From Phycisphaerales bacterium (lineage in GTDB: Bacteria > Planctomycetota > Phycisphaerae > Phycisphaerales > UBA1924): 64,000 bases of DNA. Positions 1 to 64,000 of this stretch are shown piece by piece. Position 1 is the stretch's first letter; every line of letters begins with the position of its first letter. Made by a program: the position numbers and the translations under genes. The stretch spans positions 1,162,268 through 1,226,267 of the forward strand of contig JAVJVK010000004.1 of assembly GCA_040221175.1 (NCBI GenBank). Direction: 5' to 3'. The notes below the pieces were generated by a model that saw nothing but the letters and a program-made list of their open reading frames with translations, was not told where the DNA came from and did not search any database.

Positions 1-2
1 GC

Positions 3-1145
3 GTGCCCGAGGCGGTGCTCTCGGCCGACCTGCCCGATATCGGCGACAAGGCCAATGCACTCGGCTATCCGCTGGGCGGCGAAGAGCTCTCCATCACCGA
101 AGGCATCGTGTCGCGCATCGAGTTCGTGGGCTACCAGGCCGGCACACTCGGCCTGCGCATCCAAGTCGATGCCGCGCTCAACCCTGGCAATTCGGGCGGG
201 CCCGTCACCGTCGACGGCAAGGTCATCGGCCTGACGTTCAGCGGCATCTCGCAGGCCGACAACATCGGCTACATCATTCCCAACGAGGAAATCCGCCTGT
301 TCCTGGACGACATCGAGGACGGCGAGATCGACGGCCGCCCGTTCCTGCGCGAGACCTTCGACGGCACCCGCAACCCGGGCGTGCGGGCCAAGCTGGGCCT
401 GTCGCCACAGCTCGAGGGCATGGTCGTCGCCGGTGCCGTCGAGGGCAACCCGCTCCAGTCGTGGGACGTGGTGACGAGCATCGCCGGCCGCAGCATCGAC
501 AGCCAGGGGCTGGTCAGCGTGACCGACGACCTGCGTCTTTACTTCGAGTACTTCGTGCACCACGGCCTCAACGACGACGACACCGTGACGCTGGGCGTAC
601 TCCGCGATGGCGAGCAGATCGAGGTCCGCTCGCCCGTCGTGCGCGGCGATGACGACTTCTACGAACCGCTGGACAACACCTATCCCAGCTACATGGTTTT
701 CGGTCCGCTCGTGTTCACGCCGGTCTACCAGGCGCACGTCTACGGGCTTGATCTCGATCGCATGGCCGCCCGTCGCAGCCCGATCGTGAAGCGCGCCTTC
801 ACGGGCAAGGACCCCGACGCCGAGATCCAGGAATTCGTCATCCTCGCCGGCGGCCTGCTCAACCATCGCGTCAACGTGGCCTACGAAGTGCCACCCTTCT
901 CGACGCTCAAGAGCATCAACGGCACGGCCATCACGAGCCTGGCCCACTGCGTCAAGACGCTCAAGGAACTGGCCAGTTCCTCGGAAGAGTTCATCATCTT
1001 CGAGTTCCATGACCGGGGAGCCGACCGCCTCGTCTACAAGCGCACGGACATCCTCGCGTCCATTGAAGACGTGCTTAACGAGAACGGCATCCGCCGACCG
1101 ATCTCGAGCGATTTGGAAGATCTCTGGCCCGATCTGGGCGAATAA
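3..1145 (+). CDS. DegP/HtrA-like serine protease with PDZ region (5' truncated by window edge)
   Basis: The reading frame is open to the first base, so the N-terminus lies outside the window. The visible part starts inside the trypsin-like domain: GYPLGGEELSITEGIVSR, then the catalytic serine motif GNSGGP (visible residues 62-67). The His and Asp of the triad must lie upstream. The closing strand NIGYIIP and the rest (about residues 105-380), which includes PDZ-like stretches, resemble the plant Deg9/DegP-like subfamily more than E. coli DegP. The family degrades or refolds damaged proteins, usually in the periplasm. The gene meets the convergent methyltransferase with only 6 nt between stop codons. 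The family call is firm; the subfamily is inference. Confidence 0.85.
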   Translation: MPEAVLSADLPDIGDKANALGYPLGGEELSITEGIVSRIEFVGYQAGTLGLRIQVDAALNPGNSGGPVTVDGKVIGLTFSGISQADNIGYIIPNEEIRLFLDDIEDGEIDGRPFLRETFDGTRNPGVRAKLGLSPQLEGMVVAGAVEGNPLQSWDVVTSIAGRSIDSQGLVSVTDDLRLYFEYFVHHGLNDDDTVTLGVLRDGEQIEVRSPVVRGDDDFYEPLDNTYPSYMVFGPLVFTPVYQAHVYGLDLDRMAARRSPIVKRAFTGKDPDAEIQEFVILAGGLLNHRVNVAYEVPPFSTLKSINGTAITSLAHCVKTLKELASSSEEFIIFEFHDRGADRLVYKRTDILASIEDVLNENGIRRPISSDLEDLWPDLGE

Positions 1146-1151
1146 CCAGCC

Positions 1152-1799
1152 TCACGCATACAACGCGACGGTGGCGTCGTGCGGGCCCAGGTAGTCCTGG
1201 CGGAACAGCATCCGCCCGCTGGCCCGCTGCGCCCACTTGAAGACGTGGAAGCTGCTGAAGCGGTTGGCCGGCCCGGTCGACTCTCGCCGCTTTCGCCCCG
1301 CAGAACTCAGGAAGTTGAACGCCAGCACCGCGCCCTCGCGCCGATGCAGGGCGTCCCACGCGCGGTCGAGCACCAGCAGGGCCGTGCGCTCGTCGAGCGT
1401 GTTGAGCGAGCCGCTGAAGACGACCTGGCTCACGCCGTGTTCGCGAACGAGTCGCTCGAACAGCCCCGCATCGCGCACGAAATCGGCGATCTCCCACGCG
1501 CTGCCCGGGAAGCGGGCCCGGGCTGGTTCGACCAGTTCGCTGATGCCCTCGACGCCGACGTAGGTCCTGGGCGTCTGATTGGCCGCTTGCAGGAACTCGA
1601 GCAGATCACCCCGCCCGGCGCCCATGTCGGCAAGCACAGCGCCCTTGGGCCGGCAGACCTCGGCCAACACCTTGAACCGCGTGACCTGATACTCCTGGCT
1701 GCGCCAGAGCAACGCCTCGAAGCCCGGGCCGTGAGCGCGCACCGCTTCGCGGTACGGCTCGAGATACCGCGGGTCGGGCTGGTCTGTGTTGGATGGCAT
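1152..1799 (-). CDS. class I SAM-dependent methyltransferase
   Basis: 215 aa. The SAM-binding motif I is ADMGAGRGDLLEF at about residues 57-69, followed by an acidic strand end (VGVEG) and a motif IV-like strand (VVFSGSLNTLD). These mark a Rossmann-fold methyltransferase. The N-terminal 45 residues contain a helical cap. Nothing identifies the substrate. It follows the PfkB kinase by 14 nt on the same strand, so the two are probably co-transcribed. Start: ATG at 1799, the first in the frame before the conserved part. Confidence 0.8.
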   Translation of the reverse strand: MPSNTDQPDPRYLEPYREAVRAHGPGFEALLWRSQEYQVTRFKVLAEVCRPKGAVLADMGAGRGDLLEFLQAANQTPRTYVGVEGISELVEPARARFPGSAWEIADFVRDAGLFERLVREHGVSQVVFSGSLNTLDERTALLVLDRAWDALHRREGAVLAFNFLSSAGRKRRESTGPANRFSSFHVFKWAQRASGRMLFRQDYLGPHDATVALYA

Positions 1800-1813
1800 G
1801 GGGTGCGGTTGGG

Positions 1814-2743
1814 TCAGCCGAAGCGGACCATGCGGGCAAACTGCTCGAATCGCTCGTCCAGTTCGCTGGTCTTCAGGCTCGCCAGGCGATCGAGGCTGAA
1901 CGACTCGATGTTAAAACTCGCCACGATCGTCCCGTGCGCCACGGCACGGTGGATGGCCTCGAACGAGGTCGGGTCGGTGCCCGCATCGCCTTCGCGCGAG
2001 AGTGAGCCCATCATGCCGCCTGCAAAGCTGTCGCCGGCGCCCGTGGGGTCAACCACCTCTTCGGTCGGGTAGGCCGGCAGGGCGGCGATGCCGTCCCGAT
2101 GCACGATGATGCAGCCGTGCTCGCCCTTCTTCACCACGACGAACTTGGGCCCCATCTCGATGATCTGCCGGGCCGCGGCCACGGTGTTGCGCTTGCCGGT
2201 AAACTGCTCGGCCTCTTCGAAGTTCAGCACCAGCCCGTCGATCTTCTCGCACAACTGGCTCAGCTCGGTCTTGGCGGTATCGATCCACAGGTCCATCGTG
2301 TCGGCGACGGCCAGCTTGCGATCATTCAACTGCTCGAGCAGGCCGAGCTGCACCGACGGGTGCGTGTTGGCCAGGAACACGTACTTGCTGTCGCGGAACG
2401 AGTCCGGCACGGCCGGCGGCTCTTCGGCCAGCACGCCCAGATCGGTGTACAGCGTCTCGCGCTGGTCCATGTTCTCCAGGTACTTGCCGCCCCAGCGGAA
2501 GGTCTTGGAGCCCTTGCGAACCTCCAGCCCGCTGTGATCGACGCCCTGGAAGTGCTCCATCGTCTTGCGGAGTTCGTCGGGGAAGTCTTCGCCCACCGCC
2601 GCCACGACCCGGACGGGCTGGCAATAGAAGGAGGCGGCCGCCGCAAAATACGTACACGAACCGCCCAGCACGTTCTCCCGATGGCCGTGATCAGGGGTGT
2701 AGACGGTGTCGATTCCAACGGTTCCGGTGACAATCAGAGGCAT
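1814..2743 (-). CDS. PfkB-family carbohydrate/nucleoside kinase
   Basis: 309 aa from the ATG at 2743; the frame continues upstream, but the protein homology begins at MPLIVTGTVGIDTV. The PfkB signature DPTGAGDSFAGG lies at residues 232-243, with the catalytic Asp in GAGD, and the N-terminal GG sugar-contact region is present. The family phosphorylates sugars or nucleosides with ATP (ribokinase, adenosine kinase, fructokinase). The substrate cannot be read from the sequence. It heads a two-gene run with the downstream methyltransferase and diverges from the RarD-type gene across 97 nt. Confidence 0.85.
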   Translation of the reverse strand: MPLIVTGTVGIDTVYTPDHGHRENVLGGSCTYFAAAASFYCQPVRVVAAVGEDFPDELRKTMEHFQGVDHSGLEVRKGSKTFRWGGKYLENMDQRETLYTDLGVLAEEPPAVPDSFRDSKYVFLANTHPSVQLGLLEQLNDRKLAVADTMDLWIDTAKTELSQLCEKIDGLVLNFEEAEQFTGKRNTVAAARQIIEMGPKFVVVKKGEHGCIIVHRDGIAALPAYPTEEVVDPTGAGDSFAGGMMGSLSREGDAGTDPTSFEAIHRAVAHGTIVASFNIESFSLDRLASLKTSELDERFEQFARMVRFG

Positions 2744-2840
2744 GGGATCAGCATAGGGCCAGCCCTTGGGGAAACAACCCCCCTCGCATGGAGCGTGGGA
2801 AACTCCGACGCGCACGTCCAGCCCGCTACGCTCGCCCTCC

Positions 2841-3779
2841 ATGGCCAACCCCACCTCGCCCGCAACCCCGAACGCCAATCCCGCCGCCGGCGTGGGCTTC
2901 GGGCTGCTGGCCTACATCTGGTGGGGCAGCGTAGTGCCGATCTACATCAACACGCTCACCCGCGGCGACTGGGCGACGCCCGCGATCGAACTGATCGCAC
3001 AACGCGTGCTCTTCGGCATACCGGTGTTGATCGCGCTGCTGGCGGTCATGGGCCGGCTGGGCGAACTCAAGGCTGCTCTCACCGAGCCCAAACGCCTGCG
3101 CGTCCTTGTCATGAGCGCGGGGCTAATTGCTTGCAACTGGTTCGCGTTCATCTACGCCGTCTCGACCAAGCGGCTCATCGACGCCAGCCTTGGGTACTAC
3201 ATCACCCCCCTGGTCTCCATTGCCCTGGGCATCCTGCTGCTGGGCGAACGCCCGCGCAAGCCACAGATCATCGCAATCGCCCTCGCGCTCGTGGCCGTGG
3301 TCATCCTCACGATCGATCGCGGCGGACTGCCCTGGATCGCCGTCACGCTGGCATTGAGCTTCGGCTTCTATGGCCTGGTCCGCAAGCGTGCCCAGACCAA
3401 GCCCGCGCCCGGCCTGTGCGTCGAGATGATCATCATGCTGCCCGCGGCAATCGGCCTCTACGCCTGGCTGTTCCGCTCGGGCGACGCCCAGATTACCCAA
3501 GGACCACCCATGCGCACGCTGCTCATGGCTCTGGGTGGCGTCATGGTCACGGTGCCACTGGTCGCCTTTGCCGCCGCCGCACATCGCCTGCGCCTGGCCA
3601 CGCTTGGCATGCTGCAATACCTGGCCCCAACGGGACAATTCGTTCTGGCCATCATCTTCGGGCAGCAACTCGACGCCATCACGCTCGCCGCCTTCGGGCT
3701 GATCTGGACGGCATTGGCCCTATACAGCGCCGACGCGTGGCGAGCAGGCCGCAAGACTCGCCGAAGAACCAGTGCGTGA
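2841..3779 (+). CDS. rarD: RarD-type EamA/DMT permease
   Basis: 312 aa from the ATG at 2841 (MANPTSPATPNANP, then the first membrane segment). About ten hydrophobic segments fill the protein, in the paired-EamA layout of the drug/metabolite transporter superfamily. The opening GLLAYIWWGSVVPIYI and the loop ELIAQRVLFGIPVL are typical of RarD, whose E. coli member is 296 aa. It is an inner-membrane exporter or permease of unknown substrate; 'chloramphenicol-sensitive protein RarD' is a historical name. Its TGA stop abuts the stop of the convergent fasciclin gene with no base between them. Confidence 0.85.
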   Translation: MANPTSPATPNANPAAGVGFGLLAYIWWGSVVPIYINTLTRGDWATPAIELIAQRVLFGIPVLIALLAVMGRLGELKAALTEPKRLRVLVMSAGLIACNWFAFIYAVSTKRLIDASLGYYITPLVSIALGILLLGERPRKPQIIAIALALVAVVILTIDRGGLPWIAVTLALSFGFYGLVRKRAQTKPAPGLCVEMIIMLPAAIGLYAWLFRSGDAQITQGPPMRTLLMALGGVMVTVPLVAFAAAAHRLRLATLGMLQYLAPTGQFVLAIIFGQQLDAITLAAFGLIWTALALYSADAWRAGRKTRRRTSA

Positions 3780-5498
3780 CTACCGAGACCCGCTCTGCGA
3801 ACTCGGGCGCACAAAGCTCTGGTAGGCCGCATCCATCGCACGCCGATAGATCCAGGCCTTCTCGAAGACCCGTGGCTCACGCCGGGCTTCTGCCAGGCTC
3901 TGCTCAAGCCGCTCGACGATCCGTGGCTCGAGTTCGTCTCGACCGAGCAACAGCATCGACTCGATCGTCACCTCGTAGATCGCAGCGCACGCCGCATGCT
4001 GGCCGGCATTAAACAGCGGCACGCCCTGCTCGACGGCCAGTTCATACAACCGCGCTGCACCAGCACGAAACGTGCCGGGCGTGGTTCGATCATCGCCCGA
4101 TGAGGACGGTAGCAAAACCGCATCGATCAGGTGAACCACGCCATTGCCCGCCTGGATGTCGCTGGCGATGATCGAAGCCCCGTTGACTTGGAGCGTTCCC
4201 CGATCGGTTCCAAAGCGGATGACCTCACCCGTCAGTGCCTGCGTCTTGGTGACGCCGAGCAGTTCGCGGGCCTCCAGCCTGCCGGGCACCACGTGCAACG
4301 CCAGGATGCTCACCAGTTGTTGTCGATTGGCCGGCTCGAGCAACGCGCCCAGCGCACCATCGGGCAACGCAGCAAACGCGTCGTTCACGGGCGCGAAGAC
4401 CGTCCATGGCCCATTCTCCGGGCCCAGCTGGTCGGCCAGGCCGGCGGCCTTTATCGCGGCCACCAGCGTGCTGAGCTCGTCGGTCTCTGACGCGATCGCA
4501 GTGATCGACCGGAGTTCGGGCATGAGTACGGCATCAACGACGTGCACCACGCCGCCATCGAACGCGACGTCGGTTGCCACGATCGATGCCGTGCCCACCG
4601 TCGCACCCCCATCGCTCCCGACCCGCACGCTCTGACCGTTCAGCGTCTCCAGCGACCGGCGGGAAAGAACCTCGGAAGACGATTTCGCACCCGCCACCAC
4701 GTGGTACGCGAGGATCGATCGAAGCGTCTGCCGGGCCTCGGGTCGCAGCAGTGCGTCGACCTGTTCCTTCGGCAGCGCCGCGAATGCATCGTTCGTTGGT
4801 GCGAAGATCGTCACGGGCTCGTCGGGCAGCGTCATCTCGGCCGCCTCGACGAGACGCAACAGCGTCGTGAGTCCGGCTTCGGTCGCGACGGTGGCAAGTT
4901 CACCACCGCTGGTCTTCGGGGAAGCGGCGCCCTGCGATCCGTAGGCACGGATCGATCGCACATCGAGCTGGAATGGACCGGGCTGCTTGTCGGAGAGCGA
5001 CACGCCGATCGATTCGATGTTTGTCGGTATGATCTCGGGCGCGCCCGACACGAGCCGGCCAAACGAATACAACCGGAATCCTTCGAACGGCAGGCGAACG
5101 GTCTCCCACGTCCCCTCGGTGGTCTTGAAGTCCTGCTGGTAAGCACCGGCCATCATGCGCACGTTCGAGAGACGCACGTCGAACTTGTACGTCCGCCCGT
5201 CGCCACGAACCTCGACCTCGATGCCCTGTGCTCCCTCGAAGTCGGCGCCATCGACCGCGGTCCGAACCTGGCTGAACCCACCGTTGTTCTCCAGGCTCAG
5301 GTCGCCGCTGAAGCGCATCACGCCCGACTGCGGCGAAGACACCCGACCGGTGGACAGCCCACCCATCACGCCGTCCACGACGGTGCGCCACCCGTCCACA
5401 CCGCGCTCGAACTCCATCGAGAAGTCCTGGGCCAGCGTCGTGTCCGAAGAAATCGTCAGGCCGGCCGCGACGATCCCCGCAATCAGCTTCGTCCGCAT
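3780..5498 (-). CDS. secreted CIA30 plus double fasciclin (FAS1) domain protein
   Basis: 572 aa. A signal peptide occupies residues 1-24 (cleavage after LAQ). Residues about 28-190 match the CIA30 domain (complex I intermediate-associated protein 30: FERGVDGWRTVVDGVMGG), a jelly-roll fold. Two FAS1 domains follow, about 200-330 and 335-465, each with the TIFAPTNDAFAALP-type H1 motif and a YHVV or LHVV H2-like motif. A helical tail (470-572, RAGAARLYELAVEQG) has no assignment. FAS1 domains mediate adhesion or binding at the cell surface. The start is supported by GGGAG nine bases upstream. The combination CIA30-FAS1-FAS1 is unusual; the function is unknown but the protein is extracytoplasmic. 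Confidence 0.85.
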   Translation of the reverse strand: MRTKLIAGIVAAGLTISSDTTLAQDFSMEFERGVDGWRTVVDGVMGGLSTGRVSSPQSGVMRFSGDLSLENNGGFSQVRTAVDGADFEGAQGIEVEVRGDGRTYKFDVRLSNVRMMAGAYQQDFKTTEGTWETVRLPFEGFRLYSFGRLVSGAPEIIPTNIESIGVSLSDKQPGPFQLDVRSIRAYGSQGAASPKTSGGELATVATEAGLTTLLRLVEAAEMTLPDEPVTIFAPTNDAFAALPKEQVDALLRPEARQTLRSILAYHVVAGAKSSSEVLSRRSLETLNGQSVRVGSDGGATVGTASIVATDVAFDGGVVHVVDAVLMPELRSITAIASETDELSTLVAAIKAAGLADQLGPENGPWTVFAPVNDAFAALPDGALGALLEPANRQQLVSILALHVVPGRLEARELLGVTKTQALTGEVIRFGTDRGTLQVNGASIIASDIQAGNGVVHLIDAVLLPSSSGDDRTTPGTFRAGAARLYELAVEQGVPLFNAGQHAACAAIYEVTIESMLLLGRDELEPRIVERLEQSLAEARREPRVFEKAWIYRRAMDAAYQSFVRPSSQSGSR

Positions 5499-5728
5499 GT
5501 CATATCACTCCCACTCTTGGTTTTGGCCATATCCCCCGCAAAGGAGTTGGCAGGACTCTCAAGTGTGAGCGAACAAATGACCGGCATTCCGGCAAGGCTG
5601 CCGAAGCACGGGACAATGGGCGAGATATAGGGGAAGATGCGTACGCAGCATGAAGCCGCGTGACCGAAATGGCCATGCCCCGAAACCAACGCGGCTGCGA
5701 AATGCAGCCGCTTCGGGCCGTCGTCTAG

Positions 5729-5801
<73 letters not shown>

Positions 5802-5813
5802 GTGGGTAGCTCC

Positions 5814-5819
5814 ATTGTA
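5814..5819 (-). promoter_or_regulatory. -10 box of the tRNA-Lys promoter
   Basis: On the minus strand TACAAT lies 12 nt upstream of the tRNA-Lys 5' end, the spacing expected for a short-leader tRNA promoter. No good -35 is visible 16-18 nt further up, so this rests on the -10 alone. Confidence 0.5.
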
Positions 5820-5913
5820 CCCTGCCAATCGCCTCAGGCAGGCCTCACTGGATTATCTGGATCGGCATTTTCCCGCAGAATTGCGCCTTCCCTGCAACGA
5901 TGACGCTCAAAAG

Positions 5914-5931
5914 CTAGTAAGGCTTTACTAG
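5914..5931. promoter_or_regulatory. AT-rich perfect inverted repeat upstream of the glycine-zipper gene
   Basis: CTAGTAA-GGCT-TTACTAG forms a perfect 7-bp palindrome with a 4-nt spacer, 36 nt before the ATG of the glycine-zipper gene. It overlaps a -10-like TAGACT (5929-5934). It stands out because it is AT-rich in GC-rich surroundings. An operator or a leader hairpin are both possible. No T-tract follows, so a terminator is unlikely. Confidence 0.45.
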
Positions 5932-5967
5932 ACTAGCCCGCCCATGGTGGACAACGGAGGTGGCATC

Positions 5968-6423
5968 ATGATCCGCACGATGAACTGGCGAAAGAGCATG
6001 GCGGCCGCGGCCGCACTCGTGCCCCTGGCGATGATGGGCGGCTGCAACAACGGCGTGCAAGGCGCCTTCTCGGGCGCGGCCCTGGGCAGCCTGGCGGGCC
6101 TGGGCATTGGCTCGGTCACCGGAGACCGCAGCGACGCCGTCACCATGGGCGCCATCCTGGGTGGCGTGGGCGGCGCCATCATCGGCGACCAGAACGCCCG
6201 GGCCTCGGCCTACAGCACGCGCAGCGCCCATACCTCGATGGCATACCCAAGCCAGCCTGTGTACGTCGATCGGCCCGTGTACGTCGAACGCTCCGTGTAC
6301 GTGCAATCACCACCCGCGGTGTACAAGAGCTGGGGCGGCCGGGGGCACTACCCCCACCAGCGGCACTACTACCGCCATCACGCGCCGCGGCACTACCACG
6401 GGCATTACGACTACTGCCGCTGA
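5968..6423 (+). CDS. glycine-zipper envelope protein, His/Tyr-rich tail
   Basis: 151 aa from the ATG at 5968, chosen because GGAGGTGG sits 5-6 nt upstream; an ATG at 5944 lacks this. The N-terminal signal region ends in MMGGC, a weak lipobox with Cys26. Residues about 30-75 are a glycine zipper (repeated small residues in GAALGSLAGLGIGS and GAILGGVGGAIIG), a membrane-inserting element found in outer-membrane lipoproteins. A VYVDRPVYVERSVYV repeat follows, then a tail rich in His, Tyr and Arg that could bind metal. The function is unknown. It ends 3 nt from the stop of the convergent gene. Confidence 0.75.
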   Translation: MIRTMNWRKSMAAAAALVPLAMMGGCNNGVQGAFSGAALGSLAGLGIGSVTGDRSDAVTMGAILGGVGGAIIGDQNARASAYSTRSAHTSMAYPSQPVYVDRPVYVERSVYVQSPPAVYKSWGGRGHYPHQRHYYRHHAPRHYHGHYDYCR

Positions 6424-6426
6424 GCG

Positions 6427-7029
6427 TCAGTCGGTCTTCATCGCCTCGGCAATGCGTCGCAGCGTGTCGGCCCACAGCCCCGCTTCGGCCCGAAGGTCTT
6501 CTTCGAGCAGATCGGCAACGGTCACGAGGTCGTCATTCCCAACGGCTCGCTTGAGATCGTCCAGTTGACGGGCGAGCGCGTCGGTACGCTCTTCCAGGGC
6601 GCCCTCGGCCGCGTATCCCGAAAGCGGCCTTCCCACCGCGGCCCCGCCCTGAACAACGGCTTGGCGGACGGCCTGCCATGTGCTGAGCAGTTGAGCCAGG
6701 GCGCCCATGGCTTCGCTCATTTCGCCGCGGTGGATCATCTCGGCGCACGCGGCGTGCTCGTCCTTCGCGCTCTCCATGGCGTCGGCCGCGTCGAACAGCG
6801 TGACCCGGACCAGCGAGGCGGGATCGGTCGACGTCATCTCCAGCACCTGCGCCTCGAGCGGCTCGTCGCTTGGCTCACCCAACTGCTCGCCTTCGACGGG
6901 CTGGCCGTCGACCATCACCTCGATGACGATCCGGCCCTGGTCCCGGGCCGCAGCCGCGCCCGCCTCCAACGCCGCCGCCAGCGTGGGACGATCGATCGCC
7001 AGGTCTTGACCGTCGAGGGTGGCCTTCAT
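6427..7029 (-). CDS. hypothetical protein, 200 aa
   Basis: I do not recognise this protein. It begins MKATLDGQDLAIDRPTL at the ATG at 7029, preceded by GGAGGA. It has no signal peptide or membrane segment, is acidic and largely helical, and shows a beta-rich first third (IVIEVMVDGQPVEG). It is the last gene of a leftward run behind exonuclease III (19 nt gap), NtrC and NtrB homologues. Confidence 0.65.
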   Translation of the reverse strand: MKATLDGQDLAIDRPTLAAALEAGAAAARDQGRIVIEVMVDGQPVEGEQLGEPSDEPLEAQVLEMTSTDPASLVRVTLFDAADAMESAKDEHAACAEMIHRGEMSEAMGALAQLLSTWQAVRQAVVQGGAAVGRPLSGYAAEGALEERTDALARQLDDLKRAVGNDDLVTVADLLEEDLRAEAGLWADTLRRIAEAMKTD

Positions 7030-7048
7030 CGGGTAGATTCCTCCGTGC

Positions 7049-7831
7049 TCATGGCAGGTGCAGATCGGCCACGACGGGCGCGTGGTCGGAGATGCCATCG
7101 GCTGCTTCGCGGTCGATCCAGCAGTCCTTCATCGCTTTTTTCGCTGCCGGGTTGGCCAGCAGATAGTCGATCCGCCACCCACGATCGAGCGTGCGGGCCT
7201 GTCCGCGATTGCTCCACCAGCTGTAGGGCCCGTGCACGTCGCCGTGCTTCTCGCGGATGACGTCGTGCCAGCCTGCGTCGAAGAGCCCCCCCACCCACTC
7301 GCGCTCGTGGGGCAGGAAACCGCTTGTCTTCTGGTTGCTCCGCCAGTGGAAGATGTCCCGCTCGGTATGCGCGACGTTGAAGTCGCCACCGAGCAGCACC
7401 GGCGTGCGCTTCCGCCGCAGCGGCTGCACCCACTGGCTGAACTGGGGCATCCACTGCTCCTTGATCGCCTGCCGATGCTCGCCCGAAGAGCCCGATGGCA
7501 GGTACACGCTGGCCACCACCAGCCCTCCCACGTCCGCCGAGATCAGGCGGCCCTCCTCGTCTTCCTCGCAGGCGCCGTTGCACAGGCCGAACTTCACCCG
7601 CCTGGGCTTGGTCTTGCTCAGCAGGGCCGTACCCGAGTAGCCCTTGCGGGCGGCGGGATTCCACACGATGTGGTACTTGCCGGCATGGATCAGCGGCTCG
7701 GGCGCCTGCTCGCGCAAGGCCCGGACCTCCTGCAACAACACGACGTCGGCGTCGATCTCGTCCAGGCGATCACCCAGGCCCTTTTTCCAGGCCGACCGAA
7801 TGCCGTTGATGTTCCACGTCGCAACTCGCAT
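7049..7831 (-). CDS. xthA: exodeoxyribonuclease III
   Basis: 260 aa, close to E. coli ExoIII (268). Endonuclease/exonuclease/phosphatase fold with all landmarks: WNINGIRS (metal/Asn site, residues 6-13), LLQEV with the metal-binding Glu, GGDFNVAH with the catalytic Asp, WRIDYLL, and SDHAPV with the catalytic His near the C-terminus. It cleaves abasic sites and trims 3' ends in base-excision repair. The ATG at 7831 matches the family start (MRVATWNINGIRS). It lies 41 nt after the DUF1643 gene in the same run. Confidence 0.95.
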   Translation of the reverse strand: MRVATWNINGIRSAWKKGLGDRLDEIDADVVLLQEVRALREQAPEPLIHAGKYHIVWNPAARKGYSGTALLSKTKPRRVKFGLCNGACEEDEEGRLISADVGGLVVASVYLPSGSSGEHRQAIKEQWMPQFSQWVQPLRRKRTPVLLGGDFNVAHTERDIFHWRSNQKTSGFLPHEREWVGGLFDAGWHDVIREKHGDVHGPYSWWSNRGQARTLDRGWRIDYLLANPAAKKAMKDCWIDREAADGISDHAPVVADLHLP

Positions 7832-7872
7832 CGACCAGTGTAAACGCCGCAACGGGCGGGGCAAACGAATCG

Positions 7873-8358
7873 TCAGCTCGGCACCCATCGCTCGAACGGG
7901 CGATCACCGGGAATGCGCAGCGGATGCAGCGGGTCTCCCCCGCGCGACGCGCCCAGGCACCACAGCTCTCGACCGGCCAGCAGGCCCAGCACCGCGGAGG
8001 GCCGATCACGACGCCAACGCGCAACCGACGCGCCCCAGCCCACGATCACGCGGTCGGCCGACTCGATCGCGCGAGCCACGTGCATCGTGTTCTGGGGCCC
8101 TTCGGGGTCTTCCGCCCGCGCCAGGTCGGCCGGTCTGGTGGCGCGATATCCGTAGAGATTCACGACCACCACGCGCGCCACAGATTCGCACGCCGACGCG
8201 CTGAAGGCGCGAACGCGGCGAATCGTCTGATCATCGGTCGTCGCATCGGCGGTGCTGGGGTTCAGCATGACCCACGCCACCGTCGCCGATGCATGAGGAT
8301 CGAGGATGCGTTCGAGCCGGTAGCGAAAGCGTCCGCACCGGGAAAACACGGCCGACAT
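7873..8358 (-). CDS. DUF1643 family protein
   Basis: 161 aa. The DUF1643 signature is clear: WVMLNPSTADA, then DDQTIRRVRAF, and VVVNLYGYRATRP, with VIVGWGA downstream. The family is widespread, small and cytoplasmic; no biochemical function is established that I know of. It starts 8 nt after the stop of the NtrC-like gene and precedes xthA, so it is probably in the same transcript. Confidence 0.85.
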   Translation of the reverse strand: MSAVFSRCGRFRYRLERILDPHASATVAWVMLNPSTADATTDDQTIRRVRAFSASACESVARVVVVNLYGYRATRPADLARAEDPEGPQNTMHVARAIESADRVIVGWGASVARWRRDRPSAVLGLLAGRELWCLGASRGGDPLHPLRIPGDRPFERWVPS

Positions 8359-8366
8359 GCTGGAGG

Positions 8367-9860
8367 CTAGGCCGAATCGGGCCCATCGAGCCCAAGGGCC
8401 TTCATCTTCTTATACAACGTCGTACGGTTGATGGCCAGATCGTCGGCCGTGGCCTGGCGGTTCCAGTCGTTGGCCTTGAGCGCCTTGCGGATGATGCGCT
8501 TCTCAGGCTCTCGCAGCGCATCGGCCAAGGGCGTGGGCACCCACGGCGATTCCTGCTCGACCTGGCTGCTTGGACCGGTCGCGGGCGTCAGCGGCCCGGT
8601 GGCGTTCTCGATGACCTGCTGGGGCAGATCGTGCAGGCCGATCGTGGGCGTCCGGGTCAACACGGCAGCGCGCTCGACGATGTTCTGCAACTCGCGAACG
8701 TTGCCCGGATAGGTGTACCGGCGCAGCGCGTCGATCGCCTCGTCGCTGAAACCAAGCAGCGTCTTGCCAAGTTCTTCGGCGTGCTGCTTCAGGAAGTGCT
8801 CGGCCAGCATCGGCACGTCGTTCACGCGATCGCGCAACGGCGGAATCTCGATCTTCACCACGTTGATGCGGTAGTAAAGGTCCTGGCGGAACTTGCCCTC
8901 GGCCACCAGGGCCTCGAGATTCTGGTTGCTGGCCAGAACGACGCGCGTATCGACCTCGATGGTCTCGTTGCTGCCCACCGGTTCGAAGCGCCGCTCCTGC
9001 AGCACGCGCAGAAGCTTGAGCTGCATGCCCGGGCTGGCACTGTTGATCTCATCAAGGAAAAGCGTGCCGCCGTCGGCCGCGAGGAATCGCCCCGCCTTGT
9101 CCGCGTGCGCACCCGTAAACGCGCCCTTGACGTGGCCGAAGAGTTCGCTCTCCAGCAGCGTCTCAGGGATCGAGCCGCACGAGATCTCGACGAATGGCTC
9201 GTTCCGCCGCGGGCTGTTCTGGTGGATCGCCCGCGCAATCAGGCTCTTGCCCACGCCGCTCTCGCCGGTCATGAGCACCGTCGTCCGGCTCGGCGCGACG
9301 GCCTCGATCAACTCGAAGATCCGCTGCACGCGATGGTCGCGCCCGACGATGCCCTCGAGCCCGTATCGCCCTGCGAGTTGCTGCTTCAGCCGGCGGTTCT
9401 CGCTGAGCAGCTTGTGCTGGCCCAGCGCGCGCTCGAGCGATACACGCAGCTCGCTGTCGACCACGGGCTTGGTCAGGTAGTCGCTCGCGCCCAGCCGAAG
9501 CGCCTCGACGGCCGACTCGATCGTGCCATAGCCGGTGAGCATGATGACCGCCGCGTCGTGCTCCTTCTGGATGTGCGCGAGCAGGTCCATGCCGCCCATG
9601 CCGGGCATCGAGACGTCGCAGATGGCAAGGTCGAACGGGTGCGGCACGCGGCTTGGACCGTCGGTGTGCTGCTCGGCTTTGGCCAGCGCTTCCATGGCTT
9701 CGGCCGCATCGAAGGCCGTCGCCGCTTCGTAACCCTCGCGCGTGAGGAACTCGGCCAGACTCTCGGCGATGATCGGATCATCGTCGATCACCAGCACCTT
9801 GTGCGTGCCAGTAGACTTTTTGCCAGGGGCTGGAGCGGCTTCGGTGGGCATCGAACTCAC
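8367..9860 (-). CDS. NtrC-family sigma-54 response regulator
   Basis: 497 aa. Receiver domain at residues 20-140 with the phospho-acceptor Asp82 (LAICDVSMPG) and TKP lysine at 131. AAA+ domain with Walker A GESGVGKS (199-206) and the sigma-54 contact loop GAFTGA (246-251). The C-terminal Fis-type helix-turn-helix is at about 455-490 (ATADDLAINRTTLYKKMK). It activates sigma-54 promoters when phosphorylated. The GTG at 9860 overlaps the TGA of the kinase gene (GTGA), suggesting translational coupling; an ATG three codons later (9851) is an alternative start. Confidence 0.95.
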   Translation of the reverse strand: MSSMPTEAAPAPGKKSTGTHKVLVIDDDPIIAESLAEFLTREGYEAATAFDAAEAMEALAKAEQHTDGPSRVPHPFDLAICDVSMPGMGGMDLLAHIQKEHDAAVIMLTGYGTIESAVEALRLGASDYLTKPVVDSELRVSLERALGQHKLLSENRRLKQQLAGRYGLEGIVGRDHRVQRIFELIEAVAPSRTTVLMTGESGVGKSLIARAIHQNSPRRNEPFVEISCGSIPETLLESELFGHVKGAFTGAHADKAGRFLAADGGTLFLDEINSASPGMQLKLLRVLQERRFEPVGSNETIEVDTRVVLASNQNLEALVAEGKFRQDLYYRINVVKIEIPPLRDRVNDVPMLAEHFLKQHAEELGKTLLGFSDEAIDALRRYTYPGNVRELQNIVERAAVLTRTPTIGLHDLPQQVIENATGPLTPATGPSSQVEQESPWVPTPLADALREPEKRIIRKALKANDWNRQATADDLAINRTTLYKKMKALGLDGPDSA

Positions 9861-10687
9861 CCGATGCTCTGGGCGCCGCGGTCCTGCGGCACGGGGTAGC
9901 GGGCTCGCAGCACGGCCCCGCCCCCGCGGCTGGGCGTCAGTTCCAGCGTGCCGCCCATGTCTCTGGCAACCTCGGCGCTGATGGCAAGCCCCAGGCCGAA
10001 GCCCTTCTCTTTGCTCGTCACCCCGGGCTCGAAGAGTCGGCTGGAGGCGACCGAGAGATCCAGACCCGGACCGCTGTCGCGGATCTCGAGCACCACCTGG
10101 GTTCCGTCGCCCTCGTCTTCTTCCAGTCGCAGCGACAGCGTGACCTTGCCAGGCTTACCCGACCGCTCCACGGCTTCGATGGCGTTGCGCAACCCATTGA
10201 GGATCAAGGGGTAGATCGGCCCCGCCGCGACCCTTTCCACCCCGGGTTCCAGACGCCCCTCCAGCTTTGCCAAGGCCTCGGCCGCAGCCGGCCCGACCAC
10301 CGCCAGCGCGTGCTCGGCCGCCTCAGCCAGAGAAATGGGCGCTCCACGAGCGATCGTGGGCGAGCCAGGCCCGCCAGGGGCCCCACTTAGCGTGGCGTGG
10401 AGGATGTCGCACATCCGCTCCATCGCCTGGTAGGCCGTGTTCACGTGCTGGCGAACGCCATCCAGTTCTTGCACGGCCGACGCGCTCAACTCCGCGTCAA
10501 GCGACTGCCGCGCCAGGGCCAACTGCCGCATCGACCCGTCGAGCAGATTGTTCAGGTCGTGGGCCAGGCTGGTCAGCTTGTCGGCCACGGGGACCATGCC
10601 CTGCACGCCGGGTGCCGGACGACGCGACGGCCGGGGATCGCCCTCGGGACCCTGATTGTCTCGATGTTGCTCCATCGCATCGGTCAT
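9857..10687 (-). CDS. NtrB-like soluble histidine kinase
   Basis: 276 aa from the ATG at 10687. Dimerisation/phospho-acceptor helix SLAHDLNNLLDG (His43), followed by the HATPase lid: N box NGLRNAIEAV, G1 DSGPGLDL, G2 GFGLGLAIS. There are no membrane segments and no recognisable PAS or GAF sensor, so the signal must come from a partner protein or the short N-terminus. It is paired with the NtrC homologue through a 4-nt GTGA overlap. The frame extends upstream into ileS, but that part is non-homologous. Confidence 0.9.
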   Translation of the reverse strand: MTDAMEQHRDNQGPEGDPRPSRRPAPGVQGMVPVADKLTSLAHDLNNLLDGSMRQLALARQSLDAELSASAVQELDGVRQHVNTAYQAMERMCDILHATLSGAPGGPGSPTIARGAPISLAEAAEHALAVVGPAAAEALAKLEGRLEPGVERVAAGPIYPLILNGLRNAIEAVERSGKPGKVTLSLRLEEDEGDGTQVVLEIRDSGPGLDLSVASSRLFEPGVTSKEKGFGLGLAISAEVARDMGGTLELTPSRGGGAVLRARYPVPQDRGAQSIG

Positions 10688-10709
10688 CGGCCGGTGCAGG
10701 GCTCGGGCT

Positions 10710-10743
10710 GTGTTGCTTCCGTGCAACACTTTGGCACATAATG
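10710..10743 (-). promoter_or_regulatory. candidate promoter and operator of the NtrB/NtrC-like pair
   Basis: On the minus strand, TTGTCG and CATTAT (complement of 10738-10743) are 18 nt apart, a moderate sigma-70 promoter whose start would fall near 10731. Immediately downstream, 10710-10729 is a perfect inverted repeat GTGTTGC-N6-GCAACAC ending 22 nt before the kinase ATG. Its placement just after the inferred start site fits an autoregulatory operator. No T-tract follows it, so it is not an obvious ileS terminator. Confidence 0.45.
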
Positions 10744-10803
10744 TTCTCGGACGTTTACGACCGACAACATCCCGACCACACGCGCAGGAAGTGCGCCTCG
10801 GAC

Positions 10804-13734
10804 TCAGGCGACGCCCAACGCCTCGGCATCGCGGTCGCTGAGCATCCCGCCGTCGGACCGCTCCTTCACCGTGCCGTCGCGCTTCCAAGATCGCTCGCAG
10901 CGCGGGTCGGAGCCATGGTCGGTCACGGCGATCTCGGCCGAGCCCACCTCCACCTTGCTCACGCCCAGCAGGTCGGCCAGATCGACCGGATCGAAGCCGT
11001 CCAGCAGCCCGTCGGCATTGGGCAGAGCTACCCATGCGTCCAGCGGGTTGTCGATGTCCTTGCCGCCCTTCTCCGCCGGGCCGCGGGCCTGCTCGATGGC
11101 GGCCAAGGCATCATCGCGCAGATCCATGACCTTGGCCCACCGCTCATCGGCCGACACGCCGCTGGCGGGCAGCACGGTCTCCAGGTGCACGCAGGTATCT
11201 ACGTCGTCCTCACCCACGCGTCGCAGGGCCCGGAAGGCCTCGTCTGCGGTGTGGGGCAGGATGGGCGCCAGCAGGCGGCACAGCCCGTCGGTGACGTGGC
11301 GTAGCACCGTCTGCGTGCGCCGGCGGCGGGCGTTGTCCGGCTTGTCGCAATACAACCGGTCCTTGATGGCCGCCAGGTATACCGCGCTCATCGAGTCGTT
11401 GCAGAACGCATAGAGCTTCGCGTGCGCCACGCGGAACTCGTACTTCTCGTAGGCCGCCAGCACATCGCTGGTGAGCGCATCGAACTGCGATAGTGCCCAT
11501 GCGTCGATGCTGGTGGGCTCGATGCTCTTGAGGTCAACCCCGTCTCCCGGCTCGAAGTCGCCCAGGTTGCCCAGCATGAAGCGGAGCGTGTTGCGCACCT
11601 TGCGGTACGCCTCGCCCGCGATCGCGAAGAACTCGTCGTCGACCTTGGCGTCGTTCTCGTAGCTCAGCGAGGCCACCCACCACCGCAGCACGTCGCAGCC
11701 ATACTTGGTGAACAGCGCCTCGATGGTATCGCCGCGGCTCTTGCTGAGCTTCTGGCCGTCCTTGTCGACCATGAAGCCGTGCGTCACCACGGCCTTGTAG
11801 GGCGGCCGACCCATCGACCCCAGCGAGCAAGCGAGGCTCGACTGGAACCAGCCACGGTGCTGGTCGCTGCCCTCGAGGTACAACTCGCTGGGGAAGACGC
11901 CCAGGCGGTGGCGCATCACGGCGTTCCACGTCGCGCCACTCTCGAACCAGACGTCCAGGATGTCCTCGCCCTTGCGCAGCTCGCTCTTGCTGACGCCCTT
12001 GAGCTCGCTCGGCAGGTCGGCATCGTCGGCCGGGTTCCAGTTTGCCAGCAGTTCGCTGGGGCTCTCGGTAAACCACGCGTCGCTACCGCGCTCGCCAAAC
12101 ACGCGCGCCATCTCGCGGACGAGTGCGGGCGTAAACACGACCGTGCCGTCCTCGGTATGGAAGGCGGGGATGGGCAGCCCCCACGCGCGCTGGCGGCTGA
12201 TGCACCAGTCCGGCCGGCTGTCGAGCATGCCCTTCAACCGGTTGCGCGCCCAGGCGGGGTGGAAGTTGACGCTCTCAGGATTGCTCGCGTCGACCCAGTG
12301 CAGCGAGCGCTCGCGCAGGGACTTCTTTTCGTCGCCGCCCACCGTGAACTGACCATCGATGCTCACGAACCACTGCTCGGTGCTGCGGAAGATCACCGGC
12401 GTCTTGCTCCGCCAGTCGTGCGGGTAGCTGTGCATGAATTTGGCGCTGTGGAACAGGTGCCCGCTCTCGCGCAAGCGCTCGGTGATCGCCTCGTTGGCCT
12501 TCCAGATGTGCTCGCCCGCGAGCCACTCGGGCGTCGTGTCGTCGTAGGTGCCGTTGCCCTGCACGGGGCAGTAGACCGGCAGCCCCACGCGCTTGCCCGT
12601 GTCATAGTCCTCGGCGCCGTGGCCGGGCGCGGTGTGCACCAGGCCGGTGCCGTCCTCGAGCGTGACGTACTCGGCCTCGTAGATCGTCCAGCACTTGTCC
12701 TCGCACTCGACGCCCTGGCCCTTGGGCGTGTACTGGAGGAACGGGTGGCGGTACTTGAGCCCCACCAGCGAGGCGCCGGTCGTCCTTGCCAGCACGTGCA
12801 CGTCCTCGGCCTTGCCCATCTTGGCGACCGTGTCGAGCAACGCCTCGGCGACGACGGTGAGATTGCCATCGATGCGCGCAAGCACGTACTCGAACTTCGC
12901 CCCCACCGCGACGGCCAGGTTCGCCGGCAGCGTCCAGGGCGTGGTCGTCCAGATCATGAAGCTGGGGGTCTGGCCCGGACGCTCGGCGTCGGGGATGCCG
13001 AAGGCGTCGTAGACCTTCTCTTTATCCGCGGCCTCGAAGTCGACGTAGACCGAGATGTCCTCGCGGTCCATGTATTCCAGCTCGGCCTCGGCCAGGGCCG
13101 TCTCGTTGGCGATCGACCAGTGCACGGGCTTGAGCGCCCGGTACACCAGCCCGCGCTCGCACAAGTCCGCCAACACCTCGGTCACGGCCTTCTCGAACTG
13201 CGGCTGGATGGTCAGGTAGGGGTGCTCGTAGTCGGCCATCGTCAGCAGGCGGATCATCTGCCCGCTCTGCAATTCGACGTACTTCTTCGCGTACTGCTCG
13301 CACTCGGCCCGCACCTGCGCGCGGCGCTCCCAGACGTCGAGCCCGTCCAAGTCCTTGATCTTCTTGCTCTTGACCAGCTCGCCCATCACCTTGTGCTCGA
13401 TGGGCAGGCCGTGGCAGTCCCACCCGGGCACGAAGGGGCAGTCCTTGCCCATCATGGTCTGGCTGCGGACCACGAAGTCCTTGAGCGTCTTGTTGGTCAG
13501 GTGGCCCAGGTGGATCGAGCCGTTGGCGTAGGGCGGACCATCGTGGAACGCGAAGTCCGGGGCATCCTCGCGCTGCTCGCGAAGCTTCTGGTAGATGCCC
13601 GCCTTCTGCCACCGCTCCACGCTGGCCGGCTCGTTGTTGACCAGGCCCGCCCGCATGGGGAAGGCGGTCTCGGGCAGGTTCAGGCTCTGGCGGTACTTGT
13701 TCTTGTCGGCCTTGGACTGGGTCGATCCGGTCAT
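10804..13734 (-). CDS. ileS: isoleucyl-tRNA synthetase
   Basis: 976 aa. Class I synthetase charging tRNA-Ile. HIGH-type motif GSIHLGHL near residue 74, the WDCHGLPIEHKV motif, editing-domain threonine-rich TTPWTLPAN, and KMSKS variant DGQKLSKSRGD. The ATG at 13734 is preferred: GGAG lies eight bases upstream, and a GTG three codons earlier lacks this spacing. The C-terminal zinc ribbon of many bacterial IleS is degenerate here (DPRCERSWKR, a single Cys), so it probably binds no zinc. An isolated leftward gene; the NtrB-like gene starts 117 nt downstream. Confidence 0.97.
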   Translation of the reverse strand: MTGSTQSKADKNKYRQSLNLPETAFPMRAGLVNNEPASVERWQKAGIYQKLREQREDAPDFAFHDGPPYANGSIHLGHLTNKTLKDFVVRSQTMMGKDCPFVPGWDCHGLPIEHKVMGELVKSKKIKDLDGLDVWERRAQVRAECEQYAKKYVELQSGQMIRLLTMADYEHPYLTIQPQFEKAVTEVLADLCERGLVYRALKPVHWSIANETALAEAELEYMDREDISVYVDFEAADKEKVYDAFGIPDAERPGQTPSFMIWTTTPWTLPANLAVAVGAKFEYVLARIDGNLTVVAEALLDTVAKMGKAEDVHVLARTTGASLVGLKYRHPFLQYTPKGQGVECEDKCWTIYEAEYVTLEDGTGLVHTAPGHGAEDYDTGKRVGLPVYCPVQGNGTYDDTTPEWLAGEHIWKANEAITERLRESGHLFHSAKFMHSYPHDWRSKTPVIFRSTEQWFVSIDGQFTVGGDEKKSLRERSLHWVDASNPESVNFHPAWARNRLKGMLDSRPDWCISRQRAWGLPIPAFHTEDGTVVFTPALVREMARVFGERGSDAWFTESPSELLANWNPADDADLPSELKGVSKSELRKGEDILDVWFESGATWNAVMRHRLGVFPSELYLEGSDQHRGWFQSSLACSLGSMGRPPYKAVVTHGFMVDKDGQKLSKSRGDTIEALFTKYGCDVLRWWVASLSYENDAKVDDEFFAIAGEAYRKVRNTLRFMLGNLGDFEPGDGVDLKSIEPTSIDAWALSQFDALTSDVLAAYEKYEFRVAHAKLYAFCNDSMSAVYLAAIKDRLYCDKPDNARRRRTQTVLRHVTDGLCRLLAPILPHTADEAFRALRRVGEDDVDTCVHLETVLPASGVSADERWAKVMDLRDDALAAIEQARGPAEKGGKDIDNPLDAWVALPNADGLLDGFDPVDLADLLGVSKVEVGSAEIAVTDHGSDPRCERSWKRDGTVKERSDGGMLSDRDAEALGVA

Positions 13735-14016
13735 GGAGAGCACTCCGCGATGGCCGGCCCGCGGGGAATCGCTCCCAGGCGGGCTCGCTCGTTGGTCGTG
13801 GGCGGGGATGGTACGGGCGCGGGCGCTGGCACCCGCGGATCGGCGAACGGCGGCGGCGGCCCCTCAGCGGGGCGTCGTAATTCGGAGCGTCGCGTGGGCC
13901 GGGCCGGGGAGCATCCCCAAGTGTACGCGGGGTGTTTCGCCGGCGGGCCGGCCCGCTCGCGGCGGTATCCTTGATAAACCGCCCGCACCGCGGGCCACGC
14001 TCCCGGGGGACCCACC
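13735..14016. other. divergent intergenic region, ileS / choloylglycine hydrolase family gene
   Basis: 282 nt upstream of both genes. It is very GC-rich. I see no convincing -35/-10 pair, tRNA-like fold or T-box motif upstream of ileS, and no gene. Confidence 0.5.
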
Positions 14017-15084
14017 ATGACACGCAGCCTGCTCGCCCTGGCCGCCATCGCCATCGCGCTTACCATCGCGAGCCCGGCCCACACCTGCTCGCGGGTGCTC
14101 TGGGTCACCAAGGGCCAGGGCGCCCTGGTGGGGCGCAACATGGACTGGTTCGAGGACATCAAGAGCAACATGTGGCTGCTGCCCCGCGGCATCGAGCGCA
14201 ACGGCATGGGCAGCGGCCCCGTCGCCCGGGCCGACGCCAACCCCCTCACCTGGACCAGCCGCTACGGCTCGGTCATCATCACCGCCTACGACGCGGGCAC
14301 GGCCGACGGGGTCAACGAGGCGGGGCTGGCCGGGCACATGTTATATCTGCCCGAGACCAGCGTGCCCGAGCGCGACGCCGGCACCCCCGGCCTGTGCATG
14401 TCGATGTGGGTGCAATATTATCTTGATAACTTCGCGACCGTCGCCGAGGCCATCGCCCACACGCGCCAGCACCCCTACCAGCTGCGCATGGCCGTCGAGC
14501 CCACCAGCGGCAAGCCGGCCACCGTGCATATCGCTCTGAACGACGCCACCGGCGACTCGGCCATCCTCGAGTGCATCGACGGCGAGCTGACCATCTACCA
14601 CGACCGGGCCCACACGGTCATGACCAACCAGCCCACCTTCGACAAGCAGCTCGAGAACTTACGCCAGTACCGCGGCTTCGGCGGCGACAGGCGGCTGCCG
14701 GGCACCCACGAGCCGGCCGATCGCTTCGTCCGCGGCGCGTATTACAGCAAGAACCTGCCCGAGCCGACCAGCGAGCGCGAGGCCGTGGCCGCCCTGATGA
14801 GCGTGATGCGCAACACCAGCGCCCCCTTCGGCGTGGCCGACCCCGATCGCCCCAACGTCTCGACGACCGTCTGGCGGACCATCACCGACCTCTCCCGCCG
14901 CGTCATCTACTTCGACTCGGTGTTCAGCCCGCAGGTCTTCTGGGTGGACCTCAGAAAGCTCGACTTCGGCGAGGGCTCGGGCGTCCGGAAGCTCACGCTT
15001 GTCGACCGCTACGACCACCACGGCGATTCGAGCCGGGCCTTCGAGCCCGCCGCCATGTTCGACTTCCTGGGGCCCGAGGGCTGA
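14017..15084 (+). CDS. choloylglycine hydrolase / penicillin V acylase family enzyme, secreted
   Basis: 355 aa. A signal peptide (residues 1-23, ending AHT) precedes Cys24, which becomes the N-terminal nucleophile after processing (CSRVLW). Other family residues are in place: GRNMDWFED (Arg and Asp), GVNEAGLAGHML (Asn), TNQPTFDKQL (Asn) and PADRFVR (Arg). The family hydrolyses linear amide bonds: bile salts in gut bacteria, penicillin V or acyl-homoserine lactones elsewhere. In an environmental planctomycete an acyl-amide or quorum-signal substrate is more likely than bile salts (inference). Export of the enzyme fits Gram-negative members. Confidence 0.88.
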   Translation: MTRSLLALAAIAIALTIASPAHTCSRVLWVTKGQGALVGRNMDWFEDIKSNMWLLPRGIERNGMGSGPVARADANPLTWTSRYGSVIITAYDAGTADGVNEAGLAGHMLYLPETSVPERDAGTPGLCMSMWVQYYLDNFATVAEAIAHTRQHPYQLRMAVEPTSGKPATVHIALNDATGDSAILECIDGELTIYHDRAHTVMTNQPTFDKQLENLRQYRGFGGDRRLPGTHEPADRFVRGAYYSKNLPEPTSEREAVAALMSVMRNTSAPFGVADPDRPNVSTTVWRTITDLSRRVIYFDSVFSPQVFWVDLRKLDFGEGSGVRKLTLVDRYDHHGDSSRAFEPAAMFDFLGPEG

Positions 15085-15138
15085 CGGCGGCCCCCGGGGG
15101 CCCGGGCGCGTGGCATGGTCCGGATAATGAGCGTGCCC

Positions 15139-15201
15139 GGGCGACCCGGGGACGCGCTCAGGCGACCCGGGGACGCGCTCGGGCGACCCGGCGACGCGCC
15201 C
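15139..15201. repeat. three tandem 21-bp repeats
   Basis: Three direct copies at 15139-15159, 15160-15180 and 15181-15201 share the core GGCGACCCGG-GACGCGC. Copies 1 and 2 differ at one base and copy 3 at three from copy 1. They lie in the 282-nt gap between the choloylglycine-hydrolase-family gene and the helical-repeat gene, about 165 nt before the latter's inferred start. A period of 21 bp equals two helical turns. Confidence 0.85.
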
Positions 15202-15366
15202 GGACGGCCCGGGTGGGGCCAGCGGGTGCACGACCGCGCCCGTGTGGCGGCTCGCCGGCCGGCGGGCCGATACCAACCATCCCCATTCGCCCCCGCCGGC
15301 GGGCCGCTATCTTTCGCACGCCCGGCGCGGGTCCATCCGCCCGCGCGTGGGCCCGTGGAGGACGCC

Positions 15367-17661
15367 GTGGCCGACCTTGATCGCCCCGCACCCAGCCTGG
15401 AGGCACTGGCCGAACTCGGCCGGTCGGAGGGGCTGCGCAAGGCCCGCCTGCTGCCCGCCGGGCTGCGGGCGATGGCCCTGGGCGAGGCCCTGCCCTGGCT
15501 GGAGGGCAACGACCGGCATCGCGCCGCCGCCTGGCTCATCCGCCGCGCAGGCCGTGGCGAGGGGCTCGAGGGCCTCAGCGCCGCCATCGCCCGGGTAGGG
15601 CAACTGGTCTTCGGCGGCCATGGCATCCCGGCCGGCCAGGAGGCCCTCTTCCAGCTCGCCCGGCAGTGGCAGGCCATCCCCGAGTCGCTGCGGGCGGCGG
15701 CTCTGGATGCCGCCGGCCCGGCCCGGTGGGTCCGCGCCATCGAGCGTTCGACGCTGCTGGAAGACCCCAGGGCCCGGGCCTGCGCCGCCGAAGTGGCCGG
15801 GCTGGTGGGCGGGCGGCTCGGCTCGCTGAGCGCCCTGCGCCTGGTGGGGCCCATGCTGGCCGACGACGACCGCGGCGTGGCCATGGCCGCCGAGCGGGCG
15901 CTGGTCCGAGCGACCGGGCGGGCCGCCGAGATCGACCTGGCCGCCATGCACACGCCCGGCGACCCCGAGGCGGGCTTCGAGGCCGGCGAGCCAACCGAAG
16001 CGGCCACGGTCCAGGGCGTGGAGGAAGTCATCGCCCGCGCGGTCATCGACTTCGATCAGCACCGCCGCTTCGGCGTGCTGCTGGCGGCCCTGGCGCTGCT
16101 GGGCGAGGCCACGACGTCGGCCGGGCGGCGCGGCGTGGGCACGCCCCTGGGCCGCTGGCTGGCCGGCAAGCCCACCGGCCCCAACGCGGGGGCCCACGGG
16201 GCCCTGCGCACCGTGCTGCGGAAGGCCGACCTGCCCCTGGCCCGCCGGCGAGCGCTCTCGTGGATCGTGATGGACCACCTGGCCCAGGCCGCCGGCGATC
16301 GGCTCAGCCGGGCCAGCACGCCCGCCGAGCACGAGGCGGTGCTCGAGCGGGCCTACCTGACGCGCCGCCGCCTCCGCGCCAGCCGCGTGGCGGGGCTCCA
16401 GGCCCGGCCCCGCCTGCGGCAGACCGCCGCGGGGCTGGCCGGCGAGGACGCCACGCCCCCGCTGGACTGGCCCGAGGCCTGCCCGGTGCCCGGCGAGGCG
16501 ACCATCGAGCGGCTGGAGCCGGCCGCCCGCGCCGGGCTTGCCGAGTGGCTGGCGGCCTTGCAACTGGACCGCCAGGTCCGCGCGCGCGTGCTCGCGCCGC
16601 GGCTGGGGGACGACGAGACGCGGGTTCGCTACGCCCTGGCGCGCTTCGCGCCGCCGACCATCGTGGAAGACCTGGCCTACGACCCCGACGCCTCGGTGGC
16701 GCGTTCGGCGGCCCTGCACCTGAGCCGCCTGGGCGAACCCCTGGAAGCCACGCCCGCCGCGACCCAGCCCGTCGACGCGTGGATGGCCCGGCTGGACCGC
16801 CATCCCGACGAGGTCGTGCGGATGATCGGCCGGCAGGAACTGGCCCGCGCCGGCAAGCTGGGCGCCGGGCCGCTGGCGGCCTGCTCGGCCCGGGCGGCGC
16901 TCAAGCGCACCGACGCCGGGGGCTCGTGGCTGCTCGAGGCCATCGAGTCGGGCGAGCCCGCCCGGCAGATCGAGGCCATGGTCCTGGCGCGCCGCCTCCG
17001 ATTGCCCGCCACGCACGAGGGCGTGCGCGATGCGTTGCTGGCGGCCGTCATGGCCGCCGGGCCCGCCGGGGGGCTGGCCGAAGACGACGAGCGGCAGCGC
17101 GTGGCGGCCTCGGCCGTTCGGGCCCTCTCGATCGCCCCGGGCCGGGAAGTGAGCCGGGCCATCGAGGCGGCCTGCGGCTACCCGGCCGCCCGGGTGCGGG
17201 CCAACGCCATCGAAGCGATCGACGATCGCCGCCGGCGCGGGCTGATCGAATCGCCGGCCGACCGCTTCGTCGAGCTTGCTGGCGATGCCCACCAGCGCGT
17301 GCGCGCCAACGCCGTGCGAGCCGGGCTCATCGGCATCGAGCGCAAGCCCGATCGATCCGCCAGGCAGGCCAGCGAGGCCGCCCTGCGCACCATGCTGGGC
17401 GACGAGCGGGCGGCCCACCGCGTGTCGGGCCTGTGGGTGGCCGGGCGCGTGCTGCGGCGTGGGCCCGAGCTGTCGCTGGGCCGAAGGTGGACCGAGCTGG
17501 CCGCCGTCATCGCCGACATGGCCCGCCACGACAGCGACCCGGGCGCCCGCGCCCGCGCCGCCGCGTGCCTGGGCAGCCTGGAGGCCGAGGCCCGCCAGCG
17601 CTGGCAGCGCGGGGCCAACCGCGGGGGCAACGGCAAGCGAGAGAAGGGCGCGGTGGCATGA
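15367..17661 (+). CDS. large helical (HEAT-like) repeat protein
   Basis: 764 aa from the GTG at 15367, picked because GGAG lies six bases upstream. The frame is open earlier, but that part reads through the 21-bp repeats and is low complexity. The protein is almost entirely alpha-helical, very Ala/Arg/Leu-rich, with recurrent two-helix units ending in patterns such as DDDRGVAMAAERALVRA, DETRVRYALARF, DPDASVARSAALHL and DAHQRVRANAVRA. These are typical of HEAT/armadillo-type scaffolds. No catalytic motif or signal peptide is seen. Its TGA overlaps the next ATG (ATGA), so it works with the membrane protein that follows, probably as a cytoplasmic scaffold. Specific function unknown. Confidence 0.75.
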   Translation: MADLDRPAPSLEALAELGRSEGLRKARLLPAGLRAMALGEALPWLEGNDRHRAAAWLIRRAGRGEGLEGLSAAIARVGQLVFGGHGIPAGQEALFQLARQWQAIPESLRAAALDAAGPARWVRAIERSTLLEDPRARACAAEVAGLVGGRLGSLSALRLVGPMLADDDRGVAMAAERALVRATGRAAEIDLAAMHTPGDPEAGFEAGEPTEAATVQGVEEVIARAVIDFDQHRRFGVLLAALALLGEATTSAGRRGVGTPLGRWLAGKPTGPNAGAHGALRTVLRKADLPLARRRALSWIVMDHLAQAAGDRLSRASTPAEHEAVLERAYLTRRRLRASRVAGLQARPRLRQTAAGLAGEDATPPLDWPEACPVPGEATIERLEPAARAGLAEWLAALQLDRQVRARVLAPRLGDDETRVRYALARFAPPTIVEDLAYDPDASVARSAALHLSRLGEPLEATPAATQPVDAWMARLDRHPDEVVRMIGRQELARAGKLGAGPLAACSARAALKRTDAGGSWLLEAIESGEPARQIEAMVLARRLRLPATHEGVRDALLAAVMAAGPAGGLAEDDERQRVAASAVRALSIAPGREVSRAIEAACGYPAARVRANAIEAIDDRRRRGLIESPADRFVELAGDAHQRVRANAVRAGLIGIERKPDRSARQASEAALRTMLGDERAAHRVSGLWVAGRVLRRGPELSLGRRWTELAAVIADMARHDSDPGARARAAACLGSLEAEARQRWQRGANRGGNGKREKGAVA

Positions 17662-18149
17662 AGCGCGGAAGCCTGTGCATTGTTATGTTGGTGCTGCTGC
17701 TGGCGCCCGCCGCGCTGGCCCAGGATGCGTACGAGACCGGACCCATCGAGATCATCAACGAGGGCGCGCCGGTTGACCAGCCGCAAGGCGAGCCCGAGGC
17801 CGCCGGCTCGTGGACCGACGCGTTGACCCCGGCGATGAAGCTGGGCATCGTGATGGTCGCCGTGGGCGTGCCCATGGCCGTCGTGGTGCTCGGACGCGTG
17901 TGGCGCAGCCAGCCCGAGCACGAGCGGGCGTTGATGCTGCTGAGCGTCTCCATGGGCCGCGGCCGGGCGTTCCGCCACCGCATCCGCTCGCTCTCGGGCG
18001 CACACGGCCCGGGCAGCCGCCCGATCTCGCCCATCGCAATGCTGCTGGCCCCCCGCGCCTTCGACGCCGCCCTGGACCACGCCACCCACGCCGAACGCGC
18101 CTACGGCGTGCCACTGCGCCACGCGGTGCATGGGTTCAGGAAGAGCTGA
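17658..18149 (+). CDS. membrane protein with signal peptide, coupled to the helical-repeat protein
   Basis: 163 aa. Signal peptide at residues 1-22 (cleavage after ALA), a short acidic periplasmic stretch, then one transmembrane helix around residues 60-80 (LGIVMVAVGVPMAVVVLG) and a basic cytoplasmic C-terminal part rich in Arg and His. It overlaps the upstream stop by ATGA. The topology would let its C-terminal half meet the helical-repeat partner in the cytoplasm. No family recognised. Confidence 0.7.
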   Translation: MKRGSLCIVMLVLLLAPAALAQDAYETGPIEIINEGAPVDQPQGEPEAAGSWTDALTPAMKLGIVMVAVGVPMAVVVLGRVWRSQPEHERALMLLSVSMGRGRAFRHRIRSLSGAHGPGSRPISPIAMLLAPRAFDAALDHATHAERAYGVPLRHAVHGFRKS

Positions 18150-18412
18150 GCAAGGGGCACAGAGCGCCGTGCTTCAGCGTACCGCCACCGATCCCTGCTG
18201 AAGTACCAGGATGCTGCCCCAAGACCGGTCGGTCGAACCGCTTCCAATTCGCACGACTTCGGGTGACTCCAAACGCGGGCGTAGCGCTTGGTTTCGACAC
18301 CGAACGCGCCGCGAGCCGACCCCCCGAACCACGCGATGCGTAGGCTGGGAACGGCGCGGCCGCGGCGCGTTGGCGGCGGTCGAGATCCCGCACCCCTGCC
18401 CGGGCCGCGGAA

Positions 18413-19612
18413 TCAGCGACGCCGGCGCACCAGCGCGCCCATGCCCACCGCCAGGATGACGGCCGACCCGGGGGCCGGCAGAATCGCCAGTGCATCGACG
18501 TTGGCGAATTCGTTGAAGCTCAGCGGACCCTGGGAGTCAATGCCCAAGTCGCTACCAAACGCGTAGACCGCGAACAACCCCGAGAAGTCCGTAAAGAAGA
18601 TGGTCGCCGCGTCGATGCCCGGTGTACCGCCCGACAGCGACGCCAGCGAAGCGGAGCCCGGCGACAGGCTGAAGAGGGCAAAGTCCGGCCCGCCCGCGCT
18701 GTCCCACATGATCAGGGCGTCCAGGTCGTCGGTACCGACGCCCAAGCTGTCCAACCCAATTAAGCCGGCGCCGGCGTACACGCCCGAGGACCCGCCGGGC
18801 ATGACCTTGTAGATGTCTCCGGGCGTGGCCGTGATGACCGGGGGCTCGGAGTGGAAGTACGGCACGTCGTTGACCATGTCGCCATTAATGTCGAGTTTGC
18901 CCTGGACCAGGTTGTACGCGTCGATGTTATCGTGGCTGCCGGGCGTGATCGGAGGCGACGGGAACCCGGGCGGGACAGTGACGCCCGGCCCAAGCCCTGG
19001 CGTGAGCCCAAAGACGGACTCATCCAGAACGAGGAGGTTGCCCCCGCCCACGCCAGCAGTTGGCAGCACGCCAGCAAACGTTGGCACCGGCGCGCCAATG
19101 GGCGCCAGTGTGCCCTTGAAGGCTTGCGGATGGGTGAACGATGCGGTCGACGAATAGATATCGCCCGGATGCTGATTCGCGATGTTCTCGGCGAGCAACG
19201 CCGTTCCGGGCAAACCGGTCGTCGCCCGATCGACGCTGAACTGCAGGTTCAGCCTGGGCAGCACGGCGGGCGTCACCAACACATGGTCACCACTCAAGGC
19301 GTCCAGGTACGGGCTTGGCGCCCGGACGTGCGGCGGCACGCCCGGGCCGATGCTGCCAAGCAGGATGTCTCCGTCGATGTAGCCGAACGAGAGCGAAGGC
19401 GACGGCCCGACAACGCCCGCGAGCGTCGCGGGAAGCCCGAAGCCGTACGGATCCTCGGCACTCTGGAATGGCGGCACGGGCACGCCGACGATGGGCATCG
19501 ACGGATTGTCGTCCAACGAGTACTGCCCCGGCTGCGCCGCCGCGCTCCCGCCAAGGACGAGCAAGCCCGCGGCCGCCAACGCGACCCCGATATGATGCGT
19601 CTGCGCTGTCAT
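18413..19612 (-). CDS. secreted protein with PEP-CTERM-like sorting tail
   Basis: 399 aa from the ATG at 19612, with GAGGAGA upstream. Signal peptide about 1-27 (GGSAAAQ). The body is Gly/Pro/Ser-rich, beta-strand-like, with repeated short motifs such as DNIDAYNLVQG and DDLDALIMWD. The last 21 residues are PAP, a hydrophobic helix, then Arg-Arg-Arg-Arg: the layout of PEP-CTERM tails cut by exosortase/archaeosortase enzymes, with PAP in place of PEP. It is likely a surface or matrix protein. No enzyme motif is visible. Confidence 0.78.
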   Translation of the reverse strand: MTAQTHHIGVALAAAGLLVLGGSAAAQPGQYSLDDNPSMPIVGVPVPPFQSAEDPYGFGLPATLAGVVGPSPSLSFGYIDGDILLGSIGPGVPPHVRAPSPYLDALSGDHVLVTPAVLPRLNLQFSVDRATTGLPGTALLAENIANQHPGDIYSSTASFTHPQAFKGTLAPIGAPVPTFAGVLPTAGVGGGNLLVLDESVFGLTPGLGPGVTVPPGFPSPPITPGSHDNIDAYNLVQGKLDINGDMVNDVPYFHSEPPVITATPGDIYKVMPGGSSGVYAGAGLIGLDSLGVGTDDLDALIMWDSAGGPDFALFSLSPGSASLASLSGGTPGIDAATIFFTDFSGLFAVYAFGSDLGIDSQGPLSFNEFANVDALAILPAPGSAVILAVGMGALVRRRR

Positions 19613-19758
19613 GTCTATCTCCTCTACCGCCTGATCAGCCCCGGACGAGCAAGACTTCACCGTCTCCCCCCCCCACGTGTCAGCGGCATTGTGTGCCAAA
19701 CTAACAACGCCGCGCACCGTTGCCAAGAGGGAAACTTCCCCGTTCAGAGCCTCTGCGT

Positions 19759-21075
19759 ATGAACACCCAAGACGCCCACATGAGCCATTCTGAACCCGCG
19801 TCGACGGCCGGCACTCCCGCGGACATCGCCATCCTCGGCGCCGGCGCGGCCGGGCTGATGGCGGCCATCAGCGCGGGGCGAGCGCTGCGCGACTCGGGGC
19901 GGCCCGGGCGCATCGTCCTGCTCGATGGCTCGAAGAACGTGGGCGTCAAGATCCTCGTCGCCGGCGGGGGGCGGTGCAACGTGACGCACCACGCCGTCGA
20001 CGAGAAGCAGTACGCCGGCTCGTCGCGCAACACCATCCGCAAGGTCCTCCGTGCCTTCGGCGTGGCCGACACCGTCGCGTTCTTCGAGGAACTGGGCGTT
20101 GCGCTCAAGCGCGAGGACACGGGCAAGCTCTTCCCCACCACCGACAAGGCCCGCACCGTGCTCGACGCCCTGCTGGGCGAGGTCGACCGCCTGGGCGTCG
20201 AGCTGATGAATCCCTGGCGCGTGGCCAGCGTCGAGCGCGAAGGTGAAGGCTTCACCATCCACCGCGCGCAAGCCGAGGGCGCGCTGCACGCCGACCGGCT
20301 CATCCTCTGCACCGGCGGCATGGCCCTGCCCCGCAGCGGCTCGGACGGCGGTGGCTACCAATTCGCCCGCGCGCTGGGGCACACCATCACCGAGCGCGTG
20401 TTCCCCGCCCTGGTGCCCTTGATCGTCGGGCCCGACTCGCAATGGCTCACCGAACTGAGCGGCGTGAGCTGCCGGGCGGCCATCGAGGTACGCGCCGGCA
20501 CCGGCAAGAAGCTCGCCCGCTTCGAGAACGACCTGCTCTGCACACACTTCGGCCTCAGCGGCCCGGGGCCGATGGACGCCTCGCGCTACCTGACCGCCGC
20601 GCGCCACGGGGACCGCGACGCCGCCCTGTTCATCTGCTGGATCGACGAGCCCTTCGAGCGCATCGATGCAAACTTACAAGGCCTCGGCCAGCGCACGCCC
20701 ATGGGCTACGTGCGCGAGCACCTGCCCGAGCGCTTGGCGCGGGCGCTGTGCGAGCGGGCGGGCGTCGATCCGGCGACCCCGGGCAGCCAGCTCACGCGCG
20801 ACGGCCGGCGCGCCCTGGCCCACCTGCTGGCCGCCACGCGCGTGGTCGTCTCGGGCGACCGCGGCTTCGCCCACGCCGAGGTCACCGCCGGCGGCGTGCC
20901 GCTCACCGAGATCAACCCTGCCACGATGGCCAGCCGCGCGTGCGAGAATCTATGGCTTGCCGGCGAGATATTGGATGTCGACGGGCGGATCGGGGGGTTC
21001 AACTTCCAGTGGGCGTGGGCGAGCGGGTGGCTGGCGGGGCGAAATGTTCTCGATGCCTGGTTACTTCAGCGATGA
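19759..21075 (+). CDS. BaiN/HI0933-family NAD(P)/FAD-dependent oxidoreductase
   Basis: 438 aa. N-terminal FAD-binding motif ILGAGAAGLMAA, the family-specific AGGGRCNVTH, a second FAD stretch LILCTGGMALPRSGSDGGGY, and the C-terminal LAGEILDVDGRIGGFNFQWA. This matches the TIGR00275/HI0933 group of flavoproteins, which includes BaiN; physiological substrates are mostly unknown. The start is uncertain: ATG at 19759 or 19780, neither with a strong ribosome site. The 3' end overlaps the convergent M50 gene by 15 nt. Confidence 0.88.
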   Translation: MNTQDAHMSHSEPASTAGTPADIAILGAGAAGLMAAISAGRALRDSGRPGRIVLLDGSKNVGVKILVAGGGRCNVTHHAVDEKQYAGSSRNTIRKVLRAFGVADTVAFFEELGVALKREDTGKLFPTTDKARTVLDALLGEVDRLGVELMNPWRVASVEREGEGFTIHRAQAEGALHADRLILCTGGMALPRSGSDGGGYQFARALGHTITERVFPALVPLIVGPDSQWLTELSGVSCRAAIEVRAGTGKKLARFENDLLCTHFGLSGPGPMDASRYLTAARHGDRDAALFICWIDEPFERIDANLQGLGQRTPMGYVREHLPERLARALCERAGVDPATPGSQLTRDGRRALAHLLAATRVVVSGDRGFAHAEVTAGGVPLTEINPATMASRACENLWLAGEILDVDGRIGGFNFQWAWASGWLAGRNVLDAWLLQR

Positions 21076-21660
21076 CCACGCGAGCATGGCGACGAGGATG
21101 ACGGCAAATGTCGCGACGCTTGCGATGGCCACGCGCGATGTGATCTTTGCTTGAAGTTGAGGTCGAAGCCCGTTCCAGCACGCCAACCCGCCAGCTAGCA
21201 GCATAAGCCCGCTGAGGGCGATGAGCCAGGACGGCGCACCGAGGCGTACGAGGTCTTCGGTATCGCCCACCGGCAGGACGATGGCGGTCGCGAGATACGC
21301 ACCATTCGCGACCAAGCAGAAGCCCGCGAAGCCTCGGGCGAAGGCGTGCCACCTGCTGCGACAGGTTCGGAGCACGAGCCAAATCAAGGCGGGCAACGCG
21401 GAACCAACCGCTGGCCCGGCGAGTACGACGAACATCGGATTTGGGTTTCGAGAGAGATCGGTTCTCGAAAACTTCAGCGGATGCCACACGATGTCGGCGA
21501 CGCTTCCACTACTCAGCCAGGCGCCAAGCACATGGCCGAACTCGTGCACGAGCATCATCGTGTACCACGAAGTGAGGGTCGCCGAAACGAGGAATACGGC
21601 AAGCACCCATGTGGGCAAGGTGTTCCGGGATTGCTGGCCTCGCTCCGAGAATTCTGTCAT
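21061..21660 (-). CDS. M50-like membrane metallopeptidase
   Basis: 199 aa with about five hydrophobic segments. HEFGH at about residues 43-47 is the zinc/catalytic motif HExxH, set inside a membrane helix as in M50 site-2 proteases. The second M50 metal-ligand motif (NPDG type) is not evident; NPNPMFVVLAGP may be a weak counterpart. It could process membrane proteins, or be a non-peptidase relative. It is third in a leftward run after DUF885 and VOC genes, starting 6 nt after the VOC stop. Confidence 0.72.
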   Translation of the reverse strand: MTEFSERGQQSRNTLPTWVLAVFLVSATLTSWYTMMLVHEFGHVLGAWLSSGSVADIVWHPLKFSRTDLSRNPNPMFVVLAGPAVGSALPALIWLVLRTCRSRWHAFARGFAGFCLVANGAYLATAIVLPVGDTEDLVRLGAPSWLIALSGLMLLAGGLACWNGLRPQLQAKITSRVAIASVATFAVILVAMLAWSSLK

Positions 21661-21665
21661 GCCCG

Positions 21666-22082
21666 TTATTTCTCGAACAGCTTCGACCGATCCGAGAACG
21701 CCTTGAACTCCAGCGCGTTGCCCGAAGGGTCTCGGAAGAACATCGTCGCCTGCTCGCCCGGCTGGCCCTCGAAGCGCACGTAGGGCTCGATGACGAACTC
21801 GACGTTTTCGCGACGCAGCTTCTCGGCCAGCGTCTTCCATGCATCCATGCCCAGCACCACGCCAAAGTGCGGGATGGGCACGTCGTGGCCGTCGACGGCG
21901 TTGGTCGGGGCCGCCGCTCGCGATTCATGGGAGAGATGCGCCACGATCTGGTGGCCGAAGAAGTCAAAGTCGATCCAGTGGTCGCTGCTGCGGCCTTCTG
22001 GACAACCAAGCAGCCCGCCATAGAACGCACGGGCGGCTGCGAGGTCGTGCACGGGGAAGGCAAGGTGGAACGGGTCGGGCAT
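21666..22082 (-). CDS. VOC (glyoxalase/bleomycin resistance) family protein
   Basis: 138 aa with two beta-alpha-beta-beta-beta halves: [22 protein letters not shown] at the start and [18 protein letters not shown] at the end. The His of FHLAF and the Glu of ALEF are metal-ligand positions in the superfamily. It could be a dioxygenase-like or lyase-like enzyme; the substrate is not predictable. It begins 3 nt after the DUF885 stop. Confidence 0.85.
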
Positions 22083-22085
22083 GGC

Positions 22086-23804
22086 TCAGTTCCCCTCCAG
22101 ATCGATGTCGCCGGCGAAGTACCAGGATGCCGCGTGATCCTTCCCGAGTTCCTCGCCGCGAAGGATGGCCCGCAACGCTTCCACCGCAATGGCGTTGTGC
22201 CGCAGCACGGCGTCGTGGAACTCGCGCTCGGTCATGTCGCCGGTCTCGACCAGTTCCTCGTGCAGCGCCCGGAACTGCAGCCCACCCAGCATGTACGCCG
22301 CCTGGTAGAGCGGGGGATAGTCGCCGTTGACCGAGCGGCGAACCTCGGCCGTGGCATTGCGGCGCAGGTGGCCGACGTTCTCGACCAGGTAGTCCACCGC
22401 CTCCTCGGCGGTGATCTCACCCAGGTGGAACCGCAGGCTGAAGATGATGCGCGCACAGCGGTGCATGCGCCAGAACAGCATGCCCACGCGGTCTTCGGGG
22501 CCCTGCGCAAAGTCCATGTCCCACAGCCGCATCTCCCAGTAGAGCGCCCAGCCCTCCATCCAGAAGGGCGTGTAGAACAAGTCGCGATGCGTGCGGTAGC
22601 GCTCCATCATGAAACGCTGCAAGCCATGCCCGGGAATCACCTCGTGGTGCACCACGGCCCTGGAAAAGTGCCGGTTGTTGCCGCGCATGCTGGCAAGCTT
22701 GTCGGCGTGCTCCATCGAGTCGGTGGGGTACGACACGATGATGGTCTCGCCACCCAGGAAGTACGGGCTGACCTGCTGTCGCGCGGGCGACATCATCGAC
22801 ATCCGCCACGTCTTCTTGCACAGCTCGGGCACGGTGATCAGGCCGTTGTCCTCGATGAACGCCGTCGCCTCGTGGGCCATCTCGGCGATCATCGCCGGCT
22901 GCTCGCCCGGCGGCACGTGCTGGTCGCGCACGTGCTCGAGGGCCGCCTTCCAGTCCTTGCCGAAGCCCAATTCGTCCGAAGCCTGCAGCATCTGGTCGAG
23001 GCACCAGTCGTACTCGCGCTCGGCGATGGCGATGAGTTGCTCGGGCGTGTAGGCGATCATCTCGTGCTCGAGCATCCTCAGCAGCACGTCGCGGCCGACC
23101 GGGTCGCCGATGACCGGATCCTCGTCGCCCTTGATGCCCGCGACCTTCTCGCGCAGGGTCTCGGAGTGCGTTCGCAGCGCAGCCGAGCACGCGTCGTAGG
23201 GCTTCTCGCACCACCACGAGAACAGCGGGTCGTAGCCGTCATAGAAGTTGTACCAGGACCGCAACCCCCACGCGAGCCGGTCGAGCTGGATGGCCGCCCG
23301 CCTCGCCAGCACGCGGTCGCGCTCGCCCTGGGCTTCTTCCAGCTCGCCTGTCGCCTCCGCGATGCGTTCGGCCAGCTCGTCCAGCGTCTGCGCCGCCTTG
23401 CGCTGGTCCAGGGGCTCCAGCCGCCGGCGCGCTTCGAGCAGCCCCACGATGGGCTCGACGAACGGCACCAATGGCTCGATCTCGGCGAGTTGCTCGCGCT
23501 CGTACTCGGCCTGATCGATCTCGAACCGCACGTGTTCGCGCAGCAGCACGTGCTCGGCCTTGCCATCCACGTCCAGCGCGTCGAAGTCGACCGAATCCAG
23601 GCGCTCCAGCCATTCGCGATGGAACGCCTCGCCGCGCTCCAGGGCCGAGGTCGACATCGGCGCATCATGGAACCTTCGCACGCTGCCCAGATCGGCCCGG
23701 TACCGCTCGATCAACCCGGCCATGGTGGGCAGGCTGGGGTCAACGTCAGGCGACGCGGGATCGGCAAGGATGAGAACGATGGCGGCGATGATGGCGTGCA
23801 GCAT
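22086..23804 (-). CDS. DUF885 family putative zinc peptidase, exported
   Basis: 572 aa. A short signal peptide (residues 1-14) precedes a long helical protein. The DUF885 hallmark HHEVIPGHGLQ gives an HExxGH zinc site near residue 390, with a downstream Glu ligand in MEGWALYWE. The family resembles carboxypeptidase-like metalloproteases but is poorly characterised. First gene of a three-gene leftward run (DUF885, VOC, M50-like). Confidence 0.85.
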   Translation of the reverse strand: MLHAIIAAIVLILADPASPDVDPSLPTMAGLIERYRADLGSVRRFHDAPMSTSALERGEAFHREWLERLDSVDFDALDVDGKAEHVLLREHVRFEIDQAEYEREQLAEIEPLVPFVEPIVGLLEARRRLEPLDQRKAAQTLDELAERIAEATGELEEAQGERDRVLARRAAIQLDRLAWGLRSWYNFYDGYDPLFSWWCEKPYDACSAALRTHSETLREKVAGIKGDEDPVIGDPVGRDVLLRMLEHEMIAYTPEQLIAIAEREYDWCLDQMLQASDELGFGKDWKAALEHVRDQHVPPGEQPAMIAEMAHEATAFIEDNGLITVPELCKKTWRMSMMSPARQQVSPYFLGGETIIVSYPTDSMEHADKLASMRGNNRHFSRAVVHHEVIPGHGLQRFMMERYRTHRDLFYTPFWMEGWALYWEMRLWDMDFAQGPEDRVGMLFWRMHRCARIIFSLRFHLGEITAEEAVDYLVENVGHLRRNATAEVRRSVNGDYPPLYQAAYMLGGLQFRALHEELVETGDMTEREFHDAVLRHNAIAVEALRAILRGEELGKDHAASWYFAGDIDLEGN

Positions 23805-23848
23805 GCAGGCATGTTACGGCAACAAGCGAAGGGCCCATCGCAAGACGC

Positions 23849-23877
23849 AAAAAGGGCCCGGCGTGTGCCGAGCCCTT
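23849..23877 (-). terminator. Rho-independent terminator after tRNA-Pro
   Basis: Read on the minus strand: AAGGGC-TC-GGC-ACAC-GCC-GG-GCCCTT followed by TTTTG. Arms are 23852-23862 and 23867-23877 on the plus strand. It lies 13 nt downstream of tRNA-Pro and before the DUF885 gene, so it separates the two units. Confidence 0.8.
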
Positions 23878-23890
23878 CTGAAAACCAGAA

Positions 23891-23964
23891 TCGGGGTGAG
23901 AGGATTCGAACCTCCGACCTTCTCGTCCCGAACGAGACGCGCTACCAAGCTGCGCTACACCCCG
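23891..23964 (-). tRNA. tRNA-Pro (anticodon CGG)
   Basis: Minus-strand cloverleaf: acceptor CGGGGTG/CACCCCG (fully paired), D arm GCGC/GCGC, anticodon stem TCTCG/CGAGA around loop TTCGGGA (anticodon CGG), and T arm GGAGG with TTCGAAT loop. Discriminator A; CCA not encoded. It reads CCG. Confidence 0.95.
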
Positions 23965-24030
23965 GAAGGTCGAGATGGTACGCCGCCACCCGCACCGGGG
24001 CGACCGAGGCCCATCCTGACCGACGTCCGA

Positions 24031-24774
24031 TCAGTTCTGGATCTTGGGCTCGACCAGGTACACGTTGTCCTCGACCGTCGATGGATCGCCGTCCGGGCCC
24101 GCCGAGTAGAAATAAGGCCGGCTGTTGGTCGTCAGGCCCCCATCGGCATCACCCTGGGCCGGATCGCGGCGGATGTCCGACGGGAAGTATCCCGTGGCGG
24201 GGCTCGGAGCCGGGCCCAGGATGGCATCCACGGCCTCGGCCGAGCGGCGGACGCCGTGGAACGCCGGGTGCACGAACCGAATCGGGTTGCCCCAGGCATC
24301 GAGCACGGTGGGCAGCAGCGGCTCGCTGTCACCGGGCATCGGATCGGGCGCGGTCCCGTAGGCAAACTCGCGGTAGTTCTTGGTGTCCAGCCCCTCGAGC
24401 AGGTTCGAGACGCCCGAGACCCGCGTGGCCTCGGCCAGGAACACGCCCACGCTGTTGATGGGCGTGCCCGTCGAATCATCGACGGCGTCGGCCATCGGGA
24501 AGTAGATGACCGTGCCCGTCACGGCGCCCTCGGGCAGCCGCGGATCGATGATCGACGCCGGCGGGGCCGAGTCGGTCGCCTGCTCGTAGCTGTTGAGCAC
24601 GTTATCGAGGGTCTTGAGCAGGTCGCGCGTCTGGCTGACCTTGCCGCCCTCGACCACGCGCGAGCCCACGGCCAGGCCCAGGGCGATGAGCACCGAGATG
24701 ATCAGCACCACCACGAGCAACTCGATCATCGTAAAGCCACGCCGGCCGATCGCTTGCCGCATCATGTTCACCAT
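24031..24774 (-). CDS. type II secretion/type IV pilus-like pseudopilin
   Basis: 247 aa from the ATG at 24774 (GGAGGGGAA upstream). The prepilin signature RRGFTMIELLVVVLII lies at residues 11-26: cleavage would follow Gly13, leaving N-methylated Phe and Glu at +5. The hydrophobic helix continues to about residue 35. The globular part (40-247) contains DAWGNPIRFV and a C-terminal YFYSAGPDGDPSTVEDN, typical of GspG/H-like pseudopilins of planctomycetes (SAGPDG motif). It is probably part of a secretion or pilus system encoded elsewhere. It stands alone downstream of secA on the same strand. Confidence 0.88.
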   Translation of the reverse strand: MVNMMRQAIGRRGFTMIELLVVVLIISVLIALGLAVGSRVVEGGKVSQTRDLLKTLDNVLNSYEQATDSAPPASIIDPRLPEGAVTGTVIYFPMADAVDDSTGTPINSVGVFLAEATRVSGVSNLLEGLDTKNYREFAYGTAPDPMPGDSEPLLPTVLDAWGNPIRFVHPAFHGVRRSAEAVDAILGPAPSPATGYFPSDIRRDPAQGDADGGLTTNSRPYFYSAGPDGDPSTVEDNVYLVEPKIQN

Positions 24775-24977
24775 CGAATTCCCCTCCCGCGTCTTGGATA
24801 TGCCGGCCAGCCGGAGTCCGGGCCCATCACCCGCCCCAGCCTGCACCCATGGTACTGCCACCGGCCGCTCCGGTGGCTTCTCGGGGAGGGAGGCCGACCA
24901 GGGGTCCATCCGCAGGCGACGGCCCCCGGGTTCGGATTTGCGAACAAAACTCTATCGCTCGAGCCACGCTCCGGCCG

Positions 24978-27900
24978 TCAACCCATGCCCGGCCCGGTGA
25001 TGCCGCCCGCCGGGGGTGGTCCACCGGCCGCCGGCCGAGCGGGCGCCGGTCGCTGCCCGCCCTGCCCGGCTTGCCCCCCTCCGCCGCCGCGCGGGCCCAT
25101 CATGGGCCCCAGACCGCTGCGGCTTTGGGCCTGCTCGGGGCCGACCTGGATCTTGAAGATGTAATCGGTCACACGGGTGCGCACCGACTGCTGCATCTCG
25201 CCGAACAGCTTGGCGCCCTCGCTCTTGAAGGCGATGCGCGGGTCCTGCTGGCTGAAGGCCCGGAAGCTGATGCCGTCGCGCAGCTGATCCATCTGGTACA
25301 GGTGGTCGCGCCACTGGTTGTCCAAGGCCTCCAGCAGCACCATTCGCTCCAGGTGGAGCATCTCGGCCCGCAGGAGTTCCTCGACGCGCCCACGCACCAC
25401 GCCCTCGCGCTGCTGGCCCCGCAATCCGCGCATCCAATCGGGCACGCCCGTGCGCAGGTTGAACCGCTGCTTCAAGTGTGCGTCGAGCGTGTCATCGTTG
25501 GGGCACGCCAGGGCGTCGCTGATCTCCTTGTCAAGCCGGCCCGAGTCGACGAACTCGCGCGATGCCTCTTCGATCTGCTTCTGCAGCGCCGCGGGGTTGG
25601 TCTTGCGAAGCTGCTCCTCGGTCAGGCCCAGCTGGTAGCGCCGGTTGGCCCAGTCAGAGAGCTGGCCCAGCGCGTCGCCCGGGCTCGTGCGCATCAGGTT
25701 TCGCGTCACGTTCATCGCGAACTCGGCAGGGTACTTCACTTCCAGGTCGTGGTAGATCTCACGAGCCTTCTGCTTGATGTACTCGCCCGCCGAATCGTCC
25801 TCGGACTCCTCGGCCTTTACGAGTTCCTGCGTCTGCACCTCGAAGCCAAAGCGGTTCTTGACCCACTTGGCCAGCTCACTCGCGCCGTAGTGCTTTTCGG
25901 TGAACCGAGCCAGGCCCGCCAGGTCGGCCTGATCGATCTTCTCGTGGGCTCGCTCGACAAGCGTGTCGAACACGTGGCGACGCTCGGCGGCCCCACCCTC
26001 GCGCAGATCCGCCGCGTGCAGTTCCACGTCGAAGCGGCTCTTGGCCCAGTTGATCAGGCCCGCCGAATCGAAGTCGACGCTGACTTCCGAGCCTTCCATG
26101 GGCATGTACTCGCCCAGGGTCAGGTCGATCATCTGCCGCGCGTCTTCCTTGGCCTCGCGGCGGATGGCCGTGTCCATCTCCTCGTAGTCCTTGCCGCGCA
26201 GGCGATCGGGCATGATCGAGCAATCAAGCTGCTGCTTGGCGTACTCGGCCGCGCACTCGGCGGGGTAGTCCTTGTCCAAATACTGCTCGCAGGCCTCGTC
26301 GATCACCACGTCGATGTAGGTCAGTACCAGGCCCTTGACGTCGCGGCCCTCGAGCACGCGCTGGCGCAGGCCGTAGAAGAACTGGCGCTGGTGCTCCATG
26401 ACCTCGTCGTATTCGAGGATGTTCTTGCGGATCTGGAAGTTCCGCTCCTCGACCTTGCGCTGGGCCCGCTCGAAGCTCTTGCTCAGCCATGGGTGCTCGA
26501 TGGCGTCGCCTTCCTTCATGCCGCCCACCTTGGACAGGAAGTTCTGCATCGCGGCGCCGGCGAACATCTTCATGAGCGGATCTTCCAGGCTCACGAAGAA
26601 CCGCGTCGAACCCTGGTCGCCCTGGCGGCCCGAGCGACCACGCAGCTGGTTATCGATGCGGCGGCTCTCGTGCCGCTCGGTGCCGATGACGTGCAGGCCG
26701 CCCATGTCCTCGATGTTGTCGAACCAGCGGATGCGGTGGATCAGGAACCGGCCGCACGCGTCCAGCTCGGCCATCAGTTCGTCGCGCGTGGCCGCCTGCA
26801 CCTGCTTGTCCGTCATGTAGGTGTACGTCGCCGCCCAGCGCTTGAGCAGCGCCAGTTCGATGTCTTCGAACGGCATCTGCTCGACGTCCCGCTTGCTTAG
26901 GCCGTCTTCTTTCAACTCAGTCTGGGCCATCTTGCGGAAGATGTTCTCACGCAGCTGTTCTTCGCTGGCGTCGGGCTTGAGCTCGCGCGAGGCGATGCCC
27001 CGGCGCAGCCAGTGGTCGATGAGATGCTCCCGCGAGCACTTGCCTAGCTTGATGTCCGTGCCACGGCCGGCCATGTTCGTCGCGATCATCACGGCGCCAA
27101 GCTGGCCCGCGTTCACCACGATGTGGGCCTCGCGTTCGTGTTGCTTGGCGTTGAGCACCTCGTGCTTCACGCCGTGCTTGCGCTGGAGCATCTTGCCCAG
27201 AAACTCGCTCCGCTCCACGCTGGTGGTACCCACCAGGATGGGTCGCCCCACGTCATGGAAGGCCTTGATCTCGTCGACGATGGCCTCCCACTTGTCCTTC
27301 TCGCGCAGGAACATCAGGTCGTCGTAGTCGTTGCGGATCACCGGCCGGTTGGTCGGGATGCTCACCACGTCCAGGCTGTAGATGTCGTTGAACTCCTGGG
27401 CCTCGGTGTCGGCCGTACCCGTCATGCCCGCCAGCCGCTCGTACATCTTGAAGAAATTCTGGATCGTCACCGTCGCGACGGTCTGCGTTTCCTGCTTGAC
27501 GGGCACCTTCTCCTTGGCCTCCACGGCCTGGTGCAGCCCGTCGCTCCACTGCCGACCGATCATCGGCCGGCCCGTGAACGTGTCCACGATCACGACGCTG
27601 GGCTCGGGCTGGCCCGTCTGGGGGCTCTGCGTGTTCATGATGACGTAGTCGCGGTCGAGCTCGTACACCACGTGGGCGCGCAGCGCCTGCTCCATCAGGT
27701 GGGGCAGGTCCATGTTTTCATCGACGTAGAACGAGCCCACGCCGGCCTTGCGCTGTGCCTCGGCGATGCCCTCGTGCGTCAGGTACGCCTGCTTGCGCTC
27801 GGGCTTGATCTCGTAGTACTGCGTGTGCTGGTCGCGGGCCTCTTCGAGGGCCGGCAGCTCCTTGCGCAGCTGCGCCAGCTCGGCCTGCATCTGCTTCGCG

Positions 27901-29054
27901 TCGTCCTTGCTCCGCGCGGTGCGCACGTCGCCCTCGAGCGCCTTGATGCGATTGACCGCCTCCTGCACCTTTTCGTCGGCCTGCGTCCAGGGCTTGTTCA
28001 GCTCCACAAGGTGCCGCGCAAGCTCATCGGCCTGCTCGTACCGCGGCCGATCCTCGTGGGCGGGGCCACTGATAATCAGGGGCGTCCGCGCCTCGTCGAT
28101 CAGCGTCGAGTCCACCTCGTCGACGATCGCGAACTCGCGCCGACGCTGCACCTGCTCGGCCACCGATCGCTTCATGTTGTCGCGCAGGTAGTCAAACCCG
28201 AACTCGCTGGTGGTGCCATACACCACGTCGCAGCGGTACATGTGCCGCTTGATCTCCTCGGGCTGCATGTGCTGGGGGTGGATGGCCCCCACCGTCATGC
28301 CCAGCGCGTGGAAGAACGGGAACGTCCAGTCGCGGTCGCGCTGCACCAGGTAGTCATTCACCGTCACGACGTGGATCTTCAGTCCCTCGACCGCCGCCAG
28401 GCACGTGGCCAGCGGCGCCACGATCGTCTTGCCCTCGCCGGTCTTCATCTCAGCGATCTTGCCCTGGCTCAGCACCATCGCACCCAGCAACTGCACGTCG
28501 AACGGACGCGTCCGGAAGGGCGGTCGGCTCTCGGGAATCAACTCACGAACCGCCGCGTAGAACTCCGGCGGAATCTCCACCCGCACCCAGCCGGGGATGG
28601 GCTCGGTCGAGCCCAGGAACTCGTCCTTCTCGTCGGGCACGGCGCCCTGCGGGGCTTCGCCCATGAACGTGCGAGGCAGCATCAAGGGCAGCTCGTCGGC
28701 CTGCTTCTTGAGTTCGGCGTGCAGCTTCTGCATGTCCGCAGGAAGCTGGCTGGCGTCGAAGTCGTGCTCGGGGTTGAGCGTGTTGCGGATGCCCACCGAG
28801 CGGTCCATGGCTTCTCGCGCCACTGCGAATACCTCGGGCAGGAGCGCTTCGGCCTTCTCACCACCTTCGATGCGCTTGCGGTACGCGCGGAACCTGCTCT
28901 TGAGCTCCGAGTCGGTCAGCCCGCTCATCTCGTCGCTGAAGCCGTTGATCTGCTCGACCTTGCTCGTGTACTTCTTGACGAAGCGCTCGTTGCGGGTGCC
29001 GATGATCTTGTTTAGCACGGGCCCGATGACGGGAATGCCCTGGTTGCTTGCCAT
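24978..29054 (-). CDS. secA: SecA preprotein translocase ATPase, strongly enlarged
   Basis: 1358 aa against about 900 in E. coli. Motor motifs are intact: PFDVQLLGAM (Q motif, 184-193), MKTGEGKT (Walker A, 203-210), IVDEVDSTLIDEART (DEVD at 312-315), LAGMTGTAD, TNMAGRGTD and RGRSGRQGD. Three additions stand out: about 92 residues (92-183) before the Q motif; a coiled-coil-like stretch (about 355-405) in the pre-protein cross-linking region; and a C-terminal helical region lengthened by roughly 180 residues (about 960-1210). The last holds four similar elements spaced 60-70 residues apart (WAKSRF, WVKNRF, WANRRY, LKQRFN). The tail is Gly/Pro-rich and lacks the CxCx8C(H/C) zinc motif. It powers Sec export with SecYEG. 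Start: ATG at 29054, the family start. Confidence 0.97.
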   Translation of the reverse strand: MASNQGIPVIGPVLNKIIGTRNERFVKKYTSKVEQINGFSDEMSGLTDSELKSRFRAYRKRIEGGEKAEALLPEVFAVAREAMDRSVGIRNTLNPEHDFDASQLPADMQKLHAELKKQADELPLMLPRTFMGEAPQGAVPDEKDEFLGSTEPIPGWVRVEIPPEFYAAVRELIPESRPPFRTRPFDVQLLGAMVLSQGKIAEMKTGEGKTIVAPLATCLAAVEGLKIHVVTVNDYLVQRDRDWTFPFFHALGMTVGAIHPQHMQPEEIKRHMYRCDVVYGTTSEFGFDYLRDNMKRSVAEQVQRRREFAIVDEVDSTLIDEARTPLIISGPAHEDRPRYEQADELARHLVELNKPWTQADEKVQEAVNRIKALEGDVRTARSKDDAKQMQAELAQLRKELPALEEARDQHTQYYEIKPERKQAYLTHEGIAEAQRKAGVGSFYVDENMDLPHLMEQALRAHVVYELDRDYVIMNTQSPQTGQPEPSVVIVDTFTGRPMIGRQWSDGLHQAVEAKEKVPVKQETQTVATVTIQNFFKMYERLAGMTGTADTEAQEFNDIYSLDVVSIPTNRPVIRNDYDDLMFLREKDKWEAIVDEIKAFHDVGRPILVGTTSVERSEFLGKMLQRKHGVKHEVLNAKQHEREAHIVVNAGQLGAVMIATNMAGRGTDIKLGKCSREHLIDHWLRRGIASRELKPDASEEQLRENIFRKMAQTELKEDGLSKRDVEQMPFEDIELALLKRWAATYTYMTDKQVQAATRDELMAELDACGRFLIHRIRWFDNIEDMGGLHVIGTERHESRRIDNQLRGRSGRQGDQGSTRFFVSLEDPLMKMFAGAAMQNFLSKVGGMKEGDAIEHPWLSKSFERAQRKVEERNFQIRKNILEYDEVMEHQRQFFYGLRQRVLEGRDVKGLVLTYIDVVIDEACEQYLDKDYPAECAAEYAKQQLDCSIMPDRLRGKDYEEMDTAIRREAKEDARQMIDLTLGEYMPMEGSEVSVDFDSAGLINWAKSRFDVELHAADLREGGAAERRHVFDTLVERAHEKIDQADLAGLARFTEKHYGASELAKWVKNRFGFEVQTQELVKAEESEDDSAGEYIKQKAREIYHDLEVKYPAEFAMNVTRNLMRTSPGDALGQLSDWANRRYQLGLTEEQLRKTNPAALQKQIEEASREFVDSGRLDKEISDALACPNDDTLDAHLKQRFNLRTGVPDWMRGLRGQQREGVVRGRVEELLRAEMLHLERMVLLEALDNQWRDHLYQMDQLRDGISFRAFSQQDPRIAFKSEGAKLFGEMQQSVRTRVTDYIFKIQVGPEQAQSRSGLGPMMGPRGGGGGQAGQGGQRPAPARPAAGGPPPAGGITGPGMG

Positions 29055-29220
29055 GATGGATGCCTCACGATGCCGCGCCTCCGGCCGTGCCGCTTCCTGA
29101 TGCACAGGAACGCACGCCGCGACGCCCCGATGGGGATGCCTTGGATCTGGAAAAAGTCTCGGGCGAGAGATATCGCCGCCGCGACCCGCCCGAGAGCGAC
29201 CGCGCCGGCATGGGACCGTC

Positions 29221-29571
29221 TCACGCCATCGCGGGCGGAGGCAGGTCCAGAAGTTCATGCAGCCCGTGCATTGCGGGAAGGGGGCCGCTCACCTGGGCCG
29301 ACAGAGGTACGAAGTGCGCAGTGGGCACCGGCGCCAGGCGCTGGCCAGCATCGGGCACGGCCGCACACGCCAGCAGGCCCTCGACCATCCGGCTCAGGCC
29401 GGCCACGCTCGTGCGAGCCGGGCGACCCTCGGCGGCCACGCGGAATCCCTGGGGCGACACACGCATGGCCGCATCGGCCGAGGCGAGCACGACGAGCAAC
29501 GCCGCCAACGCCGCGAGCGATGCCGCTCGGCCGCCAACCGTTGTTCGCATTGTGTTCGCGGAATGCGTCAT
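29221..29571 (-). CDS. small exported hypothetical protein
   Basis: 116 aa. After MTHSANTMRTTVGGR comes a hydrophobic stretch (LAALAALLVVLASADA), a likely signal peptide or anchor. The rest is unremarkable (one Cys, Pro-rich end). It lies 166 nt upstream of secA on the same strand. No family recognised. A second ATG at 29550 is an alternative start. Confidence 0.5.
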   Translation of the reverse strand: MTHSANTMRTTVGGRAASLAALAALLVVLASADAAMRVSPQGFRVAAEGRPARTSVAGLSRMVEGLLACAAVPDAGQRLAPVPTAHFVPLSAQVSGPLPAMHGLHELLDLPPPAMA

Positions 29572-29766
29572 CGTGCCACCCGTACCATCGGCCGCCGAAG
29601 CCCGGACATTCCGTGAATGCCTCGATCACAAGCGACAGCCGTACGCCTAAGTATCGGCCCGCCGAGGCCCACAAGCAATCTTCCGGCCGCCAACATAACA
29701 GCAAGCCGCGCCCATGGGCCGATATCCTTCCGATCCACCCGCCCGCGGCACCGGAGGCCTCCAACC

Positions 29767-30141
29767 ATGCAGTCGACCATGACCGAAACCCACGACCGCC
29801 GGATGCTGCCCAACACTCGCAACGCCATCACCCACAAGTTCTCCGTGGGCGGCCACGAGGGTTATCTCACCATCGGCCTCTACGACGACGGCTCACCGGG
29901 CGAGGTCTTCATCAAGATGGCCAAGGAAGGCTCGACCATCAAGGGCATGGTCCAAGCCTACTGCCGGGCCCTGAGCCTGGCCCTGCAATACGGGCTGCCC
30001 ATCGAGGAGGCCGTCACCCGCTTCAAGGGCATGCGCTTCGAGCCCATGGGCCACACCGCCAACCCCGAGATCCCCGAGGCCACCAGCCTCGTCGACTACG
30101 TCGCCCGCTACCTCGATCTGCACTTTGCCAAGCAGCGCTGA
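29767..30141 (+). CDS. stand-alone TSCPD / NrdJ C-terminal domain protein
   Basis: 124 aa from the ATG at 29767 with GGAGG nine bases upstream. The sequence GGHEGYLTIGLYDDGSPGE, then KMAKEGSTIKGM, LSLALQYGLP, RFEPMGHTANPEIPEATSL matches the C-terminal region of adenosylcobalamin-dependent ribonucleotide reductase (NrdJ), here without the catalytic barrel. In a few bacteria NrdJ is split into two genes (NrdJa/NrdJb); this could be the b part, or an independent regulator. No nrdJ catalytic gene is in the window. Confidence 0.82.
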   Translation: MQSTMTETHDRRMLPNTRNAITHKFSVGGHEGYLTIGLYDDGSPGEVFIKMAKEGSTIKGMVQAYCRALSLALQYGLPIEEAVTRFKGMRFEPMGHTANPEIPEATSLVDYVARYLDLHFAKQR

Positions 30142-30146
30142 GCGGA

Positions 30147-31133
30147 TTAGCCAACCCGATTCGGCGGCTCTTCCCCCGCCAGAATCGCCCGCACGTTCCC
30201 CGCCACCATCGCCGTCATCATCTCCCGATACCGACGCTCCGCACTCCCGATGTGCGGCGTCAGCACGGCGTTCTTCGCCGCGATCAGCCCCGGGTGCACC
30301 TCCGGTTCTCGCTCGAAGACGTCCAGCCCCGCGCCCCAGATCTGGCCCGACGCCAACGCCTCGGCCAGCGCCGCCTCGTCAACCACCGGCCCGCGCGCCG
30401 TGTTGATCAGGATCGCGTTCTCCTTCATCAGCCCCAGCCGCCGCTCGTCGATCAGGTGTCGCGTCTGCTCGGTCAGCGGCGTGTGAAGGCTCACCACGTC
30501 GGCCCGCGCCAGCCCCTCGTCGAGTTCCACCCGCTCGGCCGCCAGCGGCGCAAGCTCGAAGTCCCAGTGTCGGCTCCGCGCCACGTACAGCACGCGCATG
30601 CCCCAGCCGATTGACCGCAGAGCCACCGCCCGGCCAATGCGCCCCGCCCCCACGATCAGCAGCGTGCGGCCGGTCAGGTCGGCCCCCAGGAAGTCGCCCA
30701 TGCCCAGCGGCCCGTTTTCCCGATACGCCTCGCTCCGCGCATAGGCATCAGCCTCCACCACCCGCCGCGCCACCGCCAGCAGCAGGGCCCACGCCAGGTC
30801 GGCGGTGCCCTCGGTCACCGCATCGGGCGTGTTGGTCACCACCACGCCGGCGTCCTTGCACGCCTCGAAATCGATGTTGTCGGTGCCCACTGCGTACTGA
30901 CACACGCCAAGGAGTGATCCCTCGCTGGCCGTAAGCATCTCGGCGTCGACCTTGTCGGTAAACATGGTCACCAGCACCCGCGTCCCGGGCAGCGCGTCGA
31001 GCACGACCTGCCGGTCGGGCAGCCCTTCGCCCAGCACACGCACGCGGGCATCGCCGACGTCGAAAGGGCCGGGCATCGCCCGCGTTACTAGTACGTCGTT
31101 GCTGCTCGAACCGGAATTTGGGCTGTTTTTCAC
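30147..31133 (-). CDS. D-isomer-specific 2-hydroxyacid dehydrogenase (glyoxylate/hydroxypyruvate reductase-like)
   Basis: 328 aa. NAD(P)-binding GAGRIGRAVALR near residue 160, substrate-carboxylate Arg in NTARGPVVDE, Glu in DVFEREPEVHP and catalytic His in LTPHIGSAE complete the R-E-H set. VGTDNIDFEAC is typical of the family. It reduces 2-keto acids such as glyoxylate or hydroxypyruvate; the exact substrate is not set by sequence alone. It is convergent with the TSCPD gene, 5 nt between stops. Confidence 0.92.
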   Translation of the reverse strand: MKNSPNSGSSSNDVLVTRAMPGPFDVGDARVRVLGEGLPDRQVVLDALPGTRVLVTMFTDKVDAEMLTASEGSLLGVCQYAVGTDNIDFEACKDAGVVVTNTPDAVTEGTADLAWALLLAVARRVVEADAYARSEAYRENGPLGMGDFLGADLTGRTLLIVGAGRIGRAVALRSIGWGMRVLYVARSRHWDFELAPLAAERVELDEGLARADVVSLHTPLTEQTRHLIDERRLGLMKENAILINTARGPVVDEAALAEALASGQIWGAGLDVFEREPEVHPGLIAAKNAVLTPHIGSAERRYREMMTAMVAGNVRAILAGEEPPNRVG

Positions 31134-31390
31134 GCCGCGATCGTACTCCGGGCCGCGTCATGCAAGCCGATGCTCGAAGGCTTGAAACCGGCCCACGGAC
31201 CTCGCAGACCCCTGTTTTTCAAGGGTTCGCGCGGCCGAGAGCAGAAATTTCGCCCAAAAACCACTGTTTTTTCAGGCTCAAAGCCCGTCAAGCCGAACAA
31301 CTGTCGGCGAGCGGATGCGTACAGATACTTGCCTGGAGTATGGGCAAACCGCCCGGCACGAACGCCGGACCCCTCGCACGGAGTGCAACA

Positions 31391-31858
31391 ATGGCCAAGA
31401 AGACCACGACTCGTTCTCGCAAGAAGACCACCAAGAAAACCGTTCGTCGCACCAAGACCGCCGCCAGCAGCCGCAAGGCGCCGGCCCGCAAGACCTCCAC
31501 CCGCCGGGCGACCGCGACCAAGTCCACCGGCACCAAGATCACCGGCGCCAGGGGCAAGCCCCGCACCAAGAGCGAGATCCAGGCGACCATCGCCGAGCAC
31601 GTGGGCATCTCCAAGAAGGAGGTCGCCCAGGTCTTCGACACGATGAGCACCATGATCGCTGCCGACCTCAAGAAGGGCAGCGTGGGCACCTTCAACGTCC
31701 CCGGCATGATGAAGGTCACCGTCCAGCGCAAGCCCGCCACCAAGGCACGCAAGGGCATCAACCCCTTCACCGGCGAGCCCACCACCTTCAAGGCAAAGCC
31801 CGCCCGCAACGTCGTCAAGGTCCGCCCCCTCAAGGCCCTCAAGGACATGGTCGCCTGA
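31391..31858 (+). CDS. HU/IHF-family DNA-binding protein with histone-H1-like tail
   Basis: 155 aa. Residues 1-58 are almost only Lys, Arg, Thr, Ser and Ala (MAKKTTTRSRKKTTKKT and similar), like the tails of histone H1 or of HU in some deinococci, mycobacteria and planctomycetes. The HU fold follows from TKSEIQATIAEHVGISKKEV to the C-terminus, with GINPFTGEPTTFKAKPARN forming the DNA-binding arm and end. It compacts the nucleoid. The 257-nt upstream region has two related T-rich tracts (CTGTTTTTCAAGG, CTGTTTTTTCAGG) but no clear promoter. Confidence 0.92.
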   Translation: MAKKTTTRSRKKTTKKTVRRTKTAASSRKAPARKTSTRRATATKSTGTKITGARGKPRTKSEIQATIAEHVGISKKEVAQVFDTMSTMIAADLKKGSVGTFNVPGMMKVTVQRKPATKARKGINPFTGEPTTFKAKPARNVVKVRPLKALKDMVA

Positions 31859-31898
31859 GGACTCAGGCACCCAGCCCAGCCGGCGCATAGCCTCTGCT

Positions 31899-32804
31899 AT
31901 GGCCACCCAATCGCACGCCCCAACGCAGCGCACCCAGCCCGTGCGCCGCGTTGCAGGGCGTGCGGCCGTTGCGCTCGAAACAACCCTGCTCGCCCACGGC
32001 CTGCCACGGGGCCAGGGCCTGCCGCTGGCCGGGGAACTCGACGAAATCATCGCCGGCCACGACGCTCGGCCTGCCACCATCGGCGTGCTCGATGGTGTGC
32101 CCATCGTCGGCATGACCAGCGAAGAGCTGACCGAGTTCCTGGGCCGCGGCCACATCGAGAAGGCCAATTCCGCCAATCTCGGCCCGCTCATCCACCAGCG
32201 GGCTACCGCCGCCACGACCGTCAGCGCCACCGTGCAACTGGCCGCCAGCGCCGGCATCCGAGTCATGGCCACGGGCGGCCTCGGCGGCGTGCACCAGAAC
32301 GCGGCGCAGCGGCTGGACATCAGCGCTGATCTCTCCGCCCTCACCCGACACCCCGTCGCCGTCGTCTCAAGCGGCGTCAAGGCCATCCTCGACGTTGCCT
32401 CCACGCGCGAACTGCTCGAGACCCTGGGCATCCCCGTGCTTGGCTACAAGACCGAGACCTTCCCGGCGTTCTACCTCACCGACAGCGAAGCCAGCGTCGA
32501 CGCGGTGTTCGACGATCCCGCCGAGATCGCCGCGTTTGCTCGGAAGCACCTGGCAGCCACGGGGCGCGGCATCCTGGTCGTCAAGCCCGTGCCCGCCCAG
32601 CACGCCATCGAGCCACACCTGTGGCACCACTGGCTGCAGGAAGCCCAGAGCACGACGCCGGCCGTGCAGGGGCGCGCCGCCACGCCAGCCATCCTCGACG
32701 GCCTGCACCGCATCTCGAACGGCAAGACGCTCAGCGCCAACCTCGCGCTCGTGCGCGAAAACGCCGACTTGGCCGCGCGCATCGCCGCCCAAATGGCCCG
32801 CTAG
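31899..32804 (+). CDS. psuG: pseudouridine-5'-phosphate glycosidase
   Basis: 301 aa, the usual family length. VALETTLLAHGLPRGQ, PATIGVLDGVPIVGM, FLGRGHIEKANSANLG, MATGGLGGVHQNA, and VSSGVKAILDVASTRELLETLGIPV are characteristic of PsuG/IndA. The enzyme cleaves the C-C glycosidic bond of pseudouridine 5'-phosphate to uracil and ribose 5-phosphate. No psuK neighbour is seen; PfkB kinases such as the one at 1814-2743 could serve, but that is speculation. Its TAG stop overlaps the stop of the convergent aminotransferase (shared CTAG). Confidence 0.95.
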   Translation: MATQSHAPTQRTQPVRRVAGRAAVALETTLLAHGLPRGQGLPLAGELDEIIAGHDARPATIGVLDGVPIVGMTSEELTEFLGRGHIEKANSANLGPLIHQRATAATTVSATVQLAASAGIRVMATGGLGGVHQNAAQRLDISADLSALTRHPVAVVSSGVKAILDVASTRELLETLGIPVLGYKTETFPAFYLTDSEASVDAVFDDPAEIAAFARKHLAATGRGILVVKPVPAQHAIEPHLWHHWLQEAQSTTPAVQGRAATPAILDGLHRISNGKTLSANLALVRENADLAARIAAQMAR

Positions 32805-34057
32805 CGCAGTCCCTTCACGAACGCGCCCAGGCGCTCGATGCCCTTGCGGATGTCCGCCTCCGAGCAGGCATAGCTGATGCGCACATGCTCGTCGCCGCGC
32901 CCGCCGAAGGCTCCGCCGGGCACCATCGCCACGCCGTGCTCTTCCAGCAGCGCCTCGCAGAAGCTCAGCGAGTCGGTCACCTTGGCGCCCCCCGCGCTCG
33001 CCTTGCCGTAGTGCCCTGCCACCCGCGGAAACGCGTACATCGCCCCCTGAGGCCGGGCCGTCTCGACGCCATCAACGCCCTCGAGCATGGTCATGACGAG
33101 GTCGCGACGGGCCTCGAACGTGCTGCGGAACCGCTCGATGTCATCGGCGGACTTATCGAAGGCCGTCGAGATGGCTGGGTACAGGAACGACGTGATGTTG
33201 GTGATGGTCTGCGCCTGGATGCGCGACATGGCGGGAATGAGCTCGTCGGCCAGCGCCCCCGTCGCCGCCGCATAGCCCACGCGCCAGCCGGTCATGGCGT
33301 AGCTCTTGCTCAGCGCGTTGATCGTCAGCGTGCGATCCTTCACCGGCTCCATCGAACCCATCGACACGTGCTCGAGCCCGTCGAACACCAGCTTCTCGTA
33401 GATCTCGTCGGTCACCACGACCAGGTTCGGCGCAATCGCCCGAACCGCGTCACCCAGCACCTCGGCCAGCTCAGCCAGCGCCTCACGGGTATACACCGCA
33501 CCGCAGGGGTTGCTGGGCGTGTTGATGATCACCATGCGCGTGCGCGCCGTGACGGCCTTCCGCAGCGCTTCGGGTCTCAGCACGAAGCCGTCTTCGGGCT
33601 TCAGGTCAACCTCGACGACCGTGCCGCCGCACATCTTCACGATGGGCTCGTAGCTCACCCACGCGGGCGTGGGCACGATGACCTCCCATGGCTGGCCGTC
33701 GGGCGCCATATCACCAAGCAGCGCAAAGCACGCCTGGAAGAACGCGGCCTTGGCTCCCGAGACGATGACCACGCCATTGGCGTCGATCTCCAGCCCGTTA
33801 TCGGCCTGCAGCTTCCGGGCGATCGCCTCACGCGCGGGCTTGGGACCCGCGGCCGCCTCGTACTTGGTCTGCCCGGCCTCGAGCGCGTCGATGGCGGCCC
33901 GCTTGATGACCTCGGGCGTGTCGAAGTCCGGCTCGCCTGCGCCGAAGCTGACGATGTCCTTGCCCTGGGCCTTCAACGCCTTGGCACGCGTCGCGACGGC
34001 CACCGTGGCCGAACCCTCCAAGCTATCGACTCGCTCAGCCAGCTTCACCCAGGACAT
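32801..34057 (-). CDS. class I/II pyridoxal-phosphate aminotransferase (aspartate aminotransferase-like)
   Basis: 418 aa from the ATG at 34057 with GGAGGG just upstream. PLP lysine in NALSKSYAMTGWRVGY, Asn/Asp/Tyr PLP contacts in NTPSNPCGAVY and VTDEIYEKLVFDG, and the carboxylate-binding Arg in HVRISYACSE. It belongs to the subgroup Ib of aspartate aminotransferases, which may also accept prephenate or other amino donors. The frame is open upstream over kdsC, but that is an antisense artefact. Confidence 0.93.
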   Translation of the reverse strand: MSWVKLAERVDSLEGSATVAVATRAKALKAQGKDIVSFGAGEPDFDTPEVIKRAAIDALEAGQTKYEAAAGPKPAREAIARKLQADNGLEIDANGVVIVSGAKAAFFQACFALLGDMAPDGQPWEVIVPTPAWVSYEPIVKMCGGTVVEVDLKPEDGFVLRPEALRKAVTARTRMVIINTPSNPCGAVYTREALAELAEVLGDAVRAIAPNLVVVTDEIYEKLVFDGLEHVSMGSMEPVKDRTLTINALSKSYAMTGWRVGYAAATGALADELIPAMSRIQAQTITNITSFLYPAISTAFDKSADDIERFRSTFEARRDLVMTMLEGVDGVETARPQGAMYAFPRVAGHYGKASAGGAKVTDSLSFCEALLEEHGVAMVPGGAFGGRGDEHVRISYACSEADIRKGIERLGAFVKGLR

Positions 34058-34186
34058 CTCGACCCTCCAGCACGCCAATCCCGACCACGCGTCCCCTTGC
34101 CGGACGCCGGCCAACCATACCGTTGGCCTCGGGCGGTAACCATACGCCCGCTCTGCCCCACGCCCGATCAAGGACCGACCCCGAGC

Positions 34187-34753
34187 ATGAGCCACGTTCC
34201 TCGTTCCGCAAGCACCACCCACGACGAATTGCCCCAGGCCTTCCGCGATAAGGCCGCCGGCGTGAAGCTGCTCTGCCTGGACGTTGACGGCACCCTCACC
34301 GACGGCGGGCTCTACATTAACGAGGACAACGTCGAGACCCGCCGATACAACGTCCACGACGGCCAGGGCATCACCGCCTGGCATCGCCTGGGCTACGCCA
34401 CCGCCATCGTCACGGCCCGTCCTGCTCGCTCGGTCCGTCGCCGCGCCAGGGATCTGAGCATCGCGCACCTCTACGACAACGTCACCGACAAGCGGCAGAC
34501 CATCCTGACCCTGGCCCGCTCGCTCAAGCTCACGCCCGAGCAGATCGCCTTCGTCGGCGACGATCTCTCCGACCTGCGAGCGATGCACACCGTGGGCTGC
34601 CCCATCGCCGTGGGCGATGCAGACCAGAGCATCAAGGACCTAAGCCTGCTGACCACCAAGGCCCTGGGAGGCCACGGAGCCGTGCGAGAGGCCATCTGGG
34701 CCATCGTGCGCGCCCAAGGCAAGCTCGATCACCTCATGGCCCTGTACGCTTAG
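34187..34753 (+). CDS. kdsC: KdsC-like HAD phosphatase (Kdo-8-phosphate phosphatase)
   Basis: 188 aa. HAD motif I LCLDVDGTLTDGGLYI, motif II VTARPA, and motif IV FVGDDLSDLRAMHTVG match the C0 (capless) KdsC family. It removes phosphate from Kdo-8-P to give Kdo for lipopolysaccharide. It is followed after 16 nt by an LptC/LptA-like gene, repeating the kdsC-lptC-lptA order of enterobacteria and supporting the assignment. Confidence 0.9.
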   Translation: MSHVPRSASTTHDELPQAFRDKAAGVKLLCLDVDGTLTDGGLYINEDNVETRRYNVHDGQGITAWHRLGYATAIVTARPARSVRRRARDLSIAHLYDNVTDKRQTILTLARSLKLTPEQIAFVGDDLSDLRAMHTVGCPIAVGDADQSIKDLSLLTTKALGGHGAVREAIWAIVRAQGKLDHLMALYA

Positions 34754-34769
34754 CTCACTACCATCGGCA

Positions 34770-37700
34770 ATGCCAAACACCACCACCGGCAAGAGCCGGC
34801 GCGGCAACGCATCCAAACGCATCCTGCTGGCCGTGGCCATCGCGGCCATCGGCGTGGGCGTGCTCGTCTACGTCTTCGCCAGCGGATCCGGCGGCCCCAG
34901 GCAGGGCCCCCAGGGACAAGGCCTGCCCCCCGTGGGTTCCGAAGAAGGGCTCCAACTCGGTGGGCCGGGCGGCCAGGTGGCCCGCAACGTCGATATCTCC
35001 TTTGTCGATCGGGAAGACCCCACACGCACCCAGGCCCGCATGATCGCCGGCCAGATGGCCCCAGAGGGCTCGCGCGGCTACATCGCCACCGAGCCGCGCA
35101 TGTGGATCTATCAGTCGGCCGGCCAGACCATCCACGTCATGGCGCAGCGGGGCGATCTGGCCATGCCCGCCCGCAGCCAGCCGCCCGAGCGCGGCACGCT
35201 CACCGGCGACGTCGTCATTCGGATCTACGAGCCGGGCGTCGACACGAGCCCAGGCGTGCTCGATCAGGCATCGCCCGCCGCCACGTTCAAGACGCCCGCG
35301 CTGGACTTTAACGTCGAACTGGGCACCGTCTCGACCCAGGAAGTCGTGACAGGGTCGGCCGAGAACCTCGTCTTCGAGGTCGACGGGCTGGACATCCGAG
35401 GCAACCAGGTCACCAGCCAACTCGAGCGGCTGGAGAGCCCCCGTGGCGGCACGGCCACCTTCACGCCGCCACCGTCCCGGCCTCGCCAGGAGCAGCCCGG
35501 GTCGCCCGCGACGCCCTCGGACGCACCCGCTCCGGCGCAGCCGCCCGCCGGCACTGCCGCCCCCGCACCGCAAACGCCTGCTGCGGCCCAACCGCAGGCC
35601 AATCCCATCGAGCAGTACTACCACCTCCAGCTCCGCGACGACGTGACGATCACCCGCGGCTCGATGACCACCAACGCCGATGCGCTCGACGCATGGGTGC
35701 GCCTGGTAGACAACAGCCTGCCCGACGGAGCCATCGCGCCACTCACGCCGCGAACGGCCAGCGGCCAGCTCGACACGACGGCCCGCCTCATGACGGCACT
35801 GCTGGCTTCGTTGCAGGAAGGCGAGCCCGAGTCCGCCCCGCCCGGCGAACCCATCACGCTGACGTGGGATGGACCGCTGGTAGCGCGTCCTCTGGCAAGC
35901 CGACCACGAGAGCTGGCCAGCGACGACCTCGCGTTCCGTCTGAGCGCACCCCAGCGCGGCCTCGTCCAGGTGGCCGATGCCGAGCTCAACGCCCGCGGCC
36001 ACGCGGCCACGATCGACTACTACCCCACCACCCAGCGGGCCATCCTGCTGGGGCCGGCGGCCAACAGCGTGTTCGTCACTGCTCCGGGCGTGGGCGAGGC
36101 CCGCGGTATCCGCGTCGAGCTCGACCTGCTCTCGCAGACGGCCGCGATGATCGGTCCGGGCCAGCTCACCGCGCTCGGCCAGGACCAGGAAGGCCGCATC
36201 GCCTGGGCCGAGCGCGCCGACATGACCTTCCGCAGCGTTCCCGCCGGCGACGGCCAGCGGCAGGCCCTGACGCTCAGGGACGCGAACTTCCGCGGCAAGG
36301 TCAACGGCCAGACCCAGGACGCGCGATTGAGCGCCGAGACCGTCGACGCCGAGTTCTTCGACGTCGATTCGAGCCAGCCGCTCATCCGCCGGTTGGTCAT
36401 GACCCGTGAGCCCAATGAACCGGCCACCGCCAGCAGCGACCGCACCGGCAGCCTCAGCGGTGATCGCATCGAGTTGCTGTTCGTGCACGATCGAGCCCGG
36501 CAGCGCTCCCTGCCGGACAGACTCATCGCCACCGGCTCGGTCGAAGGGCGCGGCCAGGATGCCACGTTCACCGCCAACGCGCTCGACGCCGAGTTGATGG
36601 CCTCCATGGAAGGCTCGAAGCTGCGCACCGAGGTGCAACAGGCCGAGCTGACCGGCGACGTTGACCTGCGAGCCAACGATGCGCAGGGCGCCCGCGTGTC
36701 GGCCACGGGCGCGCGCGTGTTCATCCGACCCCAGGACCAGTACGCCGAGATCGAGGCCGCCGACGGCGCCATCGCCACCGCGTCGCGCGCGGGCACCGAG
36801 ATCGCCGGACCGCAGATCCGCCTGGACGCCCTGAAGGGCCAGGCCCAGGTCTTCGGCCCCGGCACGCTGACGCATGAATTGCAGCGTGAGGATCGCCCCC
36901 GCCCCAGCACCCTCACGCTGGGCTGGGACAACTTCATGCTCTTCGACGACGCAAAGGGCCAGGCCGAGGCCGACGGCAACGCCCGCATCAACCTCACCGA
37001 CGGCCGCACCGAAGAAGACCGCATCGCCGCGGCCAACATCCAGGTCGCCTTCACGGCGCCGCCCGACGACGCAAGCGAACCCCTGGACCCACAGATCGCC
37101 GAGGGCCAGCGGGAGTTGCTCTGGGCTCGGGCCGAGGCCGATCCCGCCCCCGGCTCGGTAGTCATCATCGAATCCCGCCGATTCCTGGGCGCCTCGCCCG
37201 AGGACCGCACGCTCAAGTCGGCCCTGGTCCTCATGGTGCCGCAGGCCACGATCGACGGACCGACGAGCAACATCGAAGCGGTCGGCCAGGGGCGGGCCAT
37301 CATCCTCGAGCAACCCGACGCGATGCCGCTCGACGACGGCGCGACCGCCGAACGAGGCCGTGGCTCGTTTACCGACCTTGCGCGCGGTGGCTCGGGGCAG
37401 GCACTCGTCGACTGGCTTGGCTCGATGTCCTTCGACCGCGCCGCCCAGGAACTCGTGCTCGACCGCAGCGTGCGTCTCAGCCACCGCAGCAACCCGGATG
37501 CGCCTCAACTCGATCTGGACTGCGAGCAGCTCACCATCACGCTCGAAGGGCTCGACCGCTCCCGCTCGGCCACCACGCTCCGCCGGGCGGTGGCCGAGGG
37601 AGCCGTGTACGCCGCCACCGACGACCGCGAACTGGTTGCGCGAAGCCTCGACTACGACGCCGCCAGCGGCATCATCATCGCTTCGGGAGACCCGATGGCC

Positions 37701-37829
37701 CCCGTCGTCGTCTTCGATAAGCGAAGCGCCCAGCCCGCCTCGGCCGCCAGCGTCCGCTGGAACATCAACACGGGCGAATTCACCATCGTGCGGCCGCTGC
37801 CCGCGGGCGGAGCGATTCCGGGGGGTTAG
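34770..37829 (+). CDS. LptC/LptA-like lipopolysaccharide transport protein, giant form
   Basis: 1019 aa. One N-terminal membrane anchor (about residues 17-37) and then a periplasmic beta-rich body. LptC-like stretches occur early (RMWIYQSAGQTIHVMAQRGDL, LTGDVVIRIYEPG), a Pro/Ala/Gln linker at about 230-280, then many short OstA-like strands (GSMTTNADALDAWVRL, DATFTANALDAEL, ARVSATGARVFI, NFMLFDDAKGQAEADGNARI). E. coli LptC and LptA are 191 and 185 aa. Repeated strands suggest a very long beta-jelly-roll bridge spanning a wide periplasm. Position behind kdsC fits. The assignment to Lpt is by context and pattern, moderately sure. Confidence 0.75.
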   Translation: MPNTTTGKSRRGNASKRILLAVAIAAIGVGVLVYVFASGSGGPRQGPQGQGLPPVGSEEGLQLGGPGGQVARNVDISFVDREDPTRTQARMIAGQMAPEGSRGYIATEPRMWIYQSAGQTIHVMAQRGDLAMPARSQPPERGTLTGDVVIRIYEPGVDTSPGVLDQASPAATFKTPALDFNVELGTVSTQEVVTGSAENLVFEVDGLDIRGNQVTSQLERLESPRGGTATFTPPPSRPRQEQPGSPATPSDAPAPAQPPAGTAAPAPQTPAAAQPQANPIEQYYHLQLRDDVTITRGSMTTNADALDAWVRLVDNSLPDGAIAPLTPRTASGQLDTTARLMTALLASLQEGEPESAPPGEPITLTWDGPLVARPLASRPRELASDDLAFRLSAPQRGLVQVADAELNARGHAATIDYYPTTQRAILLGPAANSVFVTAPGVGEARGIRVELDLLSQTAAMIGPGQLTALGQDQEGRIAWAERADMTFRSVPAGDGQRQALTLRDANFRGKVNGQTQDARLSAETVDAEFFDVDSSQPLIRRLVMTREPNEPATASSDRTGSLSGDRIELLFVHDRARQRSLPDRLIATGSVEGRGQDATFTANALDAELMASMEGSKLRTEVQQAELTGDVDLRANDAQGARVSATGARVFIRPQDQYAEIEAADGAIATASRAGTEIAGPQIRLDALKGQAQVFGPGTLTHELQREDRPRPSTLTLGWDNFMLFDDAKGQAEADGNARINLTDGRTEEDRIAAANIQVAFTAPPDDASEPLDPQIAEGQRELLWARAEADPAPGSVVIIESRRFLGASPEDRTLKSALVLMVPQATIDGPTSNIEAVGQGRAIILEQPDAMPLDDGATAERGRGSFTDLARGGSGQALVDWLGSMSFDRAAQELVLDRSVRLSHRSNPDAPQLDLDCEQLTITLEGLDRSRSATTLRRAVAEGAVYAATDDRELVARSLDYDAASGIIIASGDPMAPVVVFDKRSAQPASAASVRWNINTGEFTIVRPLPAGGAIPGG

Positions 37830-37846
37830 AAACTGCTGGTGGGCTC

Positions 37847-38113
37847 TCAGCCCCCCATCGCCTCCACCCGCTTCTCCTGGCTGCCGATCGATTCGATCCG
37901 CAGGCCGAAGTTTTCGCCCACCTTCACAGCCACGCCCGAGCCCACCTCGCGGTTGTTGACACGCAGCGAAAGGTCGTCCTCGGCGGTCTTGTCCACCTCC
38001 AGGATCGTGCCCGGCCGCAGGCCCAGCACCTCTCCCACGGACATCGTCCGCTCGGCCAGCACGACCACCACGGGCACCTCGAGGCTCAGGATGGTCTTCA
38101 CGTCACGCGCCAT
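37847..38113 (-). CDS. fliN: FliN-like flagellar motor switch (SpoA) domain protein
   Basis: 88 aa, only the SpoA domain: ILSLEVPVVVVLAERTMSVGEVLGLRPGTILEVDK, then LRVNNREVGSGVAVKVGENFGLRI. This is the FliN/YscQ C-terminal fold that forms the C-ring of the flagellar switch. No other flagellar gene is in the window. A type III secretion homologue is possible but less likely. Confidence 0.88.
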   Translation of the reverse strand: MARDVKTILSLEVPVVVVLAERTMSVGEVLGLRPGTILEVDKTAEDDLSLRVNNREVGSGVAVKVGENFGLRIESIGSQEKRVEAMGG

Positions 38114-38171
38114 GCACAGGCCATCGGCCCGCCGGCAATGCGGACTTGAGCGTGGAAACCCGGCGGAGGGG

Positions 38172-39455
38172 TCAACCGTCGTAGCGGCCGACGATCAGGC
38201 TCACGTTGTGCCCGCCGAAGCCGAAGGTGTTGTTCATCGCGTAGCGAACGGGCGACTTGCGGGCCTCGTTGGGCACCAGGTCGATGTCGAAGTGCGCTTC
38301 GGGGTTGACCAGGTTGATGGTCGGCGGCACGAGCCCCTCGCGCAACGCGTGGATGCAGCCGATGAGCTCGACCGCCCCCGAGGCCCCAAGGGCGTGGCCG
38401 TGCACGCTCTTGGTCGAGCTCATGAGCAGCGAACCGCCCTTGCTCTTGCGGGCATGGTCGCCGAAGACGTCCAGCACGGCCGCCACCTCGGCGCTGTCGC
38501 CCAGGGGGGTGCTGGTGCCGTGGGCGTTGATGTAGCCGATATCCTGGGGCTTCAGGCCCGCGTCTTCGAGCGCCCAGGTCATGGCCTGGCGGGCGCCCCG
38601 GCCGGCCTCATCGGGCGCGGTGATGTGGTAGGCGTCAGCGCTGGCCGCCCAGCCCACCATCTCCGCCAGGATCGTCGCGCCCCGGGCCTTGGCGTGGGCT
38701 TCGGTCTCCAGCAAGAACGCGGCGGCGCCCTCGGCGAGCACGAACCCGTCTCGATCGGCGTCGAACGGTCGGCTGGCCTTATCGGGCTCCTGGTTGCCGC
38801 TCAGGGCCTTCATGGCCTGGAACGCGCCCACGCATAGGGGGGTGATGGCGGCTTCGGTCCCGCCCGCGATCATGACGTCGGTGCGTCCGCGGCGGATGGT
38901 CTCGAGCGCTTCACCGAGGGCATTGCCCGAGCTCGCGCACGCGGTGGCCATCGCCGTGGCCGGACCGCGCAAGCCGTAGCTGATCGATGCATTGCCCGCC
39001 GTGGCGTTGACCATCAGCTTCGGAACGGTCAGCGGACTCAGCCGCTTCGGCCCGCGATCCAGCAGGATGGAGTGTCCATCCTCGATGGTCGCGATGCCGC
39101 CCACGCCGGTGCCAAAGGCCACACCCGCGCGCTCGGGCTCCATCGACGAGAAGTCGATGCCCGACATCTTGACGGCCTGGGCGATGGCGGCCATGCCGAA
39201 CTGGGCCGAGCGATCGAGCCGCTTGGCTTCACGCGGGTCGATGTGCTCGCCCGGGTTCCAGTCCTTCACCTGGCCGGCAACGTGGGCGCTCCACTGGCCC
39301 TCGAAGCGGGCGAACTCGTCGCCCTCGAGGCGAGTGATGCCCGAGACGCCGTCGCGCATGGCAGCCCATGCCGACTGCGGATCGGGACCCATGCAGGTGA
39401 TGGCCCCGACACCGGTGATGACGACCTTGTGCTGGTTCGTGGCGTGGCTCCCCAT
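38172..39455 (-). CDS. fabF: 3-oxoacyl-[acyl-carrier-protein] synthase II
   Basis: 427 aa. Catalytic Cys in TACASSGNALG (near residue 172), His in NAHGTSTPLGD and His in KSVHGHALGASG form the Cys-His-His triad of KAS II. It elongates acyl-ACP in fatty acid synthesis. It lies 37 nt behind acpP on the same strand, the usual acpP-fabF pairing. Confidence 0.96.
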   Translation of the reverse strand: MGSHATNQHKVVITGVGAITCMGPDPQSAWAAMRDGVSGITRLEGDEFARFEGQWSAHVAGQVKDWNPGEHIDPREAKRLDRSAQFGMAAIAQAVKMSGIDFSSMEPERAGVAFGTGVGGIATIEDGHSILLDRGPKRLSPLTVPKLMVNATAGNASISYGLRGPATAMATACASSGNALGEALETIRRGRTDVMIAGGTEAAITPLCVGAFQAMKALSGNQEPDKASRPFDADRDGFVLAEGAAAFLLETEAHAKARGATILAEMVGWAASADAYHITAPDEAGRGARQAMTWALEDAGLKPQDIGYINAHGTSTPLGDSAEVAAVLDVFGDHARKSKGGSLLMSSTKSVHGHALGASGAVELIGCIHALREGLVPPTINLVNPEAHFDIDLVPNEARKSPVRYAMNNTFGFGGHNVSLIVGRYDG

Positions 39456-39492
39456 GGCGTGGAACCGCCGGCGGCATCAGCCGCCCGGCGGA

Positions 39493-39741
39493 CTACTCGA
39501 TGCCGTGGGCCTGCTTGATGAAGTCGATGGCCTGGCCGACCGTCTTGATCTGCTCGGCCTGCTCGTCGGGAATGGACGTCTCGAATTCGTCCTCGAACTC
39601 CATGACAAGCTCGACCGTGTCGAGGCTGTCGGCGTTCAGATCCTCCACGAAGCTCGTGTCGCGGCTGATCTTTTCCTTTTCGGCGTGCATCTGCTCGGCG
39701 ACGATGTCGATCACCTTCGACTCGATTTCAGCTTCGGTCAC
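39493..39741 (-). CDS. acpP: acyl carrier protein
   Basis: 82 aa. The phosphopantetheine serine is Ser39 in [19 protein letters not shown] start at 39741, with GGAGG nine bases upstream. It carries acyl chains for fatty acid and lipid synthesis and is followed by fabF. Confidence 0.96.
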
Positions 39742-40229
39742 CTGTAAGCCTCCAGTCCCCGGGGGATCGAACGTCCCCCTTGCGGCACCCCAACGCGACG
39801 GGCGAGGGGAAGTCTGACCACCCGCCGCCCCAAGTCAACCGCCAGTGGCGGAAGGCCGAGAACCGTTCGGGTGGCGCGATTCTACCCGCAGGCGGGCCAC
39901 CGGGGCAATCCGGGCCGCCCACCTTCCCAACCCCGGCCCATCCGCAACCCGATCCCGGCCCAAGTCTGGACGAGGTCTGGACCAAGCCTGAACCAGGACT
40001 GGACCGGGCAGGGGCCCGGCCCTCAATCGGCCAACCAGCACCGCCCCACGGTTCTCGGGCATCGGCCTGTAGGGGTCGCGCCGCGCGGGAGGGCGCCGCG
40101 GGGCCCGCCGGCGGCTCGGGCAGGATCCCGGGCTTCTGTCGGGCCCCGGGCCAGCCGATTCCTCACCCTGGTCGCCGGTCGGTGTCGGTGGCGCTGCCTT
40201 TGTCCGTTCCAACGAGGGATGCGGGGGGA
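39742..40229. other. 488-nt divergent intergenic region
   Basis: It lies between acpP (leftward) and the DUF1444 gene (rightward). The rightward frame is open through most of it, but the translation is Pro/Gly/Arg-rich low complexity and I do not count it as coding. It holds a small palindrome CCGCCAGTGGCGG (39839-39851) and four 11-bp tandem repeats (39962-40005). I see no clear consensus promoter for either gene. Confidence 0.55.
39962..40005. repeat. four tandem 11-bp imperfect repeats
   Basis: Units AAGTCTGGACG, AGGTCTGGACC, AAGCCTGAACC, AGGACTGGACC follow without gaps; the consensus is A-R-G-N-C-T-G-G-A-C-C. The 11-bp period places each copy on nearly the same DNA face. Located between acpP and the DUF1444 gene. 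Confidence 0.75.
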
Positions 40230-41030
40230 ATGACGATGATGCCAGACAATCCGACCGAGTTCAGCCAGCAGGTGGCCCAGATCCTGCGCCGCCTCCAGCC
40301 CGAGTTGACCATCGACTCGATCCGCGAGGACGAGTTGGTCATCGCCGGCCGCCGGCTGGACCTGATCAACCTCTTCCGCATCGTGAGCCATGATCCCCAG
40401 CGGGGCGTGGAGATCGTCGAGCACTACCTCGAGCAGCTCTTTGCCGGCGACCTGATGTACGTCAACGCCATGAGCTTCGACATCGCCCGGCCGCGGATCA
40501 TGCCGCGCATCCAGCCCGAGAGCATCTTCGAGAGCCTCAGCCGCCGCCTGGTGGCCCACACGCCCTTCGTCAACGGAGCCGTGGTGGTGTACGTGCTCGA
40601 CCTGCCCCAGATGACCGTGAGCATCACCACCGAGCAGCTCGTCCAGTGGGGCGTGAACATCGAAGAACTCGAGGACATCGCCCGAGAGAACCTCGACCTG
40701 TACGCGCCCGAAATGGACGTGCAACTCGTCGAGAGCCGCGAGGGCGGGACGGCCGCCATCCTGGCCGAGCAGGACGGCTACGACGCCGCCCGCCTGCTGC
40801 TGGGTAAGCTCTACCACCGCCTGGCCCCCTCGCTGGGCGGCGACTTCCTGGTGGCCATCCCCGCCCGCGACATGTTCGTCGCGCTCTCCCGTGAACCCGC
40901 CGAGTTCGTCCAACGCATCCAGGACCGCGTCCGCCAGGACTACGAGCGGCTGCCGTACCCGATCACCGATCAACTCTTCTACGTCACGCGTGACGGCGTG
41001 GCGGGGACCGGAGAGTCGAAGGCGGCATAA
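40230..41030 (+). CDS. DUF1444 (YtpQ-like) family protein
   Basis: 266 aa. The middle and end match the DUF1444 pattern: LVAHTPFVNGAVVVYVLDLPQ, TEQLVQWGVNIEELEDIARENL, DGYDAARLLLGKLYHRLAPSL, FLVAIPARDMFVAL. The family (B. subtilis YtpQ) has no known biochemical activity. ATG codons at 40230, 40236 and 40239 share the GGGGGG tract at 40222-40227; the exact start is uncertain. A TTG-start amidotransferase follows 34 nt later. Confidence 0.82.
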   Translation: MTMMPDNPTEFSQQVAQILRRLQPELTIDSIREDELVIAGRRLDLINLFRIVSHDPQRGVEIVEHYLEQLFAGDLMYVNAMSFDIARPRIMPRIQPESIFESLSRRLVAHTPFVNGAVVVYVLDLPQMTVSITTEQLVQWGVNIEELEDIARENLDLYAPEMDVQLVESREGGTAAILAEQDGYDAARLLLGKLYHRLAPSLGGDFLVAIPARDMFVALSREPAEFVQRIQDRVRQDYERLPYPITDQLFYVTRDGVAGTGESKAA

Positions 41031-41064
41031 CCGGCCCGGGCCACGGGCCCACTACCCTTGGGCC

Positions 41065-41754
41065 TTGATCCTGCTCATCGACAACTACGACTCGTTCACC
41101 TGGAACCTCGTCCAACGCCTGGGCGAGGTCGCACTGGCGCGCGGTGAAGTCCTCGAGCCCGGCGTCGGCCTGGTCGTCGCACGCAACGACGAGATCACGC
41201 CCGACCAGGCCGCCGCCCTCGACCCCTCGGGCATCGTCATCAGCCCCGGCCCGTGCACGCCCACCGAGGCCGGCGTGTCGGCGGCCATCATCGAACGCTT
41301 CGCGGGCGTGGTGCCCGTGCTGGGGGTGTGCCTGGGCTGCCAGGTCATGGCCCAGATGGACGGCCTGCCCGTCGCCCGCCACGACGTGCCCGTCCACGGC
41401 CGGACCAGCCCCGTGCACCACGACGGCTCGGGCGTGTTCGCCGGCCTGCCCAGCCCGATGGAGGCCGCCCGCTACCACTCGCTGGTCATCAAGGGCGAGA
41501 TCCTCCCACCCGTACCCGGCCGCGACGGATGGGCCATAACTGCCTGGACCGACGAGCCCACCGCAGACGGCGGCGCGCGCCGGGTGCTCATGGGCCTGCG
41601 CCGCGTCTGGGCCGATGTTGCCAGGGCCCCGCTGCTGGGCGTGCAGTTCCACCCCGAGAGTTATCTGACCCCTGAGGGCCCTGCGCTGCTGGGGAACTTC
41701 CTGGGAATGGTTGCTCGTCATCGACAAGCCGTCGCCGCCGCGACTGTCTCATGA
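41065..41754 (+). CDS. anthranilate/aminodeoxychorismate synthase glutamine amidotransferase
   Basis: 229 aa. LILLIDNYDSFTWNLVQ opens the protein at the only sensible start, TTG at 41065. Oxyanion motif VISPGPCTPTEAG, nucleophile Cys89 in GVCLGCQ (Cys where the common motif has His), and the His/Glu pair in VQFHPESYL complete the triad. It supplies ammonia from glutamine for tryptophan or folate synthesis (TrpG/PabA). No synthase component I gene is nearby. No ribosome site is evident before the TTG. Confidence 0.87.
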   Translation: MILLIDNYDSFTWNLVQRLGEVALARGEVLEPGVGLVVARNDEITPDQAAALDPSGIVISPGPCTPTEAGVSAAIIERFAGVVPVLGVCLGCQVMAQMDGLPVARHDVPVHGRTSPVHHDGSGVFAGLPSPMEAARYHSLVIKGEILPPVPGRDGWAITAWTDEPTADGGARRVLMGLRRVWADVARAPLLGVQFHPESYLTPEGPALLGNFLGMVARHRQAVAAATVS

Positions 41755-41782
41755 ATCGGGGAACATTCTCCGATTCTCGAGG

Positions 41783-41788
41783 TATACT
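41783..41788 (+). promoter_or_regulatory. -10-like TATACT directly before the Cys-rich gene
   Basis: TATACT ends 4 nt before the ATG at 41793. If used, the transcript would start at or just past that ATG, which would imply a near-leaderless message or a downstream start. There is no strong -35. Recorded because it conflicts with ordinary ribosome-site initiation. Confidence 0.3.
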
Positions 41789-41792
41789 CCCC

Positions 41793-42170
41793 ATGGTGAC
41801 ACCCGTCCGCTTCATCGCGTTGTTGGTGTCCCTGGCCGTCGTGCTGGCCGGGCCGGTATCAACGTGGGCCGCCACGGGCGATTGCTGCTGCGTCGAGACG
41901 GCCGCCCAGGTCGATGCCGACGTCGCGGATTCCTGCTGCGGATCGGATGCGCCCGCTGACCAGAATTCGCACGACGAAGAGCCGGGCGATTGCCCCAGCG
42001 ACTGCGACGCGTGCGTGTGGTGCGCCACCATGGGCCAGTTCGCCAAGATGAGCCGCCCCCCCCTGGGGCTTGACCTGCCCGATCCGCAGCCCGACGCGCT
42101 CACGGCACTCGAGCCGCAGAGCCACGCCATCGAGGCCCACTTCTCGCTGCTGCGTCCCCCGCGAGGCTGA
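41793..42170 (+). CDS. Cys-rich secreted protein preceding an ABC exporter
   Basis: 125 aa. Signal peptide 1-26 (cleavage after TWA). The mature N-terminal half holds eleven Cys in clusters: DCCCVE, DSCCGSD, DCPSDCDACVWC. The C-terminal half has none. The pattern suggests metal binding or disulfide knots. It precedes the membrane fusion/ABC genes by 82 nt. An ATG at 41751 overlaps the upstream TGA (ATGA) and would add 14 residues; GAGG ten bases before 41793 favours the shorter form. No family recognised. Confidence 0.65.
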   Translation: MVTPVRFIALLVSLAVVLAGPVSTWAATGDCCCVETAAQVDADVADSCCGSDAPADQNSHDEEPGDCPSDCDACVWCATMGQFAKMSRPPLGLDLPDPQPDALTALEPQSHAIEAHFSLLRPPRG

Positions 42171-42252
42171 ACGTCCGCACCCGCGTTGCGCGCCCGCCTT
42201 ATGGCGGTCGCGCGATGGTCCATGCGCAACGTTCACCCGCGGAGAGTCCGCC

Positions 42253-43770
42253 ATGAAACCTAAGTCTGTATTCGGGCGCATCCCGCCCTCGACGGCCGTC
42301 GCCGCCGGCGTCGCTGTCATGCTTGCCGGCATCGTTTTCTGGACCGCCGGCGAGAGCTTCACCCCGGCCACGCCGGTGCGCGTGGCGCCGGTGGTCTTCG
42401 AGGCATCGGCCGCCGAAACGCAAGCCGCCGAGCCCGGCGAACGCCAGCCCGCCGGCCAAGCCATCCAGGCCCCCGGATGGCTCGAGGCCGCCCCGTACTA
42501 CACCGCCGCCACCGCGCTGACCGACGGCGTGGTGGCCGAGGTGCTGGTGCTCGAGGGACAGACCGTCGAGAAGGGCCAGCCCGTCGCGCGGCTCGTACCC
42601 GACGACGCCACGATCGAGCTCGCAGCCGCCCAGGCCGACCTGGCAAGCGCACAGGCCGAACTGGCCGTCGCCGAAGCCAACCTCCGTGCCGCCCAGACCG
42701 ACTGGGACAACCCGATCGATCGCGAGCGCGCCGTCGCAGCCACGAAGGCCCAGCTCGCCGAGACCCGAGCCCAGCTCGCCCAGTTGCCCGCGCTGATCGA
42801 GACCGAGCGGGCGATGCTCAAGCAGATCGAGGCCGAGCTCGACCGCGCAAGCCGGGCCGAGCGGGGCGGGGCCGCCAACGAGCTGGAGGTCATCGTGCTC
42901 ACCCAGCGCGTGGCCGGCCAGCGGGCAACGCTGGAAGCGACCGAGCAGCGGCAGGCAATCCTCGAGGCCCAGCGCAACCGCCTGCAAGCCGAGGCCACCG
43001 CCGCCGAGCGAAACTACGAGCTGCGCATTATGGAAAAGCAGAACCTCGACCTTGCCCGCGCCAATGCCCAGCGAGCCGAGGCGGCCGTCCAGGTTGCACG
43101 GGCACGGCTTGACGAAGCACAACTCCGCGTCGATCGCCTGACCATCAACGCCCCGATCACGGGAGCCGTGCAACGTCGACTGAAGGTTCCCGGCGACAAG
43201 ATCATGCTGGGCATGGACGACCCGCACTCGGCCCACGTCGTGCACCTGTACGACCCGGCCAAGCTCCAGGTCCGCGTCGACGTGCCGCTGGCCGACGCGA
43301 GGCACATGTTCGTGGGCCAGGAGTGCGAGGTCATCGTCGAAGTGCTTCCCGACCAGACCTTCGAGGGCGTGGTCGATCGCATCACCTACGAGGCCGACCT
43401 GCAGAAGAACACGCTCCAGGCGAAGGTCCGCGTGCTCGATCCCTCGCCCCTGTTGCGGCCCGAGATGCTCACACGCGTGAAGTTCCTGCCCCGCGGCGGC
43501 GGCCAGCAGGAAGCGCCAGAGCTGGGCGACACCGCCATGCTCGTGCCCACGGGCGCCATCGACGGCGGCCGCGTGTGGGTCGTGCGCAACCGCCGCGGCG
43601 ACACGGGCAAGGCCTTCGCACAGGGCATCGAAGTGCTCGAGGACCTGGGCGACTACGCCCGCGTCCGCGGCGCGCTCCGATCAGGAGACCTGCTCGCGCT
43701 CGACACCACCAATCTCAACGACGGCGCTCGCGTGCGCATCGCTACAGGCAGCAAGGACAGCGACCAATGA
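42253..43770 (+). CDS. HlyD/MacA-type membrane fusion protein
   Basis: 505 aa. One N-terminal membrane segment (about 14-32), then a lipoyl-like half motif (TDGVVAEVLVLEGQTVEKGQPVARL), a long coiled-coil hairpin (about 120-290, repeats such as AAQADLASAQAELAVAEANL), the second lipoyl half (LTINAPITGAVQRRLKVPGDKI), and beta-barrel domains. It links an inner-membrane ABC exporter to the outer membrane. Its TGA overlaps the ATPase ATG (ATGA). Confidence 0.92.
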   Translation: MKPKSVFGRIPPSTAVAAGVAVMLAGIVFWTAGESFTPATPVRVAPVVFEASAAETQAAEPGERQPAGQAIQAPGWLEAAPYYTAATALTDGVVAEVLVLEGQTVEKGQPVARLVPDDATIELAAAQADLASAQAELAVAEANLRAAQTDWDNPIDRERAVAATKAQLAETRAQLAQLPALIETERAMLKQIEAELDRASRAERGGAANELEVIVLTQRVAGQRATLEATEQRQAILEAQRNRLQAEATAAERNYELRIMEKQNLDLARANAQRAEAAVQVARARLDEAQLRVDRLTINAPITGAVQRRLKVPGDKIMLGMDDPHSAHVVHLYDPAKLQVRVDVPLADARHMFVGQECEVIVEVLPDQTFEGVVDRITYEADLQKNTLQAKVRVLDPSPLLRPEMLTRVKFLPRGGGQQEAPELGDTAMLVPTGAIDGGRVWVVRNRRGDTGKAFAQGIEVLEDLGDYARVRGALRSGDLLALDTTNLNDGARVRIATGSKDSDQ

Positions 43771-44495
43771 CATTGATCAAATGCGAACAACTCACTCGTG
43801 AGTTCAAGAAGGGCGACGAGATCATCCGTCCGCTCGACGGGCTCGACCTGAACGTCCCCGCCGGCGAATTCATGGCCCTCATGGGCCCCAGCGGCAGCGG
43901 CAAGACCACGCTGCTGAACCTCATCGCCGGCATCGACAAGCCCACCAGCGGCAAGCTCATCATCGATGGAATCAACATCGCCGACCTCAGCCGCAACAAG
44001 CTGGCGGCCTGGCGCAGCGAAAACGTCGGCTACGTCTTCCAGCTCTACAACCTCGTGCCCGTGCTCACGGCCTTCGAGAACGTGGAGCTCCCACTGCTGC
44101 TGCACAAGCTCAGCCGGGCCGAGCGCCGCCAGCGCGTGCAGAAGGCCCTCGAAGACGTCGGCATCTCCGACCGGAGCGACCACTTCCCGCGACAGCTCTC
44201 GGGCGGCCAGGAGCAGCGGGTGGCCATCGCCCGCGCGATCGTCACCGACCCGACCATCCTCGTGGCCGACGAGCCCACGGGCGACCTGGACAAGCCCTCG
44301 GCCAAGTCCATCATGGAACTGCTCAGCCGCCTCAATCAGGAGCAGGGCAAGACCATCGTGATGGTGACCCACGACCCGGGTACCACCGACTACGCCACGC
44401 GCACGCTGCACCTGGACACCGGCAAGCTGGCCGGCGACATGACGCACGACCGAGCCGACGCGGACTCGAACGCCGCCGAGGAGGTGTTGGCATGA
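43767..44495 (+). CDS. ABC transporter ATP-binding protein (MacB/LolD type)
   Basis: 242 aa. Walker [11 protein letters not shown] loop [21 protein letters not shown], signature [14 protein letters not shown], Walker [13 protein letters not shown], and H loop VTHDP. The [12 protein letters not shown] segment is characteristic of the LolD/MacB/DevA exporter ATPases that work with FtsX-fold permeases. Both ends are coupled by ATGA overlaps to the fusion protein and the first permease. Confidence 0.96.
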
Positions 44496-45643
44496 ATATC
44501 TTCCGATTCGTCCCCTACATCGCAAAGCAGGCCTGGCGCCACCGCGTGCGTTCGGGCCTCACGCTCATGGGCATCGCCATCGCGATGTTCCTGTTTACGG
44601 CCGTGCAGGCCATGCGCAACGGCGTCGAGGCGGCCACCACCGCGACGGCCAACGACACCACGCTGGTGGTCTACCGCAAGGACCGCTTCTGCCCGGTCAC
44701 CAGCCAACTTCCCCAGGACTACCAGCGCCGCATCGAGTCGATCCCCGGCGTGGTGTCCGCCGTGCCCATGAAGGTCGTCGTGAGCAACTGCCGGACGAGC
44801 CTGGACGTGGTGACCTTCCGCGGCGTACCCAAGGACGACTTCATCGCCGCCCGGGGCGAAAAGTTCCAGGTCATCGACGGCAGCCTCGAAGACTGGAAGC
44901 GGCGCACCGACGCGGCGCTGCTGGGCGAGACCCTGGCCACCCGCCGGGGCCTGAAGGCCGGCCAGACCTTCGACGCCGCGGGCATTACCGCCTATGTCGC
45001 GGGCGTCATCCGCTCGAAGGATCCGCAAGACCACAACGTCGCCTACACCGCCCTGGAGTTCGTGCAGCTCGCCGGGCGAGACCAGTTGGGCATCGTCACG
45101 CAGTTCAACGTGAAGGTTGAAGACGCCAGCATGCTCGACCCCGTGGCCGAGGCCATCGACGATCAGTTCGCCCGCGCCCAGGACCCCACGCAGACGTTCG
45201 GTGAGAAGGCCTTCGTCGCGCGCATCGCCGACGACATCGTCGAACTGGTCGGCTTTGCCAACTGGCTGGGCATTGGGGCCCTGATCGCCGTGCTCGCGCT
45301 GGTGGGCAACGCCATCATCCTCAGCGTCCAGAGCCGCATCGCCGAGCACGCCGTGCTGCAGACCCTGGGCTTCAACGGCCGCCTGGTCGCGTTGCTCATC
45401 GTGGCAGAGGGCGTGCTCATCTCGCTCATCGGTGGCGTGCTGGGCGCGGCCGTCGCCATGCTCGTGGCGCGCTTCGGCAGCTTCGCGCTGTCGGTCGAGG
45501 GCCAGTCCATCCCCATCACCGCGAGTTGGCAGCTGCTGGCCGTGGGCGTGGGCGTGTGCGTAGCGCTGGGCGTGCTGGCGGGGCTGGTGCCCGCGTGGCA
45601 GGCCTCTCGCCGCGAGATCGCAACGTGCTTCCGGGCCGTGTAA
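44492..45643 (+). CDS. FtsX/MacB-type ABC permease (first)
   Basis: 383 aa. A membrane segment near the N-terminus (RSGLTLMGIAIAMFLFTAVQAM), a large periplasmic domain (about 45-255), then three C-terminal segments (GIGALIAVLALVGNAIILS, VALLIVAEGVLISLIGGVLG, LLAVGVGVCVALGVLAGLVP). This is the type VII ABC exporter fold. Two Cys in the periplasmic part (FCPV and NCRTS) could form a disulfide. Start ATGA-coupled to the ATPase. Confidence 0.92.
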   Translation: MNIFRFVPYIAKQAWRHRVRSGLTLMGIAIAMFLFTAVQAMRNGVEAATTATANDTTLVVYRKDRFCPVTSQLPQDYQRRIESIPGVVSAVPMKVVVSNCRTSLDVVTFRGVPKDDFIAARGEKFQVIDGSLEDWKRRTDAALLGETLATRRGLKAGQTFDAAGITAYVAGVIRSKDPQDHNVAYTALEFVQLAGRDQLGIVTQFNVKVEDASMLDPVAEAIDDQFARAQDPTQTFGEKAFVARIADDIVELVGFANWLGIGALIAVLALVGNAIILSVQSRIAEHAVLQTLGFNGRLVALLIVAEGVLISLIGGVLGAAVAMLVARFGSFALSVEGQSIPITASWQLLAVGVGVCVALGVLAGLVPAWQASRREIATCFRAV

Positions 45644-45655
45644 GAAAGGAAGCCG

Positions 45656-46834
45656 ATGCGGCTGAGACAACTCCCCTTCGAATACGCCTACCGCAACCTC
45701 GGCCGCAGCCGCGTGCGCATGCTCGCCAGCATCATCGGCGCCACGCTCGTGGTGCTACTGGTGCTGTCCGCCGCTGGCTTCGTCCGTGGCATGCAACTGA
45801 CGCTCACCCAGGGCAAGGGCCTGCACGAGAACGTCATCATCATGAGCACCGGCAGCGAGGAAGCGCTGGAGCGCAGCCAGATCGACGCCTCCACCGCGGG
45901 CCAGGCCATCGCCAGCATCCCGGGCCTGGTTGAGCGCGGCGGGGTCACCTACGCCTCGCCCGAGATCAACATCGCCCTGCCGGTCAACACCGACGCCAGC
46001 GACACCACGCCGCGCCAGGCCGTCATCCGCGGCGTGCGCCCCGTCGCGTTCCTGGTGCACAGCGAGGTCGAGATCGTCGAGGGACGCCAGCCCCGCAGCG
46101 GGCAGGACGAGATCATCGTCGGCTCGCTGGCCGCCACGCGCCTGGGCCTGCCCGACGAGCGCCTGGCCGTCGGCAACACGCTGTACTTTGACAACCGCGA
46201 CTGGACCATCGTCGGCAAGTTCCGCGCGCCCAACACGGTGATGGACGCCGAGATCTGGATGCCCATCATCGACTTGCAGGTGGCCACCAAGCGCGAAGCC
46301 ACCCTGTCGGCGGTCGTGGTGAGCCTCGACACCGCGCGCTTCTCCGACGTCGACGTCTTCGCCAAGAGCCGGCTCGACCTCGAAATCACCGCCATGCGCG
46401 AGGCCGACTACTACGCTTCGATCGCCGCGTTCTATCGGCCCATCCGCATCATGGTCATCGTCACCGCCTCGCTCATCGCGCTCGGCGGCCTGCTGGGCGG
46501 GCTGAACACCATGTACGCCAGCTTTGCCGCCCGCGTACGCGAAATCGGCACGCTCCAGGCCTTCGGCTTCACGCGCGCCGCCATCGTCACCAGCCTCAGC
46601 GAAGAGTCGCTCTTCGCCGCCGCCATCGGCACCATCTTCGGGGCCATCCTGGGCCTCTTGCTGCTCGATGGCCTCGCCGTCAAGTTCTCCATGGGCGCCT
46701 TCGCGCTCACGCTCGACGCGCCGGTCATGCTCGCGGGCATCGCTGGCGGCGTGCTCGTGGGCCTGGTGGGCGCCATCCCGCCAGCCATTCGCTGCCTGCG
46801 TTTACCCATTCCCCAAGCCCTCAAGATGCATTGA
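45656..46834 (+). CDS. FtsX/MacB-type ABC permease (second)
   Basis: 392 aa with the same layout: N-terminal segment (MLASIIGATLVVLLVLSAAG), periplasmic MacB-like domain, and C-terminal segments around 270-385 (VIVTASLIALGGLLGGLNTM, FAAAIGTIFGAILGLLLL). It starts 12 nt after the first permease, so the transporter is probably a heterodimer with one ATPase gene. The loop VREIGTLQAFGFTRAAI is the conserved coupling segment. Confidence 0.92.
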   Translation: MRLRQLPFEYAYRNLGRSRVRMLASIIGATLVVLLVLSAAGFVRGMQLTLTQGKGLHENVIIMSTGSEEALERSQIDASTAGQAIASIPGLVERGGVTYASPEINIALPVNTDASDTTPRQAVIRGVRPVAFLVHSEVEIVEGRQPRSGQDEIIVGSLAATRLGLPDERLAVGNTLYFDNRDWTIVGKFRAPNTVMDAEIWMPIIDLQVATKREATLSAVVVSLDTARFSDVDVFAKSRLDLEITAMREADYYASIAAFYRPIRIMVIVTASLIALGGLLGGLNTMYASFAARVREIGTLQAFGFTRAAIVTSLSEESLFAAAIGTIFGAILGLLLLDGLAVKFSMGAFALTLDAPVMLAGIAGGVLVGLVGAIPPAIRCLRLPIPQALKMH

Positions 46835-46866
46835 GTACCATTGCACCAACCGAAAGGAGCCTCCCC

Positions 46867-47412
46867 ATGAAGTTCACACGCACCATCGCCGCCGCCTCCA
46901 TCGCCGGCCTTGCCCTCGGCCTGGTCGCCTGCAAGGAAGAGTCGACGAGTTCGACCGACGGCGCCTCGACGTCCAGCGCCGCTCCGGTCTCGGCCGAGTG
47001 GAGGCTCGCCTCCATGCCAGCCGATGCGCAGGGCGTCAAGAGCATCAAGGACACCGCCGCCGAAGGAGACACCGTCACCGTCCGCGGCATCATCGGCGGC
47101 CGCAAGGACGCATTGAGCAAGGACTCGGCGTTCTTCGTGATGGTTGATCCCGCACTGGAAAACGTCTGCGTCAGCGAAGACGACCACTGCGACACGCCGT
47201 GGGACTACTGCTGCGCCATGCCCGAAGACATCCAGGCCAACAGCGCCACGGTGCAACTCGTCGATGCCGAGGGAAACCCGCTGGAGTTTGATCTCTCGGG
47301 CCAGGGCATCTCGCCGCTGGACGAAGTCGTGGTCGTCGGCACCGTCGCGGCCCGTCCGACGCCGCAGGTGCTCACGATCCGCGCCACCGGGCTACATCGC
47401 GTGGCCCAGTAG
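46867..47412 (+). CDS. lipoprotein with Cys cluster, last gene of the exporter locus
   Basis: 181 aa, GGAGCC upstream of the ATG at 46867. Lipobox GLVAC with Cys22. A Ser/Thr-rich linker, then an OB-fold-like beta domain (GDTVTVRGIIGGRKDAL, VVVVGTVAARP). It contains a Cys cluster ENVCVSEDDHCDTPWDYCC that could bind a metal or haem-like ligand. It lies 32 nt after the second permease. No family recognised; its place suggests a role in the exporter, possibly as the periplasmic sensor or donor. Confidence 0.72.
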   Translation: MKFTRTIAAASIAGLALGLVACKEESTSSTDGASTSSAAPVSAEWRLASMPADAQGVKSIKDTAAEGDTVTVRGIIGGRKDALSKDSAFFVMVDPALENVCVSEDDHCDTPWDYCCAMPEDIQANSATVQLVDAEGNPLEFDLSGQGISPLDEVVVVGTVAARPTPQVLTIRATGLHRVAQ

Positions 47413-47425
47413 GCCATAATGCCTC

Positions 47426-48493
47426 ATGTCCGATGCGCAGAAGATCACCGATGCCCTGAGCGAATTGCACGCGCGGTACGCCGGCCTGGATGACGGCGAG
47501 CTGGCCGACTACATCCCCGAGCTGGCCAACGTCGACCCCTCGCTGTTCTCCATCGCCGTCGCGACGGCCGACGGGAACGTCTGCGCTGTCGGCGATCACG
47601 AGACCCCGTTCACCATCCAGTCCTCCTCCAAGCCCTTTACCTACGGCCACGCGCTGGGCATGCACGGCCGCAGCATGGTGCTCAGCCGCGTGGGCGTCGA
47701 GCCCACGGGCGACGCGTTCAACTCCATCATCAAGCTCGACGCGGCCAACCGCCCCCACAACCCCTGCGTCAACAGCGGCGCCATCGCCGTCACCAGCCTG
47801 CTGCGAGAGATGGACGCCACCGCAAGCGTCAAGCAACTGCTGGACAGCTTCAACCGCTTCGCCGGCCGAAAGCTCAGCGTCGACCTGCCCGTCTTCACCA
47901 GCGAGCGCACGCACGGCAACCGCAACCGCGCCATTGCCTACCTCATGCTGCACTTCGGCATGATCGAGGGCGACGTCGATGCCATCCTCGACCTCTACTT
48001 TCAGCAGTGCGCCATCCAGGTCACATGCAAGGACCTGGCCGTCATGGCGGGCACGCTGGCAAACGGCGGGATCAATCCCGTCACCGGCGAGCGCGCCCTC
48101 GACGCCGCCTACGTCCGCGACGTCCTCACCGTCATGCAGACCTGCGGCATGTACGACTACTCGGGACAATGGGCATACACCGTGGGGCTGCCGGCCAAGA
48201 GCGGCATCTCGGGCGCCATCTTCGCCGTCGTTCCGGGCAAGCTCGGCATCGCCTGCTACTCGCCCAAGGTCGACCACCACGGCCACAGCGTGCGCGGCCT
48301 GCGGGTCTTCGAAGACCTCTCCCACGAGTTCGGGCTGCACTTGTTCGAGGTCGACCACCAGGACGGCACCGCCGCCATCGACTCGATGTTCGAGCGCCGC
48401 ACGCCCGGCGCCCAGCCAACCACCGATGCGCTTCCCGAGAGTCCAACGGCATACACGCCCGATCGCGGGCGTGCTCCGGAACACTCAGAGTAA
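47426..48493 (+). CDS. glsA: glutaminase A
   Basis: 355 aa, longer than the typical ~310 owing to a C-terminal extension. Active-site Ser in IQSSSKPFTYGHAL, plus FNSIIKLD, NPCVNSGAIAV, RNRAIAYLM and PAKSGISGAIFAVVPGKLGI, all glutaminase signatures. It deamidates glutamine to glutamate and ammonia. It begins 13 nt after the lipoprotein gene, so it could be co-transcribed, but a link to the exporter is not expected. Confidence 0.95.
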   Translation: MSDAQKITDALSELHARYAGLDDGELADYIPELANVDPSLFSIAVATADGNVCAVGDHETPFTIQSSSKPFTYGHALGMHGRSMVLSRVGVEPTGDAFNSIIKLDAANRPHNPCVNSGAIAVTSLLREMDATASVKQLLDSFNRFAGRKLSVDLPVFTSERTHGNRNRAIAYLMLHFGMIEGDVDAILDLYFQQCAIQVTCKDLAVMAGTLANGGINPVTGERALDAAYVRDVLTVMQTCGMYDYSGQWAYTVGLPAKSGISGAIFAVVPGKLGIACYSPKVDHHGHSVRGLRVFEDLSHEFGLHLFEVDHQDGTAAIDSMFERRTPGAQPTTDALPESPTAYTPDRGRAPEHSE

Positions 48494-48516
48494 GGAAGGG
48501 CCGAGACGAGTCGTGC

Positions 48517-49518
48517 TCAGCTGGCCTCGGCCCGAGGGTGCGCCTTGTCGTAGCTCTCGCGCAGACGCTGGCCGCTCAGGTGCGTGTACACCTGCGTGGT
48601 GCTCAGCGACTGGTGGCCCAGCAGGGCCTGCACCGCGCGAAGATCGGCGCCATTGTCCAGAAGGTGCGTGGCGAACGTGTGCCGCAGCGTGTGCGGGCTG
48701 ATCGAAGAATCCAGTCCCACCATGCCCAGGTACTTATCCAGCTTCCGACGGACGCTCCGGCTGCTCAGCCGCTTGCCGTGCTTGTTGATGAACAGCGGGG
48801 TCTTGTCGGCCTCGCCCTTCAGCACGTTGCTGAACCTGGGATCGGTGCGCAGTCGCTCGACGTAGCGGCCCATGGTCTCCATGGCACGCTCGCCCAGCGG
48901 CACGAGGCGCTCCTTGTTGCCCTTGCCCTTCACACGGATCACCCGCTGTTCGAAGTCGATGTCGGCAAAGGTCAGGCCCACCAGTTCGCTCACGCGGAGC
49001 CCGGTGGAGTAGAGCGTCTGCAGGATCGCTCGGTCGCGCGTGCCCAGCACGTCCTTCTCGTCCGGTGCGCTCAGGAGCTGCTCGACCTGCTCGATCGTGA
49101 TGGCCTTGGGCAGCCGCTTGGTCTGCCGAGGCGTGCGGATCTGCACCATCGGGTTGCTGCTGGCGACCTTGCCCCTGACGGCCCACTTGAAGAACGAACG
49201 CAGCGTGGCGATCTTGCGCGCCAGCGTCGCGGCCGAGTAGTGGTGCGCGTCCAGGTGCTCGAGGAACTTGCGAATCAGCTCGCTGTCGGCCTCGCAGATC
49301 GCATCGGTCAGCGTCGGGCCGGCGCCCTTCTGGCCCGCCAGGCGGCGTTCGTAGGCGGCCTGCTCGGCGGCAGGGTCGATCTCGCGCTGCAGGTGCTCGA
49401 TCAGGAACTCGATGAACTGCTTCAGGTCGGCCCCATAGCACCGGGCGGTGTAGGGGCTGAACTGACGCTCATCGGTCAGGTAGGTGCTGAAAGCTTCGGT
49501 GAGCGGCAATGCCGTCAT
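48517..49518 (-). CDS. xerC: tyrosine recombinase XerC/XerD-like
   Basis: 333 aa. N-terminal core-binding SAM-like domain (AFSTYLTDERQFSPYTARCY) and catalytic domain with Arg (STGLRVSELVGL), Lys in the beta-hairpin (VKGKGNKERLVPLG), HTLRHTFATHLLDNGADL, GHQSLSTTQVYTHL (Tyr nucleophile). It resolves chromosome dimers at dif. The internal EQAAYERRLAGQKGAGPT insert makes it a little long. No integron or phage context, so a housekeeping role is likely. Confidence 0.92.
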   Translation of the reverse strand: MTALPLTEAFSTYLTDERQFSPYTARCYGADLKQFIEFLIEHLQREIDPAAEQAAYERRLAGQKGAGPTLTDAICEADSELIRKFLEHLDAHHYSAATLARKIATLRSFFKWAVRGKVASSNPMVQIRTPRQTKRLPKAITIEQVEQLLSAPDEKDVLGTRDRAILQTLYSTGLRVSELVGLTFADIDFEQRVIRVKGKGNKERLVPLGERAMETMGRYVERLRTDPRFSNVLKGEADKTPLFINKHGKRLSSRSVRRKLDKYLGMVGLDSSISPHTLRHTFATHLLDNGADLRAVQALLGHQSLSTTQVYTHLSGQRLRESYDKAHPRAEAS

Positions 49519-49629
49519 GTCTGCACTCCTTCGCGGGGTCCACCGCGGACCCTGCAGGCGTCTGAGCGAGGTCCGACTCGCACGCCCGACGCATGAGATA
49601 TCGGCCAGTTTCGAAGGCGGGTTTGGTTC

Positions 49630-49656
49630 CGTTCAAACATTCTGAACGACTTTTTT
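49630..49656 (+). other. stem-loop followed by T6
   Basis: CGTTCA-AACATTC-TGAACG, then ACTTTTTT. It looks like a weak Rho-independent terminator on the plus strand, yet no plus-strand gene ends here (both neighbours are leftward). It may be a regulatory inverted repeat upstream of xerC. Confidence 0.35.
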
Positions 49657-49667
49657 CGCATCGATAG

Positions 49668-50462
49668 CTACTGGCTTTCCCTCATTTCCGTGGCCTCCAG
49701 GCCACCCGTGGCCCGATCTCGGGCCAAACGAACCCATTCGCGGCGGAGCAGCAGCCCCACCGACTCGTACGTCACGAATCGCTCGTACGAAGGCATGCTC
49801 CGCAGGTACCGCTCCCACCCGAGCGACGACACCGTTTCCTGACGCCCATCGGCGTAGCGACGCACCCGCATCTTCACGTCGTGGTCACGCCCGTCGAGCA
49901 CCAGCATGACCGAACTCGCCGGTCCGCGACCCTCCAGGCTCTGGGTGCCGAAGTAGTCGTAGTCGGTCGGCTCGTCGCGGAGGTTCCGAGGATCGATCTC
50001 GATCTCGGTCGAGCCGCCCCGGGCCAGCGAACCCGGACGGGCGTATAGCCCGAGCGCGATGCCCATGACCGGCGCATATGGGTCATACGCGGTAATGCTG
50101 CCCACCACCACGCCGTCGGCGCCGACCGCCCGGGCCAGGCGATCCAGATCGGCCGGCGTTTCGGGGTGAACCATCTCGAGGCTGGCCATCGCGTCGATCG
50201 TGCGGTTCAGCGGCAACGCTCGGAGTCCCTGCACCTGGGTGATGGTCGCCACGAGCGTGTCGCTCACCACCAGGCGGTCCACCGCCGTCGTCCCGCTCTC
50301 GTTGCGAAGGGGAACGACGGCCCACACGGGCTCGCTCGGCGTGCTGGCATATGGCGAAATCAACTGCTGCGGCGGTCGCAACGGATCGGGCTTCGCACAG
50401 CCCGACACCAGCGATACCACAACCGACAGGCTCAGCGCGATCAACGCGCTCCAGGCTTTCAT
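49668..50462 (-). CDS. lipoprotein of unknown function, CsgG/TolB-N-like fold suspected
   Basis: 264 aa. Lipoprotein signal with VSGC (Cys22). The mature part opens WAVVPLRNESGTTAVDRLVVSD, then LRALPLNRTIDAM and LARAVGADGVVVGSITAYDP. This alternation (find a name, test for existence, report) resembles CsgG and TolB N-terminal alpha/beta domains that assemble outer-membrane complexes. The later YDPYAPVMGIALGLY region is less typical. Outer-membrane associated; function inferred only at fold level. Confidence 0.7.
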   Translation of the reverse strand: MKAWSALIALSLSVVVSLVSGCAKPDPLRPPQQLISPYASTPSEPVWAVVPLRNESGTTAVDRLVVSDTLVATITQVQGLRALPLNRTIDAMASLEMVHPETPADLDRLARAVGADGVVVGSITAYDPYAPVMGIALGLYARPGSLARGGSTEIEIDPRNLRDEPTDYDYFGTQSLEGRGPASSVMLVLDGRDHDVKMRVRRYADGRQETVSSLGWERYLRSMPSYERFVTYESVGLLLRREWVRLARDRATGGLEATEMRESQ

Positions 50463-50485
50463 ACCCGTATTGTTGCACCAAAGAA

Positions 50486-50510
50486 CAACGCCCGGAGTTA
50501 CCGGGCGTTG
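50486..50510 (-). terminator. strong hairpin between the propeller lipoprotein and next gene
   Basis: CAACGCCCGG-AGTTA-CCGGGCGTTG, a 10-bp perfect stem. On the minus strand it is followed by TTCTTT. It sits 26 nt past the stop of the propeller lipoprotein gene and 23 nt before the next leftward gene, fitting a terminator for the former. Confidence 0.7.
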
Positions 50511-50536
50511 CGATCAATGGATTTTCGGGCTTTCCC

Positions 50537-51943
50537 TTAGTTGCCGCCCGTGTCCGGCACGCCGGTGTACGCCGGGCCCTGGTTGGCTGGGTTGTTGACG
50601 TCGGGGTCAACGCCCGTGGCCGCCAGGATGGCGTTGTTGGCGCTCATGGACCAGATGTTGTCCACGCCGCCGCGATCGGAGATGTAGAAGATCTCGTTGC
50701 CCGGGCCCCACGAGGGCATCAGGTTGACGGCGTTGTCGTCGGTCAGCTCCACCAGGGCGGTGCCATCCTGGGCCACCATCCACAGCTGGGCCGAAGTCGG
50801 ACGGGTCTCGTCCATCTTCGCCCACTGGGTGGGGTTGGGCACGGTCGCGAAGCTGATCCACTTGCCATCGCGGCTCCAAGCCGGGTTGATGCACGCGGCA
50901 TACGGGCTCGAAGCGACCTGTGTCAGGTTGCTGGCGGTCATGCCGTTGAAGTCCAGGCTCCAGACGGTAAAGGCGCGATCGCCGCGCTCCTTGCTCTGCT
51001 GGAACAGGATGCGCTCGCCGTTGCCCGTAGCGCTGTTGCCGGCAACCGGCGACCACTGCGGGAACAGGCCGTAGGTCAGGAACTTGCTCACGCCCGGGTT
51101 GCCGACTTCGGTTACCCAGAGCTCCCACTTACCGCTCACCTCGCCCAGGCGGCTGAAGGCAAGGTACTTGCCATCGGGCGACCAGGTCGGGTGAAGCTCG
51201 TGGCTGCTCTCGGTGGTGATCTGCACGGCCTTGCCACCGGTGGTGGGCATGACGAACAGGTCCCAGTTGCCCGAGCGATTGCTCGAGAAGGCCACCCGCG
51301 TGCCGTCGGGGCTGAACTTGGGCATCACGTCGTTGCCCTCGCTCTTGGTCAGGCGCGTGATGACGCGGCTGTCGACCGGCTTGATGAAGATGTCGCTGGT
51401 CAGGCTGTGCTGCGTGCTGGCGAACGTGATGTAGCGACCATCGGGCGACACGTCCGGATCGAAGTCGGCGCCCTCGACGCTGAAGCTGATCTGCGAAAGG
51501 TTGTTGCCGCCGATGCGATCCGGATCGAGCGCCACCAGCCCGGCATTGTCGGTGAACACCTCGCCGTAGAAGCCATGCACCGCGTCGGTGGGCTGGAACT
51601 GGGCGGGCGTCTTGGGGCTCAGGCTCAATCGCTCGCCGGCCCGAGGTGAACCACCCATGTGCTGGAAGCCCTGCGAGTCATCGGCCGTCAGACCGATGGC
51701 GTAGGGATCGATGGGCGTGGACGTTGACGGCGAGCGGTTGCGGTCGTAGTTGCTGCTGGCCACCGGCTGGCGGTACGTCGCCCGCGCCGTCGTGGGCGTG
51801 CTGGTCTGCTGCTCGCTCGTGCGGATCACCGGGCCGCCGGCCGTAGCCGTGCCCGAGCTGGTGCTGCACGCGGTGGTCAAGCCGGCAACCGCGATCAGCG
51901 CCGCGGCGGCCAGGACGGTCGAGTTCATGCTGCTGTTCATCAT
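50537..51943 (-). CDS. TolB-like beta-propeller lipoprotein
   Basis: 468 aa from the ATG at 51943 (GGAGA upstream; an ATG at 51958 is possible). Lipobox LTTAC, then a Ser/Thr-rich linker. From about residue 140 onward come PD40/WD40-like repeats of TolB: DPDVSPDGRYITFAST, MPKFSPDGTRVAFSSN, HPTWSPDGKYLAFSRL, PAWSRDGKWISFATV. These propellers bind Pal or peptidoglycan-linked lipoproteins; here the protein is anchored itself and lacks the TolB N-terminal domain. Surface or periplasmic binding role. Confidence 0.85.
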   Translation of the reverse strand: MMNSSMNSTVLAAAALIAVAGLTTACSTSSGTATAGGPVIRTSEQQTSTPTTARATYRQPVASSNYDRNRSPSTSTPIDPYAIGLTADDSQGFQHMGGSPRAGERLSLSPKTPAQFQPTDAVHGFYGEVFTDNAGLVALDPDRIGGNNLSQISFSVEGADFDPDVSPDGRYITFASTQHSLTSDIFIKPVDSRVITRLTKSEGNDVMPKFSPDGTRVAFSSNRSGNWDLFVMPTTGGKAVQITTESSHELHPTWSPDGKYLAFSRLGEVSGKWELWVTEVGNPGVSKFLTYGLFPQWSPVAGNSATGNGERILFQQSKERGDRAFTVWSLDFNGMTASNLTQVASSPYAACINPAWSRDGKWISFATVPNPTQWAKMDETRPTSAQLWMVAQDGTALVELTDDNAVNLMPSWGPGNEIFYISDRGGVDNIWSMSANNAILAATGVDPDVNNPANQGPAYTGVPDTGGN

Positions 51944-52204
51944 CGTTCGGGTCTCCATCCCTGGTTCACGGTCCCGTGACTTCCAATCGGCGGGCCAACC
52001 GCGGCCCTCGCTGCACCGCCCGTCGCGGCACACGCCACGCGGGCAAGACTCCCGGCCGAATGTCCGGACCAATCAGTCCGGTCACATCGCCCGTGACGGT
52101 TGTTTCGGCGCTCCAGAGACCCGCCTGAAGTCCGACTGCCTCAATGCAACGAAAATCGACCGCCCGCCCCGAGCCAAGACCGGGTTATGGGTCGCTCGCC
52201 AATG

Positions 52205-52231
52205 AAAAAGACCCGACGCTCTCACGTCGGG
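52205..52231 (-). terminator. Rho-independent terminator after the 91-aa gene
   Basis: On the minus strand CCCGACG-TGAGAG-CGTCGGG is followed by TCTTTTT. It begins 43 nt after the stop of the leftward 91-aa gene. Confidence 0.75.
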
Positions 52232-52273
52232 CCTCACCACGGCTCCCGTTTGCTTGCAGCGAATCAATGGCCC

Positions 52274-52549
52274 TCAGGCATGGCTATCGGCCGACCGTCC
52301 CACGATCGCGGGGGTCTCGCCCCGCCGGACCCACGGCACGTTGGGCCGCTCGTCGGTGGTGTGGGTCAGGTGCTCGAGGTAGTGTCGAAGCTGCGGCTCG
52401 GCGAATCTCTCTAAGAAGGCTGGCGAAGCCGAGCGGTTGATGGTGATGATGCGATCGACGACCTGCTCCCGGGTCAATCGCGTTGAAGGGCCAGGCGAGT
52501 GGATCTCCGCCATCTCGCACGACTCGGGCATGGCAGCCAGGTCGCGCAT
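52274..52549 (-). CDS. small hypothetical protein, 91 aa
   Basis: It starts at the ATG at 52549 with GGAGA eight bases upstream. Soluble, with a central helix (LTREQVVDRIITINRSASPAFL) and AEPQLRHYLEHLTHTTDERP. No family recognised. The clear ribosome site and the downstream terminator support it as a real gene. Confidence 0.6.
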   Translation of the reverse strand: MRDLAAMPESCEMAEIHSPGPSTRLTREQVVDRIITINRSASPAFLERFAEPQLRHYLEHLTHTTDERPNVPWVRRGETPAIVGRSADSHA

Positions 52550-52685
52550 CGTGTCGTCTCCGATGTTCCCCGAGCAGCCGGTCCGACGGGCCGGCCGCGG
52601 GGTGCGGTGGTTTCGGCCCTTCGAAAGCCCCCGATTCACATTTTTCGGACCTCCGAACGCCGCTCTCGCACGCATAAACTCGATC

Positions 52686-53399
52686 ATGCTGCTCTTTGGC
52701 CCAAGGTCTGGTGGTGGGTGGATGCTCCGCTCACAAGGTGCTGAGCCCGACTGGCCCGCCTGGGCCGGCAACATTTTTTCAGACGCACCCGAGCCCCAAC
52801 CCAACCAAACACTGATCGCCTGGTCGGGCTGGTTCGATGATCAGGCCGACCCCCAATCGGGCGTCTTCCATCACGACCCACGCACCTGGACCGCCATCGG
52901 ATGGGAAACCCTCGAAGCCCGGCTCGGCGAGATCCTGCCCAGGTTCGAGGCCGCGAACGCCAGCCTCCTGCTGCGGCCGCACGTGCGTCATGTGATATCG
53001 GACGCTCCGGCCATTCGGCGCGTGCTGGGCCTCTTCGAGACCTCGGCCCTGGGCATCCTCCTCGAGCCGGCCGCCATGCTCACCGCCGGCATGACCGGCG
53101 ACGCCAGGGACCACCTCACCCGCATCCTCGAGGCCCTGGCCCACCACGAAGGCGTCGCCGCCGTGCTCATGACCGGAGCCGAGCGGCCCGCCCTGGGCGA
53201 GGCCGACGGCGAGCACGACGACATCCTCGTGCCCGCCCCGCTCACCCGCGGCTGCCTCGACTACCACGACCTGCTGGCGGTGCTGACCGACCACGGCCCG
53301 TTCGAGCGGCCGCTCGCGCTGTACGACGAGGATGTCCCCGCGCAGCTCGACATGCTCCGCCAGGCCGGCGTCCTACCCTCCCAGCCCGCTCATTCCTAG
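52686..53399 (+). CDS. hypothetical protein, possible TIM-barrel (sugar isomerase-like)
   Basis: About 237 aa. It begins with [12 protein letters not shown] or, twelve codons later, [16 protein letters not shown] (ATG at 52722 after a GGTGGTGGGTGG tract). [44 protein letters not shown] and [20 protein letters not shown] read like the strand-helix pattern of xylose-isomerase-like barrels, but no metal-site motif is certain. It lies 19 nt before nuoC. Confidence 0.6.
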
Positions 53400-53418
53400 A
53401 TATCCGCAGGGAGCCAGC

Positions 53419-53979
53419 ATGCCCACCGAGCCCCGCACGCCCACGCTCGACCACCCCAACTTCAAGGCCGTCAAGGACGCCTTCCCGGGCGCCAAGCTCA
53501 GCGGCACCGAGTTCCGCGGGCTCAGCTCGCTCATCGTCGAGCCCAAGGACGCCCACGCCGTCATGGCGTTCCTTAAGAACGACCGCGGCTACGACTTCCT
53601 GTCGGACGTCACCGCCGCCGACTACCTGAACTACCCCGCCGACATGCCCGGCCGTTTCGGCGTGATCTACAACATGATCAACACCCAAACCGAGGACCGC
53701 TTCCTGGTCAAGACTTACGTCGATCCCTCGCTGCCCACCGACGGCATCCAGGAGGATCCGTCGCTGGTGGTCGATAGCGTCACCGACATCTGGCCCGGGG
53801 CCGAATGGCCCGAGCGCGAGGTGTTCGACATGTACGGCATCCGCTTCAACGGCCACCCCGACCTCCGCCGCATCCTGACCTGGGAGGCCTACCCCGCCCA
53901 CCCGCTGCGCAAGGACTACCCCGTCCGCGGCCGCGGCGAGCGCGAGAGCTACAAGATCGTGGATCGCAGCGATGCGTGA
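53419..53979 (+). CDS. nuoC: NADH-quinone oxidoreductase subunit C
   Basis: 186 aa. [63 protein letters not shown] and [10 protein letters not shown] give the 30-kDa subunit signature. It forms part of the peripheral arm of complex I. It stands alone; nuoB and nuoD, usual neighbours, are not present. GGAG precedes the ATG at 53419. Confidence 0.93.
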
Positions 53980-54038
53980 GTGAGGCGGGCGGAGCAAGTT
54001 CCCTTGCTTCAAGCGTCGTTTTGGGTCATACTGGGTAC

Positions 54039-55454
54039 ATGCGTCGCGCCGCTTGCTTGCTCTCTCTTGTACTTTTGACGAATGTGGCGGCGACACTCGC
54101 CGACCCCTGCGACAGCGTTCGCATTCCGCCGCCCGGCGTCGTCCCACCGATCGACTTCGGCGGCCGGCTCATCATCGACGGCGACTTCTGGTTCATCGGC
54201 GACGTCAACGCCCGCGTGCTCTGCCCGGGGTACTTCGGCTGCACCAGCGGGGCGATGCACGTCTACGAGATGGTCGACGGGTCGCTCGAGCATCGCCAGA
54301 TGATCATCCCGCCCACCCCAAGGGCGGGCGACTTCTTCAGCGGCGCGGCGGACCTGCACGAAGGCCGGCTCATCATCGGATCCCTGACCGAGGAGTGGCC
54401 CGGGCTCACGGCCAAGGGCGGCGCCTTCGTGTACGAGTACGACGGGCGCAACTGGGTCCAGACGAGCGACATCCGGCCACCCGATGGCATCGATCCCACG
54501 CTGTCGAGCCGCCTCGGGAGCTTCGTCGCCATCGAGGGCAACGCGGCCTACCTGCGACCGCTGAGCAAGCGGACCGTCTTCGCGTACGAGTTCGACGAGG
54601 GCGAGTGGACGTTTGATCGGCTCATCGAGAGCCCGGACGGATTGCCGGCCAATGCGTTCTTCGGGCAGGTCGTGGTTCCGCACGGGCCGTGGCTGTTCAT
54701 CAGCGCGCCGCAGGATTCGACGGCGTTCGATCGCGGTGGCTCCGTGTACGTGTTCCGCCGCGATGCGGGCGGGTCGATCCAGTTCCACCAGAAGCTGATG
54801 CCGTTCGATGCGCCCGGCGGTGTTGCGAAGAACCAGGCCTTCGGCGTCGACGTCGCCTTTGACGGCGAAACGCTCGCGGTTGGAGCGTACGGGGCGATGC
54901 GGGGTAGCGTGGAAGCCGGGGCCGTGCTCACGTACGAGCTCGTAGGCGATCAATGGACGTTCGCACAGGAGCTTTTGCCGCCGCCATCGGACGAGTCGTC
55001 CGGCATGGGGCTACCCGTTGAGTTCAGCGGCGACGTACTGCTAACAAGGGCGTCCGCCGAGCGCACGCCGACCACCTCGGCGTCCGTCCACTACTTCCGT
55101 CGCGGTGGCGACGGAGAGTGGGCGCACGTCGCACGGCTCGATCCCGATGTCCCCGTCTTTTCGCGATCCTATGGCATTTCGATTGCGATCCAGGGTCAGC
55201 GGGCGCTGTTGGGAGCCATCGACGATTTTGACGCCTCGGGCGACGACTTCGGCGCCGCCTACCTCTTCGATCTATCCTGCTTCGGCTGCCCCCCCGACCT
55301 CGACGCCGACGGCACCCTCACCATCTTCGACTTCCTGACCTTCCTGAACCTCTTCCAGGACGGCGACACGCTCGCCGACTTCGACGGCGACGGCGAGCTG
55401 ACGATCTTCGACTTCCTGGCGTATCAGGACGCATTCGACGCGGGCTGCCCGTAG
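54039..55454 (+). CDS. secreted FG-GAP-like propeller protein with GC-type dockerin tail
   Basis: 471 aa. Signal peptide 1-21. Six or so propeller blades of the form FFSGAADLHEGRLIIGS, FGVDVAFDGETLAVGAYG, YGISIAIQGQRALLGAI follow at about 60-residue intervals. The last 60 residues are two EF-hand-like calcium loops, DLDADGTLTIFDFLTFLNLF and DFDGDGELTIFDFLAYQDAF, closing with DAGCP. This tail occurs at the end of many exported Phycisphaerae proteins and is thought to anchor or sort them. The stop is 4 nt from the stop of the convergent gene. Confidence 0.85.
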   Translation: MRRAACLLSLVLLTNVAATLADPCDSVRIPPPGVVPPIDFGGRLIIDGDFWFIGDVNARVLCPGYFGCTSGAMHVYEMVDGSLEHRQMIIPPTPRAGDFFSGAADLHEGRLIIGSLTEEWPGLTAKGGAFVYEYDGRNWVQTSDIRPPDGIDPTLSSRLGSFVAIEGNAAYLRPLSKRTVFAYEFDEGEWTFDRLIESPDGLPANAFFGQVVVPHGPWLFISAPQDSTAFDRGGSVYVFRRDAGGSIQFHQKLMPFDAPGGVAKNQAFGVDVAFDGETLAVGAYGAMRGSVEAGAVLTYELVGDQWTFAQELLPPPSDESSGMGLPVEFSGDVLLTRASAERTPTTSASVHYFRRGGDGEWAHVARLDPDVPVFSRSYGISIAIQGQRALLGAIDDFDASGDDFGAAYLFDLSCFGCPPDLDADGTLTIFDFLTFLNLFQDGDTLADFDGDGELTIFDFLAYQDAFDAGCP

Positions 55455-55458
55455 CGGC

Positions 55459-55785
55459 CTAGAAGATCGCCCACAACGCGATCACCACCGCCAGCACCAC
55501 GCCACCCACGATGGCCCAGATGGGCGTGCCCTTGCGCGGACCAGATCCCGGGCCCACGCTGGCCTGGCAGTGCCAGCACACTGTCGCGTCGTCGTAGAGT
55601 TCGGTGCCGCAGCGCCAGCAGGTCTGTGTGACCCCGCCGAAGCGGTCCAGGTCGTCTTCGCTGGGGCCGTCGTCGGGCAGGCCGAACTCGGGGGCATGCT
55701 CGAGCACCTCGCCCCGCCGGGCCGCGGCTCGCTTGGCGATTGCGGTATCGGGCATGTCGTCGAGCGGGCGATCGTCGCGGGCCAT
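55459..55785 (-). CDS. zinc-ribbon protein with C-terminal membrane anchor
   Basis: 108 aa. CWRCGTELYDDATVCWHC is a rubredoxin-like CxxC-x10-CxxC zinc ribbon (residues about 56-73), followed by one membrane helix (AIVGGVVLAVVIALWAIF) at the very C-terminus. N-terminal 50 residues are acidic. Tail-anchored zinc ribbons are common and mostly uncharacterised. Confidence 0.72.
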   Translation of the reverse strand: MARDDRPLDDMPDTAIAKRAAARRGEVLEHAPEFGLPDDGPSEDDLDRFGGVTQTCWRCGTELYDDATVCWHCQASVGPGSGPRKGTPIWAIVGGVVLAVVIALWAIF

Positions 55786-55988
55786 GTCTCAATCGTACCG
55801 GCCGCCGCCGGCACGCCCCCGCGGCGCGACAGGCCGGTGGGGCTTCTCCCAACAACCTTGTTGCCGAGCACTCGGCCGGGCCCGATGGCGGCTCTTTCGA
55901 GCTATTGATTGAGAATTCGCCCTAGGGTCGATAGACATCATCCGGCCGCGCATCGTTTCGGTCGGGCGAGGCCCCAAGGAGGTAGACC

Positions 55989-56906
55989 ATGGCCAGAGAA
56001 GTCCATCTGACGGCCCGCCAGCGGACGGCCCTGAGCGTTCCCCCGCTGCTATTGCGCCTTGTGCTGGCGATCATCTTCTTCTGGGCAGGCTACACCAAGA
56101 TCTTCGGATACATGGACGTCACCCCGGAGAACCGCGGCGCGCTGGTCGCCGCGGGCGTGCTCCCGGCTGCCGGCGCCCCAACGCCGGCGGACGAGACCCC
56201 CGTCGACGAGCCCGCCCCGGACACGGCGCCCCCCGCGGCGCCAGACCCCACCGAGCCGCCCGCCGAACAGCCCATCGACGAACCGGCCGGCGAGCCCGCA
56301 ACCGATCCGATTGACGAGCCCGATCCGGTCGACGACCCGACGGACCCGATCGAAGACCCCGTGGACGAGCCCGGGCTGGCCGCCGCGGATGAACCAGCCA
56401 TCACCCTCGTCGCCCAGGCCTCGCCCGAGCGTGTGCGCAAGCTCAACGGGCTGGCCTTGTTGCTCTATGCCTCGGCCAATCCGCAGCCCGAACTGGCCGA
56501 CGACGCCGACGGCACGCTGGAGGCCCAGCGGCCCATGGCGCTCTGGCCCGCGGCGGTGGGTTCGCCGCCTTGGCCGGTGCGATTCGCGTGGGCGGCGGCG
56601 TTGACCGAACTGCTTGCCGGCCTTGTGCTGCTCGTGGGCCTGTTTACGCGCCTGGGCGGGCTGTCGGTCGCCGGGGTCATGGGCGTGGCCATCTGGCTCA
56701 CAGAGATCGGTCCGGCCATCCAGAGCGGCAATACCTGGCTGGGCTTCCTGCCCATGTACGAGCCCATGGACGTCTCGAGCTACACACGCCTGCTGTACCA
56801 GTTCTCGTTGTTGATGATCGGCCTGGCCCTGCTGTTCTCGGGCCCGGGCATGCTGTCGCTGGACCGCTGGATCTTCGGCAAGAGCGTCGCAGACGACGAG
56901 GACTAA
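55989..56906 (+). CDS. DoxX-family membrane protein with acidic Pro/Asp/Glu insert
   Basis: 305 aa. AAGGAGG precedes the ATG. First helix at 18-37 (LLLRLVLAIIFFWAGYTKIFG, the DoxX signature). Residues about 63-136 are an insert of Pro, Glu, Asp and Ala (repeats like PVDEPAPD, PIDEPAGE, PVDDPTDP). Then follow three more helices (VRFAWAAALTELLAGLVLL, VAGVMGVAIWLTEIG, FSLLMIGLALLFSG). DoxX proteins associate with respiratory or redox functions. The insert should lie outside the membrane and is strongly acidic. Confidence 0.82.
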   Translation: MAREVHLTARQRTALSVPPLLLRLVLAIIFFWAGYTKIFGYMDVTPENRGALVAAGVLPAAGAPTPADETPVDEPAPDTAPPAAPDPTEPPAEQPIDEPAGEPATDPIDEPDPVDDPTDPIEDPVDEPGLAAADEPAITLVAQASPERVRKLNGLALLLYASANPQPELADDADGTLEAQRPMALWPAAVGSPPWPVRFAWAAALTELLAGLVLLVGLFTRLGGLSVAGVMGVAIWLTEIGPAIQSGNTWLGFLPMYEPMDVSSYTRLLYQFSLLMIGLALLFSGPGMLSLDRWIFGKSVADDED

Positions 56907-57009
56907 CCCGGGCGAACCCCGAATCTGGGGAACACAACCGCGTTCGCAAGCGAAGGTCTCTGGTGGCTGGGCTCCTATGGTGAGCCACTCGCCATTGGAG
57001 GCCTTTCTC

Positions 57010-57405
57010 GTGACCACCACCGACACCTCGGCACTTCAGGACGCCACCATCCTCATCGTCGACGACGACAAGGACGTGCTGCTGGCCATGGAAACCGCCT
57101 TCAAGGCCGAAGGCGCCGTCACGCACACGGCCGGCGACGGCAACCGGGCCATCGAGCTGACCCTGGAAGAAAAGCCGGACCTGGTGATCCTGGACATGAT
57201 GCTGCCGGCTCGGTCGGGCTTCCTGGCCCTTGAGAAGATCAAGGGCAACACAGACAGCCCGCTGGTGATCATGGTGACGGCCAATGATGGCAAGCGGCAC
57301 CAGGCATATGCCCAGTCGCTGGGCGTCGACGGCTACCTCATCAAGCCCGTGCCGCTGGGCCAGCTCATGGAAACGGCCGCCGAGCTCCTGGCGAGCCGCA
57401 AGTAG
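57010..57405 (+). CDS. single-domain response regulator (CheY-like)
   Basis: 131 aa. Receiver domain only: ILIVDDDKDVLLAM (acidic pocket), VILDMMLPARSG (phospho-Asp), VMVTAND (Thr) and YLIKPVPLGQL (Lys). GTG start at 57010 with GGAGG eight bases upstream; an earlier ATG (56977) lacks this. No kinase or flagellar gene adjoins it. A 106-aa gene follows 15 nt later. Confidence 0.9.
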   Translation: MTTTDTSALQDATILIVDDDKDVLLAMETAFKAEGAVTHTAGDGNRAIELTLEEKPDLVILDMMLPARSGFLALEKIKGNTDSPLVIMVTANDGKRHQAYAQSLGVDGYLIKPVPLGQLMETAAELLASRK

Positions 57406-57420
57406 GGGGACCCCGGCCGG

Positions 57421-57741
57421 ATGCCCAAGCGTCAGATCGTCATCGTGTCGTCCGAACCCGCCGACGAGGGCCTGCCGCCCCTGGGCACCATCGATGAGGT
57501 GTCACAGGCACTGGCCGACTTCAACACCGCTCCGGATGGCTCCGAGCGCAGCGCCTCGGCCGGCACGGTGGTGCTCCACGGCCCGGGCCTGGTCGTCGAA
57601 CTGCCGATGGGCCTGGACCGGGTAACCCAGGGCCTGGTGACCCTGATCGACGAGGACGTCGCCTGGCCCGTGCTCATGCGGCTGGTGAAGAACCTGCCCT
57701 GGAAGCTGCTGGATCTGGAGACCGGCCGCAGCTTCGGCTGA
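57421..57741 (+). CDS. hypothetical protein, 106 aa
   Basis: Soluble, beta-rich (RQIVIVSSEPAD, AGTVVLHGPGLVVELP) with a helical end (DEDVAWPVLMRLVKNLPWKLL). No family recognised. Its 15-nt spacing behind the CheY-like gene suggests joint expression and a possible role as the receiver's partner. Confidence 0.6.
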   Translation: MPKRQIVIVSSEPADEGLPPLGTIDEVSQALADFNTAPDGSERSASAGTVVLHGPGLVVELPMGLDRVTQGLVTLIDEDVAWPVLMRLVKNLPWKLLDLETGRSFG

Positions 57742-57946
57742 CCCGCTCGTTTTCACTTCTGCGTGCGTCCGAAGCCCCGCTCCGTGCGTGGCCGGCTGTC
57801 AAGTTGGGCAAGAACTGTCGTATGGGCGATGGCCCCACGTCCGATTTGGTCTTTCGTCAAGGAAAAGACCTGGAAAATCTTGCTCGATCGAGTCTTTTCT
57901 GCACGGATCGCGATACGAAAAAGCCCCCAGAGGGGTATAACTGATT

Positions 57947-57974
57947 GTGCCAGCATGCAGCAACGTGCTGGCGC
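57947..57974 (+). other. leader stem-loop before the second PEP-CTERM-like gene
   Basis: GTGCCAGCATG-CAGCAA-CGTGCTGGCGC folds into an 11-bp stem with one or two wobble pairs. It lies 41 nt before the ATG at 58016. It may be a 5'-UTR structure or a weak terminator of the preceding gene (only scattered Ts follow). Confidence 0.45.
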
Positions 57975-58015
57975 TCGTTTGAGTTTCGTGCACGTTTGTA
58001 TGTAGGAGAGACAAG

Positions 58016-58624
58016 ATGACCAAGATCAGCGCTGTTATCGGTATCCTCGGCGTGGCCGGCATGGCCGCCGCCCAAGTCAGCCCGGGCCCCTTCACCCCCG
58101 AGGCCACCGACGATTACGAGAGCTACCCCGGCGCCCGCGCCGAGATTACCTCGATGTTCGGCGGCACGGTTCCCGTGATCCCCGGTTCGGTGTTCCACGC
58201 CTCGGTCGACGAGGGCAACTGGAGCGACTTCCGCAGCCCCGGCGGCCCGATCCAGCCCACCTCGGGCACGAAGTTCGGCACGCTGTTCGGCTTCGGTGAC
58301 ATCACCCTCGACTTCACCGGCTTGGGCGGCATCCTGGGCTTTGGCGGCATGGCGAGCGCCGCGGGCGTTGGCGCCGACACCATCGAGTTCTTCGACATGT
58401 CGGGTGCTCCCATCGGCAGCTTCGTCGACGCCGACGGCTTCGGCCCGGGCGACGGCACCATGGAAGCCTTCAGCTTCGTGTCGACCGTTCCGATCGGCTC
58501 GGTCCGCCTGGACGGTGTCGAGACCGCCTACGACGACCTGACCTACACCACGGTTCCGGCTCCGGCCGGCCTGGCCGTGCTGGCCGGTCTTGGCGCCATC
58601 GCCAGCCGTCGTCGTCGCGCCTGA
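58016..58624 (+). CDS. small secreted protein with PEP-CTERM-like sorting tail
   Basis: 202 aa; AGGAGA precedes the ATG. Signal peptide 1-19 (GMAAAQ). The body contains a single beta-rich domain (DDYESYPGARAEITSMFGG, ITLDFTGLGGILGFGGM, ADTIEFFDMSGAPIGSF, SVRLDGVETAYDDLTY) seen in many PEP-CTERM proteins. The tail is VPAPAGLAVLAGLGAIA then SRRRRA: Pro-Ala-Pro, hydrophobic helix, Arg cluster. A strong terminator follows, so it forms its own unit. Confidence 0.85.
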   Translation: MTKISAVIGILGVAGMAAAQVSPGPFTPEATDDYESYPGARAEITSMFGGTVPVIPGSVFHASVDEGNWSDFRSPGGPIQPTSGTKFGTLFGFGDITLDFTGLGGILGFGGMASAAGVGADTIEFFDMSGAPIGSFVDADGFGPGDGTMEAFSFVSTVPIGSVRLDGVETAYDDLTYTTVPAPAGLAVLAGLGAIASRRRRA

Positions 58625-58658
58625 GCCACCTGCGTTCAGCCGATTCTGCTTGACCATG

Positions 58659-58694
58659 CGCGCGTCTCCGGGGTGCCGGAGGCGCGCGTTTTTT
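58659..58694 (+). terminator. strong Rho-independent terminator
   Basis: A 13-bp stem (58659-58671 with 58676-58688, one G-T pair) with a 4-nt loop, followed by TTTTTT. It closes the PEP-CTERM-like gene 34 nt after its stop. Confidence 0.92.
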
Positions 58695-58749
58695 CGTACC
58701 CACCCCCGCTTCCGGCCCGACCGCACGCCCAACACCCTAAACTCGACGC

Positions 58750-60231
58750 GTGGACACCCTGCTTGCCGCCCTTTCGAACTGGAAGTCCTTCACCGCGCTG
58801 GTGCTGGGCGACTTCATGCTCGACCAGCAGCTCTACGGCGATGCCGAACGCCTGAGCGCCGACGCACCGGTCCCCGTGCTGCGCGTCACCAGACAGGAAG
58901 CCATGCCCGGCGGCGCGGGCAACCTGGCCGAGGACCTGGTCGCGCTGGGCGGCCACGTGAAGGTCTTTGGCGTGACGGGCGAAGACGCCGAGGGCGCGAT
59001 GCTTCGTGATCGGCTCGGGGCGGCGGGCATCGACACCAGCGGGCTCATCGCCGATGCCCAGCGCCCCACCACGGTCAAGCGCAACCTCATCGGCCTGGCC
59101 CAGCATCGCCACCCGCAGAAGATGTTTCGCGTGGACTTCGAATCTCGCGAGGCGCTGCCCGAAACCATCTCGAAGAACGTGCTCGCCGCGCTCGAGGCGG
59201 CCCTATCCGACGCGGACGTGCTGTGCCTGGAGGACTACGACAAGGGCGTGTGCGACCAGGCGACCTGTCGCGCAGCGATCGAGCTTGCGCGCAAGCATGG
59301 CGTTCCACTGCTGGTCGACCCTGCGTCGCGCGACGACTTCGGCCGCTACCGCGGCTGCACGTCGATTACGCCCAACCGAAGCGAGGCCGAGCGCGCGACG
59401 GGGCGGCGCCACTCGATGAACTCGGCCGCCCAGCGGCAGGAACTGGCCCGCGAACTGGCCGCAGCGCTCGATTGCGAGGCCGTCGTGCTCACGCTTGATA
59501 AGGACGGCGCGCTGCTGCTCGAGCAGGATGCCGAACCGCTGACCATTCCGACCGTGGCGCGCGAGGTCTACGACGTCACCGGTGCGGGCGACATGATGCT
59601 CGCCGGCCTGGCCGCCGCCCGGGCCAACGGGCTGTCGTGGCCCGATGCCGTACGCTTTGCCAATGCCGCGGCGGGGCTGGAGGTCCAGATCTTCGGCGTC
59701 AAGCCCATCCCGCTGGCCGACGTCCACCGCGAGCTGTTGCGGCAGGCCGGGCGGTTGACGGGCAAGCTTCGCACGCTCGAAGAGGTTCGCGCCGAGGTCG
59801 CCAGCGTCCGACGAAACGGTGGCACGGTCGTCTTCACCAATGGCTGCTTCGACGTGCTGCATGCCGGACACGTCTCGCTGCTCGAGAAGGCCGCCACGCT
59901 TGGCGACTTCCTGGTGGTGGGGCTGAACAGCGATGAATCGGTGCGCCGGCTCAAGGGCGAGGGGCGGCCGGTACACGCCGGGCTGGATCGCGCGCGCGTG
60001 CTGGGCGCACTCGAGCCCGTTGGCGCCGTGGTGTTCTTCGAGGATGACACGCCGATCGAACTGATCGAAGCGCTGACGCCCGACGTGCTGGTGAAGGGGG
60101 CCGATTACGCCGGCAAGGAAGTCGTCGGCCAGCGCGTCGTCGAAGCCGCCGGCGGCCGCGTCGAGCTCATCGATCTGGTGCAGGGGCTGAGCACCACCAG
60201 CGCGCTGTCGCGTCTGGGGGCGGGGCGGTGA
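58750..60231 (+). CDS. hldE: bifunctional heptose-7-phosphate kinase / heptose-1-phosphate adenylyltransferase
   Basis: 493 aa. Ribokinase-like domain (1-330) with VLGDFMLDQQLYG, MPGGAGNLAEDL and VYDVTGAGDMMLAG, then a nucleotidyltransferase domain (from about 345) with VFTNGCFDVLHAGHVSLL and LVKGADYAGKEVVG. This is the standard HldE layout, making ADP-heptose for lipopolysaccharide. GTG start at 58750. Its TGA overlaps the next GTG (GTGA). Confidence 0.96.
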   Translation: MDTLLAALSNWKSFTALVLGDFMLDQQLYGDAERLSADAPVPVLRVTRQEAMPGGAGNLAEDLVALGGHVKVFGVTGEDAEGAMLRDRLGAAGIDTSGLIADAQRPTTVKRNLIGLAQHRHPQKMFRVDFESREALPETISKNVLAALEAALSDADVLCLEDYDKGVCDQATCRAAIELARKHGVPLLVDPASRDDFGRYRGCTSITPNRSEAERATGRRHSMNSAAQRQELARELAAALDCEAVVLTLDKDGALLLEQDAEPLTIPTVAREVYDVTGAGDMMLAGLAAARANGLSWPDAVRFANAAAGLEVQIFGVKPIPLADVHRELLRQAGRLTGKLRTLEEVRAEVASVRRNGGTVVFTNGCFDVLHAGHVSLLEKAATLGDFLVVGLNSDESVRRLKGEGRPVHAGLDRARVLGALEPVGAVVFFEDDTPIELIEALTPDVLVKGADYAGKEVVGQRVVEAAGGRVELIDLVQGLSTTSALSRLGAGR

Positions 60232-60653
60232 ACCCACCGGGGTCCGCGTCCGTCGCTCGACGCGAACACGTGGCCATCGTGCACCCCTGGGTGATCGAAG
60301 CCTTGCTGGCCGGCCGGAAGACGATCGAGAGCCGCTTCTCGCGAGACAAGCGACCGCCGTTTGGCCGCGTGGAGGCGGGGCATCGCATCTACTTTCGCAC
60401 GACGGGGGGTGGCTATGCCGCCCGAGCCCGCATCGCCGAGGCCGAGTGCCTGGAGGGACTGACCGAGGCCCGCGTGGCGAAGATCGAGGCCGAGCATCGC
60501 TCGGCCATCGGCGGCGACGATGCGTACTGGAAGTCAGCGCGCCGCGCGCGCTGCGTGACGCTGGTGCACCTGCACGACTGCGAGGCCGTCGGCCGCGGGC
60601 CATCCCTCGATCGACAGCGGGGAGACCGCCGGGCCTGGTTCGTGCTGGACTAG
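60228..60653 (+). CDS. ASCH-like domain protein
   Basis: 141 aa. It starts at the GTG overlapping the hldE stop. HPWVIEALLAGRKTIESRFSRDKRPPFGRV fits the ASCH/PUA-like fold, with GHRIYFRTTGGGYAARARIAEAE as the following strands. ASCH proteins are thought to bind RNA or modified nucleotides. A link with hldE is only by overlap. Confidence 0.72.
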   Translation: MNPPGSASVARREHVAIVHPWVIEALLAGRKTIESRFSRDKRPPFGRVEAGHRIYFRTTGGGYAARARIAEAECLEGLTEARVAKIEAEHRSAIGGDDAYWKSARRARCVTLVHLHDCEAVGRGPSLDRQRGDRRAWFVLD

Positions 60654-60678
60654 GCCGACGGCCGTACACTGGCAGCCA

Positions 60679-62598
60679 ATGGAAGCTCATGGGGCGGTCC
60701 AAAGCCTGGCGTTGGCCTTCGGGGCGGGTGCGCTCATCACCCTCGTCAGCGATCGGGTGCGCCAGCCGCCGATCCTCTTCCTGCTGCTGGTGGGCTTCGG
60801 ACTGGGCGTGAACGGGCTCGGCCTGGTCGACGGCGACGCCCTGGGCACCTCGGGCCTGCTTGCCATCGTGTCGGTATCGGTGGGGCTCCTGGTCTTCGAG
60901 GGCGGGCTCGGGCTCGATCGAGAGACCATTGCCCGCGCGCCGGGGGCGGTGCGCGGCCTGCTCACCATCGGCGTGATCGTGAGTTGGCTGCTCACGGCGA
61001 TGCTGGCCCACTTCCTCGTTGGTCTGCCGCTCGACCTGTCGATCCTGCTCGGGGCCATGCTGGTGGTCACCGGGCCCACGGTCATCCAGCCCATCCTGCG
61101 ACGAACACCCCTGAGCCCAAGGCTGCACTCGGCCCTCATGGCCGAGGGCATCCTGATCGATCCAATCGGCGTGGTGGCCGCCGTGTCGACGCTCGAGATC
61201 GTTCGGCTTGCCATCGAGCAGCCCGGCTCGGCCAGCGCGGGGGCCATCCTGGTCCAGTTCCTCGTGCCGGCCGTCACCGGCGTGGGGCTTGGCATCCTGC
61301 TGGGCTACGTCGCCGCCCGCGTGCTGCGGATCATCAACGGCGATCGCAAGAGCGACACCCAGACCATCGTGCTGGTTGGCCTCTCGGCGTGCATGATCTC
61401 GTTCGGCCTGGCCGAGGCGGTCTCGAGCGAGGCCGGACTGGTCGCCGCCACGCTGTGCGGTCTGGTGCTGGCCAATGCGGCCCGGCCGAGCGCCGAGTCG
61501 ATGCGCCGGTTCAAGGAAACCACCGCTGTGATGCTGGTGGGCGCGTTGTTCATCCTGCTGGCCTCGCGCGTCCAGCTTGGTCGGCTGTTCGACGTGTCGT
61601 GGCAAGAGGTCGTATTCGTTGCGGCCATGGTGCTGCTGGTCAGGCCGCTGTCGGTGCTGGCGGGCACGATCGGAACGGGCCTGACCTATCGCGAGCGGGC
61701 ATATACGGCCCTCATCGCGCCGCGCGGCATCGTGGCCATCGCTCTGGGCGCCATCGTGGCCATCGAGATGGGGCGCACCGCCACGCAGGTGCTCGACAGC
61801 CGGCCCGAACTGGAGACCCACGCCAAGCAGCTTGAGTCGCTGGTCATCCTGGTCATCGTCGTCACCGTCACGCTGGCCGGCCTGACCGCCGGGCCGCTGG
61901 CAACCCTGCTCCGCGTTCGGGCGGGCCGACCCAACGGCGTCATCATCGTCGGCGCCCACCGGCTGGGTCGCGACGTGGCGGCGCACCTGCGGGCACTGGG
62001 CGTCCCCGTCCGCGTGGTGGACACCAACGCGGCCAACATCGCCGCGGCCGCCAGCGAGGGCATCTCGACAAGCATGGGCAGCGCCACGGACATCCGCTGG
62101 ATGGATCAGGACGTCGCCTCGACGGGGTTTGGCAACGTGCTGGCACTGTCGGACAACAGCGAGGTCGATGGCGCCGTGGCGCGGTGGGCGGCCCAACGTT
62201 TCGGCGTGGGCCAGGTGCTCCAGTGGCGCCGCGACAAGCCCGAGCCCTCGCCCAAGGGTCAGCCCCAGGCCGGCACCGCCATGAAGTGGGGCCGCCCGCT
62301 GCGGCACATGCTCTTCCAGATGGACGCCGGGCTGGCGCGCGTCGCCACGTGGGAAGGCGAGCGGGCCGGTGCGGTCGCCATCCTGGCCGTCGATGACACC
62401 AGCCAGGTCCACCTGATCGACGACGGCGACGTCGAGAAGGCCTTCCCTGATGGCGTGCCGGAGGGAACCCAACTCATCGGCGTCGAGATCGGACCGGCCA
62501 AGAAGCAGGGCGCCGAAGCCCCCGGCGAATCAGACGAGAGCCCGGCGGCCGGCGATCCGACGAATCAGGCCGACAACGACAACGCGGGCGGAGCCTGA
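60679..62598 (+). CDS. CPA1-type Na+/H+ antiporter with TrkA-N-like domain
   Basis: 639 aa. About twelve membrane helices (1-405), with VVTGPTVIQPILRR and EGILIDPIGVVAA giving the Asp-containing transport core of the NhaP group. A soluble part begins at about 415 with NGVIIVGAHRLGRDVAAHL (Rossmann GxxxxG variant of RCK/TrkA-N domains), which bind NAD or nucleotides to gate transport. The final 30 residues are acidic. It exchanges Na+ or K+ for H+ for pH and salt control. It lies 25 nt after the ASCH gene. Confidence 0.9.
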   Translation: MEAHGAVQSLALAFGAGALITLVSDRVRQPPILFLLLVGFGLGVNGLGLVDGDALGTSGLLAIVSVSVGLLVFEGGLGLDRETIARAPGAVRGLLTIGVIVSWLLTAMLAHFLVGLPLDLSILLGAMLVVTGPTVIQPILRRTPLSPRLHSALMAEGILIDPIGVVAAVSTLEIVRLAIEQPGSASAGAILVQFLVPAVTGVGLGILLGYVAARVLRIINGDRKSDTQTIVLVGLSACMISFGLAEAVSSEAGLVAATLCGLVLANAARPSAESMRRFKETTAVMLVGALFILLASRVQLGRLFDVSWQEVVFVAAMVLLVRPLSVLAGTIGTGLTYRERAYTALIAPRGIVAIALGAIVAIEMGRTATQVLDSRPELETHAKQLESLVILVIVVTVTLAGLTAGPLATLLRVRAGRPNGVIIVGAHRLGRDVAAHLRALGVPVRVVDTNAANIAAAASEGISTSMGSATDIRWMDQDVASTGFGNVLALSDNSEVDGAVARWAAQRFGVGQVLQWRRDKPEPSPKGQPQAGTAMKWGRPLRHMLFQMDAGLARVATWEGERAGAVAILAVDDTSQVHLIDDGDVEKAFPDGVPEGTQLIGVEIGPAKKQGAEAPGESDESPAAGDPTNQADNDNAGGA

Positions 62599-62644
62599 CG
62601 ACCCCGCCCGCGCGATGGGCGATCAAATCACTGTTTGGGTTGGC

Positions 62645-63019
62645 TTACCAGCCGCCGCGACCACCGCCGCCGCCGCCGCCCCGACGGTCACCACCGCCGA
62701 AGCCGCCTCCCCCACCGCCGCCGCCGAAGCCACGGCCACCCCGGCCGCCACCGAAGCCGCCACCGCCACCACCGGCGTTGGCCCGCGGGCGGGCCTCGTT
62801 GACGGTCAGGGGCCGGCCGTCCATGGGCGTGCCATGGAGGTTCTCGATGGCCTTGTGGCCGTCCTCATCGTTCATCTCGACGAAGCCAAAGCCGCGGCTG
62901 CGGCCGGTCTCGCGATCCATGACCACGCTGGCCGACTGGACCTCTCCGAATTGGGCAAAGAGTTCGGCGAGCTCGCTGTCGCCGGTGCTGTACGGCAGAT
63001 TGCCGACGTAAATCCGCAT
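62645..63019 (-). CDS. RRM RNA-binding protein with glycine-rich tail
   Basis: 124 aa. RNP2 IYVGNL (3-8) and RNP1 RGFGFVEM (43-50) define one RRM, residues 1-79. The tail is nearly all Gly with Arg, Phe and a final Trp (RGG-like). Such cold-inducible RNA chaperones occur in cyanobacteria and planctomycetes. AAGGAT precedes the ATG. The long leader is consistent with post-transcriptional control. Confidence 0.93.
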   Translation of the reverse strand: MRIYVGNLPYSTGDSELAELFAQFGEVQSASVVMDRETGRSRGFGFVEMNDEDGHKAIENLHGTPMDGRPLTVNEARPRANAGGGGGGFGGGRGGRGFGGGGGGGGFGGGDRRGGGGGGGRGGW

Positions 63020-63140
63020 GACTGTGCGATCCTTCTGTACAAGCGTGCCCGGGAACTACTCACTGACTGAGAGTCCAGGCGCCCCCGCCCCGGGCCCGGG
63101 CGACGCCTGCCGATGCGGGCAATCCCGCACTCTGGGGCAG

Positions 63141-63146
63141 ATTGTA
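63141..63146 (-). promoter_or_regulatory. -10 box for the RRM gene
   Basis: TACAAT on the minus strand, 122 nt before the RRM start. The -35 17 nt upstream is poor (TCGATT). If used it gives a leader of about 115 nt, long for this genome and typical of cold-shock RNA-binding protein genes. Confidence 0.5.
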
Positions 63147-63234
63147 CCAAAAATCGCGTCCCGAATCGAGGGCATTTTGGGTGTGCCGGGCACGAATCTT
63201 TGCCGGCAGCCGGTGCGACCATCGAACTGACGTG

Positions 63235-63263
63235 TTGACGCCACCCGGGATGGTCGATACCCT
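63235..63263 (+). promoter_or_regulatory. sigma-70 promoter of tRNA-Gly
   Basis: TTGACG (63235-63240) and TACCCT (63258-63263) are exactly 17 nt apart. Transcription would begin near 63270, five bases before the tRNA. Confidence 0.75.
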
Positions 63264-63274
63264 TGAGGCCGCTT

Positions 63275-63346
63275 GCGGGTGTAGCTCAGCGGTAGAGCGT
63301 CACGTTGCCAACGTGAATGTCGACGGTTCGAATCCGTTCACCCGCT
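63275..63346 (+). tRNA. tRNA-Gly (anticodon GCC)
   Basis: Acceptor GCGGGTG/CACCCGC, D arm GCTC/GAGC, anticodon stem TCACG/CGTGA around TTGCCAA (anticodon GCC), T arm GACGG/CCGTT with TTCGAAT loop. Discriminator T; CCA not encoded. Own promoter and terminator make it a single-gene unit. Confidence 0.95.
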
Positions 63347-63362
63347 TTCGAGACTCTTCTTG

Positions 63363-63394
63363 AAAACGCCGCCCCCGTCAGGGAGCGGCGTTTT
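63363..63394. terminator. bidirectional terminator after tRNA-Gly
   Basis: AAAACGCCGC-N12-GCGGCGTTTT, a perfect 10-bp stem flanked by A and T runs, so it can act from both sides. It ends the tRNA-Gly unit and overlaps the 3' end of the leftward membrane-protein gene. Confidence 0.85.
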
Positions 63395-63815
63395 GCATTG
63401 CCTCTTGCCCGCTCGACCCCGGGCCGGGCCCGGCGAGCAGCCCCACAAGCAGCAACGCCGCGAAGCCGGCCACCGCCAGGCCGAACAGCCGCACGTGGCG
63501 GTGCACCGTGGGCATGACCGCCCGGGCGAACCGGCGGTGCCACCGCCAAGGCGTGCAGAACAGCACGACCGCCGTCACGACGATCAGCCAGCCCAGGCTC
63601 CAGAAGATGATCGGCCGCCACATGGCCGGCGCGTACACGACCAGCGCGAGGCCGAATACCAGGCGGAGGGCCTGCTCGAGCAGGTGCGTCCACGCCGAGG
63701 AGGCGAACGCTCCGAAGAACCGCCGCACCCAGGCTGGGCGGACGAACGCCGCAGCCGCGATCGCAAGAAACGCGGCGGCGGCCACGAAGACGATGATGCC
63801 CGAGGCGATCAACAC
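63378..63815 (-). CDS. small membrane protein, about four helices
   Basis: 145 aa. Hydrophobic segments near 3-24, 44-64, 68-87 and 108-128 with Arg-rich loops (RPAWVRRFFG, WRWHRRFARAV). GTG start at 63815. No family recognised. It lies 35 nt after the stop of the dockerin-tailed gene that enters from the right edge. Confidence 0.7.
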   Translation of the reverse strand: MLIASGIIVFVAAAAFLAIAAAAFVRPAWVRRFFGAFASSAWTHLLEQALRLVFGLALVVYAPAMWRPIIFWSLGWLIVVTAVVLFCTPWRWHRRFARAVMPTVHRHVRLFGLAVAGFAALLLVGLLAGPGPGSSGQEAMQNAAP

Positions 63816-63850
63816 GACGCTGCCCCCGGGGCAAGGCTACGCGGGGGCGA

Positions 63851-64000
63851 TCAGGCGCAGCCCGCATCGAACTCGTTCTGGAACGCCAGGAAGTCGAACA
63901 GGCTCAGGCTGCCGTCGCCGTCAAAGTCGGCCTGCAGGTCGCCGGCGTCGAACAGGTTCTGGAAGCCAAGGAAGTCGAAGATCGTCAGTTCGCCATCGCC
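63851..64000 (-). CDS. C-terminal fragment of a GC-type dockerin protein (cut by window end)
   Basis: Only the last 49 codons and the TGA lie in the window. They read GDGELTIFDFLGFQNLFDAG, then DFDGDGSLSLFDFLAFQNEF, closing DAGCA. That is the same paired calcium-loop plus Gly-Cys ending as the protein at 54039-55454. The rest of the gene lies beyond 64000. Confidence 0.85.
   Translation of the reverse strand, partial: GDGELTIFDFLGFQNLFDAGDLQADFDGDGSLSLFDFLAFQNEFDAGCA

Follow-up and report, generated by a model that had tools for sequence, protein, structure and literature searches.

A cysteine-rich candidate leader ORF heads a conserved type VII ABC exporter operon in planctomycete bacteria

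The present study describes a six-gene arrangement in a Phycisphaerales bacterium, in which a small Cys-rich secreted protein precedes an ABC exporter and a Cys-rich lipoprotein. This arrangement is real and conserved, not a product of chance, and appears to be common to many planctomycete bacteria. Our best reading of the sequence is that the nascent Cys-rich peptide would sense a transition metal, probably copper, and gate the type VII ABC exporter encoded behind it. With moderate confidence, we regard the locus as a transition-metal exporter run by a cotranslational leader switch; copper or silver is the most likely metal, and zinc or cadmium is possible. Directly seen in the sequence are the conserved operon, the leader at its head, the kept distance from the Cys motif to a C-terminal PP (the ruler), the C-terminal motif, the RNA structure, and the invariant Cys of lipoprotein and permease, together with an OB-fold prediction. 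From these features, we infer arrest, metal binding, the identity of the metal, the sign of regulation, and the substrate.

All coordinates (Table 1) refer to the window, i.e., the whole 64,000-nt stretch of DNA that was analyzed (contig JAVJVK010000004.1, assembly GCA_040221175.1, Phycisphaerales bacterium, positions 1,162,268-1,226,267). The window ORFs agree with an earlier note on this DNA in gene content, order and common strand, and the two ATGA overlaps and one 12-nt gap that it had described between genes are present.

Table 1. Features of the exporter locus in window coordinates
Feature	Position	Strand	Basis
Promoter-like element GGAACA-17 nt-TATACT, ending 4 nt 5′ of the leader ATG	41760..41788	+	sequence
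Leader ORF, 125 aa, Cys-rich, candidate metal-responsive arrest leader	41793..42170	+	sequence
Leader codons R121-P122-P123, candidate arrest site	42153..42161	+	sequence
Hairpin starting at the UGA stop of the leader	42168..42235	.	folding vs shuffles
Short stretch holding the fusion-protein Shine-Dalgarno, GGAG	42239..42251	.	RNA fold
Membrane fusion protein, HlyD/CusB type, RND_mfp	42253..43770	+	PF13437, PF16576, TIGR01730 above cutoffs
ABC ATPase, LolD/MacB/DevA type	43767..44495	+	PF00005; best NCBIfam LolD
Permease 1, MacB_PCD + FtsX, extracytoplasmic Cys67 + Cys100	44492..45643	+	Pfam above cutoff; alignment
Permease 2, MacB_PCD + FtsX, Met46 + His135	45656..46834	+	Pfam above cutoff; alignment
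OB-fold (predicted) lipoprotein, 181 aa	46867..47412	+	motif; AF2 fold
Lipoprotein Cys motif CVSEDDHCDTPWDYCC	47167-47214	+	sequence

The lipoprotein gene adjoins the exporter in 36/36 loci (35 relatives and the window locus), 35 of which hold all five pump genes, the other one (L060) ending at a contig end. In a second collection, the five pump genes are complete in 67 of the 80 kept loci; contig ends cut 12, and the genes of L147 break off within permease 1, at a stretch of 100 N. The lipoprotein and the Cys-bearing permease 1 have an identical distribution over 61 genomes, both being present in 36. Lipoprotein homologues lie mostly with the transporter, as the earlier proposal of an exporter with Cys-rich partners would have it; of 40 distant ones, 5 have no transporter beside them. 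A literature search, run mostly without subscription journals and entirely without preprints, showed no paper on the operon among the items listed.

Of 79 loci searched, 78 carry a secreted Cys-rich ORF 5′ of the operon; three control regions, used as the background, yielded such ORFs at 1/79, 1/72, and 1/28. The same was found at 31 of 35 distant loci, a set that includes two repeats of earlier loci (control 1/35). Over the 79 and the 35 distant loci searched, no leader was found in L153, L178, L180, L185, and L191. The leader remains the first gene also where an outer-membrane channel (OEP) gene or permease 2 comes next, and all five pump genes are present in 15/15 operons of the latter kind.

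In the window leader, a hydrophobic N-terminal export signal (called by a hydrophobicity heuristic) precedes the motif CPSDCDACVWC, which is followed by 43 aa and then by RPPRG-stop. Its Cys are clustered as previously described, although they number nine (31-33, 48, 49, 67, 71, 74, and 77) and not eleven. Leaders in the set are secreted, with 6 to 15 Cys downstream of the signal. Those of class I (n = 51) have a body with a mean column identity of 19%, yet C71 and PP are invariant, the latter partly as a consequence of how the class is defined, and the Cys motif lies 40 to 46 residues from the C-terminal PP in 48 of the 51 (MAD 1, versus 4 for other spacings). Close pairs keep the exact Cys positions (9/9), and other pairs do not (5/13 and 6/13); the conservation on which the earlier note staked its case holds for the clusters, whereas exact positions are mostly not kept beyond the genus. 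A role of the leader as an envelope component was rejected because its body diverges while the ruler and the C-terminus are kept. The 125-aa protein looks like a translated regulatory leader with CutF/CruR/CopL-like anatomy. Both proteins said to bracket the exporter are indeed Cys-rich, but their roles would differ, one being a leader and the other the lipoprotein partner of the pump.

Class II leaders (n = 55) are without the basic-PP end, PP being missing from the last 15 residues in 40 of them, and their C-terminus is mostly L-x-[I/V/C]-stop, with ~66 residues between it and the last Cys motif. Judged from its sequence, this ending is a possible new arrest motif. Tentatively, and with less confidence than we place in the leader switch itself, we suggest that Planctomycetota use two kinds of cotranslational leader to control a previously undescribed type VII ABC metal exporter equipped with Cys, one stalling at RPP and the other carrying the stop-touching L-x-[I/V/C]-stop motif, where arrest would depend on metal and fall at termination or immediately beside it.

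The RNA around the leader stop codon is also structured. Nucleotides 42168-42262 fold at -46.6 kcal/mol (z -4.50), and 0/200 shuffles were as stable; the same hairpin recurs in a 156-nt fold, which has a z of -2.38, with 4/200 shuffles as stable. The hairpin precedes the Shine-Dalgarno of the exporter. In the 95-nt fold, the Shine-Dalgarno stretch sits in a small hairpin of its own, and the final leader codons pair instead with the CGCGG of this stretch in the longer fold, which extends the main hairpin. Across loci, the RNA following the leader stop codon is more stably folded than RNA at three control points (p 1.6e-8, 8e-13, and 5e-4), values overstated by the kinship of the loci. The 75-nt z is weak for three genus members, L046, L047, and L048 (-0.5, -1.3, and -1.2). 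A stem placed exactly on the stop codon occurs in only 6/51 class I leaders (shuffle mean 0.7), 0/27 class II leaders (0.4), and 3/29 distant leaders (0.4). Furthermore, -10-like sites lie within 60 nt 5′ of 38/78 leaders (shuffle mean 9.45, maximum 16, n = 200), 27 of the 38 being located 4 to 12 nt 5′ of the start codon. The promoter and stem tests, being run against shuffles, speak for enrichment, not function.

In the accessible parts of two reports, CutF of Rhodobacter capsulatus has 45 aa between its two motifs and in CruR of Bordetella pertussis the spacing from CXXC to RAPP is 45 residues; both are copper-responsive leaders, and both are proteobacterial (PMC9426467, PMC9973294). The window leader resembles CutF in being secreted, shorter than 150 aa and first in its operon, with a Cys motif and a C-terminal PP ~45 aa apart, and a short gap with a stem-loop ahead of the next gene's Shine-Dalgarno. 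In contrast, a multicopper oxidase follows CutF where a type VII ABC exporter follows the window leader, and the two share no detectable sequence family (PMC9973294). The rules for CutF-like leaders, as far as the available text of that report gives them, ask for <150 aa, a signal, a PP, which for the lists had to fall in the last 15 residues, and a same-strand gene within 1000 nt (PMC9973294); the window leader fits them, with 125 aa, a hydrophobic N-terminus as signal, the RPPRG end, and the next gene 82 nt downstream. It showed no CutF/DUF2946 profile similarity with Pfam models, and a Pfam scan matched 0 families. CruR, too, is an upstream ORF heading metal operons, and a few homologues have been reported in Planctomycetes; however, copper there switches off a TonB-dependent transporter operon via Rho, with a 162-bp gap, according to the part of the report available (PMC9426467). 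The DUF2946 model of CruR does not match the window leader, and membership was rejected, with 1/51 class I leaders matched (E 0.098). CopL (NF033807; Xanthomonas/Stenotrophomonas) is likewise small and Cys-rich and, in the accessible text, needed in cis before copper genes (PMC9973294), but the CopL_fam model gave only a weak 17.8 bits for the window leader (curated cutoff 40); with E ≤0.1, it matched 5/51 class I leaders, the best of them at 4e-06. Sec-related arrest leaders are likewise secreted products of uORFs whose C-termini are conserved and in some cases reach the stop codon; one of them, uA_LPPP, has been reported from groups that include Phycisphaerales. Unlike the window leader, they precede sec/yidC genes, and the motifs given in the available portion of that report (RAPP-like, LPPP, NSP-, NAP-, and DGMK-stop) are unlike the class II end (PMC10987492).

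The transporter has the type VII ABC hallmarks, namely an FtsX-type permease with four TM and a big extracytoplasmic TM1-TM2 domain, as modelled for permease 1 (AF2 pLDDT 80.8). Cys67 and Cys100 of permease 1 are present in 85/85 aligned sequences, and Met46 and His135 of permease 2 are invariant in 90. With MacAB-TolC, the locus shares the fusion protein, the MacB_PCD/FtsX permease, the ABC ATPase and, in some other loci, an own OEP gene. However, MacB is an ATPase-permease fusion, whereas the ATPase and two permeases here are on separate ORFs, and the window locus has the additional predicted OB-fold lipoprotein and the permease 1 Cys pair. A LolD-like ATPase with two FtsX permeases also recalls LolCDE, from which the fusion protein and the OEP of some loci set it apart. 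Scores fall below the Lol equivalog cutoffs: the ATPase, nearest to the LolD and DarD models, reaches 231.2 bits for NCBIfam LolD (cutoff 307.75), and the permeases 61.6 and 17.3 bits for LolCE (cutoff 362.45). The profile of permease 1 matches MacB, LolC, LolE, LolF, and related chains.

The lipoprotein matched no Pfam or NCBIfam family, and its PDB sequence relatives were no better than E 0.39. Its motif C-x2-PWDYCC is invariant among homologues, in agreement with the Cys conservation expected of the 181-aa protein earlier. The AF2 model (pLDDT 91.0) is a five-stranded OB-fold barrel by prediction, on which the motif lies; OB-fold chains match it with Z up to 9.6 (94 residues, rmsd 3.5), and Foldseek placed YgiW (1nnx) at rank 8 (E 4.6e-3), with none at 0.001 or better. 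The lipoprotein is thus a predicted OB-fold partner of the pump. CusF, a copper chaperone, is a small OB-fold protein that partners a metal exporter in the periplasm, the role proposed here for the lipoprotein; it is not known to be a Cys-cluster lipoprotein. CusF was absent among the fold matches listed, and no Pfam match pointed to it, which excludes nothing.

Under the leader-switch reading, the Cys-rich leader would be made ahead of the pump proteins and fed into the Sec channel. Since ~43 residues separate RPP from the Cys motif, the Cys would be at or beyond the membrane once the ribosome reaches RPP. Metal on these Cys may alter the length of the ribosome pause at RPP; a ribosome halted there would sit over the base of the hairpin at the leader stop codon, and access to the fusion-protein Shine-Dalgarno would thereby be controlled. 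The downstream genes would provide a type VII (MacB/Lol-like) ABC pump of two separate permeases and a fusion protein, joined in other loci by its own outer-membrane channel, and the OB-fold lipoprotein and the permease 1 Cys pair may catch or pass metal in the periplasm. If true, metal-responsive leaders would stand ahead of an ABC exporter without assigned function, in a phylum other than that of CutF and CruR, and the PWDYCC lipoprotein would gain a function. More than 100 natural leaders differing in Cys site, spacer, and C-terminus are available for comparison, and the class II endings supply a short candidate arrest motif close to the stop codon, suited to cell-free testing.

A secreted, Cys-laden product encoded beside a pump could also be a periplasmic metal-buffering protein of the metallothionein or chaperone kind, cooperating with the pump, in which case neither its position nor its C-terminus would have regulatory meaning; the initial conjecture for CutF itself was a role as Cu chaperone, according to the part of the report available (PMC9426467). 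We consider this unlikely, as the Cys-to-PP distance and the stop-adjacent residues are kept in so divergent a protein, the leader is first in the operon whichever gene comes next, and RNA structure lies 3′ of its stop codon. Slightly less likely still is a lipoprotein or peptide exporter of Lol/Dar type, whose cargo would be the Cys-rich lipoprotein and to which metals would matter only indirectly. The closeness of the ATPase to LolD and DarD, the LolC/E/F and MacB matches of permease 1, and the unbroken linkage of the lipoprotein gene in the 36 near loci fit such an exporter, but the fusion protein and, in some loci, OEP argue for a tripartite conduit, the CutF-like leader and adjoining metal pumps point to metals, and one lipoprotein homologue (L075) has no lipobox Cys.

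The least probable of the alternatives, in our estimate, is thiol/disulfide (redox) stress, in which the leader Cys would report periplasmic oxidation and the pump would export a thiol compound or adduct. Cys pairs do run throughout the system, and RAPP-type uORFs also precede thioredoxin/DsbA genes in the accessible portion of one report (PMC12992588). Against it, several loci have metal pump genes linked to them, and none of the three families recurring in at least 5 flanks looks like a redox enzyme, two having been judged by eye only.

The analysis lends support to the earlier suggestion of a metal- or thiol-related export or sensing system. A P1B ATPase gene lies directly 5′ of the leader in three loci (one by HMM, two by motif only), and the one scanned, that of L071, scores above the cutoffs of the general heavy-metal and Cd-type models and narrowly below that of the copper model. 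No shared neighbor gene naming the metal emerged, the RND pump cluster from flank clustering being present in 6/78 loci (L069, L071, L072, L074, L077, and L157). The model scan of this cluster covered L072, L074, L157, and L069; the pumps near the first three pass the CusA/CzcA cutoff, and the best score of the L069 pump is with a general multidrug RND model. Two further families recur in the flanks, one in 9 loci and one in 5.

The window occupies G000:C4:1162268-1226267 of a 3.44-Mb genome. The earlier note had placed six genes on one strand, an exporter together with two Cys-rich proteins, and our analysis confirmed this arrangement; the eleven Cys that it had ascribed to the 125-aa leader are in fact nine. 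No published account of this operon was found in the literature searched, which consisted mainly of openly readable journal articles. A glutaminase gene follows the lipoprotein gene in 5/36 loci, every one of them from the window's genus.

Features of the exporter locus and its flanks in the window
Feature	Position	Strand	Remark
ORF resembling a TrpG/PabA-type glutamine amidotransferase	40891-41754	+	By eye; ends 38 nt ahead of the leader
Operon: leader, membrane fusion protein, ABC ATPase, two FtsX-type permeases, lipoprotein	41793-47412	+	One direction
Leader	41793-42170	+	Secreted
Pump genes	42253-47412	+
Glutaminase gene	47426-48493		PF04960; starts 13 nt past the lipoprotein gene

Under a fixed rule (an export signal and at least six clustered Cys), a candidate leader was present upstream in 78 of the 79 non-redundant loci, and the same rule returned 1/79 on the opposite strand, 1/72 downstream, and 1/28 further upstream. 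Among the distant loci, the leader was found upstream in 31/35 compared with 1/35 on the opposite strand, two of the 35 being duplicates of L130 and L131. The leader keeps the first place where an outer-membrane efflux protein gene (PF02321) comes second (5/5 scanned), and also in 15 distant operons ordered leader, permease 2, lipoprotein, fusion protein, ATPase, and permease 1, all 15 with the five pump genes complete. A -10-like site lies within 60 nt upstream of 38/78 leaders (shuffle mean 9.45), and 27 of these 38 sites stand 4 to 12 nt ahead of the start codon, a placement consistent with an opening gene whose 5′ untranslated region is very short or absent.

Class I leaders (n = 51), which have a basic residue and PP close to their C-terminus (RPP in the window), share a mean column identity of 19%, with the start, C71, and PP alone invariant. 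The spacing from their last Cys motif to the residue ahead of PP has a median of 43 (40 to 46 in 48/51) and a MAD of 1, a quarter of that of the other spacings. Third codon positions were the most divergent in 10/10 leader pairs among relatives, the pattern of a translated ORF. Cys columns were retained in 9/9 cases in three genus pairs, in 5/13 against L048, and in 6/13 in one other pair.

The 55 class II leaders (27 from the main set and 28 distant) are without the basic-PP end, and PP falls within the last 10 residues in 2 and within the last 15 in 15. Leu stands three before the stop in 42, and 48 end in I, V, or C; as the classes were sorted by their ends, these tallies are descriptive rather than tests, except for the 28 distant leaders, which were chosen solely for the absence of the basic-PP end. 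In the 27 main-set members, the median distance from the end of the Cys motif to the stop is 66 residues (10 to 90%: 63.6 to 72). ErmCL likewise has a hydrophobic arrest sequence, at its IFVI end. For sec leaders, arrest motifs that also touch the stop but differ in sequence, namely, DGMK-stop, NAP-stop, and NSP-stop, have been described (PMC10987492).

The 95 nt from the leader stop in the window fold at -46.6 kcal/mol (z -4.50, 0/200 shuffles), with a helix that begins at the UGA and the Shine-Dalgarno of the next gene inside a second, small hairpin. In a 156-nt fold (z -2.38, 4/200 shuffles), the main hairpin is kept, and the small one is replaced by pairing with the leader's last codons. 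Over the loci, the mean z of the 75 nt past the leader stop was -1.05 for class I and -1.76 for class II, against control means of -0.09 upstream of the leaders, 0.69 past the end of permease 2, and -0.58 past that of the lipoprotein (p 1.6e-8, 8e-13, and 5e-4, respectively); after the fusion protein gene, it was -0.04. A stem placed exactly on the stop codon occurs in 6/51 class I leaders (expected 0.7; five distinct 5′ arms), 0/27 class II leaders, and 3/29 distant ones; therefore, this exact form is not general.

We propose that the leader would be read out while being exported. Metal predicted to bind its Cys would alter ribosome pausing at the RPP in class I, or at the stop codon instead in class II, and the changed pausing would open or keep the hairpin ahead of the next gene. 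Among known Cys-bearing leaders, metal switches the downstream gene on with CutF and off with CruR, and the sequence here fits either sign. For an exporter, the natural guess is that metal would turn the pump on.

In one survey, Cys-rich leaders of the same build stand mostly ahead of copper genes (PMC9973294), and another paper reports CruR homologues from a few Planctomycetes (PMC9426467). CopL_fam matched 5/51 class I leaders, with a best E of 4e-06. The leader has a CusA/CzcA pump above cutoff at most 6.1 kb away in L157, L074, and L072 (opposite strand in L072). In L071, L074, and L077, P1B-type heavy-metal ATPase motifs mark an ORF that ends 40 to 58 nt ahead of a class II leader. Since leader analogues, CopL_fam matches, and adjoining metal pumps all point this way, a transition metal is likely. 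By analogy, copper would be the first choice, with zinc or cadmium also possible: the L071 ATPase, the sole copy scanned, passed both the general heavy-metal model and the Cd-type one but narrowly missed the copper model. An RND-family gene stands further upstream of the P1B ORF in L071, L074, and L077, scoring above the CusA/CzcA cutoff in L074.

The lipoprotein gene adjoins the pump in 36/36 near loci, with all five genes in 35. A CxxPWDYCC scan of species genomes gave 457 stretches, of which 446 were confirmed; among the best 80 retained, all five pump genes are present in 67, 12 end at contig edges, and the L147 operon breaks off at an N run. Permease 1, searched separately, occurs in exactly the same 36/61 genomes as the lipoprotein and is absent from the remaining 25, and the pump is present in 35/40 distant loci. 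Five loci (L188, L189, L194, L195, and L196) carry lipoprotein homologues (29 to 145 bits) without a nearby transporter, possibly paralogues with another role. With near duplicates included, Cys67 and Cys100 of permease 1 are kept in 85/85 sequences, and Met46 and His135 of permease 2 in 90/90. In the predicted model of permease 1, TM1 is followed by an extracytoplasmic domain and then by three more TM helices. One genus genome has a further permease 1 relative, weaker at 275.6 bits, at G001:C120:45127-46266, on a contig other than the operon's.

No Pfam or NCBIfam family was found for the lipoprotein, the single Pfam match (E 0.14) falling well short of its cutoff. In the near set, 36/61 genomes, the window's own counted, carry homologues, and a profile found them in 116/392 genomes of the phylum. 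The relatives bearing it are labelled mostly Phycisphaerae or Planctomycetota, and most of the best 80 CxxPWDYCC loci Planctomycetota or one of its groups. Exceptions by MAG label alone are L140 (Pseudomonadales), L157 (Lentisphaerae), and L153 (Leptolyngbya); L140 and L157 hold the whole operon with a class II leader, by possible transfer or mis-binning. In 36 aligned copies, C108, P111, W112, D113, Y114, C115, and C116 are invariant; the closest Cys ahead of C108 is 7 to 8 residues away in 33 and 9 in one, two have an extra nearer Cys, and Asp stands two positions ahead of C108 in 34. By structure comparison, the predicted model (pLDDT 91.0) is an OB-fold whose Cys cluster lies in the stretch that separates strand 66-70 from helix 96-101. 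Two such domains share a single chain in 7/36 homologues. In these (L067, L069, L071, L072, L074, L077, and L079), the first domain has another Cys pattern and no PWDYCC.
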